Below are positions 1 to 36,876 of a stretch of DNA of 36,876 nt, piece after piece (the first letter of the stretch is position 1; each line of letters opens with the position of its first letter). The DNA is from an uncultured Sphingomonadales bacterium (lineage in GTDB: Bacteria; Pseudomonadota; Alphaproteobacteria; Sphingomonadales; Sphingomonadaceae): the NCBI GenBank assembly GCA_937870585.1, contig CALMZE010000134.1, forward strand, positions 1-36,876. The letters are read 5' to 3'. The translations under genes were made by a program, and so were the position numbers. Under the pieces are notes generated by a model that was not told where the DNA came from, did not search any database, and worked only from the letters and a program-made list of their open reading frames with translations.

Positions 1-13
1 CTATCGCCAAAAC

Positions 14-544
14 CTACTGATAGTTCACCGTCAGCACATAGTTTCCGCTATAATCCCCTGCCACCTGATTGGCCGCGACATTCAACCGCCCGCCAATGCC
101 GATACTGAGCGTGCCCGTAGCCCCCAGATTGCGCGTGCCGGTGATCGTTGCCTGCGCGCCGCCATTCACACTCATCCGCAATGTGTTGACCGTCATAGTC
201 TGCGTGCCGCTGACCCGCGTCAGCAAGAAGCTGGGCATGGAGAGCGTAACGATCTTGTTCGGCGTGCCGTTGACTGAATAGAGTCCACGCTGGAAGGTGC
301 CGCCCACCCAGCTGATCGCCGCACTCTTGGCACGCGCGGCGGTCTGCGCGTTGATCGTCACGGTTCCGGCGGCAGTCGGGCGGATCAGTGATCCGAAAGC
401 CATGCTCTGCGTGTTGGTGATCGTCAACGGACGTCGCACGCTGGTCGTTGTCGTGCCACTTCCCGTTCCAGCATAGGCCGGGGTCACGCTGGCCAGTCCG
501 GCAAGCGTCGCACAGAGGAAGGGCAAAGGCAGGGCCAATCGCAT
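14..544 (-). CDS. Secreted DUF4402 protein, copy 1
   Basis: A 176-residue exported protein. Residues 1-25 form a signal peptide: a short Arg n-region, a hydrophobic core and an AYA cleavage site. The mature part is rich in Thr, Ser, Gly and Asn and has no Cys. It carries the DUF4402 pattern: an early RPLTITN strand, an FGSLIRP block near residue 50, then TRVSGTQTMTVN near residue 110 and a C-terminal GDYSGNYVLTVNY strand. DUF4402 proteins are small beta-rich extracytoplasmic proteins common in sphingomonads, and a pilin-like or surface role has been suggested for them. The sequence itself shows no function. It is the last of three paralogues on this strand. The ATG at 544 is preceded only by a weak CAGGG ribosome site. 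The family call is firm and the role is unknown. Confidence 0.85.
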   Translation of the reverse strand: MRLALPLPFLCATLAGLASVTPAYAGTGSGTTTTSVRRPLTITNTQSMAFGSLIRPTAAGTVTINAQTAARAKSAAISWVGGTFQRGLYSVNGTPNKIVTLSMPSFLLTRVSGTQTMTVNTLRMSVNGGAQATITGTRNLGATGTLSIGIGGRLNVAANQVAGDYSGNYVLTVNYQ

Positions 545-622
545 GGTGCCCTGATGACAGCAGACCAGACAAGAGCGCGTGAAGGAGGCTGGTTAAAGCG
601 GCGTCAACCTCTGCCCGCAGGA

Positions 623-1165
623 TCAGAGGTAATTGGCCGTGATCGTGTAGGTGCCGGTATAGGCCCCATCTGCCTGATTGGCGCCGACATTCAGACGACC
701 CCCAATCTTCAGGAAGATGAAACCCGCCGCATCCAGCCGATGCGCGCCAGAGATATTGCGCGTTGTGCCGCCATTCACGCTCATGCGCATATTATTGACC
801 GTCATGGTCTGTGCACCGCTGACGCGCGTGAGCGTCATCGAACTGGCGGCTGAAATGAGGACGAAGCGCAGCGGCGTACCATAGCCGACAAATTCACCCT
901 GCGCAGGCGTGCCGCCCAGGTGGATCAGCCCGCCGGTCGTCGTCAGCGCGCCCGACTGCGCGTCCATCGTCACCGCGCCTGCCGCAGCGGGGCGGAGCAC
1001 ATTGCCGAAATCCAGATCTTCATACCCTACAATCGTGTTGGGTCGCACCACCGCAACATTGAGCGTGCCCGTGATCGTCTGCGCCGCGACAGGCATGGAG
1101 AGCCCGCCAGCGCACAAGCTACTTGCAAGAATAGCCTTGCGAATCAGAGGTTTAAGGGCATTCAC
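623..1165 (-). CDS. Secreted DUF4402 protein, copy 2
   Basis: This is the second DUF4402 paralogue. It shares the FGNVLRPAAAG block, the TRVSGAQTMTVNNMRMSVNG block and a C-terminal GAYTGTYTITANY strand with copy 1. The GTG at 1165 gives a clean signal peptide (Lys/Arg n-region, hydrophobic core, PVAAQ cleavage region) and a product of 180 residues. A TTG at 1198 would add 11 residues, and neither start has a convincing ribosome site, so the start is uncertain. It lies 78 bp upstream of copy 1 and 72 bp downstream of the zinc-finger gene, all on one strand, so the group may be co-transcribed. The mature chain has no Cys and no catalytic motif. It is expected to be beta-sheet rich and periplasmic or at the cell surface. 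Function is unknown. Confidence 0.8.
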   Translation of the reverse strand: MNALKPLIRKAILASSLCAGGLSMPVAAQTITGTLNVAVVRPNTIVGYEDLDFGNVLRPAAAGAVTMDAQSGALTTTGGLIHLGGTPAQGEFVGYGTPLRFVLISAASSMTLTRVSGAQTMTVNNMRMSVNGGTTRNISGAHRLDAAGFIFLKIGGRLNVGANQADGAYTGTYTITANYL

Positions 1166-1237
1166 GGCGGCAAGACTAAGCCTGCCATTCCGAATCAAGC
1201 GTGAGGAGACCGGGTTAACCCGGCATCAACCGCATTC

Positions 1238-1429
1238 TCAGTGCGCGGCTTCCACCGCGCCAGAGAGTTCAAAGCGCCGGTCGCAATAACCGCACTCGAC
1301 ATGCCCGCTTTCGTCGATTTCAAGCCAGACACGCGGATGGCCGAGCGCGGCCCCGCCGGGAATGTCGCTCGCCCCGTCGCACATCACGCGGCGGGTGTTG
1401 ACCTTGATGGGTTCAGATGATGTGCTCAT
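1238..1429 (-). CDS. Small zinc-finger (zf-CHCC type) protein
   Basis: A 63-residue cytosolic protein with the CHCC zinc-finger pattern: a Cys in VMCDG, the GHPRVWLEID strand with its His, then CGYCD followed by an RFEL end. Bacterial proteins of this type resemble the zinc-binding part of the mitochondrial complex I subunit NDUFS6. They are short and mostly uncharacterised. The four metal ligands are visible in order. The ATG at 1429 fits the family N-terminus, and the upstream extension of the reading frame has no family similarity. The gene lies 46 bp downstream of DUF4402 copy 3 and upstream of copy 2 on the same strand. It interrupts the paralogue array without an obvious functional link. 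Confidence 0.8.
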   Translation of the reverse strand: MSTSSEPIKVNTRRVMCDGASDIPGGAALGHPRVWLEIDESGHVECGYCDRRFELSGAVEAAH

Positions 1430-1475
1430 GATGAAACGCCGATAGCAAGCCGCGCCAAACCACGCAATTCCTGCC

Positions 1476-2027
1476 TTACATATAGTTGAGGATGAGCGTG
1501 TAATTACCGCGATAATCGCCCGGCATCTGGTTTGCACCCACCACCAGTTCGGCCCCCACCGCAAAGAGGAACAGGCCGGAGAGCGATCCGATGCGGAAGC
1601 TGCGCGGCGTTGTGGTCAACACCTGCGTTGTCGGCGTGCTGCCAATGGTGAAGGTGCGCACCTGCATCGTCTGCGTTCCGCCGACACGGGTGATGTTGAT
1701 CGGTGTGGCCGCCATGGAGATGTTGACGATCTGGTTATACGTTCCCATGCCCGTGAACGTCGCCGGGCTGGTGCCGGTGCCGATGGGCGTTGCGCCGCCG
1801 GTGGACGTGCGCGTGCCATCAGGGGCAATCTTGACTGTGCCCGCCGTCGTGCCCGCCAGCAGCTTGCCGAAATTGAGATCATCCACCGAAAAGAAGGAAA
1901 GCGGCCGCACAACGACAGCCGTTGAAGACCCCGTGCCTGTCTTCGCCTGCGCAGGCGCAGCCATCCCGGTCAGCGCCAGGAGCAAGGCCCCCAGCGAGGC
2001 AAGAATGGTGTGGATTCGGGTCAACAT
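1476..2027 (-). CDS. Secreted DUF4402 protein, copy 3
   Basis: This is the third DUF4402 paralogue, 183 residues from the ATG at 2027. That start gives a textbook signal peptide (Arg n-region, Leu/Ala core, PAQAK cleavage). An ATG at 2054 or the longer open frame would place polar residues in front, so 2027 is preferred. The family blocks are present: VVRPLSFFSVDDLNFGKLLAGTTAG split over two strands, TRVGGTQTMQVRTF, and GDYRGNYTLILNY at the C-terminus. It is the most divergent of the three copies, with a different central region. It is probably the first gene of the leftward group copy 3, zinc finger, copy 2, copy 1. The 269 bp upstream hold a palindromic repeat cluster. Role is unknown; an extracytoplasmic beta-sandwich is inferred from the family. 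Confidence 0.8.
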   Translation of the reverse strand: MLTRIHTILASLGALLLALTGMAAPAQAKTGTGSSTAVVVRPLSFFSVDDLNFGKLLAGTTAGTVKIAPDGTRTSTGGATPIGTGTSPATFTGMGTYNQIVNISMAATPINITRVGGTQTMQVRTFTIGSTPTTQVLTTTPRSFRIGSLSGLFLFAVGAELVVGANQMPGDYRGNYTLILNYM

Positions 2028-2116
2028 CACTGTCCGTTTAGGAGGCGTATCCATAAAGCGGGGTAACGGCCTGTGGTTAAATTCGCATTTACCAGCCCCG
2101 CGTTGCCAATTCTGAT

Positions 2117-2247
2117 CCTCCCCATCGTTCTGCGATGGGGAGGGAGACCATCCGCAGGATGGTGGAGGGGCCGCCCACCGCACCAAAACACCCCTCCGTC
2201 ATCGCTGCGCGATGCCACCTCCCCAACGCAAGGCGTTAGGGAGTATG
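2117..2247. repeat. Palindromic intergenic repeat cluster
   Basis: At least three neighbouring palindromes fill the gap between the divergent DUF4402 copy 3 and ABC genes. They are a CCTCCCCATCG / CGATGGGGAGG hairpin, an ACCATCC / GGATGGT hairpin, and a GCATCG / CGATGC hairpin followed by CCACCTCCCC. The arrangement resembles the REP-like clusters scattered through sphingomonad genomes. There is no open reading frame in it. It may act as a transcription barrier between the divergent units, which is inference. Confidence 0.7.
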
Positions 2248-2296
2248 AGTCCCCGCCACGTTGCCATTTGCCTGCACGCGGCATAAGCATGAGGGC

Positions 2297-3214
2297 ATGA
2301 CAGAAGCCGCCATCCGCATCACCGATCTGCGCAAAGTTTATGCCGGAGGAAAGGAAGCCCTGAAGGGCGTTTCCTTCGACGTGCCGCGCGGCAGCATTTT
2401 CGGGCTGCTCGGCCCCAATGGCGCGGGCAAATCCACCACGATCAACATTCTGGCGGGGCTGGTGACCAAAACCAGTGGCACTGCGACCATCTGGGGCTTC
2501 GACATTGCCGAACACCCCCGCAATGCCAAGAACAGCATCGGCATCGTGCCGCAGGAGATTGTGTTCGATCCCTTCTTCACGCCCTTTGAAACGCTGGAGA
2601 ACGTCGCGGGGCTTTACGGCGTGGCTCCCGCGCGGCGGCGGACGATGGAGTTGCTCAAGGCCGTCCATCTCGATGACAAGGCGCATGCCTATGCCCGCAC
2701 CCTGTCAGGCGGGATGAAGCGCCGCCTGCTGGTCGCCAAGGCCATGGTCCATTCCCCGCCGATCCTGGTGCTCGACGAGCCGACCGCAGGCGTGGACGTG
2801 GAACTGCGCCAGCATCTATGGGCCTATGTGCGCGAGTTGAACGCGGCGGGCGTCACCATCGTGCTGACCACCCATTACCTCGAAGAAGCCGAGGAATTGT
2901 GTGATCGCATCGCCATCATCAACCATGGCGAAGTCATCGCCAACAAGCCCACCCGCGAACTGGTGGACATGGCGCAGGAAAAGGTGGTGGAAGTCACGGT
3001 GGACCGAGACATGGACAGCATCCCCCGCTCCCCCGTGTTCCACAAGGCTGAACTGAAAGGCAGCCGCGTCCTCGCCATCACCTATTCCAAGCGCATGGCC
3101 AATGCCGGGCAAGTGCTCGATGCGGTGCAGGCAGCGGGATACGGGATCGCGGATGTCTCCACGCGCGAGCCCGATCTGGAGGATGTGTTTTTGAATCTGA
3201 CGCGGGCGGGGTGA
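2297..3214 (+). CDS. ABC transporter ATP-binding protein (ABC-2 type)
   Basis: A 305-residue cytosolic ATPase subunit that would power an ABC-2 type exporter at the inner membrane. The nucleotide-binding domain is complete: Walker A GPNGAGKST at 39-47, Q-loop Gln86, signature LSGGM at 136-140, Walker B ILVLDEP at 156-162 and switch His193. The TAGVD and HYLEEAEELCDR stretches are typical of the CcmA/DrrA-like group. The last 80 residues form the small C-terminal domain of this group and end in DLEDVFLNL. The ATG at 2297 starts the conserved part; GAGGG lies only a few bases upstream, a poor spacing. No permease gene is adjacent, so its membrane partner must lie elsewhere or the gene is an orphan. 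The substrate cannot be told. Confidence 0.92.
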   Translation: MTEAAIRITDLRKVYAGGKEALKGVSFDVPRGSIFGLLGPNGAGKSTTINILAGLVTKTSGTATIWGFDIAEHPRNAKNSIGIVPQEIVFDPFFTPFETLENVAGLYGVAPARRRTMELLKAVHLDDKAHAYARTLSGGMKRRLLVAKAMVHSPPILVLDEPTAGVDVELRQHLWAYVRELNAAGVTIVLTTHYLEEAEELCDRIAIINHGEVIANKPTRELVDMAQEKVVEVTVDRDMDSIPRSPVFHKAELKGSRVLAITYSKRMANAGQVLDAVQAAGYGIADVSTREPDLEDVFLNLTRAG

Positions 3215-3236
3215 GCGCCTGACCGTAAGCCCCGGG

Positions 3237-3575
3237 TCAGTTGCGAGCCTGACCGTCGTGGCGCTGGCGATGGATTGCCCGGCTTGCACGGTCCTGCCTG
3301 TTTTCGATCACGGTACGCTCGCGTGCGCTCAAGCCGTTGCCAGAACGGCGCGCCTGAGCTTCGTAATGGGCGATGCTGCGCTGCTGCGCGCGAAGACGCG
3401 CGGCCTCAGCCTGCGTCAACTGGCCAGACTTCACGCCCTGACGGATGCGCTGATGCTGTTCGGCCTGACGGTTGTTGATGCGCGAGCCGGCCTCTGCCGG
3501 GGCAGCAGCCATAGTTGCGGACAGGCCGATTGCGGTCATGGCAAGGGCTAGGCGGGAGAAAGAATGCGTTTTCAT
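3237..3575 (-). CDS. Small secreted helical protein
   Basis: A 112-residue exported protein with a clear signal peptide (residues 1-28, ending AAAPAEA). The mature chain is highly charged and predicted helical, rich in Arg, Gln and Ala. It contains the phrase RIRQGVKSGQLTQAEAARL, a pattern I know from short periplasmic hypothetical proteins of alphaproteobacteria. There is no Cys and no enzymatic motif. The start at 3575 is well supported: AAGGA lies 8 nt upstream of the ATG. The gene converges with the ABC ATPase gene, leaving 22 bp between them. Function is unknown. A periplasmic structural or nucleic-acid-interacting role would be guesswork. Confidence 0.75.
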   Translation of the reverse strand: MKTHSFSRLALAMTAIGLSATMAAAPAEAGSRINNRQAEQHQRIRQGVKSGQLTQAEAARLRAQQRSIAHYEAQARRSGNGLSARERTVIENRQDRASRAIHRQRHDGQARN

Positions 3576-3711
3576 TTCCGAATTCCTTTGATGGGCAGGG
3601 AAACGCCTGAACACTCAGGACAATGCCAATCTGCACGCTCATCATGAACCTTGGCTGACTGCCCTGCGGCATCGCCATTTTCGCCAGTGCCGCCCGTTTC
3701 AAGGAGACAAA

Positions 3712-3856
3712 TCTCACGCAAAGGCGCGAAGGGTATTGCCTTTCTCTTGGTGCCTCCGTGCCTTGGTGTGAGCCCCAGAATCCCGTTTCGCGCAGAGACC
3801 GCACAGGAGCAGAGTCCACAGAGCATCCGCGCGCGCCTTCGCGCCTTTGCGCGAGA
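3712..3856. repeat. Inverted-repeat element, about 145 bp
   Basis: A 21-bp arm at 3712-3732 (TCTCACGCAAAGGCGCGAAGG) reappears inverted at 3836-3856 with one mismatch. The roughly 100 bp between them have no reading frame of note. This accounts for most of the 336-bp gene-free stretch between 3576 and 3911; nothing else was recognised there. The layout is that of a small non-autonomous (MITE-like) or REP-type element. It lies just downstream of the AIM24-family gene, so it could also act as its terminator. Confidence 0.65.
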
Positions 3857-3911
3857 TCATCAACAACCGTTGCGCGACCCGCTCCCGCGCAGCCAAGCCT
3901 TGGTCCCAACC

Positions 3912-4883
3912 TCAGAACAGCTTCCGCAACGCGTCGATCCCGTCGAACACATCCACTTCGCCGCCCCGCGCGCTACCGTGTCCTGAACCGGGCGCTTCGG
4001 CAACCGTTTCGGCAGCCAGACGGCTGAAGGGCAGTGTTTGCAGCCAGACTTTGCCGGGGCCGCGCATCACGGCGTAGAACAGGCCTTCGCCGCCAAACAC
4101 CGCCTTCTTGATGCCGCCGACATAGACCACGTCCATATCCACCTGCGGTTCATAGGCGGCAACACAGCCAGTATCGACCTGAATGACTTCGCCGGGGGCC
4201 AGATCGCGCTCGATCATGGTGCCGCCCACGTGCAGGAACACCCAGCCATTGCCGGTCAGCCGCTGCATGATGAAGCCTTCGCCGCCGAAAATGCCGGTCA
4301 TGATCTTCTTCTGGAAGGCGATGGAAATCTGCACGCCCTTGGCAGCGGCAAGAAAGGCCGAACGCTGGCAGATGAGTGTGCCACCCATCGCATCGAGCCG
4401 CACCGGAATGATATGCCCCGGAATCGCCCCACCCAGCGCCATCCGGGCTTTGCCTTGGGTGCCACCATGGCGATATTCGGCGACGAACAGATCCTCGCCA
4501 GAGAGCAGGTTCATGCCCGCATTGATCAACCGGCTGCCAAACCCTTCATTCCGCTTGGACCCATCGCCGAGCAGCAGATCATGCGCAATAACATCATCTT
4601 TCCAGATCATCGCGCCATTATCCGCCACAATGGCCTCACCCGGATCAAACTCAATCTCGATATATTGCATGTCGCCATCGCTGATCGCGAATTCGATATC
4701 ATTGGGCACTTCAGGCTGTGAGAAATGCTTTTCCTGATAGGGCTGGGACGCCTGCGACGCCTGGCTAAGCGTGAACCCGTCCGGCGCGGCATTGAGCGGC
4801 ATCCGCTTGCGCCCGAACCCACCGCGCCCCTGCGGCGGCTCACCCAGATATTGCCCCGGGCGATTGTTCCAGTTGGTATCCAT
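3912..4883 (-). CDS. TIGR00266 / AIM24 family protein
   Basis: A 323-residue protein with a polar Gly/Pro/Gln-rich N-terminus (about residues 1-60) followed by the AIM24-type beta-sandwich domain. Recognisable blocks include MQYIEIEFDPGEAIVADNGAM, FVAEYRHGGTQGKARMALG, GVQISIAFQKK and GGEGFIMQRLTGNGWVFLHVGG. The C-terminal Gly-rich tail is low complexity. Bacterial members (TIGR00266) are widespread and poorly characterised; the yeast namesake is a mitochondrial inner-membrane protein. No signal peptide is present, so a cytosolic location is inferred. The ATG at 4883 is chosen because GGAG lies 8 nt upstream; a GTG three codons earlier is less likely. No functional partner is visible nearby. 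Confidence 0.88.
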   Translation of the reverse strand: MDTNWNNRPGQYLGEPPQGRGGFGRKRMPLNAAPDGFTLSQASQASQPYQEKHFSQPEVPNDIEFAISDGDMQYIEIEFDPGEAIVADNGAMIWKDDVIAHDLLLGDGSKRNEGFGSRLINAGMNLLSGEDLFVAEYRHGGTQGKARMALGGAIPGHIIPVRLDAMGGTLICQRSAFLAAAKGVQISIAFQKKIMTGIFGGEGFIMQRLTGNGWVFLHVGGTMIERDLAPGEVIQVDTGCVAAYEPQVDMDVVYVGGIKKAVFGGEGLFYAVMRGPGKVWLQTLPFSRLAAETVAEAPGSGHGSARGGEVDVFDGIDALRKLF

Positions 4884-5028
4884 GCAGCTCACTCCATGCC
4901 TGATTTCTATAATGCAGTTGGACAGTGCAACATTTGAAATAAAGATTGGTTAACCATGGCGGCTCGGTAGCGATTATACTTGATGATGACATAGCGCCCA
5001 ATCTTGAAGCTTTGCCTTTCCATCTTTG

Positions 5029-5131
5029 TCATTCCCGCGCAGGCGGGAATCCAAGAACATCCGCGTTTCAAGAAATTCAGCAACCTATGAATAGCGTGGT
5101 GCTCATAGATTCCCGCCTGCGCGGAAATGAC
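5029..5131. repeat. MITE-like element with 23-bp inverted ends
   Basis: The sequence GTCATTCCCGCGCAGGCGGG at the left end is repeated inverted at 5109-5131 with one mismatch over 23 bp. The interior is about 57 bp and non-coding. ATTCCCGC palindromes of this type are widespread in proteobacterial intergenic DNA. It occupies the centre of the 366-bp gap between the divergent AIM24 and nadB genes. Its position 118 bp before the nadB start could influence expression, but no promoter was identified in it. Confidence 0.7.
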
Positions 5132-5180
5132 TAGGGTGGTGGGAAGTCCCCCCCCTCCCCTGCAAACACCCCTCGACCTC

Positions 5181-5202
5181 GCGAAGTTTGCGCGAAGTTT
5201 GG
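5181..5202 (+). promoter_or_regulatory. 22-bp tandem motif upstream of nadB (copy 1)
   Basis: Two copies of GCGAAGTTTGS lie head to tail with an exact 11-bp period, ending 47 bp before the nadB start. The identical 22 bp occur inverted at 31570-31591. Direct repeats spaced by one helical turn often mark an operator, and the site lies where a regulator of nadB would bind. No known regulator was recognised, so the role is inferred only. Confidence 0.4.
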
Positions 5203-5249
5203 ACCGCCCATGATGGACAGACGCCCCCCGATCCGCCACGGTGTGGGGC

Positions 5250-6827
5250 ATGAAGGCAGATATTCTCATCATCGGCTCAGGCGCGGCCGGGCTTACCGCC
5301 GCACTTCAACTGGCGCAGACAAAGAGCGTGATCGTGCTCGCCAAGGGCGCGCTTTCGGATGGCGCGACGGCGTGGGCGCAGGGCGGGATTGCCGCCGTTC
5401 TGGAATCCGGCGACACGTTTGAGGATCATATCCGCGATACGATGGTGGCCGGTGGCGGGCTCAACAATCGCGAGGCGGTGGAATATGTGATCGAGAATGC
5501 CCCGCCCGCCATCGAGCGGCTCGCGGCGCTCGGCGTGCCCTTCAATCCCGGTGATGATGAACGCTGGCATCTGACGCGCGAAGGCGGTCACTCTCACCGT
5601 CGCATCGTCCATGTCGATGATGCGACCGGCTGGGCGGTGCAGCAGGCGCTGGAAACCGCCGCGCGCGCCAACCCCAACATCACGCTCGTGCCCGATATGG
5701 TGGCCGTGGACCTGATCATGGGCCGCCACCAGCAGCGCTTTTCCACCAATGGCCGCATCCACGGCGTCTATGCGCTCAACCGCAAGACCGGCAAGGTGGA
5801 GACCTTCACCGCGCGGGCCACGATCCTCGCGACGGGTGGTGCTGGCCGCACCTATCTCTATTCCACAGCCCCGCGCGGGGCGACCGGAGACGGGATTGCA
5901 ATGGCCTGGCGCGCGGGGTGTCGTGTCTCCAACATGGAGTTCATGCAATTCCACCCCACCTGCCTCTATAATCTGGAGGTCAAGAACTTCCTGATTACAG
6001 AGGCGGTGCGCGGCGAAGGCGGCATCCTGAAAAACCCCAAGACCGGCCACCGCTACATGCCCGATTATGACGAGCGCGCCGAGCTCGCCCCGCGCGACGT
6101 GGTGGCGCGCGCCAATGACTCAGAAATCAAGCGCGACGGGCTCGATTATGTCCATCTCGACATCAGCCACCGTCCGCCCGAATTCGTGAAGCACCACTTC
6201 CCGACCATTTATGAAAAGCTGCTCGGGCTGGGGATCGACATTACGACGCAGCCGATTCCGGTCGTCCCCGCGCAGCATTACACCTGCGGCGGTGTGCTGG
6301 TCGATCTGGATGGCCGCACCGACGCGCCGGGGCTTTATGCGGCGGGCGAGGTGACACAATCGGGCCTGCACGGGGCAAACCGTCTGGCGTCCAACTCGCT
6401 GCTCGAATGTCTGGTGTTTGGCGATGCCGCCGCGCGACATATTGAAGCGAACTGGGCCGACTTCCCCGAACCGCCTGCCGTGCGCGCCTGGGATGCCAGC
6501 CGCGTGACGGACTCAGACGAAGAGGTGGTAATCCAGCAATGCTGGCGCGAAATCCGCCACTTCATGTGGAATTTCGTCGGTATCGTCCGCACCACCAAGC
6601 GGCTGGAACGCGCGAAGCACCGCATCGATCTGCTGCGCAAGGAAGTGGAGGATTATTACAGCCATTTCCGCGTGACGCCCGATCTGATCGAGCTGCGCAA
6701 TCTGGTGGAAGTCGCGGATCTGATCATCCGCTCCGCCCTGTCCCGCAAGGAAAGCCGGGGCCTGCACTTCACGCTCGACTATCCGGAAACCTCCCCGATT
6801 GCGCGCGATACGGTGCTGGTGCCGTGA
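5250..6827 (+). CDS. nadB: L-aspartate oxidase
   Basis: A 525-residue flavoenzyme that oxidises L-aspartate to iminoaspartate, the first step of de novo NAD synthesis, in the cytosol. The N-terminal FAD-binding motif is ILIIGSGAAGLTAA (GSGAAG at 9-14), followed by the ATAWAQGGIAA block. The substrate-site blocks of the succinate dehydrogenase/fumarate reductase flavoprotein family are present: EFMQFHPT with His235, QHYTCGGV, and GANRLASNSLLECLVFG. The C-terminal helical region ends near KESRGLHFTLDYP. Length is normal for the family. The ATG at 5250 opens directly on the flavin fold; a GTG three codons earlier is possible. The partners nadA and nadC are not in the window. Its stop overlaps the next gene's GTG start. 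Confidence 0.95.
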   Translation: MKADILIIGSGAAGLTAALQLAQTKSVIVLAKGALSDGATAWAQGGIAAVLESGDTFEDHIRDTMVAGGGLNNREAVEYVIENAPPAIERLAALGVPFNPGDDERWHLTREGGHSHRRIVHVDDATGWAVQQALETAARANPNITLVPDMVAVDLIMGRHQQRFSTNGRIHGVYALNRKTGKVETFTARATILATGGAGRTYLYSTAPRGATGDGIAMAWRAGCRVSNMEFMQFHPTCLYNLEVKNFLITEAVRGEGGILKNPKTGHRYMPDYDERAELAPRDVVARANDSEIKRDGLDYVHLDISHRPPEFVKHHFPTIYEKLLGLGIDITTQPIPVVPAQHYTCGGVLVDLDGRTDAPGLYAAGEVTQSGLHGANRLASNSLLECLVFGDAAARHIEANWADFPEPPAVRAWDASRVTDSDEEVVIQQCWREIRHFMWNFVGIVRTTKRLERAKHRIDLLRKEVEDYYSHFRVTPDLIELRNLVEVADLIIRSALSRKESRGLHFTLDYPETSPIARDTVLVP

Positions 6828-7795
6828 AACACATCGCGCTGGCGCTTCTTGCATTGCTGGCGCTGCCCAGCGCGAGCAAGAGTGAGCAACGCCAGGCCGC
6901 ACGCGCCCACCTACCTGAAACTTCAGGACGCATCATAACACTCGATCTACGGGAGTTCCCGCAAATTGGGACCGTCACACTCGACGGTTTGACCGTCACC
7001 TTCAAACCCCAACCCTTGACGCGAGGCGACGAAACTCTGGGCTTCGATCCCGTAATCGAAGTCGCGAGCCCCGGTTACAAGACCGTCAAGCTCCGCTGGT
7101 ATCAAGATGGCCGCAGTATTGACGAGGTGGGCTATTTCAGGGTCGGTATCGGTCAACTGAACCAGAGTGATCCAGTCGGCTCCCTCATTGCGATGCAGCA
7201 TAGTGGAGGTGCGCATTGCTGCTGGTCCATAAAGATCGTCCAGCCATCGAAAGGCAAGCTGGTCGTTACTGATGCTGGCAACTGGGACGGTGCCGCGTTT
7301 GAACACTGGGAAGATGACGCCGGCCTCCTTTTTCCGCGAGACCGAACTGGCGATGGCATCGCCGATTTTGTCATGAAGGACGGCCGCTTCAACTATACCT
7401 ACACCTGCTACGCTTGCAGCGTTCCCATTCCCCTTATCCTCAACTTTGCAGGCGGACACCGAACCGACGTTTCAGACCATCTGGCCTTTCGCCCGCTATT
7501 CGAACAGCAATTGGCAGACGTGAAGCTTGGATGCATCGACACTGGAACCGAAGGGCAGGAATTTGCCAATCTGCACGAATGCCTCGCTTATGCAGCCCTT
7601 GCCGCCCGATTGGGCCAATTCGAGCATGCCTATCGCGCCATTGCCGCAGTCAGGGCGCGGGCACCCGCTCCTTTCATGACCGTGTGCACCGGCACAGACA
7701 TGCCCTGCACCCCAGCGCAATGGCGAGCCCAACCGCGCCTTGAAGATACGATCAAAATCCAGCTACGCAAATGGCGCTATCCGGTCACAAATTGA
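6824..7795 (+). CDS. Secreted protein of unknown function, coupled to nadB
   Basis: A 323-residue protein starting at a GTG whose last two bases are the first two of the nadB TGA (GTGA overlap), so translation is probably coupled. A signal peptide is visible (Lys-His n-region, a Leu/Ala core, a Ser-rich cleavage region near residue 20). The mature chain has Cys pairs (AHCCW, YTCYAC) that could form disulfides, a Gly/Asp-rich RDRTGDGIADFV stretch resembling repeat proteins with calcium-type loops, and a C-terminal part with VCTGTDMPC. I do not recognise the family. A link to NAD synthesis is not evident; the coupling may be accidental. An internal start is possible but would lose the signal peptide. 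Confidence 0.7.
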   Translation: MKHIALALLALLALPSASKSEQRQAARAHLPETSGRIITLDLREFPQIGTVTLDGLTVTFKPQPLTRGDETLGFDPVIEVASPGYKTVKLRWYQDGRSIDEVGYFRVGIGQLNQSDPVGSLIAMQHSGGAHCCWSIKIVQPSKGKLVVTDAGNWDGAAFEHWEDDAGLLFPRDRTGDGIADFVMKDGRFNYTYTCYACSVPIPLILNFAGGHRTDVSDHLAFRPLFEQQLADVKLGCIDTGTEGQEFANLHECLAYAALAARLGQFEHAYRAIAAVRARAPAPFMTVCTGTDMPCTPAQWRAQPRLEDTIKIQLRKWRYPVTN

Positions 7796-7802
7796 CGCGC
7801 AT

Positions 7803-8705
7803 TCACCCCTTCCGGTGCACCCACCAGTGATGCACCACAACGATCAGCCCACCGAGCAGCAGGCCAAACGCGCCTGAAATCGCCGCGTCGGCCATCCACG
7901 CCAGCGCGCCCTCATGCAGGCCCACCCATTCCGCCGGGTGGAGATGCAGGCCGTGCAGGATGATCTGCCCGCCCACCCACAGCATCGCCGCGATGCCAAT
8001 GACGGACAGTGCAGCGAGCAGCTTGGGCATACCCTGCACCAGCGCGCGGCCTACCGCCTTGGCTGATCCGGACTCCTTCTGCGCCAGATGGAGGCCAATA
8101 TCGTCCATCTTCACGATGAAGCCAACCACACCGTAAACCGCGACCGTAATGACAATCGCCACCAGAAACAGCGTCGCAGCCTGCATGGCGATGCTCTGAT
8201 CGCTGACTTCCTTCAGCGCGATCACCATGATTTCCGTGGAGAGGATGAAGTCAGTGCGGACCGCCCCCGACACCATGTCCTTCTCGTGATCGGCCTTGGT
8301 CAGGACCGCCACTTCTTCGGCGAGCGATTCCCCCTCGCCGGTCACTTCCTCGCGGAATTCCTCCGCCACCTTTTCCGCACCTTCAAAGCAGAGATAGGCC
8401 CCGCCGACCATCAGGATCGGCGTGATCGCCCATGGCAGGAAATAGCTCAGCAGCAGCGCGACCGGCAGGATGATCGCGATCTTGTTGATCAGCGAGCCCT
8501 TGGCGATCTTGGCAATCACAGGCAGTTCGCGGTCGGGCGTGAAGCCTGTCACATAGCGCGGGGTAACGGCGGTATCGTCAATGACCACGCCGGCCGCTTT
8601 GGCGCCAGCCTTGCCCGCAGCCGCGCCAATATCGTCAATCGACGCAGCGGCAACTTTGGCAATGGTGGCAATATCATCGAGCAGTGCGGCGAGGCCGGAT
8701 GCCAT
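7803..8705 (-). CDS. DUF808 family inner-membrane protein
   Basis: A 300-residue integral membrane protein of the DUF808 (YedI-like) family. The N-terminus MASGLAALLDDIATIAK, the block DDTAVTPRYVTGF, and the membrane phrase PWAITPILMVGGAYLCFEGAEKV are hallmarks. Several hydrophobic segments follow (about residues 78-100, 155-200, 225-255 and 270-295), separated by a charged loop EEVAVLTKADHEKD. The family is conserved in bacteria without an established function; transport is a guess. GAGGAG lies at good distance before the ATG at 8705. The gene begins 9 bp after the glutathione S-transferase stop codon, so the two form an operon. Confidence 0.9.
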   Translation of the reverse strand: MASGLAALLDDIATIAKVAAASIDDIGAAAGKAGAKAAGVVIDDTAVTPRYVTGFTPDRELPVIAKIAKGSLINKIAIILPVALLLSYFLPWAITPILMVGGAYLCFEGAEKVAEEFREEVTGEGESLAEEVAVLTKADHEKDMVSGAVRTDFILSTEIMVIALKEVSDQSIAMQAATLFLVAIVITVAVYGVVGFIVKMDDIGLHLAQKESGSAKAVGRALVQGMPKLLAALSVIGIAAMLWVGGQIILHGLHLHPAEWVGLHEGALAWMADAAISGAFGLLLGGLIVVVHHWWVHRKG

Positions 8706-8714
8706 GGGGACTCC

Positions 8715-9386
8715 TCAGAAATCAACCTTGTCATAATGCGCTGGCGGAGGAATGACTTCCATCCGTTCGGAGAGCAAGGGCCGGAAGCTGGGGCGCGATT
8801 TCAGGCCGGAATACCAGGCCTTGGTCGATTCATGCCGCCCCCAGTCAATCCCGCCCAGATAGTCCGCCACGGAGATCTGCGCCGCGCCCGCCAGATCGGC
8901 AAGGCTCAGCACGCTGCCGCCCATCCAGTGATATTTGTCGAGCAACCAATCGGTATAATCGAGCAGCAGCGTCGCCTGCTTCATCGCCTCACGCAGCGCC
9001 TTGGCATCGGGCGATGCGCGGTGGAGCAGCCGCTTGATCATGCGTTCATGAAGCAAGGGCGCTGTCACGCGCGCATAGAAGGTCTCATCAAACCACGCGG
9101 CCAAGCGGCGGATTTCTGCGCGGTTGTGCGCAGTGCCCGAAATCATCGGGGCTTTTTCCACCGTTTCCTCAAAATATTCGCAGATCGCCGCCGAGTGCAT
9201 CAGCGTGATGCCGAGCTGCTCATTCTTGAGCACCGGCGTCTGCCCGGCGGGATTCATCGCCAGAAATTCGTCGCGCTGATCCCACGGGTTTTCGCGGACC
9301 AGTTCATAACCGACGCTTTTCTCACCCAGAACAAGGCGCACCTTGCGGGAGAATGGGCACAGGGGAAATTGATAGATGCTCCACAT
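8715..9386 (-). CDS. Glutathione S-transferase family protein
   Basis: A 223-residue cytosolic protein with the thioredoxin-like N-terminal domain of glutathione transferases. The active-site phrase FPLCPFSRKVRLVLGEK puts Cys10 and Ser13 at the usual positions. NPAGQTPVL (cis-Pro loop) and HSAAICEYFEE (glutathione gamma-Glu contact region) follow. The C-terminal half is the all-helical domain with SLADLAGAAQISVADY. Such enzymes conjugate glutathione to electrophiles or reduce disulfides; the substrate is not evident. The ribosome site GGAAGGGGG lies in one arm of a 9-bp hairpin just before the ATG (see the regulatory entry). It is followed after 9 bp by the DUF808 gene. Confidence 0.9.
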   Translation of the reverse strand: MWSIYQFPLCPFSRKVRLVLGEKSVGYELVRENPWDQRDEFLAMNPAGQTPVLKNEQLGITLMHSAAICEYFEETVEKAPMISGTAHNRAEIRRLAAWFDETFYARVTAPLLHERMIKRLLHRASPDAKALREAMKQATLLLDYTDWLLDKYHWMGGSVLSLADLAGAAQISVADYLGGIDWGRHESTKAWYSGLKSRPSFRPLLSERMEVIPPPAHYDKVDF

Positions 9387-9387
9387 G

Positions 9388-9413
9388 AACCCCCTTCCTA
9401 ACGAAAGGGGGTT
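9388..9413 (-). promoter_or_regulatory. Hairpin enclosing the GST ribosome-binding site
   Basis: AACCCCCTT (9388-9396) and AAGGGGGTT (9405-9413) form a perfect 9-bp stem with an 8-nt loop. On the minus strand the 3' arm is the purine-rich ribosome site of the GST gene, ending one base before its ATG. In the RNA this would hide the ribosome site. It could also be a terminator stem for the preceding gene, but no U-run follows. Confidence 0.5.
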
Positions 9414-9427
9414 GCGGCGTCACCCCT

Positions 9428-9862
9428 TCAATCGCGGGTTTCGTCGCGGGTGTGGACTCGGTCCATCGCGTCTTCGGCCTTGGCCATCGCGTCTTCGAGC
9501 TGCGGCATGGCCTGAGCGAGCGCGGCGGCCATCGCCCCCATGCCGCCCACCATGGCGCGCGCGCCATTTTCGGCCTTGCGCTCAAAATTGGGATCATCGC
9601 GCATGGCGATTTCGCGGATGGTGCGGCCCTTCATGTGGATCGGCTTGCCGCCATTCATCGGCTCCAGCGCCTTGGCAATGCCATCCACTCGCATGTCGAG
9701 CAGCGCACCGAGCAGGCCACCAAAGGCTCCGGCCATCGCATCCTGCGTCACCGGATCAGACAGGCGCGCAGAGGCGCGTTCCAGTTCGCGCTGCGCCGGA
9801 GACGCAGCAAGAGCAGGCGTGGCAAGCGAAAGGGCAGCAGCGGAGAGAAGGAAAAGGCGCAT
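9428..9862 (-). CDS. Small secreted protein, unknown function
   Basis: A 144-residue exported protein with a signal peptide ending near ATPALA. The mature chain is rich in Ala, Met and charged residues. It contains a Gly/Met-rich centre (AGAFGGLLGALLDMRVDG, ENGARAMVGGMGAMAAALAQAMP) and an acidic helical C-terminus. I do not recognise a named family; similar short proteins occur in sphingomonads. The ATG at 9862 is chosen because GGAG lies 8 nt before it; a GTG three codons upstream is less likely. It ends 41 bp before the GST start on the same strand, so it may lead a three-gene operon with GST and the DUF808 gene. Function is unknown. Confidence 0.7.
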   Translation of the reverse strand: MRLFLLSAAALSLATPALAASPAQRELERASARLSDPVTQDAMAGAFGGLLGALLDMRVDGIAKALEPMNGGKPIHMKGRTIREIAMRDDPNFERKAENGARAMVGGMGAMAAALAQAMPQLEDAMAKAEDAMDRVHTRDETRD

Positions 9863-10002
9863 CAGGGACACTCCAGACAGCAGGGCACGGGGGAACCGCC
9901 CCCGATTGAGATGCGGTATAAGTCGCTTCAGCTTCCAGCAAACTGAACGGCGCGTTGTCTGCGGTTCAGCTTCGGGTTAGCCTTGCCACACGGAGGACAA
10001 AC

Positions 10003-10413
10003 ATGCGCAAGGATGGCGGCGTTGCCGCAGAGGATTTCTTCGGGGATTATGAAAGCGGCCCCGGCGCCATTGGCGATGTGATTCGCGTGGAGCGACTCGT
10101 GCGGCAGGCGGCGCAAGATCAGTGCGCCCTGTCTTATTCCGAAATTCTTGGCCTGCTCGGCTTCCGTTTCTCGCGCCCCAAGATGCGCGCCTTGTGCAAG
10201 ACGCTCGATGAGGTGGACCGGCGCGCTGTTGCTGCCGGAGAGCCCGAACTCGCCGTGCTTGTCGTAAGGGAAAGCGACAAGCTGCCGGGGCAAGGCTGGT
10301 GGACGGGCCGCACCGATTATACCGGGCCATGGGAAGGGGCGCAGGCCCGCGCACACATCAATGCCGTGCAGGCGCGTGCATTTGCCTATTGGCAAGCGCG
10401 TCCGATTGCATAA
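10003..10413 (+). CDS. Conserved protein of unknown function
   Basis: A 136-residue cytosolic protein. The start at 10003 is supported by a strong GGAGG 6-7 nt upstream. A helical middle (VIRVERLVRQAAQD, YSEILGLLGFRFSRPKMRALCKTLDEVD) looks like a winged-helix or helix-turn-helix fold. It is followed by a strand LAVLVVRES and the phrase KLPGQGWW. The combination of a small helical domain and an LPGQGWW loop recurs in proteins linked to nucleic acids, but I cannot name the family. It precedes the phosphotransferase gene by 14 bp on the same strand, so co-transcription is likely. No catalytic residues can be assigned. Confidence 0.7.
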   Translation: MRKDGGVAAEDFFGDYESGPGAIGDVIRVERLVRQAAQDQCALSYSEILGLLGFRFSRPKMRALCKTLDEVDRRAVAAGEPELAVLVVRESDKLPGQGWWTGRTDYTGPWEGAQARAHINAVQARAFAYWQARPIA

Positions 10414-10427
10414 CAGACATTTTTGAT

Positions 10428-11756
10428 ATGAGAGAGATACAGCCAGCATTGGCGCGGCTGATGGCCCGCGCAACCGGCGTTGACGCCGACATTGAAAATC
10501 TGGCCCGCCTGTCTGGCGGGGCTAACATGGAAAGCTCTGCATTCGGCTATGCAGGCGAAGCCTATGTGCTGCGCCGCTCGCCTTCGCTGGAGTTCATGGC
10601 AGGGCGGCCCAACCAGCACGCGGTGGAAGCCGCCGTGGTGCGCGCCGCGTTTGAAGCCGGGGTGAAAGCGCCGGAGATTATCGGCGAGATCATCCCGGAA
10701 GATGACATCGGCACCGGCTATGTCATGCGCCGCGTGGTGGCCGAGGTGAACCCGGTCAAAATCCTGTCCGCACCGCCGCCTTCTTTGCTGGGTGATCTGG
10801 CGCGCGAACTGGGGCGCATCCACAAGATTGATCATAAGGCGCTGCCTGAACTTGATGAAGTGACGCCTGCCAGCGTGCTCGCCACCCTGAAAAACAGCTT
10901 TATCGGTTATGGCGGGGATCGGCCCATCTTTGCCATGGCGTTCCGCTGGCTGGAAGATCAGATCCCCGGCCCGGTTGATCCGGTGCTGATCCATGGCGAT
11001 TTCCGCATGGGCAATGTGATGGTCGACGCAAACGGCCTCGCCGCCGTTCTCGATTGGGAGCTGGTGCATCTGGGCGACCGGCATCAGGATCTCGCCTATG
11101 GCTGCATCAATTCATGGCGCTTTGGCCATATTGAGAAGCCCGCGTTCGGATGCGGCTCGCTCGAAGACTATTGGGCGGCCTATGAGGCGGAATGCGGCGT
11201 GCCGGTTGACCCTGCCCGCTTCCGCTGGTGGCATGTCTATTGCACGCTCTGGTGGGGCGTATGCTGCCTGCAAATGGCGCAGATTTGGCGCTCCGGCATG
11301 GATGCCAGTCTGGAGCGCGCCGTGATCGGCAGGCGCGCCTCTGAAACCGAGGCGGACCTTTTGATGCTACTGGAGGATGACGCGCCGGAGAATGAGCGCG
11401 GCCCAATTGCGATCCCCGACCCCGAACCTGTCCGCCGTTCGGGCGAACCCTCTGCCGTTGAGATGATGGAGGCGCTGGCCGCGTGGATCGAAAAGGATGT
11501 GAAGCCCAAGGCCGATGGCCGCGACCGCTTCATGGCCAATGTCGCGCTCAACGCGCTGGGGATGCTCAAGCGCGAGGCCGAAGCGCCCGTCTTGATCCAT
11601 GACAAGGCGCTCTCCGAAGCCCTTCTGGCAGGGGAGCAGACCATCGCCACGCCGGGCCTGTTCACCCGGTTCAAAACCGAGACGCTGGCCAAACTCGCCG
11701 TGGACCAGCCCAAATATTCCGCGCTTGCCGCAATTCAAAAGAAATGGAGAGCCTGA
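10428..11756 (+). CDS. APH-type phosphotransferase fused to DUF6285 (LvaA-LvaB-like)
   Basis: A 442-residue two-domain protein. Residues 1-330 are an aminoglycoside-phosphotransferase-type kinase: catalytic loop HGDFRMGN at 189-196 and metal-binding DWE at 209-211, then HLGDRHQDLAYG. This is the branch found next to acyl-CoA dehydrogenases and fused to them in ACAD10/11. Residues 341-442 match the DUF6285 pattern: PSAVEMMEALAAWIEKDV, then RFMANVALNALGMLKREAE. In the Pseudomonas levulinate pathway, LvaA (kinase) and LvaB (a small protein of this second type) act together to phosphorylate 4-hydroxyacyl-CoA; here they form one chain. The ATG at 10428 has no good ribosome site. The stop overlaps the next gene's ATG (TGATG). 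Substrate is inferred from the family only. Confidence 0.85.
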   Translation: MREIQPALARLMARATGVDADIENLARLSGGANMESSAFGYAGEAYVLRRSPSLEFMAGRPNQHAVEAAVVRAAFEAGVKAPEIIGEIIPEDDIGTGYVMRRVVAEVNPVKILSAPPPSLLGDLARELGRIHKIDHKALPELDEVTPASVLATLKNSFIGYGGDRPIFAMAFRWLEDQIPGPVDPVLIHGDFRMGNVMVDANGLAAVLDWELVHLGDRHQDLAYGCINSWRFGHIEKPAFGCGSLEDYWAAYEAECGVPVDPARFRWWHVYCTLWWGVCCLQMAQIWRSGMDASLERAVIGRRASETEADLLMLLEDDAPENERGPIAIPDPEPVRRSGEPSAVEMMEALAAWIEKDVKPKADGRDRFMANVALNALGMLKREAEAPVLIHDKALSEALLAGEQTIATPGLFTRFKTETLAKLAVDQPKYSALAAIQKKWRA

Positions 11757-13024
11757 TGCTGTTTGAAATCCCCCAGGACATCACCGACTATCTCGGTGAA
11801 CTCGATGCCTTCATCGAAAGCACGATCAAGCCGTTGCAGGCGAAGGACGATAACGAACGCTTCTTCGATCATCGCCGCGAACATGCCCGCACCGATTGGG
11901 ACAATGACGGCCTGCCGCGCCACGAATGGGAAGAACTGCTCACCCAAATGCGCCGCCTGGCCGATGATGCCGGGCATTTCCGCTATGCGATCCCCGAAGA
12001 ATTTGGCGGCAAGAATGGCTCCAACCTTGCCATGGCGGTGATCCGTCATCATCTGGCGGCGAAGGGCCTGGGCCTGCACAATGATCTTCAGAATGAAAGC
12101 TCGATCGTCGGCAACCTTGTGCAAGTACTGATGCTGCGCGATTTCGGCACCGAACAGCAGAAGCGGGATTTCATCCCCGAAATGCTCGCCGGGCGGATGC
12201 GCTGGGCGTTCGGCCTGACCGAAGAGGCGCATGGGTCTGACGCGACCTTCATGGAAACGCGCGCCGTGCCACAGGTCCGCGATGGCGTGGATGGCTGGCT
12301 GATCAATGGCGAGAAGATGTGGACCACCGGGCTGCATGTCGCCACCCACGTCATGACCTTCTGCCGCACCAGCGGCGCGGACGGCAAGGCGCGCGGCATT
12401 TCCTGCCTTGTTGTTCCCACCGACGCGCCGGGCTTCAAGGTCGGGCAATATATGTGGACGTTCAACATGCCGACCGACCACCCCAAGTGCAGCTTCACCG
12501 ATGTGTGGGTGCCCGCCACAGCGTTCCTTGGGAAGGAAGATGAAGGCCTCGCGGTGGCGCAGCATTTCGTCCATGAAAACCGCATCCGTCAGGCTGCGTC
12601 CTCGCTCGGCGCCGCGCAATATTGCATCGACGAAGCGGTGAAATATGCCCGCGAGCGCAAGCCATTCGGCAAGCCACTCGCGGTCAATCAGGCGATCCAG
12701 TTCCCGCTCGTCGAATTGCAGACCGACGCGGAAATGCTGCGCCTGTTGATCTACAAGACCTCGGCCGAAATGGACACGATGACCAAGCCCGAAGTGGCGA
12801 TCCGCCTCTCTGACAAGGTGTCGATGTGCAATTACAAGGCCAACCGACTGGTCTGCAACGCGGCGGACTTTGCGATGCAGGTGCATGGCGGCATCGGCTA
12901 TTCGCGCCACAAGCCGTTCGAACATATCTATCGCCACCATCGCCGCTACCGCATCACCGAAGGCGCGGAAGAAATCCAGATGCGCAAGGTGGCCGGGCAT
13001 TTGTTCGGCTTCATGGGCGGATAA
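11756..13024 (+). CDS. Acyl-CoA dehydrogenase (ACAD10/11, LvaC-like)
   Basis: A 422-residue flavoprotein of the acyl-CoA dehydrogenase family. Visible blocks are the N-terminal helical domain, GLTEEAHGSDATFMETRA (flavin and substrate contacts), INGEKMWTTG, YARERKPFGKPLAVNQAIQF near residue 300, and MQVHGGIGYSRHKPFEHIYR with RYRITEGAEEIQ at the C-terminus. The pairing with the preceding kinase mirrors the eukaryotic ACAD10/11 fusion and bacterial lva loci. There, phosphorylated 4-hydroxyacyl-CoA is converted onward for beta-oxidation. The start at 11756 overlaps the kinase stop and has GGAG 6 nt upstream; an in-frame ATG at 11744 is less likely. The reaction partner is inferred from gene order. 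Confidence 0.9.
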   Translation: MLFEIPQDITDYLGELDAFIESTIKPLQAKDDNERFFDHRREHARTDWDNDGLPRHEWEELLTQMRRLADDAGHFRYAIPEEFGGKNGSNLAMAVIRHHLAAKGLGLHNDLQNESSIVGNLVQVLMLRDFGTEQQKRDFIPEMLAGRMRWAFGLTEEAHGSDATFMETRAVPQVRDGVDGWLINGEKMWTTGLHVATHVMTFCRTSGADGKARGISCLVVPTDAPGFKVGQYMWTFNMPTDHPKCSFTDVWVPATAFLGKEDEGLAVAQHFVHENRIRQAASSLGAAQYCIDEAVKYARERKPFGKPLAVNQAIQFPLVELQTDAEMLRLLIYKTSAEMDTMTKPEVAIRLSDKVSMCNYKANRLVCNAADFAMQVHGGIGYSRHKPFEHIYRHHRRYRITEGAEEIQMRKVAGHLFGFMGG

Positions 13025-13030
13025 GGCTGC

Positions 13031-13885
13031 ATGAAAACGCGATGGGGTCGCCTCTTTGCCTTGTGCGGGCCAGTGCTGCTGTGCTGGTCTGGCATGGCGC
13101 TGGCGGAGGCTTCCCCGCGCGAACGATTGACGACGGCCCTTACAGAAATCAACGCGCAGCTGGGACCGATTGAGGCAGTCAAGGCGCCGCCGCCTTTTTC
13201 CGATCCGGCAAACCGTGCGCGCTATGAAACCGTGCGCGAGACCGTCGCGCTGATCGGGACGGATGCTTTTCCGATCAGCGGGATGGAGAGCTTCGACGCC
13301 GTGTGCGCCCCGATCAATGAGGCAACGGTCAAGCACATGTTTGTGGGCACGGCGGCGCTGAAAAAGCAGGGGCTGACTCAAGCGCAACTCGGACCCGCCC
13401 TGACAGCCGCGATGAACAGCAATGCGCGGCTATACCAGAATGAGACCGTGCGTCTGACGGTCGCCAATCTGCGCTGCATGACGGCTCATTTTCCTGCTCT
13501 CGCGCGCTTTACAGACGGCCTGAAGCCGGACGAGTTCACCGCCGTCCGCCGCGATGGGCTGGAAAAAATGGGCAAGGGGCTGGCCAACACCATCTTCGGT
13601 CTGGCGACCCAGTCGCTCACGCCCGGTTCCTTGCCAGAGAATAGCCGGATGGCGCTGGACGCTGCGGTACGGCATGCGCCGGATGTTGTCGCAATCACGC
13701 TGCCTGCGACACGATTGGGCGTGATACAGCGGTTGGCTATGCTGGAAGGCCGCGTTCCCGCCGCCTACAAGGCCGACTTCCTGAAGGTGAAGACGATCAT
13801 GCAGGATGCAAGCTGCTCCGGCCTGTGCGCCCGGCTGCGAGATACCGCACCCCCGCCCGGCACACCCCCCCTTGCACCCCGATAA
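13031..13885 (+). CDS. Secreted protein of unknown function
   Basis: A 284-residue exported protein with a signal peptide (Lys/Arg n-region, Leu/Cys/Gly core, MALAEA cleavage). The mature part is mostly helical with a single Cys in the first third, another near LRCMTAHF and two near the C-terminus (DASCSGLCARL). It ends in a Pro-rich tail. I do not recognise a family. It starts 6 bp after the acyl-CoA dehydrogenase gene with AAGG in front of the ATG, so it is probably in the same transcript. Nothing in the sequence ties it to hydroxyacid catabolism. It could be a periplasmic protein carried along by position. Confidence 0.7.
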   Translation: MKTRWGRLFALCGPVLLCWSGMALAEASPRERLTTALTEINAQLGPIEAVKAPPPFSDPANRARYETVRETVALIGTDAFPISGMESFDAVCAPINEATVKHMFVGTAALKKQGLTQAQLGPALTAAMNSNARLYQNETVRLTVANLRCMTAHFPALARFTDGLKPDEFTAVRRDGLEKMGKGLANTIFGLATQSLTPGSLPENSRMALDAAVRHAPDVVAITLPATRLGVIQRLAMLEGRVPAAYKADFLKVKTIMQDASCSGLCARLRDTAPPPGTPPLAPR

Positions 13886-13894
13886 GGGGCACGC

Positions 13895-14380
13895 ATGGCG
13901 CGCCTCCTGATCATCTGGCACAGCCGCACAGGAGGCAGCGAAGCCATGGCGAAGGCGGCGCTGCACGATGCTGCCGCTGAAACGGACACACTCTTGATCC
14001 GCGCCGAAGACGCCACACCCGACGATCTGCTGGCCGCCGATGGCTATATCTTTGTCGCCCCGGAGAATCTCGCCAGCCTGTCCGGCGAGATGAAGGCGTT
14101 TTTTGACCGCTGCTATTATCCGCTGCTGGGGCAGATCGAAGGGCGGCCCTATGGCGCGATGATCTGCGCCGGATCGGATGGTGAAGGGGCAGCGCGGCAG
14201 ATGACGCGGATCGCCACCGGCTGGCGGTTGAAGCCGGTGGCGGAGCCGCTGATCGTGGTCACAGGCGCGCAGTCACCCGAAGCGATTGCTGCGCCGAAGG
14301 TGATTCCGGAGGCCGATCTGGCGCGCTGCAGCGAATTGGGAACGCTGATGGGGGCTGGGCTGGCGATGGGCGTGTTTTGA
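13895..14380 (+). CDS. Flavodoxin-like / NAD(P)H-dependent FMN reductase-like protein
   Basis: A 161-residue cytosolic protein with the flavodoxin fold. The first strand LLIIWHS leads into the phosphate-binding loop HSRTGGSEAMA (residues 9-19). A central YIFVAPENLASLSGEMKAFFDRCYYP block is typical of flavin-binding loops in this group, and AMICAGSDGEGA gives a further strand and loop. It would bind FMN and pass electrons, but partner and substrate are not evident. AAGGGG lies at good distance from the ATG at 13895. It follows the secreted protein gene by 9 bp, and may supply reducing power to the neighbouring acyl-CoA pathway (inference). Confidence 0.8.
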   Translation: MARLLIIWHSRTGGSEAMAKAALHDAAAETDTLLIRAEDATPDDLLAADGYIFVAPENLASLSGEMKAFFDRCYYPLLGQIEGRPYGAMICAGSDGEGAARQMTRIATGWRLKPVAEPLIVVTGAQSPEAIAAPKVIPEADLARCSELGTLMGAGLAMGVF

Positions 14381-14393
14381 GACCTTCCCAGCT

Positions 14394-15467
14394 CTACACC
14401 CGCACCACAATCCCCGCCGCCGGATCGGCCACGCCCGCCAGCGTATCCCGATAAGCGGATGCAGCCGCCTCTAGCCCGTCGCGCTGGTCGGAGCGGATTG
14501 TGCCCTTCACAGCCCCCAGAAAATTGACCCATGCCGCGCCCACGGCTTCGACAAAGCCCTTTGGCCCCAGTGCCTTGATGGCGTCTGCTGCTTCGGTTGG
14601 CGCAAAGAAGAGCGTCGGCGTGGGGCCGGGGAGTGGCTCGCCACTGCCGCCGCGCGAGGCGACATGCGTGGCGCCGACGGTGCAGCTATATTTCAGATGA
14701 TCCCCCAGCCCTTCATGCACGGCACGCAACACGTCTGCATTGCCCGCAAAGTCGACCGAGACAGAAGGCCGCTGCATCAGGCTCGCCACCTCATCATAGC
14801 TGAACACCTGATCGTACAGCCCGCTGCTCTTCACAAAATCCACATTGCGCGCGGAGGTGAGCCCGATCCGCGCGATCTGCGGCGCAGCGTCCCGCATCGA
14901 GGAGGCGAGCGCGAGCGCGGTCTTGGAGGACGCACTCGTCAGCACCGCCTGTTCCGCGCCATACCAGCCTTCGCGCACGAACATGGCGGCGATCAGGAAG
15001 CCGGTCTTGAACAGCGGGCCAAAGATCATCCGTTCGGCCTCATGCGCCGCGTCATGCTCCGGGTCCGCTGCAAGGCGCGAATAGAGATTATAGAAGATCG
15101 CCATGGGCTGACGGTGCGCAGTCGCATCGCGGAACTGCCCGGCGCTGATGTCCTGCGGCTGCACATCCAAATGGCTGCCCATCGGCAGATAGCCATAAAC
15201 GCGCTCGCCCGGTTCGATCCCCGCACAGTTGGAGGCTTCCACCACACCGTGCCCCCACATCGGCACCACGCCCCAGCCATCGGGCGCGGGGAAGAAGTTC
15301 CAATAGCCGAACATGTCACCAATCACCGCATAGGTGACGTTGTTGGCGGTGACGGCAAAGCTCTCCACCTTCAGCCGCACCGCACCCTCGGCGAGCGGGG
15401 GAAGGTCTGCCTCTACCGCGCGGGTTTCGGACAAAGCGGATTTATTGACCTGGATAGTTCTGGCCAT
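14394..15467 (-). CDS. DUF2855 family protein
   Basis: A 357-residue cytosolic protein of the DUF2855 family, distantly related to medium-chain dehydrogenases/quinone oxidoreductases. Blocks seen are the N-terminal GroES-like part with SFAVTANNVTYAVIGDMFGYWNFFPAP, GWGVVPMWGHGVVEAS, ERVYGYLPMGSHLDV, and a Rossmann-like second half beginning VLTSASSKTALALAS with SVDFAGNADVLRA. No catalytic zinc Cys set is visible. The ATG at 15467 is preceded by AGGAGA; an in-frame TTG eight codons earlier is unlikely. It lies 20 bp downstream of the MHS transporter gene, so the two probably form an operon for uptake and modification of one compound. The substrate is not known. Confidence 0.85.
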   Translation of the reverse strand: MARTIQVNKSALSETRAVEADLPPLAEGAVRLKVESFAVTANNVTYAVIGDMFGYWNFFPAPDGWGVVPMWGHGVVEASNCAGIEPGERVYGYLPMGSHLDVQPQDISAGQFRDATAHRQPMAIFYNLYSRLAADPEHDAAHEAERMIFGPLFKTGFLIAAMFVREGWYGAEQAVLTSASSKTALALASSMRDAAPQIARIGLTSARNVDFVKSSGLYDQVFSYDEVASLMQRPSVSVDFAGNADVLRAVHEGLGDHLKYSCTVGATHVASRGGSGEPLPGPTPTLFFAPTEAADAIKALGPKGFVEAVGAAWVNFLGAVKGTIRSDQRDGLEAAASAYRDTLAGVADPAAGIVVRV

Positions 15468-15487
15468 GGGGCTCTCCTGTGTTGTTC

Positions 15488-16762
15488 TCAATCTTCTACG
15501 ATCAGGCTCATGTCTCTGGTTTCGGGCAGCAGCAGCGTTGCTACCCCTGCCATCGCGATCACCACCGCAACATAGACGTAGAAGAGCCGCTCCACCCCTG
15601 CATCCTTCAAGGAGAGCGCGATCATCTCCAGCGTGCCCGCAAACAGGGCATTGCCGATCGCGTAAGGCAGTGCGACGCCCAGCCCGCGAATATGAGCAGG
15701 AAACAACTCTGCCTTCACCAGCGCGTTATTGGCGCTGTACCCGCTTTGCAGCGTCAAGGGGATCATGATCAGCAAAGCAGCGATGAAGGGCGAGGTCGTC
15801 TTCTCCAGCGTCATGAACACCGGTATCGCAGCGACAGACCCGCCCAGACCGAAGATCAGCAGCATCGGCTTGCGCCCGTAACGGTCCGCCAGCGCACCGA
15901 ACACAGGCTGCATCGCGGTGAACCACAGCAGGGCCGCGCCGATGATATAGGTCGCGGTCGCCTTGGAAAAGCCGACCGTGTTGAACAGATATTTCTGCAT
16001 GTAGCTGGTATAGGTATAGGCTGAGAGCCCCCCACCCGCCGAGAGCATCCCGACCAAGATGCTCTCACGCCGGTGCCCATCCCACAAGGCGCGCGCGGTC
16101 GATTTGGGGCGGTCCTTCGCCATCGCTTCGAATGATGCGGTTTCGGCCAGATTGCGACGCAAGATATAGACGCCCAGCGCCAGCAGCGCCCCGATCACGA
16201 ACGGGATGCGCCAGCCCCAGGCGGTCAGTTCGGCCTCGCTCATAAAGCCTTGCAGCACGACTGCGACAGCAATGGCGCACAGTTGGCCACCGCACAAAGT
16301 CATATATTGGAAGCTCGCCCAGAAGCCGCGATTGGCGCGCGGAGCCATTTCGGAAAGATATGTGGCGCTCGCGCCATATTCACCGCCGAGCGAAAGCCCC
16401 TGCATCATCCGCGCCACCAGCAACGTCACCGGAGCCCATATGCCGACATGCGCGTAGGTGGGCGCAGCGGCGAGCAGCAAAGATCCGCCAAACATCAGCG
16501 CGACTGACAGAGAAAGCCCCGCCTTGCGCCCATGGCTGTCCGCATAGCGCCCCATGAGCCACGCGCCGATGGGCCGCACAACAAAGCCCACGGCGAACAC
16601 CGCTGCCGTGTTGAGCAACTGCGCGGTGGGATCACCCTTGGGGAAGAAGACCGGCGCGAAATAGATGGCGAAGGACGCATAGGCGAACCAGTCATACCAT
16701 TCGACGAGATTGCCCGCCGATCCGCCGATGATCGATACAAACCGCTTGCGCGTGATGCCCAT
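15488..16762 (-). CDS. MFS transporter, metabolite:H+ symporter (MHS) family
   Basis: A 424-residue inner-membrane transporter with about 12 hydrophobic segments. The start SIIGGSAGNLVEWYDWFAYASFA is diagnostic for the MHS branch of the major facilitator superfamily (KgtP, ProP, ShiA relatives). The signature loop GRYADSHGRK between helices 2 and 3, LLVARMMQGLSLGGEYGASATYL in helix 4-5, and ALADRYGRKP in the second half are all present. Members import organic acids such as 2-oxoglutarate, citrate or shikimate with protons; the specificity cannot be read from the sequence. The ATG at 16762 has a GGGGGAG further upstream than ideal. It is followed by the DUF2855 gene and is divergent from the lipoprotein gene at 16884. 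Confidence 0.92.
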   Translation of the reverse strand: MGITRKRFVSIIGGSAGNLVEWYDWFAYASFAIYFAPVFFPKGDPTAQLLNTAAVFAVGFVVRPIGAWLMGRYADSHGRKAGLSLSVALMFGGSLLLAAAPTYAHVGIWAPVTLLVARMMQGLSLGGEYGASATYLSEMAPRANRGFWASFQYMTLCGGQLCAIAVAVVLQGFMSEAELTAWGWRIPFVIGALLALGVYILRRNLAETASFEAMAKDRPKSTARALWDGHRRESILVGMLSAGGGLSAYTYTSYMQKYLFNTVGFSKATATYIIGAALLWFTAMQPVFGALADRYGRKPMLLIFGLGGSVAAIPVFMTLEKTTSPFIAALLIMIPLTLQSGYSANNALVKAELFPAHIRGLGVALPYAIGNALFAGTLEMIALSLKDAGVERLFYVYVAVVIAMAGVATLLLPETRDMSLIVED

Positions 16763-16883
16763 GGCGGGCGCTCCCCCTTGATAGTCTCACCGCAAGCTAT
16801 GCCGGTGCGCCTGTGCGGCGGCAAGTGGTTAAGAGGGTACACACCCTGTTGTCACCAGCAGCAAAGGGGCGCATCACGTTGGG

Positions 16884-17420
16884 ATGCGGAGTCTCCTTCC
16901 CCTTTTGCTGCTCGCCGCCTGTTCGGCACCACCGCCCGCACCCGCGCCGCGCCCGGCTCCGTTGGCCCCACCCACCGTACCGACACCACCGCCCGTTGCG
17001 CCCGAACAGCCGATCCCAGCAAATTGGGCAGATATGTATGCGGACAAAGGCGAATGGGTTTACCGGCAGGATGAACGTGGCTCCATAGCCCTGTTCGGAG
17101 AGGCCGGGCGCGATGCCCTGTTCGTGTTGCGTTGCGACACGCCCCGCCGCCGCATCTTCATGTCGCGCGCGGGCGAAATCTGGAACGCGGACAGCGTGGG
17201 CATGACCGTGTTGACAAGTTCAGGCCGCAAGACCTTCACCGTCCGCAAGACCGGCGGAACCCCCGCTTATGTCGCGGTTGAACTCGACCCGCGCGAGCCG
17301 CATCTGGATGCCATGGCCTTCAGCCGAGGCAAATTTCTTGTCACGCTCGCCGGACGGCCCAATCTCGTAATTCCGGCCTGGGCGGAAGTGGGGCGCGTTG
17401 TGGAGGATTGCCGGGGGTGA
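16884..17420 (+). CDS. Proline-rich lipoprotein, unknown function
   Basis: A 178-residue lipoprotein. The signal ends in a lipobox LLAAC with Cys13, followed by a Pro/Ala-rich linker to about residue 45 that probably spans from the membrane anchor. The folded part begins at ANWADMYADKGEW and alternates strands (SIALFGEAGRDALFVLRCDTPRR, RIFMSRAG, MTVLTSSGRKTFTVRK). It resembles small beta-rich periplasmic domains, but I cannot name the family. Two further Cys (in RCD and in EDCRG at the C-terminus) could pair. The ATG at 16884 has only a weak TTGGG before it. The 121 bp separating it from the divergent transporter gene must hold its promoter; none was clear. Confidence 0.75.
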   Translation: MRSLLPLLLLAACSAPPPAPAPRPAPLAPPTVPTPPPVAPEQPIPANWADMYADKGEWVYRQDERGSIALFGEAGRDALFVLRCDTPRRRIFMSRAGEIWNADSVGMTVLTSSGRKTFTVRKTGGTPAYVAVELDPREPHLDAMAFSRGKFLVTLAGRPNLVIPAWAEVGRVVEDCRG

Positions 17421-17441
17421 AGTCTCGCATTCTCATGCAAT

Positions 17442-17548
17442 CCGCTCATCCTGAGGAGCGGCTGAGCTTGTCGAAGTCGCGTCTCGAAGGATCGGACGTG
17501 GTTCGAGACGGGCCTTCGACAGGCTCAGTCCCTCCTCACCATGAGCGG
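17442..17548. repeat. Inverted-repeat element between convergent genes
   Basis: The 47-bp arm at 17442-17488 (starting CCGCTCATCCTGAGGAG) matches the inverted arm at 17502-17548 at about 40 of 47 positions, with a 13-bp centre. The TTCGACAGGCTCAG core is a repeat I recognise from many sphingomonad intergenic regions. It separates the convergent lipoprotein and truA genes, where a long hairpin could terminate transcription from both sides. Confidence 0.7.
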
Positions 17549-17589
17549 TGTCATTCCCATTTCATACTCACGGATGATACACGCATCCC

Positions 17590-18330
17590 TTACGGATAAG
17601 TCGCTTCCACAAAATACAGCCCATCAGGCGGCGCATTGAAGCCGAGCGCGGCGCGGTTGCGGGCTTCGAGTGCGGCTTGCAGATCATCCGCGCTCCATTT
17701 GCCCTGACCCACCCAGACGAGACAACCGACCATCGAACGGACCTGATGGTGCAGGAAGGACCGCGCGGCAGCGTGAACCGCAATCCGCTCCCCATCCCGT
17801 TCCACACGCAATTCGTCGAGCGACTTGACCGGGCTCGCCGCCTGGCAATGCACCGAGCGGAAGGTGGTGAAATCATGAAGCCCGATCAACTGCTGCGCCG
17901 CATCGTGCATCGCTGCCGCATCGAGCGGCTGGGTGACGCGCCACGCTCGCCCCTGATCAAGCGCGAGCGGCGCGCGGCGATTGACGATGCGATAGACATA
18001 GCGCCGCCCGATGCACGAAAAGCGCGCGTGCCAATCCTCCGGCGCATCTTCGCAGGCGAGGATCGCAATGGGCTGGGGTCGCAATTTGGCATTGATACCG
18101 CCCATCAGCCGGAAGGGCGATAGCGCAGTTTCCAGATCAACATGCGCGCGCATCGCCAGCCCATGCACGCCCGCGTCGGTCCGCCCCGCCGCATGGAGCA
18201 CGGCCTGTTCGCCCGTCACCGCCTCGATCGCGTCTTCAATCGCCTGCTGCACGCTGGGGCCATGCGCCTGCCTTTGCCAGCCCATATAGGGGCGGCCATC
18301 AAATTCCACGGTGAGGCGGAAGCGGGTCAT
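17590..18330 (-). CDS. truA: tRNA pseudouridine(38-40) synthase
   Basis: A 246-residue enzyme that converts U38-U40 in the anticodon stem-loop of many tRNAs to pseudouridine. The catalytic Asp52 lies in [11 protein letters not shown] (48-57). [19 protein letters not shown] at the N-terminus, [15 protein letters not shown] in the middle and [14 protein letters not shown] near the C-terminus are family blocks. Length is normal. The ATG at 18330 overlaps the fmt stop (ATGA), so it is translationally coupled to fmt. Both products modify tRNA. The gene converges with the lipoprotein gene across a repeat element. Confidence 0.95.
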
Positions 18331-19241
18331 CCCAGCCGTGTTCCAGCCGGAACCGGGAAACCGCGCAGCAATTCGCCCGCGCTCATCGCGCTTTTGCCCG
18401 CGCGCTGGATACGGGTGACTCGGAGTGAGCCGGGATTGCAGGCGATGGCGAGGGCATCATCAAGTACCGTGCCGGGCGAAACACCACCGAGCGCCGCATC
18501 GGGCGGCAACACGTCTGCTTCCAGCACGCGAAACCGCTCTCCCTCCAGCTCAAAAAAAGCGAGCGGGGCAAAAGCCCGCACCTGTCGTTCCACCTGCGCG
18601 GCGCTGGTCAGGAAATCGAGCCGCGTCTCGCTCTTGTCGATCTTGGCGGCATAGGTCACGCCCTCTTGCGGTTGGGTCTGGGCCGGATAGGCCGGGAGGT
18701 CCGCCAGCACCTGTACCAGTAATTCCGCGCCGAGATCAGCAAGCTCCGTCATCAGGCCGCCACCGGTCTTCCCTTCCACCGGCGTCCGCACGAGGGCGCG
18801 CATCGGCCCGGTATCCAGCCCCGCCTCCATCTGCATGATGGTGACGCCCGTTTCTTTGTCTCCAGCCAGAATCGCGCGCTGCACCGGAGCCGCCCCGCGC
18901 CAGCGCGGCAGGAGGGAGCCATGAACGTTGATGCAGCCCTCACGCGGGGCGTCAAGGACTGCCTGCGGCAAGATCAGGCCGTAAGCAGCGACCACCGCCA
19001 CATCTGCGCTCAGCGCCGCAAACGCCGCCTGCTCATCCGCCCCTTTGAGCGAGACAGGGTGCCGCACCTCCAGCCCCAATTCCTCCGCGCGCGCATGAAT
19101 TGCAGTTGGCTGCAACGCCTTGCCCCGCCCGGCGCGACGCGGAGGCTGGGTATAGACCGCACACACCTCATGCCCTGCGGCTACCAGCACGTTAAGGCTG
19201 GGCACGGCAAAATCCGGCGTTCCCATGAAGATGATGCGCAT
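18327..19241 (-). CDS. fmt: Methionyl-tRNA formyltransferase
   Basis: A 304-residue enzyme that formylates initiator Met-tRNA using 10-formyl-tetrahydrofolate. The N-terminal [14 protein letters not shown] block starts the Rossmann-like domain. The catalytic trio is present: Asn105 and His107 in [14 protein letters not shown], and Asp143 in [10 protein letters not shown]. The C-terminal OB-like domain follows from about residue 205 ([27 protein letters not shown]). The ATG at 19241 begins the family N-terminus. The reading frame is open further upstream, but without similarity. It overlaps truA by 4 bp and is divergent from recR by 79 bp. The usual neighbour def is not next to it here. Confidence 0.95.
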
Positions 19242-19320
19242 GGCGGCTTTCTCTGTTGGCGTTGAGGCTCCCTTAGAGAAGCCCATTGGCGCGCGCCATG
19301 CAAATGCGTATGCGGTCCGC

Positions 19321-19917
19321 ATGGCCAGTCAGGACATTGAGACTTTGGTGCAGGCGCTGTCCCGCTTGCCGGGGCTGGGGCCACGCTCCGCCCGGCGCGC
19401 GGTGCTGCATCTGCTCAAGAAGCGGGAGACCGCGCTCGTGCCCTTGCAACGCGCGCTGGAACAGGTCGGCGAGCGGCTTTCCACCTGCGGCATTTGCGGC
19501 AATGTGGATACCAGCGATCCGTGCGGCGTCTGTGCTGACACGCGCCGCGACGCGCGGCTGCTGTGTGTGGTGGAGGATGTGGCGGACCTTTGGGCGCTCG
19601 AACGCTCGCGGCTCTTCCCCGGCAAATTCCATGTGCTTGGCGGGCGGCTCTCTTCGCTTGACGGCGTGCGCCCTGAGGATCTGACGATTGACCTGCTCGT
19701 CCGGCGGATCGAAGCGGGCGGGATCGACGAAGTGGTGCTCGCCATGAATGCCACGCTGGAAGGGCAGACGACCGCGCACTACATCGCGGACCGCATCGAA
19801 CGCTTCCCGGTGCGCGTCACACAATTGGCGCATGGCCTGCCGGTGGGTGGTGAACTGGATTATCTGGATGATGGCACGCTGGCGCAGGCGCTGCGCGCAC
19901 GAAGGCCGGTTGCATAG
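19321..19917 (+). CDS. recR: Recombination mediator protein RecR
   Basis: A 198-residue recombination protein that works with RecF and RecO to load RecA at gaps. It has the helix-hairpin-helix LPGLGPRSA (16-24), a zinc finger with Cys56, Cys59, Cys68 and Cys71 (CGICGN, DPCGVC), the Toprim domain with [15 protein letters not shown] and [13 protein letters not shown], and a C-terminal [15 protein letters not shown]. Length is standard. The ATG at 19321 begins the conserved part; no strong ribosome site is visible. It is divergent from fmt. recF is also in the window, 10 kb away. Confidence 0.95.
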
Positions 19918-19967
19918 CAAAACGCGATGCGCCACATCTCTGGTCACAATAGACAGAGGAGATTCCC

Positions 19968-20513
19968 ATGAGCGACCTGACCAGCATTCCCCTGAAGTCC
20001 ATCACCGGTGCCGATACCAGCCTGGCCGACCATAAGGGCAAGGTGCTGCTCGTCGTCAATGTTGCGTCCAAATGCGGGCTGACGCCGCAATATGACGGGC
20101 TTGAGGCGCTTCACGAAAAGCTTGCGGACAAGGGCTTTTCGGTGCTCGGTTTTCCCGCGAATGATTTCGGCGCGCAGGAGCCGGGCAGCAATGACGAAAT
20201 TGCCGAATTCTGCCGCACCAATTTTTCGGTGAGCTTCCCGATGTTTGAAAAGATCGCGGTGCCGGGCAGCGACAAGCACCCGCTCTACGCCGCGCTGACC
20301 AGCGCGAAGCCCGATACGGACAATGATGCTTCGCCCTTCCGTGAACGGCTGAAGGGCTTTGGCATGACGCCCAACGAAGCGCCTGAAGTGCTGTGGAACT
20401 TCGAAAAGTTCCTGATCGGCCGCGATGGTCAGGTCGTTGGCCGCTTTGCCCCCACCACTGCGCCTGATGATGCAGAGATGCTCGCTGCGATTGAGGCCCA
20501 GCTGGCGGCCTAA
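19968..20513 (+). CDS. Glutathione peroxidase family protein (Cys type)
   Basis: A 181-residue peroxidase of the GPx/BtuE family. The peroxidatic residue is Cys36 in NVASKCGLTPQY, in place of selenocysteine. The Gln in FPANDFGAQEPGSN and the Trp/Asn of VLWNFEKFLIGRDG complete the catalytic set. Such enzymes reduce hydroperoxides with thioredoxin or glutathione in the cytosol. AGGAG lies at good distance before the ATG at 19968. It starts 50 bp after recR on the same strand, and its stop nearly abuts the convergent DUF91 gene (1 bp between). Confidence 0.93.
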   Translation: MSDLTSIPLKSITGADTSLADHKGKVLLVVNVASKCGLTPQYDGLEALHEKLADKGFSVLGFPANDFGAQEPGSNDEIAEFCRTNFSVSFPMFEKIAVPGSDKHPLYAALTSAKPDTDNDASPFRERLKGFGMTPNEAPEVLWNFEKFLIGRDGQVVGRFAPTTAPDDAEMLAAIEAQLAA

Positions 20514-20514
20514 G

Positions 20515-20952
20515 TCAGCGGTTGCGCCAGATCGTTCGCGTTTCGGCTGGCGCAAAACAGGCCATGTCGCTGAGCGCATAGCGCACCAGAAACACGTCAT
20601 GCGCCCGCTTGGCCGCTGATTCCAGCCTTGGGCTGAAATCGGCGGCCAGCAGCACCGCGCGACACGGCACGCCGGTTTCGGCTTCCATGTCCGCCGAATA
20701 GGCCAGCACCTGTTCCAGCGCGCCGTTCGGACACGGCCCCGCCTTCAGCTCGATCACGACGAAATTGCCATAGCGGTCGCGCGCGGTGATATCGATGCGC
20801 CCACTCGCCACTTCGCGTTCCTGCCCGCCATCCGCTTCAACAAGGCCGGGTTCGACCCTGTCGAGCTGTTGACGGACCAGCATTTTCAGCTCTTTCTCAT
20901 AATGCAGGATGCGCACCTGATTGCCCACCCGCTTGGATGGTTTGGTCTCCAT
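20515..20952 (-). CDS. NucS/DUF91-like PD-(D/E)XK nuclease domain protein
   Basis: A 145-residue protein that corresponds to the C-terminal nuclease domain of archaeal and actinobacterial NucS (DUF91). The metal-binding set is visible: Asp54 in SGRIDITARD, Glu68 and Lys70 in VVIELKAG, and Gln81 in ALEQVLAYSADME. The N-terminal about 45 residues (YEKELKMLVRQQL, DGGQERE) match the lead-in helices of this domain. It lacks the N-terminal DNA-binding domain of full NucS, so a mismatch-repair role cannot be assumed. It may act in DNA repair or defence. The gene is convergent with the glutathione peroxidase gene and divergent from cytochrome b561. Confidence 0.82.
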   Translation of the reverse strand: METKPSKRVGNQVRILHYEKELKMLVRQQLDRVEPGLVEADGGQEREVASGRIDITARDRYGNFVVIELKAGPCPNGALEQVLAYSADMEAETGVPCRAVLLAADFSPRLESAAKRAHDVFLVRYALSDMACFAPAETRTIWRNR

Positions 20953-21125
20953 TGTTCATGCTCCACGTTCCCGCGACCGGCGCTAGGAAACAGGCGTTGC
21001 AGGAGCGTTAGCGGACGTGGTTACAAGCGGGTGACATGCCTTGCTCCAGAATTAACCTTTCCCTTTTGCGCCATCATCGGCTAGAGCGCGCACTTGATAC
21101 ACTATCACGACAAGGAAACGGGTCG

Positions 21126-21878
21126 ATGACACAGGAACGCTATTCGAGCTCTGCCATCCTTTTGCATTGGCTGATTGCCGCTACGCTCGCCTTTCAGTTT
21201 GGGCTCGGTGAAGCGCTGGAGCATTTGCCCAAAGGACCAAAGCAACTGGATGTGATCCAGTTCCACAAGGCCATTGGCATGACGATCCTGCTCCTTACCT
21301 TCATCCGTGTCGGTGTGCGCGTGGCGACGCCGCGTCCGGCCCCCGTTGGGGACAGCGGCTGGGCACAGCGCCTTGCCGGAGCCGCGCATCTGGGGCTCTA
21401 TGCCTTCATGATCCTTGCCCCCATCACGGGCTGGATTGCCTCATCAACCGGGCGGCTGAACGTTCCCATCGACATGTTCGGCTTGTTCCATTGGCCCACC
21501 TTCCCCGGCATGGCTGGCTTGGCCGAAGCCTCACGTCACGGCCTGCATGAATTTGGCGAGGAATCGCATGTCATCATGACCAAGATCGGAATGGTGTTGT
21601 TCCTCCTGCATATTGCCGGGGCGCTGCGTCACCAGTTCTTTGCGAAGGAACGCATGGTGGAACGCATGATGGGCGGCAATCGCACTTTGTCCCCGATTGT
21701 CGGCACGGCTCATATCATCGGCTTCACGGCCGTGCTCGCGGCCTTGCTGGCTTGGGGCAAAACTGGCCCTGCCCCAGCAACTGATCCCGCGATCGCAAAG
21801 TCGGTGCAGGAGCAACTCGCCAAGGCTGGCCCGCAGCCCGCTGCTGAGGAAAAAGAAGAAGAGGAAGAGGAGGAGTAA
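21126..21878 (+). CDS. Cytochrome b561-type membrane protein with Glu-rich tail
   Basis: A 250-residue inner-membrane di-haem b cytochrome of the bacterial cytochrome b561 family. Haem-ligand candidates are His14 in ILLHWLI, His47 in IQFHKAIG, and the His residues in LLHIAGALRHQFF. About four transmembrane helices precede a cytoplasm- or periplasm-facing linker. An extra hydrophobic segment near residues 200-215 (AHIIGFTAVLAALLAWG) follows. The chain ends in a striking acidic run (AAEEKEEEEEEE), which is unusual for the family. The ATG at 21126 has AAGGAA 9 nt upstream. Such proteins pass electrons from quinones or, in some cases, oxidise superoxide; the partner is not visible. Confidence 0.88.
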   Translation: MTQERYSSSAILLHWLIAATLAFQFGLGEALEHLPKGPKQLDVIQFHKAIGMTILLLTFIRVGVRVATPRPAPVGDSGWAQRLAGAAHLGLYAFMILAPITGWIASSTGRLNVPIDMFGLFHWPTFPGMAGLAEASRHGLHEFGEESHVIMTKIGMVLFLLHIAGALRHQFFAKERMVERMMGGNRTLSPIVGTAHIIGFTAVLAALLAWGKTGPAPATDPAIAKSVQEQLAKAGPQPAAEEKEEEEEEE

Positions 21879-21891
21879 CCCTCCTCGCCTC

Positions 21892-23088
21892 TTACCGCGA
21901 GAAGGCCTGAGTACCGGTCTGTGCGCGGCCCAATATGAGGGCATGAACATCATGCGTGCCCTCATAGGTGTTGACCGCTTCCAGATTCATCACATGGCGG
22001 ATCACGCCAAATTCATCCGAAATGCCGTTGCCGCCGTGCATGTCGCGCGCCACGCGGGCAATATCGAGCGCCTTGCCGCAATTGTTGCGCTTGATCAGGC
22101 TGATCGCTTCGGGCGCGAGCTGGTGCGCATCCATCAGCCGCCCGGCATGGAGCGCGGCTGACAGGCCAAGCGTGATCTCCGTCTGCATGTCCGCCAGCTT
22201 TTTCTGGAACAATTGCGTGGCCGCGAGCGGTCGCCCGAACTGGATGCGGTCCAGCCCATATTGCCGCGCGGCGTGCCAGCAATATTCCGCCGCGCCCATC
22301 GCGCCCCAGGCAATGCCGTAGCGCGCATTGTTGAGGCAGCCAAACGGCCCGCCCAGCCCGGAGGCGAGCGGCAGAATCCGGTCTTCTGGCAATTCCACCT
22401 GATCGAGCACGATCTCGCCCGTCACCCAAGCGCGCAGAGAGAATTTGCCCTCAATCTTGGGCGTGGAAAGCCCCTTGTCTCCGCGTTCGACGATGAAGCC
22501 GCGAATGCGCCCATCTTCGGTTTTGGCCCACACCACCATGACATCGGCAAAGGGCGAAGAGGTGATCCACATCTTCGCGCCGTTGAGCACATAGCCGGTT
22601 GCAGTCTTGGTGGCGGTGGTGCGCATCGATCCGGGATCAGAGCCTGCGTCCGGTTCGGTCAGGCCGAAAGAGCCGATCCATTCACCGCTCGCCAGCCTGG
22701 GCAGATAGCGCTCCTTCTGCGCCGCGCTGCCATAAGCGTAGATCGGCCACATCACGAGGCTCGACTGCACCGACATGGCCGAACGATAGGCCGAATCTAC
22801 GCGCTCGACCTCGCGCGCAATCAGCCCGTAGGAGACGTAAGAGACGCCCGGACAGCCATAGCCATGCAGCGTCGGGCCGAGCAGCCCGGCCTCTCCAAAT
22901 TTCTTCATCAGGCCCCGGTCGCACGTTTCGTTGCGGTTCGACTCCTTGACGATGGGGGCAAGATGTTCAGCGGCAAAAGCGCGCGCGGTATCGCGCACCA
23001 TTCGCTCTTCCTCGCTCAGCAGACTGTCGAGAAGCAGCGGATCTTCCCAATTGAAACCCGGCCACACCGGGGCACCCTCTTGCGCCAT
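21892..23088 (-). CDS. gcdH: Glutaryl-CoA dehydrogenase
   Basis: A 398-residue flavoprotein that oxidises and decarboxylates glutaryl-CoA to crotonyl-CoA in lysine and tryptophan breakdown. Diagnostic blocks are [33 protein letters not shown], the GcdH-specific [20 protein letters not shown], and [20 protein letters not shown] with the catalytic base Glu376. Length is normal. GGGAGGA four bases before the ATG at 23088 is a strong ribosome site. The neighbours do not belong to the same pathway. The gene converges with the cytochrome gene, and the end of the cytochrome gene forms a GAGGAGG / CCTCCTC stem that may terminate it. Confidence 0.93.
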
Positions 23089-23152
23089 GTTTTCCTCCCA
23101 AGGATTGTTTGCATCCGTTTAGCGCGGGGCGGCAACCCTGCCTAGGCCACGC

Positions 23153-24607
23153 TCAGCGCGCTCTACGGAACAGCGCGCGATCTTCTTCGGAAAAGCCACG
23201 AGTCCAGATGATCCAGCCGAACACGGCCAAGGTCGCGGGCAGCCCCACCGCCAGTTGCGCCCAGTCTGGCAAACGGTGCGCGGCAAACCCGACGATTACG
23301 GCGACCGCCACCGCAGGCACCAGCGCCCAGCGCCAGACCGAGACAGGCGCCCCCAGAACCGAACTGGCAAGGGCTGCCTTCCCAAGCGAGCCCATTCCCA
23401 GACTGAGCGCCAGCGCGGCAGCAGCGCCTGCCGCCTGCCACCCCTCCGGCAGCCCGCGCGCCTTGGCGAATTCGATCAACGCGACTGTCAGCACAGCTTG
23501 CATCCCGATCATCGCGAGCGACACCAGCATGTTTTTGTGTCGCGCGACATAGATCAGCGCCGCCTCGCTCACCACGGCAAGTGAGGCCAAGACTTCTGCC
23601 GTAAGCAGCAGCGACAGCGATCCGTTACCGCCGACAAAATCCTGCTTCGGCCCGATCAGCGCCATGAGTTCCCGCCCGGCAAGCGCCAGCGAGAGGCCAA
23701 TGCCGAGTTGCGCCGCCAAAATCCAGAATCCGACCTGACTGATCTGGCGCGCGACCGCCGCCTTGTCTCCTTCATCCAGCGCGCGGGTGATGACCGGCCC
23801 CAGCACAGGATCGAAGCTTGTCTTCAGCTTTTGCGGGACCGACACGATCTGCTGCGCCACCCAGTAGATCCCGACCATTGCCGGCGAGACGAACAGGCCG
23901 AGAATGACTGTATCGAGCCGCCTTGAACCCCATTCAATCGCGTCTGCGGCGGCGAGCGGCGCATTGTGGCGGGCGAGCGCATAAAGCTCGATCGCGCGTG
24001 GCTTCCAATCCTGCGGCCAGCCATAGCTGCGCACGAACGGCACAGCAGAAGCGACCAGCGCCGCCATCATCGAGAGCGCGTAAGAAACGAGCAGCCCGTC
24101 AGACGGGGTGCTCCACCACAGGGCGATGGCGGCGATACTGATCGTCCAGGGCTCGATAATGGCGCGGGCGCGCACGGTGGATTTCACGTCAAAGCGGAAG
24201 GCGAGCGCCGCCAACATTACATCCGAGAGCGCCACCGCCGGAATGACCAAGGGCATCAGATAATCGAGCGGCTTGATCGCGCTGTTGGGAAACATGATTT
24301 CGGGCACCAGCATCAGCAGCGCGGTCGGGATCATCGTAGCGCCGAGGACCACCAGCACAGCATCCCAGGCACCATTGGCCTTGCCCGCGCCGGTCAGGTG
24401 CAGCGCCAGCCCGCGCTTCAGCCCCAGCGTGGAGAGCTGCGCTGCAAACTCGACGATGGCGATGGCATAAGCCAACCGCCCCAGCGCGTTCGCGCCATAC
24501 CATTGTGATGCGATGAAGAGGAACGGTATCCGCGCGACAAGCCGGATGACAAAGCCCGCCACACTGGTGCGGCCACCTTGGGCGAGCGCGGCGAGATCGG
24601 TGGACAT
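23153..24607 (-). CDS. Oligosaccharide flippase / polysaccharide biosynthesis membrane protein
   Basis: A 484-residue integral membrane protein with about 12-14 hydrophobic segments spread over the whole length. It fits the MATE-like/MurJ/Wzx superfamily of lipid-linked sugar flippases. Characteristic features are the N-terminal GFVIRLVARIPFLFIASQWYG, LGRLAYAIAIVEFAAQLSTLG and the mid-chain WGSRRLDTVILGLFVSPAMVGIYWVAQQI block found in Wzx-type proteins. It would move a lipid-linked oligosaccharide across the inner membrane. The substrate is unknown and no glycosyltransferases are nearby. The ATG at 24607 lies 2 bp after the stop of the SH3-like lipoprotein gene, in the polA operon. An upstream extension of the frame is not supported. 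Confidence 0.85.
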   Translation of the reverse strand: MSTDLAALAQGGRTSVAGFVIRLVARIPFLFIASQWYGANALGRLAYAIAIVEFAAQLSTLGLKRGLALHLTGAGKANGAWDAVLVVLGATMIPTALLMLVPEIMFPNSAIKPLDYLMPLVIPAVALSDVMLAALAFRFDVKSTVRARAIIEPWTISIAAIALWWSTPSDGLLVSYALSMMAALVASAVPFVRSYGWPQDWKPRAIELYALARHNAPLAAADAIEWGSRRLDTVILGLFVSPAMVGIYWVAQQIVSVPQKLKTSFDPVLGPVITRALDEGDKAAVARQISQVGFWILAAQLGIGLSLALAGRELMALIGPKQDFVGGNGSLSLLLTAEVLASLAVVSEAALIYVARHKNMLVSLAMIGMQAVLTVALIEFAKARGLPEGWQAAGAAAALALSLGMGSLGKAALASSVLGAPVSVWRWALVPAVAVAVIVGFAAHRLPDWAQLAVGLPATLAVFGWIIWTRGFSEEDRALFRRAR

Positions 24608-24609
24608 TC

Positions 24610-25401
24610 TCAGTCCCAAATATCCATGGACTGCCGCAATTGGCAATCACTGTCATCCACCTTGCACATGGCCGACCCTGTGAAGTGCGGATGCATCTTG
24701 AACCACCCTGTTTCCGAACGTGTCTTTCCGCCCTCTACGTCCACGATGTAACGGATACGCAGCCAATTCCGCTCGCACGTGAGAAGTTCAGCGGTTTCAC
24801 CCTGCTTTCCACCGGTCAGCGTCAGCAATGCACCCGCACCTTGATTGACTTTGGTCCAGCGCCCCGGCGCATTGTACGGGCGGTCGTAGGCATCGTCATG
24901 AAAACCGGGATCAACGCCCACCCTGCTGCGATGAACCCAGCCGCTGCCTTGATAATTGCGCTTTATGGCGTGCTTTCCAACGACAGGGTCATAGCCTTCC
25001 GTTGTGGCGTCGATGTCTGCAATGCGCAGCCATGGTCCTGAAATGGCGATGATGTTGAAAGCGGGACCGAAGGCTCGGTCCGATGGCTGTGGCGGGTCAT
25101 TGGGTGCATGTGGATCTGTCTCGATGAGGCTGTGCAGGACGCCCACGACCAAGCTACCCTTGCTTGGCCCGGCGCGGACATTCAATCCCTTGAAATCCTG
25201 TTCAACGGATATTGCGCCTACTGCACAGCCCTTCAGGCTGGCCCTCTTTGTTGCCATTGCCCGCTCTTGGGCGATGGCTTCCGGCGAATCGAGCGCGGCC
25301 TCTAAGGCGGCTTTTGCCATTTGACCGGCATCCGGTTTCGAGGGCGCTTCGCTCGCCTGCTGGCACCCGGCCATACCAAGGAGCAATGCGAGCACCCTCA
25401 A
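24610..25401 (-). CDS. SH3-like domain lipoprotein
   Basis: A 263-residue exported protein. From the TTG at 25401, whose TTGA overlaps the polA stop, the N-terminus is a short lipoprotein signal ending LLLGMAGC, so Cys13 is the likely lipid site. A GTG two codons later is an alternative start. After a polar linker comes a bacterial SH3-type region with the hallmark GLNVRAGPSKGSLVVGVL. A second beta-rich part follows (GSGWVHRSRVGVD, GAGALLTLTGGKQGETAELLTCERNWLRIRYI split over strands), probably another SH3-like unit. Four Cys late in the chain may pair. Such modules bind peptidoglycan or proteins in the periplasm. It sits between polA and the flippase gene in one operon. Confidence 0.75.
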   Translation of the reverse strand: MRVLALLLGMAGCQQASEAPSKPDAGQMAKAALEAALDSPEAIAQERAMATKRASLKGCAVGAISVEQDFKGLNVRAGPSKGSLVVGVLHSLIETDPHAPNDPPQPSDRAFGPAFNIIAISGPWLRIADIDATTEGYDPVVGKHAIKRNYQGSGWVHRSRVGVDPGFHDDAYDRPYNAPGRWTKVNQGAGALLTLTGGKQGETAELLTCERNWLRIRYIVDVEGGKTRSETGWFKMHPHFTGSAMCKVDDSDCQLRQSMDIWD

Positions 25402-28280
25402 TGCGCAGCGCCCCAATTCTGGCCCGTGCCAATTTCCACGCCCAGTGGCACATCCAGTTTGACCAGCGGTTCCGCCGCACCTTCCATCACGGCGCGGATG
25501 ACGGGCGTGGCGGCCTCAACATCGCCTTCGGGGAGCTCAAACACCAGTTCGTCATGCACTTGCAGCAGCATCTTGACGTTGGGCAGCCCGGCCTCGCGTA
25601 GTGCTGGCCCCATCCGCACCATCGCGCGCTTGATGATGTCTGCGCTCGTCCCCTGAATTGGCGCGTTGATCGCCGCGCGTTCGCTGCCTGCGCGTTCGGT
25701 CTGGTTCTGCGATGTGATGCGCGTGAAGTGCGTCTTGCGTCCGAACAGCGTTTCTGTGAAGCCCGTCTCGCGCGCGGATTGCAGCGTCTGGCTGATATAG
25801 CGGTTGATGCCGGGGAAGCGTTCAAAATAGCGGTCGATCATCGCCTGCGCTTCGTCCGAGCTGATCCCCAGCCGCCCGGCCAGTCCCCAGCGCGAGATGC
25901 CGTAGAGCAGGGAGAAGTTGATCGTCTTCGCCCGGCCACGCGTTTCGGGATTCACTTCTCCGAACAGCTCCGTCGCGGTCAGGCTGTGAATGTCCTCGCC
26001 CTTGGCAAACGCCTCCTTCAAGGCGGGCACATCGGCCATATGCGCAGCAAGGCGGAGTTCGACCTGACTATAGTCGGCGCTGAGCAGCACATGCCCCGGC
26101 TCCGCCACAAACGCCGTGCGGATGCGGCGGCCCACTTCGGTGCGGATCGGGATGTTCTGGAGGTTCGGATCGTTCGAAGAAAGCCGCCCCGTCTGCGCGC
26201 CGGTCAAGCTGTAGCTGGTGTGGACGCGGCCCGTTTGCGGGTTGATCTGTTCCTGCAAGCTGTCCGTATAGGTGGATTTGAGCTTGGAGAGCTGCCGCCA
26301 GTCCAGCACCTTGCGCGCAATCTCCACGCCCTCATCGGCCAAGCGTTCGAGCACAGTTACATCGGTTGAATAATCGCCCGATTTCCCCTTCTTGCCACCT
26401 TTCAGGCCCATCTGACCGAACAGGATTTCACCCAATTGCTTGGGGCTGCCCACGGTGAAGGGGGTGCCCGCAAGCGTATGGATTTCCCCTTCGAGCGCCG
26501 CAATGCCCTGCGCGAATTCGGCAGACATGGCGGCAAGTTCGGCGCGATCCACCTTGATGCCTGTGCGCTCCATCTCTGCCAATACGGGGATGAGGGGCCG
26601 GTCCACCCGCTCATAAACGCGCGTCGCCTTCTCCGCTGAAAGACGCGGCTTGAGCCGGTGCCACAGACGCAGCGTCACATCGGCATCTTCCGCCGCGTAG
26701 CGCGTGGCTTCAGGAAGGGCGACCTGATTGAAGGTCAGCTGCTTCTTACCGGTGCCACACACATCCTTGAACGCGATGCAGGCATGGCTGAAATGATCCC
26801 GCGCGAGTTCATCCATGCCGTGATTGCGGCGTCCTGCATCGAGATCGAAGGAGATGACCATCGTGTCGTCGATGGGGGCGATAAGCCCCCTCTCCCCTTC
26901 AGGGGAGAGGGCCGGGGAGAGGGGCTGTGCGGAGACAGACTCCCCCTCTCCCAACCCTCTCCCCTGAAGGGGAGAGGGCTTTAGATACCGCGCCAACACA
27001 TTCAGATCATATTTGATGTTGTGCCCCACCTTGAGCACCGCATCATCAGCGAGCAGCGCGGCGAGCTTTGCCATCGCCACGTCCATCGCCACCATCTGCG
27101 GTGCATCCGAAAACAGATCAGTGCCTCCATGCGCGAGCGGAATATAGCACGCCTTGTTCGGTGCGATGGCGAGGCTCACGCCCACCAGACCCGCGCCAAT
27201 GCTGTCCAGCCCATCAGTCTCGGTATCGACCGCAACCACACCCGCCGCGCGCGCTTCGGCGATCCAGCGGTCGAGCGCCTCCTCGGTCTGCACGCACTCA
27301 TACGCGTCCAGATCAAAGCTCTGCACATCGGGTTCGGCAGGCGCGGGCGGCGGCGCGGATTTCGCTTCGGTGCGGATCATCTTCATCGTCGCATGATCGG
27401 CGCGCGCCGGTTCGCCACCCAGTTTCTTGAGCAGAGACATGAAGCCATGATGCTCCAAGAACGCGCGCAGCGGCGGTTCCGGAATCTCTTTGAGCAGCAG
27501 ATCATCGAGCGGCTCGGGAAGGTCGCAATCCTCCTTCAACGTCACCAGAACGCGGCTCATCCGCGCCTGATCGGCATAGGTCAGCAGATTTTCCTGCATC
27601 TTGGATTTCTTCATGGCGGGTGCCGCAGCCAGCACCTGATCGACCGTGCCGAATTCATTGACCAGCTTGGCCGCCGTCTTGGGGCCAATGCCGGGCACGC
27701 CGGGCACATTATCTGCCGTATCGCCCATCAGGCCGAGCACTTCGCCCAGCAATTCCGGCCCCACGCCGAACTTCTCGATCACCGCCTGCGGGCCGAGCCG
27801 CTCGGACTTCATCGGATCGAGCATGTCCACGCCCGGCTGGATCAACTGCATCAGATCCTTGTCTGTCGAGACGATGGTGACATCCCAGCCCGCATCCTTG
27901 GCCGCGCGCGTGTAAGACGCGATCAGGTCATCGGCCTCCAGCCCCATCTGTTCGATGCACGGCAGTGAGAAGGCCCGCGTTGCATCGCGGATCATCGGGA
28001 ATTGCGGCACCAGATCTTCGGGCGCTGGCGGGCGATGCGCCTTGTAGTCAGCGTAAATCTCGTTGCGGAAGCTCTTGCCAGACGCATCGAGGATCACCGC
28101 CATATGCGTTGGCCCGTCCGCCTTGTGCAGCGCGTCCGCCAGCTTCCACAGCATCGTCGTATAGCCATAGACCGCGCCCACCGGCTCATCGCGGATGTTG
28201 GTGAGCGGCGGCAGGCGGTGATAGGCGCGGAAGATATAGCCGGAGCCATCGACGAGATAGAGATGCTTGTGATCGGACAT
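25398..28280 (-). CDS. polA: DNA polymerase I with a repeat-derived insertion
   Basis: A 960-residue repair and Okazaki-fragment polymerase. Residues 1-290 are the 5'-3' nuclease (YLVDGSGYIFRAYH, SYTRAAKDAGWDVTIVSTDKD). The proofreading domain has Asp352 and Glu354 in VDTETDG, Asp425 in NIKYDL and the YAAEDAD motif, so it looks active. The polymerase domain has motif A DYSQVELRLAAH, motif B RGRAKTINFSLLYGIS and motif C QVHDELVF. The last two of these regions are intact and of family length. Between the second and third exonuclease motifs, residues 434-466 (starting KPSPLQGRGLGEGE) are foreign. They are encoded by a 99-bp palindromic element in frame, and explain why the protein is about 30 residues longer than expected. 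The ATG at 28280 has a weak ribosome site. Confidence 0.95.
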   Translation of the reverse strand: MSDHKHLYLVDGSGYIFRAYHRLPPLTNIRDEPVGAVYGYTTMLWKLADALHKADGPTHMAVILDASGKSFRNEIYADYKAHRPPAPEDLVPQFPMIRDATRAFSLPCIEQMGLEADDLIASYTRAAKDAGWDVTIVSTDKDLMQLIQPGVDMLDPMKSERLGPQAVIEKFGVGPELLGEVLGLMGDTADNVPGVPGIGPKTAAKLVNEFGTVDQVLAAAPAMKKSKMQENLLTYADQARMSRVLVTLKEDCDLPEPLDDLLLKEIPEPPLRAFLEHHGFMSLLKKLGGEPARADHATMKMIRTEAKSAPPPAPAEPDVQSFDLDAYECVQTEEALDRWIAEARAAGVVAVDTETDGLDSIGAGLVGVSLAIAPNKACYIPLAHGGTDLFSDAPQMVAMDVAMAKLAALLADDAVLKVGHNIKYDLNVLARYLKPSPLQGRGLGEGESVSAQPLSPALSPEGERGLIAPIDDTMVISFDLDAGRRNHGMDELARDHFSHACIAFKDVCGTGKKQLTFNQVALPEATRYAAEDADVTLRLWHRLKPRLSAEKATRVYERVDRPLIPVLAEMERTGIKVDRAELAAMSAEFAQGIAALEGEIHTLAGTPFTVGSPKQLGEILFGQMGLKGGKKGKSGDYSTDVTVLERLADEGVEIARKVLDWRQLSKLKSTYTDSLQEQINPQTGRVHTSYSLTGAQTGRLSSNDPNLQNIPIRTEVGRRIRTAFVAEPGHVLLSADYSQVELRLAAHMADVPALKEAFAKGEDIHSLTATELFGEVNPETRGRAKTINFSLLYGISRWGLAGRLGISSDEAQAMIDRYFERFPGINRYISQTLQSARETGFTETLFGRKTHFTRITSQNQTERAGSERAAINAPIQGTSADIIKRAMVRMGPALREAGLPNVKMLLQVHDELVFELPEGDVEAATPVIRAVMEGAAEPLVKLDVPLGVEIGTGQNWGAAH
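26883..26981. repeat. Palindromic repeat element inside polA
   Basis: A 99-bp element made of two inverted arms, each a CCCTCTCCCC-TTCA-GGGGAGAGGG hairpin followed by a second CCCCTCTCC-type half. It is read in frame by polA and adds 33 codons without a stop. The arms differ by a few bases and a small indel. The same CCCTCTCCC / GGGAGAGGG core ends the DUF559 element at 35.1-35.6 kb. Confidence 0.85.
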
Positions 28281-28326
28281 AAGCGCGGGTTGTAAGCCCG
28301 AACGCGTGCGGCGTCACTTCCCCATT

Positions 28327-29706
28327 TCAGCGCGCGCTATCAAGATGTGCCAGCACGGCGCGCAGATAGGCTGCCATGCGGTCGTCGCGCTTCGCTGTTT
28401 CCGCGCCTTCCGGGCTGTCTGCCATGGCCTGATGGTTGGACAGCCAGAGCTGCGCCGCAATCCGCCACGGTGTTGGGGCCTGCGCCGGATTCAAGCTTTG
28501 CAAGGCAGCAGACAGGCTTTCCCCGGCGGCTTGGCGGTAGGACGTGGCGCGCCATGTGTCGCGCCCGGTCTGCAACGCCGGGTCTGCCGCTGCCTTCATC
28601 AGCCGACGCGCCTGATCCATCAGCAGGATGAACATGGGCTCGGTCGGGCTCCTGCGATCTGCCAGCGCCGTCAAGTCCGGCCCGCCATGCGCTTCATGGG
28701 CACGCCGCAGCAAAAACTCCGCATCGTAAAGCGAATCGCGGTCTTCTTGCGGGGCATTGTCGCTCCGGGTGCGCACCGTCAGCCACGCGTAGGTCAGCAG
28801 GGTGCGTTCAATGTCATTTTCGGCACGACACGCTTCACTGAGATCGACCAGATCGCTGCGGTCACCCATGTCACACAGATTGTCGCCGTGCCGCCAACCT
28901 TCCTCCATCAGCCGCTTGAGCACAGGCGTTTCCAGGGCCTCCACGGCTTCACGCGCACGCTTAGTATCCTCAGCCGTGCCGCCCAAATCCGCTTTCAGGG
29001 CCAGCATATGGGCCTGAAGACCAAAGCGGTCTTCCTCATCATGACTGGTGAGGCGCAGGATGTTGGCGATTGGCTTGCGGTCTCCCTCTTTCTCCAAAAG
29101 CCCCTTGGATTTGAGAAAGAGGGCACTCTCCTCCACCCATGCAACGACGGGGCGGGCATCGGCAAGCAACGTCTGAGACTGCCAGAGATCAGCGGCGCGC
29201 AAATAGTGATGGGCCGCCTCAATCCGTGATTGCCATGTGCGGATGCGGGTCAGCAGCGCCATGCCAGCTTTGTCAGCGGACATGACACGCGCGGCTGCGA
29301 TCGAGTCTGCCTTGTCCGCCGCAGCTGCCTCTGCGCGGTCCAGTGCCGGTGCGGCGCGACGCCACAGCGTCTCCCAATCCGGCCCGTCCGGCACATCAAA
29401 CCGGCCCCCGGCATAGTGCCGAAGCGCGGGGCGGATACTCGCCTCCGTCCCGAAATTCATGTGCCAGTCGATCAGTGAGAAGGGCAGCAACTGGAACGCC
29501 GCGCAAGTGCCGGATTGCTGGATCGAGGTGAAAGAGGCGGGCACCGGATCGCTCTCGATCCGCCGGGTCTCTTCTGCACTGCCTTGCCAGCGACGCCCGA
29601 TGGCCAGGCAGATCATCTCCTCCTCCGGATCGCCTTGCTCTTGGGACAGTGCAGGCGCTGGCAGGAGCGTGAGGGCAGCGGCGAAAAATATGTATAAGCG
29701 CGACAT
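28327..29706 (-). CDS. Secreted protein of unknown function
   Basis: A 459-residue exported protein with a signal peptide (Arg n-region, Phe/Ala/Leu core, APALSQ cleavage). The mature chain is almost entirely helical, Ala/Asp/Glu-rich and with several possible helix-hairpin repeats (for example IEAAHHYLRAADLWQSQTLLADA, DSLYDAEFLLRRAHEAHGG split over helices). This suggests a TPR-like solenoid. Four Cys are scattered. I do not recognise a named family. The ATG at 29706 has no clear ribosome site. It lies between recF (18 bp away) and polA (46 bp away), all on one strand, so shared transcription is possible. Function is unknown. Confidence 0.7.
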   Translation of the reverse strand: MSRLYIFFAAALTLLPAPALSQEQGDPEEEMICLAIGRRWQGSAEETRRIESDPVPASFTSIQQSGTCAAFQLLPFSLIDWHMNFGTEASIRPALRHYAGGRFDVPDGPDWETLWRRAAPALDRAEAAAADKADSIAAARVMSADKAGMALLTRIRTWQSRIEAAHHYLRAADLWQSQTLLADARPVVAWVEESALFLKSKGLLEKEGDRKPIANILRLTSHDEEDRFGLQAHMLALKADLGGTAEDTKRAREAVEALETPVLKRLMEEGWRHGDNLCDMGDRSDLVDLSEACRAENDIERTLLTYAWLTVRTRSDNAPQEDRDSLYDAEFLLRRAHEAHGGPDLTALADRRSPTEPMFILLMDQARRLMKAAADPALQTGRDTWRATSYRQAAGESLSAALQSLNPAQAPTPWRIAAQLWLSNHQAMADSPEGAETAKRDDRMAAYLRAVLAHLDSAR

Positions 29707-29724
29707 ATAACGACGCTAACTGCC

Positions 29725-30795
29725 TTATCCGGACTTGAGAAGCCCGTTCACCACCTCAATCCGCTGCGCATCCCCACCCAGCTCGGCAAAGAGCGAAGGC
29801 TCCGTGCCCGTCATCCACACCTGCCCGCCGCGCGTGGCCAGTTGATCGAACAGCGCGGCGCGGCGGCGTGGATCAAGATGCGCGGCCACTTCATCAAGCA
29901 GCAAGAGCGGACGCCGCCCCCGCGCCTCTGCCACCAGATCGGCATGAGCGAGGATGATCGCAAAGAGCAGCGCTTTCTGCTCGCCGGTGGAGCAGCGCGC
30001 CGCCGCCTCCCCCTTTTCGGCGTGAGTGACGATGAGATCGATCCGGTGCGGCCCGGCGAGCGTGCGCCCGGCGGCGGCATCACGAGGGCGGGCGCGGCGC
30101 AGCGCATCGGCCAGATCGGCAGTGCCCTCCCCCCCCTCCAGCGCGAGCAAGGGCCGGGCGAACGGACCCGCAGGCGCATCGGCGAGCCGCGCAGAGAGCC
30201 CCGCCACCAGCCCGGCGCGCGCGCTGTGGAGCGCGGCCCCATGCGTCGCCATCTGCGCCTCCAGCGCGTCGAGCCAGGCGGGATCAGGCGCGGCGTCCCC
30301 TGTGAGCAGCCGGTTGCGCTGGCGCATTGCGGCGTCATAGCGGCTGGCATGGCGGGCGTGAGCGGGATCGAGTGCGAGCGTCAGCCGATCGAGAAAGCGG
30401 CGGCGTTCGCCTGCGGCATCGGTGAAGAGCCGGTCCATCGCAGGCACGATCCAGATGGCGGAAAGCCATTCGCCCAGCGCCGTGGCCGGTTGCGCCGCAC
30501 CGTTGATCCGCACCAACCGCCGGTCCGGTGCGTTCGCCTGTGTGCCGGTGGAAAGCGTGGTGCCATCGGCGAGTTCAGCGGCGATCCCGAACGCGCCACT
30601 GCCGCCCCTGCGCGCCATCTCTCCTGCCGCCGCCCCGCGCAGACCGCGGCCCGGCACGAGCAGAGAGACCGCCTCCAGCACATTGGTCTTACCCGCGCCA
30701 TTCTCCCCCACCAGCACGACAAAACCCGGCGCCGCCGCAATCCGCGCCGCTTCATGGTTCCTAAAATCGCTGAGTGTCAGCCGGGCGAGCGTCAT
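29725..30795 (-). CDS. recF: DNA replication and repair protein RecF
   Basis: A 356-residue SMC-like ATPase that helps load RecA at single-strand gaps together with RecO and RecR. The N-terminus [17 protein letters not shown] matches the family start. Walker A is GENGAGKT (30-37), the signature region is [18 protein letters not shown], and Walker B is [14 protein letters not shown] with the following ALFDQL. Length is typical. The ATG at 30795 lies inside the end of the upstream YdjM-like gene (35-bp overlap). A TTG two codons earlier is less likely. Chromosomal recF is often next to dnaN and gyrB, but not here. Confidence 0.93.
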
Positions 30796-31315
30796 GCCCA
30801 AAGCGATAGCGCCGCAAAGCCCATCCGCACAGCCCTAGCGCGAAACATGGCATCATCACCCACTTCGCTTCTGAAATCAGCGTCTCCACGCCGCGCATGG
30901 AAAAGAAGCCCGCACCTATCGGCGAAACGCGGATCGGGCGCATGGGTGCAAAAGACCGCGCCTCGCTCCACGGCCAAAGCAAGGCCGGACCCAGCCCGCC
31001 ACTGGTCATTGCATCGAGCAGACCATGCGAGCCTGCCGAGACGAACAGGAACAGGCCTGCCAGCCCCCGGCGCGGGGGCCGAAGCACAGCCAACATGAGA
31101 AGCGCCGCCGCCAGTGCGAGCATCAGCGAATGGCTCGCGCCGCGATGTCCCCACGCACTCGCATAGGCGATGCCGAGTTTGAAACCGATCACGTCTGCGT
31201 CGGGAGCCATGGCCAGAACCATGCCTGCGATGGTGACGGACGGTGCAATCCGTTTGCGACCTGCCGCCACCGCGATGGCCAGCGGCACCATGGCGTGCGT
31301 CATGATCGTCGGCAT
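30761..31315 (-). CDS. YdjM-like membrane metal-dependent hydrolase family protein
   Basis: A 184-residue inner-membrane protein of the family that includes E. coli YdjM (DUF457-type). The family motifs are [13 protein letters not shown] near the N-terminus, APDADVIGF (metal-type DxD), and [19 protein letters not shown]. The last of these is a His-rich pair followed by a membrane helix; [13 protein letters not shown] comes further on. Four to five membrane segments are visible. GAGGG precedes the ATG at 31315 at good distance. The last 35 bp overlap recF. In E. coli the relative ydjM is LexA-regulated; here a LexA-type promoter lies 370 bp upstream. The 3' end of the gene is partly duplicated upstream of its start (see repeat). 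Confidence 0.88.
30796..30838. repeat. Direct repeat of about 42 bp, copy A
   Basis: The stretch beginning GCCCAAAGCGATAGCGCCGC and running to the CACAGCCCT end recurs at 31365-31407 in the same orientation with a single mismatch. This copy codes for the C-terminus of the YdjM-like protein and covers the recF start. The copies bracket the YdjM-like gene. Confidence 0.8.
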
Positions 31316-31364
31316 GGTTGCCCTCTTTCTCCTTTCGCGCCGCCCGGTTGGGGCGTGCATAAGG

Positions 31365-31407
31365 CCCAAAGCGATAGCGCCGCAAAACCCATCCGCACAG
31401 CCCTTAA
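31365..31407. repeat. Direct repeat of about 42 bp, copy B
   Basis: This is the second copy of the repeat at 30796-30838, lying upstream of the YdjM-like gene. It would encode the end of that same protein (WALRRYRFG) but is not attached to a gene. It looks like the scar of a tandem duplication in which one gene copy was lost. Confidence 0.75.
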
Positions 31408-31442
31408 GGCGCGGGCGTCATCCACCGAGCCGCTGCACCGCG

Positions 31443-31553
31443 ATGCAGATGTTCACCAAAGCCTATGCCCGCTTTGGCGGCGTGATGCCGGTGCCCGGCA
31501 ATGCGCTGAAAGAGATGGTGATCCGCGAACATAATGCGGTGTGCACGGGATAG
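31443..31553 (+). pseudogene. Gene fragment or 36-residue small ORF
   Basis: A 36-residue reading frame with strongly coding-like composition (third positions almost all G or C), in the middle of otherwise non-coding DNA. It starts at an ATG without a ribosome site, just after the direct repeat, and ends at 31553. The peptide (MFTKAYARFGGVMPVPGNAL, then KEMVIREHNAVCTG) looks like the C-terminal end of a longer protein, but I do not recognise it. The missing front may have been lost when the region was rearranged. A genuine small protein cannot be excluded. Confidence 0.4.
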
Positions 31554-31686
31554 GGCGACGCGGCGGCTCCCAAACTTCGCGCAAACTTCGCATCCTAGGC
31601 CCCCGCATGGCGCGCCCGGAGGGGTTCGATCTCCGCGCACGGTCACAGGGCGGCGCAGGATTGGGGAGAGGGCGTGCGGGTTCCAT
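31453..31686 (-). CDS. Possible small LexA-controlled ORF
   Basis: A 77-residue frame whose ATG lies 6 bp after a good -10 element, as expected for a leaderless transcript from the LexA-type promoter at 31693-31721. The first half has plausible codon use. The second half does not, and runs opposite the gene fragment at 31443-31553, so the true product may be shorter or absent. The peptide is Pro/Arg-rich (MEPARPLPNPAPPCDRARR start) with no family recognised. It contains the second copy of the 22-bp motif, read as MRSLREVW. Confidence 0.25.
   Translation of the reverse strand: MEPARPLPNPAPPCDRARRSNPSGRAMRGPRMRSLREVWEPPRRPIPCTPHYVRGSPSLSAHCRAPASRRQSGHRLW
31570..31591 (-). promoter_or_regulatory. 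22-bp tandem motif, copy 2
   Basis: Exact inverted copy of the 22 bp found 47 bp before nadB: two GCGAAGTTTGS units with an 11-bp period on the minus strand. Here it lies about 100 bp downstream of the LexA-type promoter, in DNA without a secure gene. Shared regulator site or shared mobile remnant are both possible. Confidence 0.4.
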
Positions 31687-31692
31687 GCGGCA

Positions 31693-31721
31693 AGTTTAGA
31701 ACATAATAGGAACTTTTGCAA
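31693..31721 (-). promoter_or_regulatory. LexA-type promoter pointing left
   Basis: On the minus strand a -35 TTGCAA (31716-31721) and a -10 TAAACT (31693-31698) are separated by exactly 17 nt. The spacer holds a perfect GTTC-N7-GTTC (31699-31713), the alphaproteobacterial LexA box. An ATG follows 6 nt after the -10. The transcript would run toward the YdjM-like gene and recF. There is no experimental support in the sequence itself. Confidence 0.55.
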
Positions 31722-31796
31722 GATGAATCTGAAATCCGCTGGCGCGCTAAATGTTACGGAGCGCAAAGGGTAAGTTTCCCAGTGGCTTTGACCCGA

Positions 31797-32690
31797 TCAG
31801 TCGATATGGCCAGCGTCGCGCAACATTCGAGCATGTTCATCTTGCTGCGGCTTGAAGGACACAAACTCTCTCGTTCCAAGACGTAACCCGAGTTTCTGCA
31901 TCAGATCGCGATCAGTCTCGGAATACAGGATTGCGATGCCTTTGGGTGCTAGACGGTCGCGGGCGCCACCATTTCGTCGAATTCGCTTCATGAAATCATC
32001 TTGCGCGGCAATGCTGGCAATCAGCACGCGGGAAACGGGCGTTTGCAGGCAATGCTCGAAGAGCAGAGCCAATCGCTCCGTTCCGCCCTTCGGTGCTATG
32101 ATCGTCTGACGGAGTTCGGCATCAATATGCGTCCAGAAATTCGGCGTGTAGGCGAAGTCCCGAACCATCCACCAAATGTTGCGCGTTCCCGCCGCAGACA
32201 GGCTGGTCTTGGCATCGCGATTCTCCCCTGCGCGCAGATAATCGCGCCGCGCCCGCACCAGACCAAAGGCACAGGTGGAGGCAATTTCGTTCACGCGCAA
32301 CAGGATGCACAATTGACCGATTGCTTCGGGAGGAATCATCCAGCCGCTGCCGCCGCCAGTGGTGGATTTCACATCCACTTCCTGCCCGCCGATCAGAAGA
32401 TCCAGCACTATGCCTTTGGGAACCTGCAACCAGTCTCGAAGCAGGATTTCAAACTTGGTTCCCAAGTATGTCTTTTCGGTCTTTTCAAGATCGGAAAGGA
32501 AGAATCGTCCGGTGCGCGCCGTATCGATCACTTCATCAATCGCTGACCGGAAGAATGACCGCAACTTTGCCTCAAATTGGTCTTGCCCACCAACGGCTGT
32601 CAGCAGATCAGTCTCCAACTTGGCCAGGTCAACATGATCCAAATGGAGTTCGGGAAGCGGCTGGCGACCGCTGCCGCCGAACAAAGTCAC
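31797..32690 (-). CDS. NaeI-like type IIE restriction endonuclease
   Basis: A 297-residue restriction enzyme similar to NaeI along its whole length, by comparison with NaeI as I remember it. Matching blocks are RTGRFFLSDLEKTEKTYLGT, VDVKST, GWMIPPEAIGQLCILL and QDDFMKRIRRNGGARDRLAP. The catalytic set aligns as Glu81, Asp97, Asp106 and Lys108. The C-terminal half corresponds to the second DNA-binding (Topo) domain of NaeI, which binds an effector site. The position of NaeI Leu43, where Lys gives topoisomerase activity, is Val54 here, so a nuclease is expected. NaeI cuts GCCGGC; the same target is likely but unproved. The GTG at 32690 overlaps the methyltransferase stop (GTGA). Confidence 0.9.
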   Translation of the reverse strand: MTLFGGSGRQPLPELHLDHVDLAKLETDLLTAVGGQDQFEAKLRSFFRSAIDEVIDTARTGRFFLSDLEKTEKTYLGTKFEILLRDWLQVPKGIVLDLLIGGQEVDVKSTTGGGSGWMIPPEAIGQLCILLRVNEIASTCAFGLVRARRDYLRAGENRDAKTSLSAAGTRNIWWMVRDFAYTPNFWTHIDAELRQTIIAPKGGTERLALLFEHCLQTPVSRVLIASIAAQDDFMKRIRRNGGARDRLAPKGIAILYSETDRDLMQKLGLRLGTREFVSFKPQQDEHARMLRDAGHID

Positions 32691-33640
32691 GCCGCCCTGA
32701 CCGCAAACAGCCGGTTCACCTGCAACGCGATGCGCAGATTGGTCGCTACAGCTTTGGCCACCGGCGGCGGAAAGGCGTTGCCGACCTGACGGTAGGCGGT
32801 CGTCTTGCGGCCATGGAACTGCCAGTCATCCGGGAAGCCCTGCAAGCGCGCGACCATGCGGACGGTGAGGCGGGGCATTCCGACAAAATCCGGATCGGGC
32901 GCGGCTTCGGCAAGGCTCTTGCCCTCCACACCCATCGTGGCCCAGGCCCGGCGGGCGCGGGTGGGGCCAAGGTCTGGCCCGCCATGTTTCTTGGAGCCGC
33001 CGACGATGGTGGGGGCAATATCGTTCGCCTCTTTCAGCCAGCGATTGACGCCGCGCCAGCCATTGGCCGCCATCAGGTCCTTTAGCGTTTCGCCCACAGT
33101 CGGCGGATTGTGCGGCAGCGCGGTGGGCCAATCAAACGCATCGGCCATATCCTTGCGCAGCGCGACAATCACCACGCGCGGGCGCAGTTGCGGCACGCCG
33201 AAATCAGAGGCGTTGAGCAGTCGCCAATCGGTATGATAGCCGAGCTTGTCCAACTGCTTCTTGAGGTGCAGGCGGTAATCCTCGAACACGGCGGAGAGGA
33301 AACCGCGCACATTTTCGATCATCACCGCCTTGGGGCGGATTTCGTCGATCAGGCGGAGGGCTGCGGGAAACAGGTTGCGCTCATCCTTCTCGCCCAACTG
33401 TTTGCCGGCAATCGAGAAAGGCGGGCATGGCAGGCCACCCGCAAGCAAATCCATGCCCTTGTAAGGTCCGCCATCAAAGCCGTTCATGTCTGCTGTATGC
33501 ACGTCCCAATGCGGACGATTGAGCCGGAGCGTCTGCGCGAAATCCGGCTCAATCTCCACCAGCGCGGGATGATCAAACCCGGCCTGTTCCAGCCCCAAGG
33601 CCTGCCCGCCCGCCCCTGCACAGAATTCGATGGATTGCAT
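32687..33640 (-). CDS. DNA (cytosine-5) methyltransferase of the NaeI-like system
   Basis: A 317-residue m5C methyltransferase that protects host DNA from the neighbouring endonuclease. Motif I is FCAGAGGQALG (6-16), the catalytic Cys72 lies in GGLPCPPFS, ENVRG is at 109-113, QLRPR (motif VIII) at 151-155, and the C-terminal RQVGNAFPPPVAKA is motif X. The target-recognition part lies between about residues 175 and 270. The gene comes first and the endonuclease second, overlapping by 4 bp. No ribosome site precedes the ATG at 33640. Instead a -10 element lies 8 nt upstream, so the mRNA is probably leaderless. A LexA box fills the promoter spacer (see regulatory entry). Genes of this type are often acquired by transfer. 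Confidence 0.93.
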   Translation of the reverse strand: MQSIEFCAGAGGQALGLEQAGFDHPALVEIEPDFAQTLRLNRPHWDVHTADMNGFDGGPYKGMDLLAGGLPCPPFSIAGKQLGEKDERNLFPAALRLIDEIRPKAVMIENVRGFLSAVFEDYRLHLKKQLDKLGYHTDWRLLNASDFGVPQLRPRVVIVALRKDMADAFDWPTALPHNPPTVGETLKDLMAANGWRGVNRWLKEANDIAPTIVGGSKKHGGPDLGPTRARRAWATMGVEGKSLAEAAPDPDFVGMPRLTVRMVARLQGFPDDWQFHGRKTTAYRQVGNAFPPPVAKAVATNLRIALQVNRLFAVRAA

Positions 33641-33648
33641 GATGTGGA

Positions 33649-33677
33649 AACTTATGTTCTTTTTCTGTTCGCGTCAA
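33649..33677 (-). promoter_or_regulatory. LexA-type promoter of the restriction-modification operon
   Basis: On the minus strand: -35 TTGACG (33672-33677), a 17-nt spacer, and a -10-like TAAGTT (33649-33654), 8 nt before the methyltransferase ATG. The spacer contains GAAC-AGAAAAA-GAAC (33656-33670), a perfect match to the alphaproteobacterial LexA box GTTC-N7-GTTC. A repressor there would block RNA polymerase. The layout is nearly the same as that at 31693-31721. Confidence 0.65.
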
Positions 33678-33682
33678 GGTGC

Positions 33683-33865
33683 CTAGTTGCAAGCGCGAAC
33701 ATGATGGGCCGCGCTCTTCCACTTCGACAACGCCAGATTTTCTGATCGCCCCTTGAAGGACAGAAATTGCCCTTTGATTGAACCGCTGGCTTTCCACACT
33801 GTCTTTGAAGTCTGAATGACGGTCACTCGACATTCTTCGCCAAGAATAGCCATATCATATCGCAC
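33683..33865 (-). CDS. Small conserved protein upstream of the methyltransferase
   Basis: A 60-residue protein on the same strand as the restriction-modification genes. The GTG at 33865 is preceded by AGGAG with a 9-nt gap, better than the other possible starts. The sequence has a strand-rich front (ECRVTVIQTSKTVWKASG), a middle GQFLSFKGRSENLAL and an end SKWKSAAHHV. This TSKTVW..SG...G..L...GRS...AL..W pattern recurs in short uncharacterised proteobacterial proteins, often on accessory DNA. It ends 42 bp before the methyltransferase gene; the LexA-type promoter lies in that gap. Function is unknown, and a link to the restriction system is only positional. Confidence 0.6.
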   Translation of the reverse strand: MRYDMAILGEECRVTVIQTSKTVWKASGSIKGQFLSFKGRSENLALSKWKSAAHHVRACN

Positions 33866-33912
33866 AGAACCCATCTCCTGTAGATAGTCCAAGCAACGCT
33901 AAAGCTACGACC

Positions 33913-33991
33913 GTCACGGGAGTAAATCCCGTGACGTCAGTCCTCGCCTTGCGAGGCTGGCCGACCGTTCGCGTCGCCGCTTCGCGGCGAC
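33913..33991. terminator. Cluster of hairpins downstream of nrdB
   Basis: Three perfect hairpins follow each other: GTCACGGGA / TCCCGTGAC (33913-33935, 9-bp stem), CCTCGC / GCGAGG (33942-33956) and GTCGCCGC / GCGGCGAC (33973-33991). A weaker GCGCAA / TTGCGC pair lies further right. They lie in the 160 bp between the nrdB stop and the small conserved gene, where an nrdB terminator is expected. No U-run follows, so factor-dependent termination or mRNA end protection is more likely than a classical terminator. Confidence 0.45.
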
Positions 33992-34025
33992 CGGCGCGCA
34001 ACTGCCTTGCGCACCTCGCTCCAGT

Positions 34026-35084
34026 TCACTCCGCCGCAATCCCCGCCTTTTCGAACATATCTTCCTCAACTTCCGCACTAACCGCCACGCCGTCATTGGC
34101 GGCCTTGGCGTTTTTGCGGCTGTCGAACGCGTCCCAGACTTCGTTCCAGTTGCCGCGCGTGGCGGCCTTGGAATATTCGGTGGCGCGGGTTTCGAAGAAG
34201 TTGGCGTGCTCTACGCCGTTCAGCAGCGGGGCGAGCCAGGGGAGGGGGTGATCGTCGATCATGTAGACCGGCTGGAAACCGAGCTGGCCCAGCCGCCAAT
34301 CGGCGATGTAGCGGATGTACTTCTTGATTTCCTTGGCGGTCATGCCCGGCACCGGACCTGCTTCGAAGGCGAGATCGATGAAGGCGTCTTCCAGCCGCAC
34401 GGTCTTCTGGCAGCAATCGATAATATCTTCCTTCACCGCCTTGGTGAGGCAATCGCGTTCCTTCACAAAGGCGTGGAACAGGCGGGTGATGCCTTCGCAG
34501 TGCAGGCTTTCGTCGCGCACGCTCCATGTGACGATCTGGCCCATGCCCTTCATCTTGTTGAAGCGCGGGAAGTTCATCAGCATGGCGAAGCTGGCGAACA
34601 GCTGCAGCCCTTCGGTGAAGCCGCCGAACATGGCGAGCGTGCGGGCGATATCCTCATCGGTATCGACGCCGAACGTGCCGAGATAATCATGCTTGTCCTT
34701 CATTTCCTTATACTGAAGGAACATGCCGTACTCGCTTTCGGGCATGCCGATCGTATCGAGCAGGTGCGAATAGGCCGCGATGTGGATCGTCTCCATGTTG
34801 GAGAAGGCGGCGAGCATCATCTTCACCTCGGTGGGCTTGAAGACGCGGCCATATTTTTCGTGGTAGCAATCCTGCACCTCGACATCCGCCTGCGTGAAGA
34901 AGCGGAAAATCTGCGTGAGCAGGTTGCGCTCATGATCGGTGAGCTTCTGCGCCCAATCGCGGCAATCCTCGCCCAGCGGCACTTCCTCCGGCATCCAGTG
35001 CACCTGCTGCTGGCGCTTCCAGAAATCATAGGCCCAGGGATATTCAAAGGGCTTGTAGGTCTTGCGGGCTTCGAGAAGGGACAT
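34026..35084 (-). CDS. nrdB: Ribonucleotide reductase class Ia, beta subunit
   Basis: A 352-residue ferritin-like protein that generates the tyrosyl radical used by NrdA to make deoxyribonucleotides. Diiron and radical residues are visible: Asp67 in QADVEV, Glu98 and His101 in NMETIHIAAYSH, and the radical Tyr105 in the same block. The second Glu-Glu-His set lies near DESLHCEG. The C-terminal acidic tail (EEDMFEKAG) is the usual docking peptide for NrdA. AGGAG before the ATG at 35084 lies within the last codons of the DUF559 gene. It would normally follow nrdA directly; here a DUF559 element separates them by 485 bp. Transcription through the element is needed if both share a promoter. Confidence 0.95.
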   Translation of the reverse strand: MSLLEARKTYKPFEYPWAYDFWKRQQQVHWMPEEVPLGEDCRDWAQKLTDHERNLLTQIFRFFTQADVEVQDCYHEKYGRVFKPTEVKMMLAAFSNMETIHIAAYSHLLDTIGMPESEYGMFLQYKEMKDKHDYLGTFGVDTDEDIARTLAMFGGFTEGLQLFASFAMLMNFPRFNKMKGMGQIVTWSVRDESLHCEGITRLFHAFVKERDCLTKAVKEDIIDCCQKTVRLEDAFIDLAFEAGPVPGMTAKEIKKYIRYIADWRLGQLGFQPVYMIDDHPLPWLAPLLNGVEHANFFETRATEYSKAATRGNWNEVWDAFDSRKNAKAANDGVAVSAEVEEDMFEKAGIAAE

Positions 35085-35089
35085 GGCGG

Positions 35090-35503
35090 TTACTCCTGAA
35101 TCCCCTCTCCCATTGGGAGAGGGAGGGGCCCGGCCACAGGCCGGGAGGGTGAGGGTGACAGGTGCCGGACGATATCGGCCAGCACACCATCAAGGTTGGC
35201 GAGAACATCGGTGTTCCAATAACGGATCACGCGAAGCCCCAGTTGTTCCAAAAAGCGCGTGCGCGCCGCGTCATAATCCTGTGCCTCGGCATGTTGCCCG
35301 CCATCCACCTCGACGACGAGCCGCGTGCCGAAACTGTAAAAGTCCGCAAAATAGGGGCCGATGGGCACCTGTCTGCGAAACTTTGCGCCCGGGCAGGCCT
35401 GCCGCAATCCAGACCAGAGCCGTTTTTCGGCTTCGGTCGCATTGCGGCGCAAGTCCCGTGCGCGGGAAACGGTGCCGGAGGGCTGATTGCGATATGTGCG
35501 CAT
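35090..35503 (-). CDS. DUF559 (Vsr-like) endonuclease domain protein in a repeat element
   Basis: A 137-residue protein with the DUF559 fold, a PD-(D/E)XK nuclease related to Vsr. Visible features are SRARDLRRNATEAEKRLW, the metal-type Asp54 in GPYFADFYSF, Glu65 and Asp67 in VVEVDGGQH, and RVIRYWNTDVLANLDGVL. The domain ends near residue 115. Residues 116-134 (SPSPSRP, then GPLPLPMGEG) are encoded by the left inverted repeat of the element. The stop codon lies in the nrdB leader. The ribosome site GAGGG before the ATG at 35503 belongs to the right repeat. It lies between nrdA and nrdB, which are normally adjacent. A role in moving the element is an inference. Confidence 0.85.
   Translation of the reverse strand: MRTYRNQPSGTVSRARDLRRNATEAEKRLWSGLRQACPGAKFRRQVPIGPYFADFYSFGTRLVVEVDGGQHAEAQDYDAARTRFLEQLGLRVIRYWNTDVLANLDGVLADIVRHLSPSPSRPVAGPLPLPMGEGIQE
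35101..35160. repeat. Left inverted end of the DUF559 element
   Basis: A 60-bp unit made of a CCCTCTCCCA / TGGGAGAGGG hairpin, a CCCGGCC / GGCCGGG hairpin, and GGGTGAGGGTGA pointing inward. Read inverted, it aligns over most of its length with the right end at 35511-35568. It codes for the last 20 or so residues of the DUF559 protein. Confidence 0.75.
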
Positions 35504-35510
35504 GGCCAAT

Positions 35511-35568
35511 CACCCTCACCCTTCCGGCGCTGCGCGCCTCCCTCCCTCTCCCGGGGGAGAGGGACACT
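35511..35568. repeat. Right inverted end of the DUF559 element
   Basis: An inverted counterpart of the left end: TCACCCTCACCCT, then a GGCGC / GCGCC hairpin, then a CCCTCTCCC / GGGAGAGGG hairpin. It stops one or two bases before the nrdA stop codon at 35570. It provides the ribosome site of the DUF559 gene. Confidence 0.75.
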
Positions 35569-35569
35569 T

Positions 35570-36876
35570 TTACTGACACGCCAGACACTCGTCATAATTG
35601 GTGGTTTCCAGCTCGAACTTGGGGGCTTCGGCGGTGTTGTCCGCCTCTACGCCGCCGGCAAAGCCCGCGCGCTGGATGCTCTTGGAGCGGAGATAGTAAA
35701 GCGACTTCACGCCCAGTTCCCATGCGCGGAAATGGAGCATCAGCAGATCCCATTTCTCCACGTCCGCCGGGATGAACAGATTGAGTGACGTCGCCTGATC
35801 GATATAGGGCGTGCGGTCTGCCGCGAGTTCGATCAGCCAGCGCTGATCAATCTCGAAGCTGGTTTTGAACACATCCTTTTCATCCGGCGTGAGGAAATCG
35901 AGGTGCATCACCGATCCGCCCTGTTCGAGGATCGAATTCCACACGGCATCGCTGTTCTTGGCCTTTTCGATCAGCAGCTTTTCCAGATGCGGATTGCGGA
36001 TCGAGAAGCTGCCGGAGAGCGTCTTGTGCGTATAGACGTTCGCCGGAATCGGCTCGATGCAGGCGCTGGTGCCGCCGCAGATGATCGAGATGGAGGCGGT
36101 GGGGGCGATGGCCGTCTTGCAGCTGAACCGCTCCATCACGCCGCGTTCTTCGGCATCCGGGCAGGCACCGCGTTCGGTGGCGAGCAGCATCGAGGCTTCG
36201 TTCACCTTGGCGGAGATGTGCTTGAAGATGCGCAGGTTCCAGCTCTTCGCCATCGCGCCTTCGAACGGAATGCCGCGCGCCTGCAGGAAGCTGTGGAAGC
36301 CCATCACGCCGAGCCCAACCGAGCGTTCGCGCATCGAGGCATATTTGGCGCGGGCCATTTCTTCGGGCGCGCGATCAATATAGTCGGTCAGCACATTGTC
36401 GAGGAAGCGCATCACATCCTCGATGAACTGCTTGTCATCCTTCCACTCTTCCCATGTTTCCATGTTGAGCGAGGAGAGGCAGCACACCGCCGTGCGGTCA
36501 TTGCCGAGATGGTCGCGGCCCGTGGGCAAGGTGATTTCAGAGCAGAGGTTGGACGTCGTCACCTTCAGGCCGAGTTCGCGGTGATGCTTGGGCATCGCCT
36601 TGTTCACATGATCGATGAAGATGATGTAGGGCTCGCCCGTTGCCAGCCGGGTTTCAACGAGCTTCTGGAACAGCGCGCGGGCGTCCAGCGTGCCGCGCAC
36701 ACTGCCATCCTTGGGGCTCTTGAGCTGCCATTCAGCACCGTCCCGCACCGCTTCCATGAAGGCGTCGGTCAACAGCACGCCATGGTGGAGGTTGAGCGCC
36801 TTGCGGTTGAAATCGCCCGAAGGTTTGCGGATTTCGAGGAATTCCTCAATCTCGGGATGATCAATGTCGAGATAGC
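35570..36876 (-). CDS. nrdA: Ribonucleotide reductase class Ia, alpha subunit (partial)
   Basis: The C-terminal 434 or so residues of the catalytic subunit that reduces ribonucleoside diphosphates. The gene runs off the right edge, and the frame is open to base 36876. Active-site residues are visible: Asn, Cys and Glu in TTSNLCSEITLP, and the redox Cys in RTAVCCLSSLN. Further on are IICGGTSACIEPIPANVYTHKTLSGSF split over strands, ALGV-type substrate loops, and LYYLRSKSIQRAG. The C-terminal CLACQ carries the Cys pair that re-reduces the active site. The missing N-terminus would hold the activity (ATP-cone) domain and the first redox Cys. A DUF559 element follows at once, then nrdB. Confidence 0.95.
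   Translation of the reverse strand, partial: YLDIDHPEIEEFLEIRKPSGDFNRKALNLHHGVLLTDAFMEAVRDGAEWQLKSPKDGSVRGTLDARALFQKLVETRLATGEPYIIFIDHVNKAMPKHHRELGLKVTTSNLCSEITLPTGRDHLGNDRTAVCCLSSLNMETWEEWKDDKQFIEDVMRFLDNVLTDYIDRAPEEMARAKYASMRERSVGLGVMGFHSFLQARGIPFEGAMAKSWNLRIFKHISAKVNEASMLLATERGACPDAEERGVMERFSCKTAIAPTASISIICGGTSACIEPIPANVYTHKTLSGSFSIRNPHLEKLLIEKAKNSDAVWNSILEQGGSVMHLDFLTPDEKDVFKTSFEIDQRWLIELAADRTPYIDQATSLNLFIPADVEKWDLLMLHFRAWELGVKSLYYLRSKSIQRAGFAGGVEADNTAEAPKFELETTNYDECLACQ

Follow-up and report, generated by a model that had tools for sequence, protein, structure and literature searches.

A probable LexA operator in the putative promoter of a NaeI-family restriction-modification operon of an uncultured sphingomonad, and its recurrence at related alphaproteobacterial methyltransferase loci

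What controls a type II restriction-modification (RM) operon whose promoter appears to contain a binding site for the DNA-damage repressor of the host? The question is raised by a 36,876 nt stretch of DNA (hereafter the window) from an uncultured Sphingomonadales bacterium, which forms contig C134 of a 3.8 Mb genome. On the minus strand it carries an M.NaeI-like C5-cytosine DNA methyltransferase of 317 aa (32687–33640, Pfam PF00145, E 2.5e-70), in which the blocks CAGAGGQA, PCPPFS, EN and GNAFP are invariant columns across 14 homologues, and a NaeI-type restriction endonuclease of 297 aa (31797–32690, minus strand, Pfam PF09126, E 1.2e-56), whose GTG start and the methyltransferase stop share 4 nt. 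The endonuclease aligned with the NaeI crystal chain 1ev7_A (E 1.8e-33) with conservation of the E/D/D/K residues, which we take to be the catalytic residues of NaeI. A PF09126 endonuclease adjoining a C5 methyltransferase, two features expected of a NaeI system, are both found here, and from these families the M-R operon is predicted to be a type II RM system of the NaeI family with GCCGGC as the expected site. Avoidance of GCCGGC was discarded as a sign of long-term restriction, being unspecific (6/8 G+C palindromes were depleted in 111 kb of the genome). In PADLOC the methyltransferase scored highest against Druantia DruM models, followed by type II methyltransferases, so that M.NaeI may be closely related to DruM.

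The operon lies 385 nt from nrdB (ribonucleotide reductase, 34026–35084), which is upstream of it. Judged by eye, an RM operon also follows nrdB in a Sphingomonas metagenome-assembled genome (L046), there with an NgoMIV-like partner, and the nrdB-adjacent site is possibly an insertion hotspot. The usual regulators of type II systems were sought in both the intergenic DNA and the methyltransferase itself. The six frames of at least 35 aa that overlap 33641–34026 (nrdB excluded) gave no helix-turn-helix match of the kind expected of a C-protein-type control gene (Pfam, E 0.1); one frame of 69 aa (33683–33892, minus strand), which ends just upstream of the promoter, had no Pfam or PADLOC match. 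The methyltransferase begins shortly before motif I and has no N-terminal helix-turn-helix, nor any Pfam domain besides DNA_methylase.

The candidate operator is the sequence GAACAGAAAAAGAAC (33656–33670, minus strand), an exact GAAC-N7-GAAC, which when read from 33670 to 33656 lies within the 17-nt spacer (33671–33655) of a putative promoter. It is immediately preceded by a −35-like TTGACG (33672–33677, minus strand) and followed by a −10-like TAAGTT (33649–33654, minus strand), the latter weak with 3/6 matches to TATAAT, and the methyltransferase ATG at 33640 stands 8 nt past TAAGTT on the same strand. Because the ATG is this close to the −10 element, the methyltransferase transcript may be leaderless. 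This arrangement, which an earlier note made from the sequence alone had described, was confirmed, as was its count of two perfect boxes at about the chance level; the TTGACG/TAAGTT pair was absent from the output of a consensus promoter scan. The window holds exactly two perfect boxes against a mean of 0.66 in shuffled sequence, with at least two in 14/100 shuffles, so that the number of boxes in the window carries no meaning by itself. Across the whole genome there are 92 GAAC-N7-GAAC sites and 103 for the backwards control pattern, and an excess of boxes was rejected as evidence, since neither the window nor the genome is above chance.

The second perfect box, GAACATAATAGGAAC (31699–31713, plus strand), is located 3' of the endonuclease gene and is flanked on the minus strand by TTGCAA and TAAACT; the 77-aa frame that follows it has no Pfam match. 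As ydjM is an SOS gene in E. coli, GAACATAATAGGAAC was considered as a ydjM operator, a candidate we dropped on finding no exact box in 17 other ydjM-homologue loci (19 fetched).

Whether the box is a LexA operator was approached through the SOS genes of the same organisms. The earlier note had taken GTTC-N7-GTTC as the LexA box of alphaproteobacteria, which agrees with the available text of two papers, one giving it as the alphaproteobacterial motif (PMC3323433) and the other as that of Caulobacter (PMC12700426). The motif was found upstream of lexA in 16/16 operon-bearing alphaproteobacterial genomes checked (a start codon was assigned in 14) and upstream of recA in 15/16. In the window genome the single LexA_DNA_bind match is on contig C81, its frame preceded by a box that starts 24 nt upstream, and only one base separates the recA box, GAACACAAAAAGAAC, from that of the operon. 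Boxes also precede three other genes: one that is imuA-like (L019; NCBIfam E 1.6e-9, under the cut-off), another imuA-like frame recognised by eye (L034), and rmuC (L018). A class-specific LexA-type operator in the promoter and a LexA gene in the genome, two sequence features expected of an SOS regulon gene, are both present. The known SOS regulon (recA, lexA, imuAB) uses the same operator (GTTC-N7-GTTC or GAAC-N7-GAAC) in the same genomes, but its targets serve repair and mutagenesis, whereas the target here is an RM operon.

The spacers of the boxes were then compared between 47 of 50 extracted RM boxes, 35 recA/lexA boxes and the 92 genome sites (two near-identical Leisingera rows and L061 were dropped, L086 was omitted owing to its short flank, and the farther of two boxes was used for L054). 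Against this background, which consists of the sites of one genome only, the last spacer base was a purine in 41/47 RM boxes and 31/35 SOS boxes compared with 45/92 genome sites (p 7e-6 and 4e-5), and the third in 39/47 and 32/35 compared with 54/92 (p 0.004 and 0.0003). At the first spacer base the purine preference was significant for RM boxes only (SOS 30/35 vs 63/92, p 0.07). Spacer G+C was 28% in RM boxes, 46% in recA/lexA boxes and 52% in genome sites, and some spacer positions differed as well. A matrix built from the RM boxes of other genomes ranked the operon box 3, GAACATAATAGGAAC 4 and the recA box 5 of the 92 sites, with the two imuA-like boxes and the rmuC box at 7 to 9. With a recA/lexA matrix the operon box ranked 12 of 92 and the known SOS sites 20, 23, 42 and 43, and as it places known SOS sites so low this matrix is a poor discriminator.

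The earlier note had named absence of the box from orthologous operons as one result that would count against its reading. A search for the NaeI gene in 396 genomes of the order gave 14 positives, the window genome included, a scan with the methyltransferase alignment contributed the best 80 of 424 as named loci, and two more came from a phylum-wide search. Of 98 M.NaeI-like loci four were removed (L008, with no upstream sequence; L011, L016 and L038, identical to L044, L015 and L004), which left 65 alphaproteobacterial loci, that of the window among them, and 29 others; the upstream sequence of L015 was taken from L016 in the same genome. Start codons were set by homology or annotation, and boxes were scored in either direction within 160 nt upstream, a limit of our own choosing. 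The exact GAAC-N7-GAAC was present in 51/65 alphaproteobacterial loci compared with 1/29 of the others, and with at most one mismatch in 59/65 compared with 6/29, in a sample that is uneven and in which loci within one clade are not independent. Control spacers of 3, 4, 5, 6, 8, 9, 10 and 11 nt gave exact matches in 1, 0, 1, 1, 0, 2, 0 and 2 of the 65 loci, and CAAG-N7-CAAG in none of them. The upstream stretches have otherwise diverged, with more than 60% identity only in three Leisingera pairs (ungapped, in start-codon register), and the nearest box lies anywhere from −18 to −117, in both directions. TTGA[CA] occurs at most 10 nt before the box in 10/40 forward boxes, the window box included, and the whole geometry TTGAC-box-(A/G)TA recurs in ten loci, again counting that of the window. 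The exact box is missing in 14/65 alphaproteobacterial loci, among them all four from Acetobacteraceae/Acidocellaceae (L047, L064, L073 and L089), and the motif stands upstream of lexA in 3/4 genomes of that group. In a second sample, from a class-wide search with matches in 11/385 genomes (the genome of the window itself, the duplicate L187 and L190, whose start was not found, were not counted), five of eight new assessable loci carried the exact box, two had one mismatch and one was without. The box is therefore present in orthologous operons in both searches and, together with the motif at lexA and recA of the same genomes, this supports the reading of the promoter as LexA-type.

Outside the class the only exact box was in L060 (JAFKDC010000022.1), labelled Enemella evansiae (Actinomycetota). 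Its assembly holds a lexA that is 71% identical to that of the alphaproteobacterium G625; L060 was accordingly rejected as a non-alphaproteobacterial owner of the box, and on this sequence match the record is evidently mislabelled or mixed. The Gram-positive LexA motif is given as GAAC-N4-GTTC in the available text of PMC3323433, and the actinomycete locus L111 has such a box, GAACACATGTTC, at −96, with GAAC-N4-GTTC also upstream of the lexA of its own genome. The close actinobacterial homologues L175–L177 had no box, the more distant L178 had GAAC-N4-GTTC at −191, and a phylum-matched box was not upheld as a rule for actinobacteria, only L111 among the four closest having one. Exact CTGT-N8-ACAG was found in 0/29 loci of the other groups and, with one mismatch, in 5/29 compared with 0/65 alphaproteobacterial loci.

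A methyltransferase tree of 93/94 rows (L093, with a mis-started frame, was omitted) placed most boxed loci together. One large group of 60 rows had the box in 49/56 alphaproteobacterial rows and in L060, while among the remaining 33 rows the single boxed one was Brevundimonas L086, the other seven alphaproteobacterial rows there (Acetobacter, Komagataeibacter, Paracoccus, Rhodobacter, two Falsigemmobacter and Pseudooceanicola) being without an exact box. As the box tracks one large methyltransferase clade, part of the count reflects shared descent. The partner genes vary: a NaeI-type gene is found in the same stretch in 42/51 boxed loci, the boxed L039 and L074 have an NgoMIV partner, in L051 and L060 an HNH gene adjoins the methyltransferase on the opposite strand, and the boxed L086 has neither a NaeI match nor an obvious endonuclease among its neighbouring frames (by eye). 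The gathering of the box in one tree group implies that it is a lasting part of one operon lineage, kept as the partner changes.

The other C5 methyltransferase loci of the same 16 operon-bearing genomes were taken as a negative control, with tandem genes counted once and L240 (a 117-aa frame) omitted. As a control this failed, for 6/13 loci had an exact box no more than 160 nt from the frame and all other spacers gave 0/13, and it became the main extension of the analysis. The boxed loci include an EcoRII-type system (L252), two Eco29kI-type systems (L263 and L264) and two with other or unknown partners (L256 and L258). Also counted among the six is L260 (2645–6929), in which a C5 methyltransferase is divergent from uvrA and one LexA-type box is common to both. 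Amino-methyltransferases (PF01555) were scored in 30 of 36 rows, accepting any possible start and including several fragments without a clear one, and under these terms 3/30 had an exact box: L268, L285 (the box lying inside an open frame) and L291. The contrast between C5 and amino-methyltransferases (p 0.014, or p 0.04 without the box shared with uvrA) points to a moderate preference of the box for C5 enzymes.

Two of the amino-methyltransferases merit description. L268, in genome G214, is CcrM-looking and cut at a contig end, with an exact GC-rich site ~116 nt before the likely start, and 15 CcrM-looking amino-methyltransferases in other genomes had no such site. The window genome itself encodes an N6/N4 methyltransferase joined to a nuclease domain of the Mrr type (L022/L244) with a perfect box 232 nt before the likely start; conservation of this box was not borne out, since exact sites within 350 nt were seen in just one of six homologues from five relative genomes, L245, and the spacers there are GC-rich.

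Plasmids showed a similar pattern. One search contributed 30 of 3919 matching records, and of the 76 hits listed in all 23 were examined (20 alphaproteobacterial and three not), picked by organism before any box was seen. The box was present in 14/20 alphaproteobacterial C5 loci, with 0–1/20 for other spacers, and no exact box was found in the three non-alphaproteobacterial loci. Loci related to the EcoRII-type methyltransferase of L252 were boxed in 11/13 cases, two of the 13 promoters (L298 and L299) being near copies, in hosts as varied as Sphingorhabdus, Croceicoccus, Rhizobium, Agrobacterium, Neorhizobium, Pseudosulfitobacter and Roseinatronobacter, whilst 2/4 Eco29kI-related and 1/3 M.NaeI-like plasmid loci were boxed. 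A vsr gene is annotated beside the methyltransferase in 11/14 boxed plasmid loci, and such frequent company hints at a rationale connected with 5-methylcytosine. L307, L308 and L255 have vsr genes ahead of their C5 methyltransferases, and LexA-type boxes lie in these genes or close to their 3' ends (within the gene in L255), resembling the box inside Caulobacter vsrA. Judged by these loci, LexA control of C5-type RM looks recurrent in Alphaproteobacteria and not an oddity of this operon, although it is not universal. We think it likely that LexA acts as a general master switch of alphaproteobacterial C5 type II RM on chromosomes and plasmids, with the unrelated NaeI, NgoMIV, Eco29kI and EcoRII/MvaI types repeatedly recruited into the SOS regulon as a damage-gated immune layer that would also answer self-cutting.

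Our preferred reading, to which we assign a probability of roughly 0.85, is that the NaeI-family operon is under a LexA operator placed between −35 and −10, and that SOS induction yields the methyltransferase and then the endonuclease, with feedback from self-cutting as the likeliest benefit. What the sequences establish is that the box exists, where it lies, that it is conserved and that it agrees with the motif upstream of recA and lexA in the same genomes; from this we infer LexA binding, repression, SOS induction and a benefit to the cell. In an undamaged cell LexA would cover the promoter and keep both enzymes low. RecA filaments would form on single-stranded DNA arising from damage, stalled forks, phage DNA or cutting of under-methylated host sites by the endonuclease, and LexA cleavage stimulated by RecA would release the methyltransferase, followed by the coupled endonuclease. 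The benefit may be self-cutting feedback, an immunity boost under attack or re-methylation of repaired DNA. Feedback seems the most likely of these, as cuts at host sites would raise the methyltransferase, the first gene, and restriction would rise too while foreign DNA is damaged.

A chance match in the promoter spacer is the simplest alternative and would fit the unremarkable number of boxes in the window, yet the exact box in most alphaproteobacterial loci, kept in diverged upstream stretches with near-empty spacer controls, contradicts it, and we consider it extremely improbable. The box might instead serve the methyltransferase itself, or a different regulator that recognises the same letters. 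Autoregulation is described for methyltransferases carrying an N-terminal helix-turn-helix in the available part of a review (PMC12707154), and a box that tracks a methyltransferase clade would suit either regulator. The window enzyme, however, starts shortly before motif I and has no other Pfam domain, and the short frames separating nrdB from the operon matched no helix-turn-helix family. The box differs among loci in orientation and distance, the same motif precedes lexA, recA and an imuA-like gene, and unrelated C5 systems carry it, all of which argue against a different regulator; we regard this explanation as very unlikely.

A third explanation accepts LexA but assigns it another purpose, namely renewed methylation of DNA after repair, or low expression of a C5 methyltransferase that is mutagenic, with the endonuclease riding along. 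It draws on the methyltransferase being the first gene, on Brevundimonas L086, boxed without a recognisable endonuclease, and on the company of Vsr, which mends deaminated 5-methylcytosine, at most boxed plasmid methyltransferases. A parallel comes from Caulobacter, where, in the part of PMC12907096 available, loss of the YGCCGGCR methyltransferase ScmA induces SOS via VsrA and vsrA holds a GTTC-N7-GTTC box. Set against this, the NaeI-type gene held by most boxed loci would be co-induced, and C5 enzymes are favoured over amino-methyltransferases only moderately. We hold this purpose to be possible but the less probable account, and retain damage-induced expression of both enzymes with self-cutting feedback as the preferred reading.

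The operon can thus be set beside several known systems. It has in common with the type IIE NaeI system the PF09126 endonuclease family and a C5 methyltransferase partner, and differs in the LexA-type box of its promoter. M and R would be controlled at transcription, as in type II systems with C proteins or self-regulation, but here there is no match to a C-like gene and no methyltransferase helix-turn-helix, and the damage repressor of the host would be in control. The Caulobacter pair likewise links a C5 methyltransferase to SOS through the LexA box in vsrA, but ScmA is solitary, vsrA is unlinked, and LexA control of ScmA is not reported in the available text (PMC12907096). The E. coli symER locus is described in the accessible parts of PMC1891008 and PMC3874152 as SOS-induced and LexA-repressed; it shares SOS induction with the proposed operon, but is a toxin-antitoxin locus and not a set of restriction genes.

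The earlier note took SOS control of a type II system to be unusual. The available text of PMC12707154 lists promoter methylation, methyltransferase repressors, antisense RNA and C proteins as means of RM regulation, with no occurrence of LexA and no description of SOS control, and in that of PMC3874152 SOS and LexA concern the consequences of restriction or toxin-antitoxin loci. Judged by title or the start of the abstract, no report of LexA control of a type II system appeared among the matches listed, and an earlier mention in LexA-regulon surveys or supplementary tables is possible. The box is not peculiar to this operon and recurs at unrelated C5 systems.

The recurrence of this predicted switch before related systems suggests an immunity tied to DNA damage. 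If the C5 systems of the whole class are SOS genes, the level of restriction would vary according to DNA damage, antibiotics and phage attack, with consequences for plasmid uptake, the efficiency of transformation and phage-host assays in sphingomonads, rhizobia and roseobacters. The old problem of how cells withstand their own restriction enzymes would then become directly testable.
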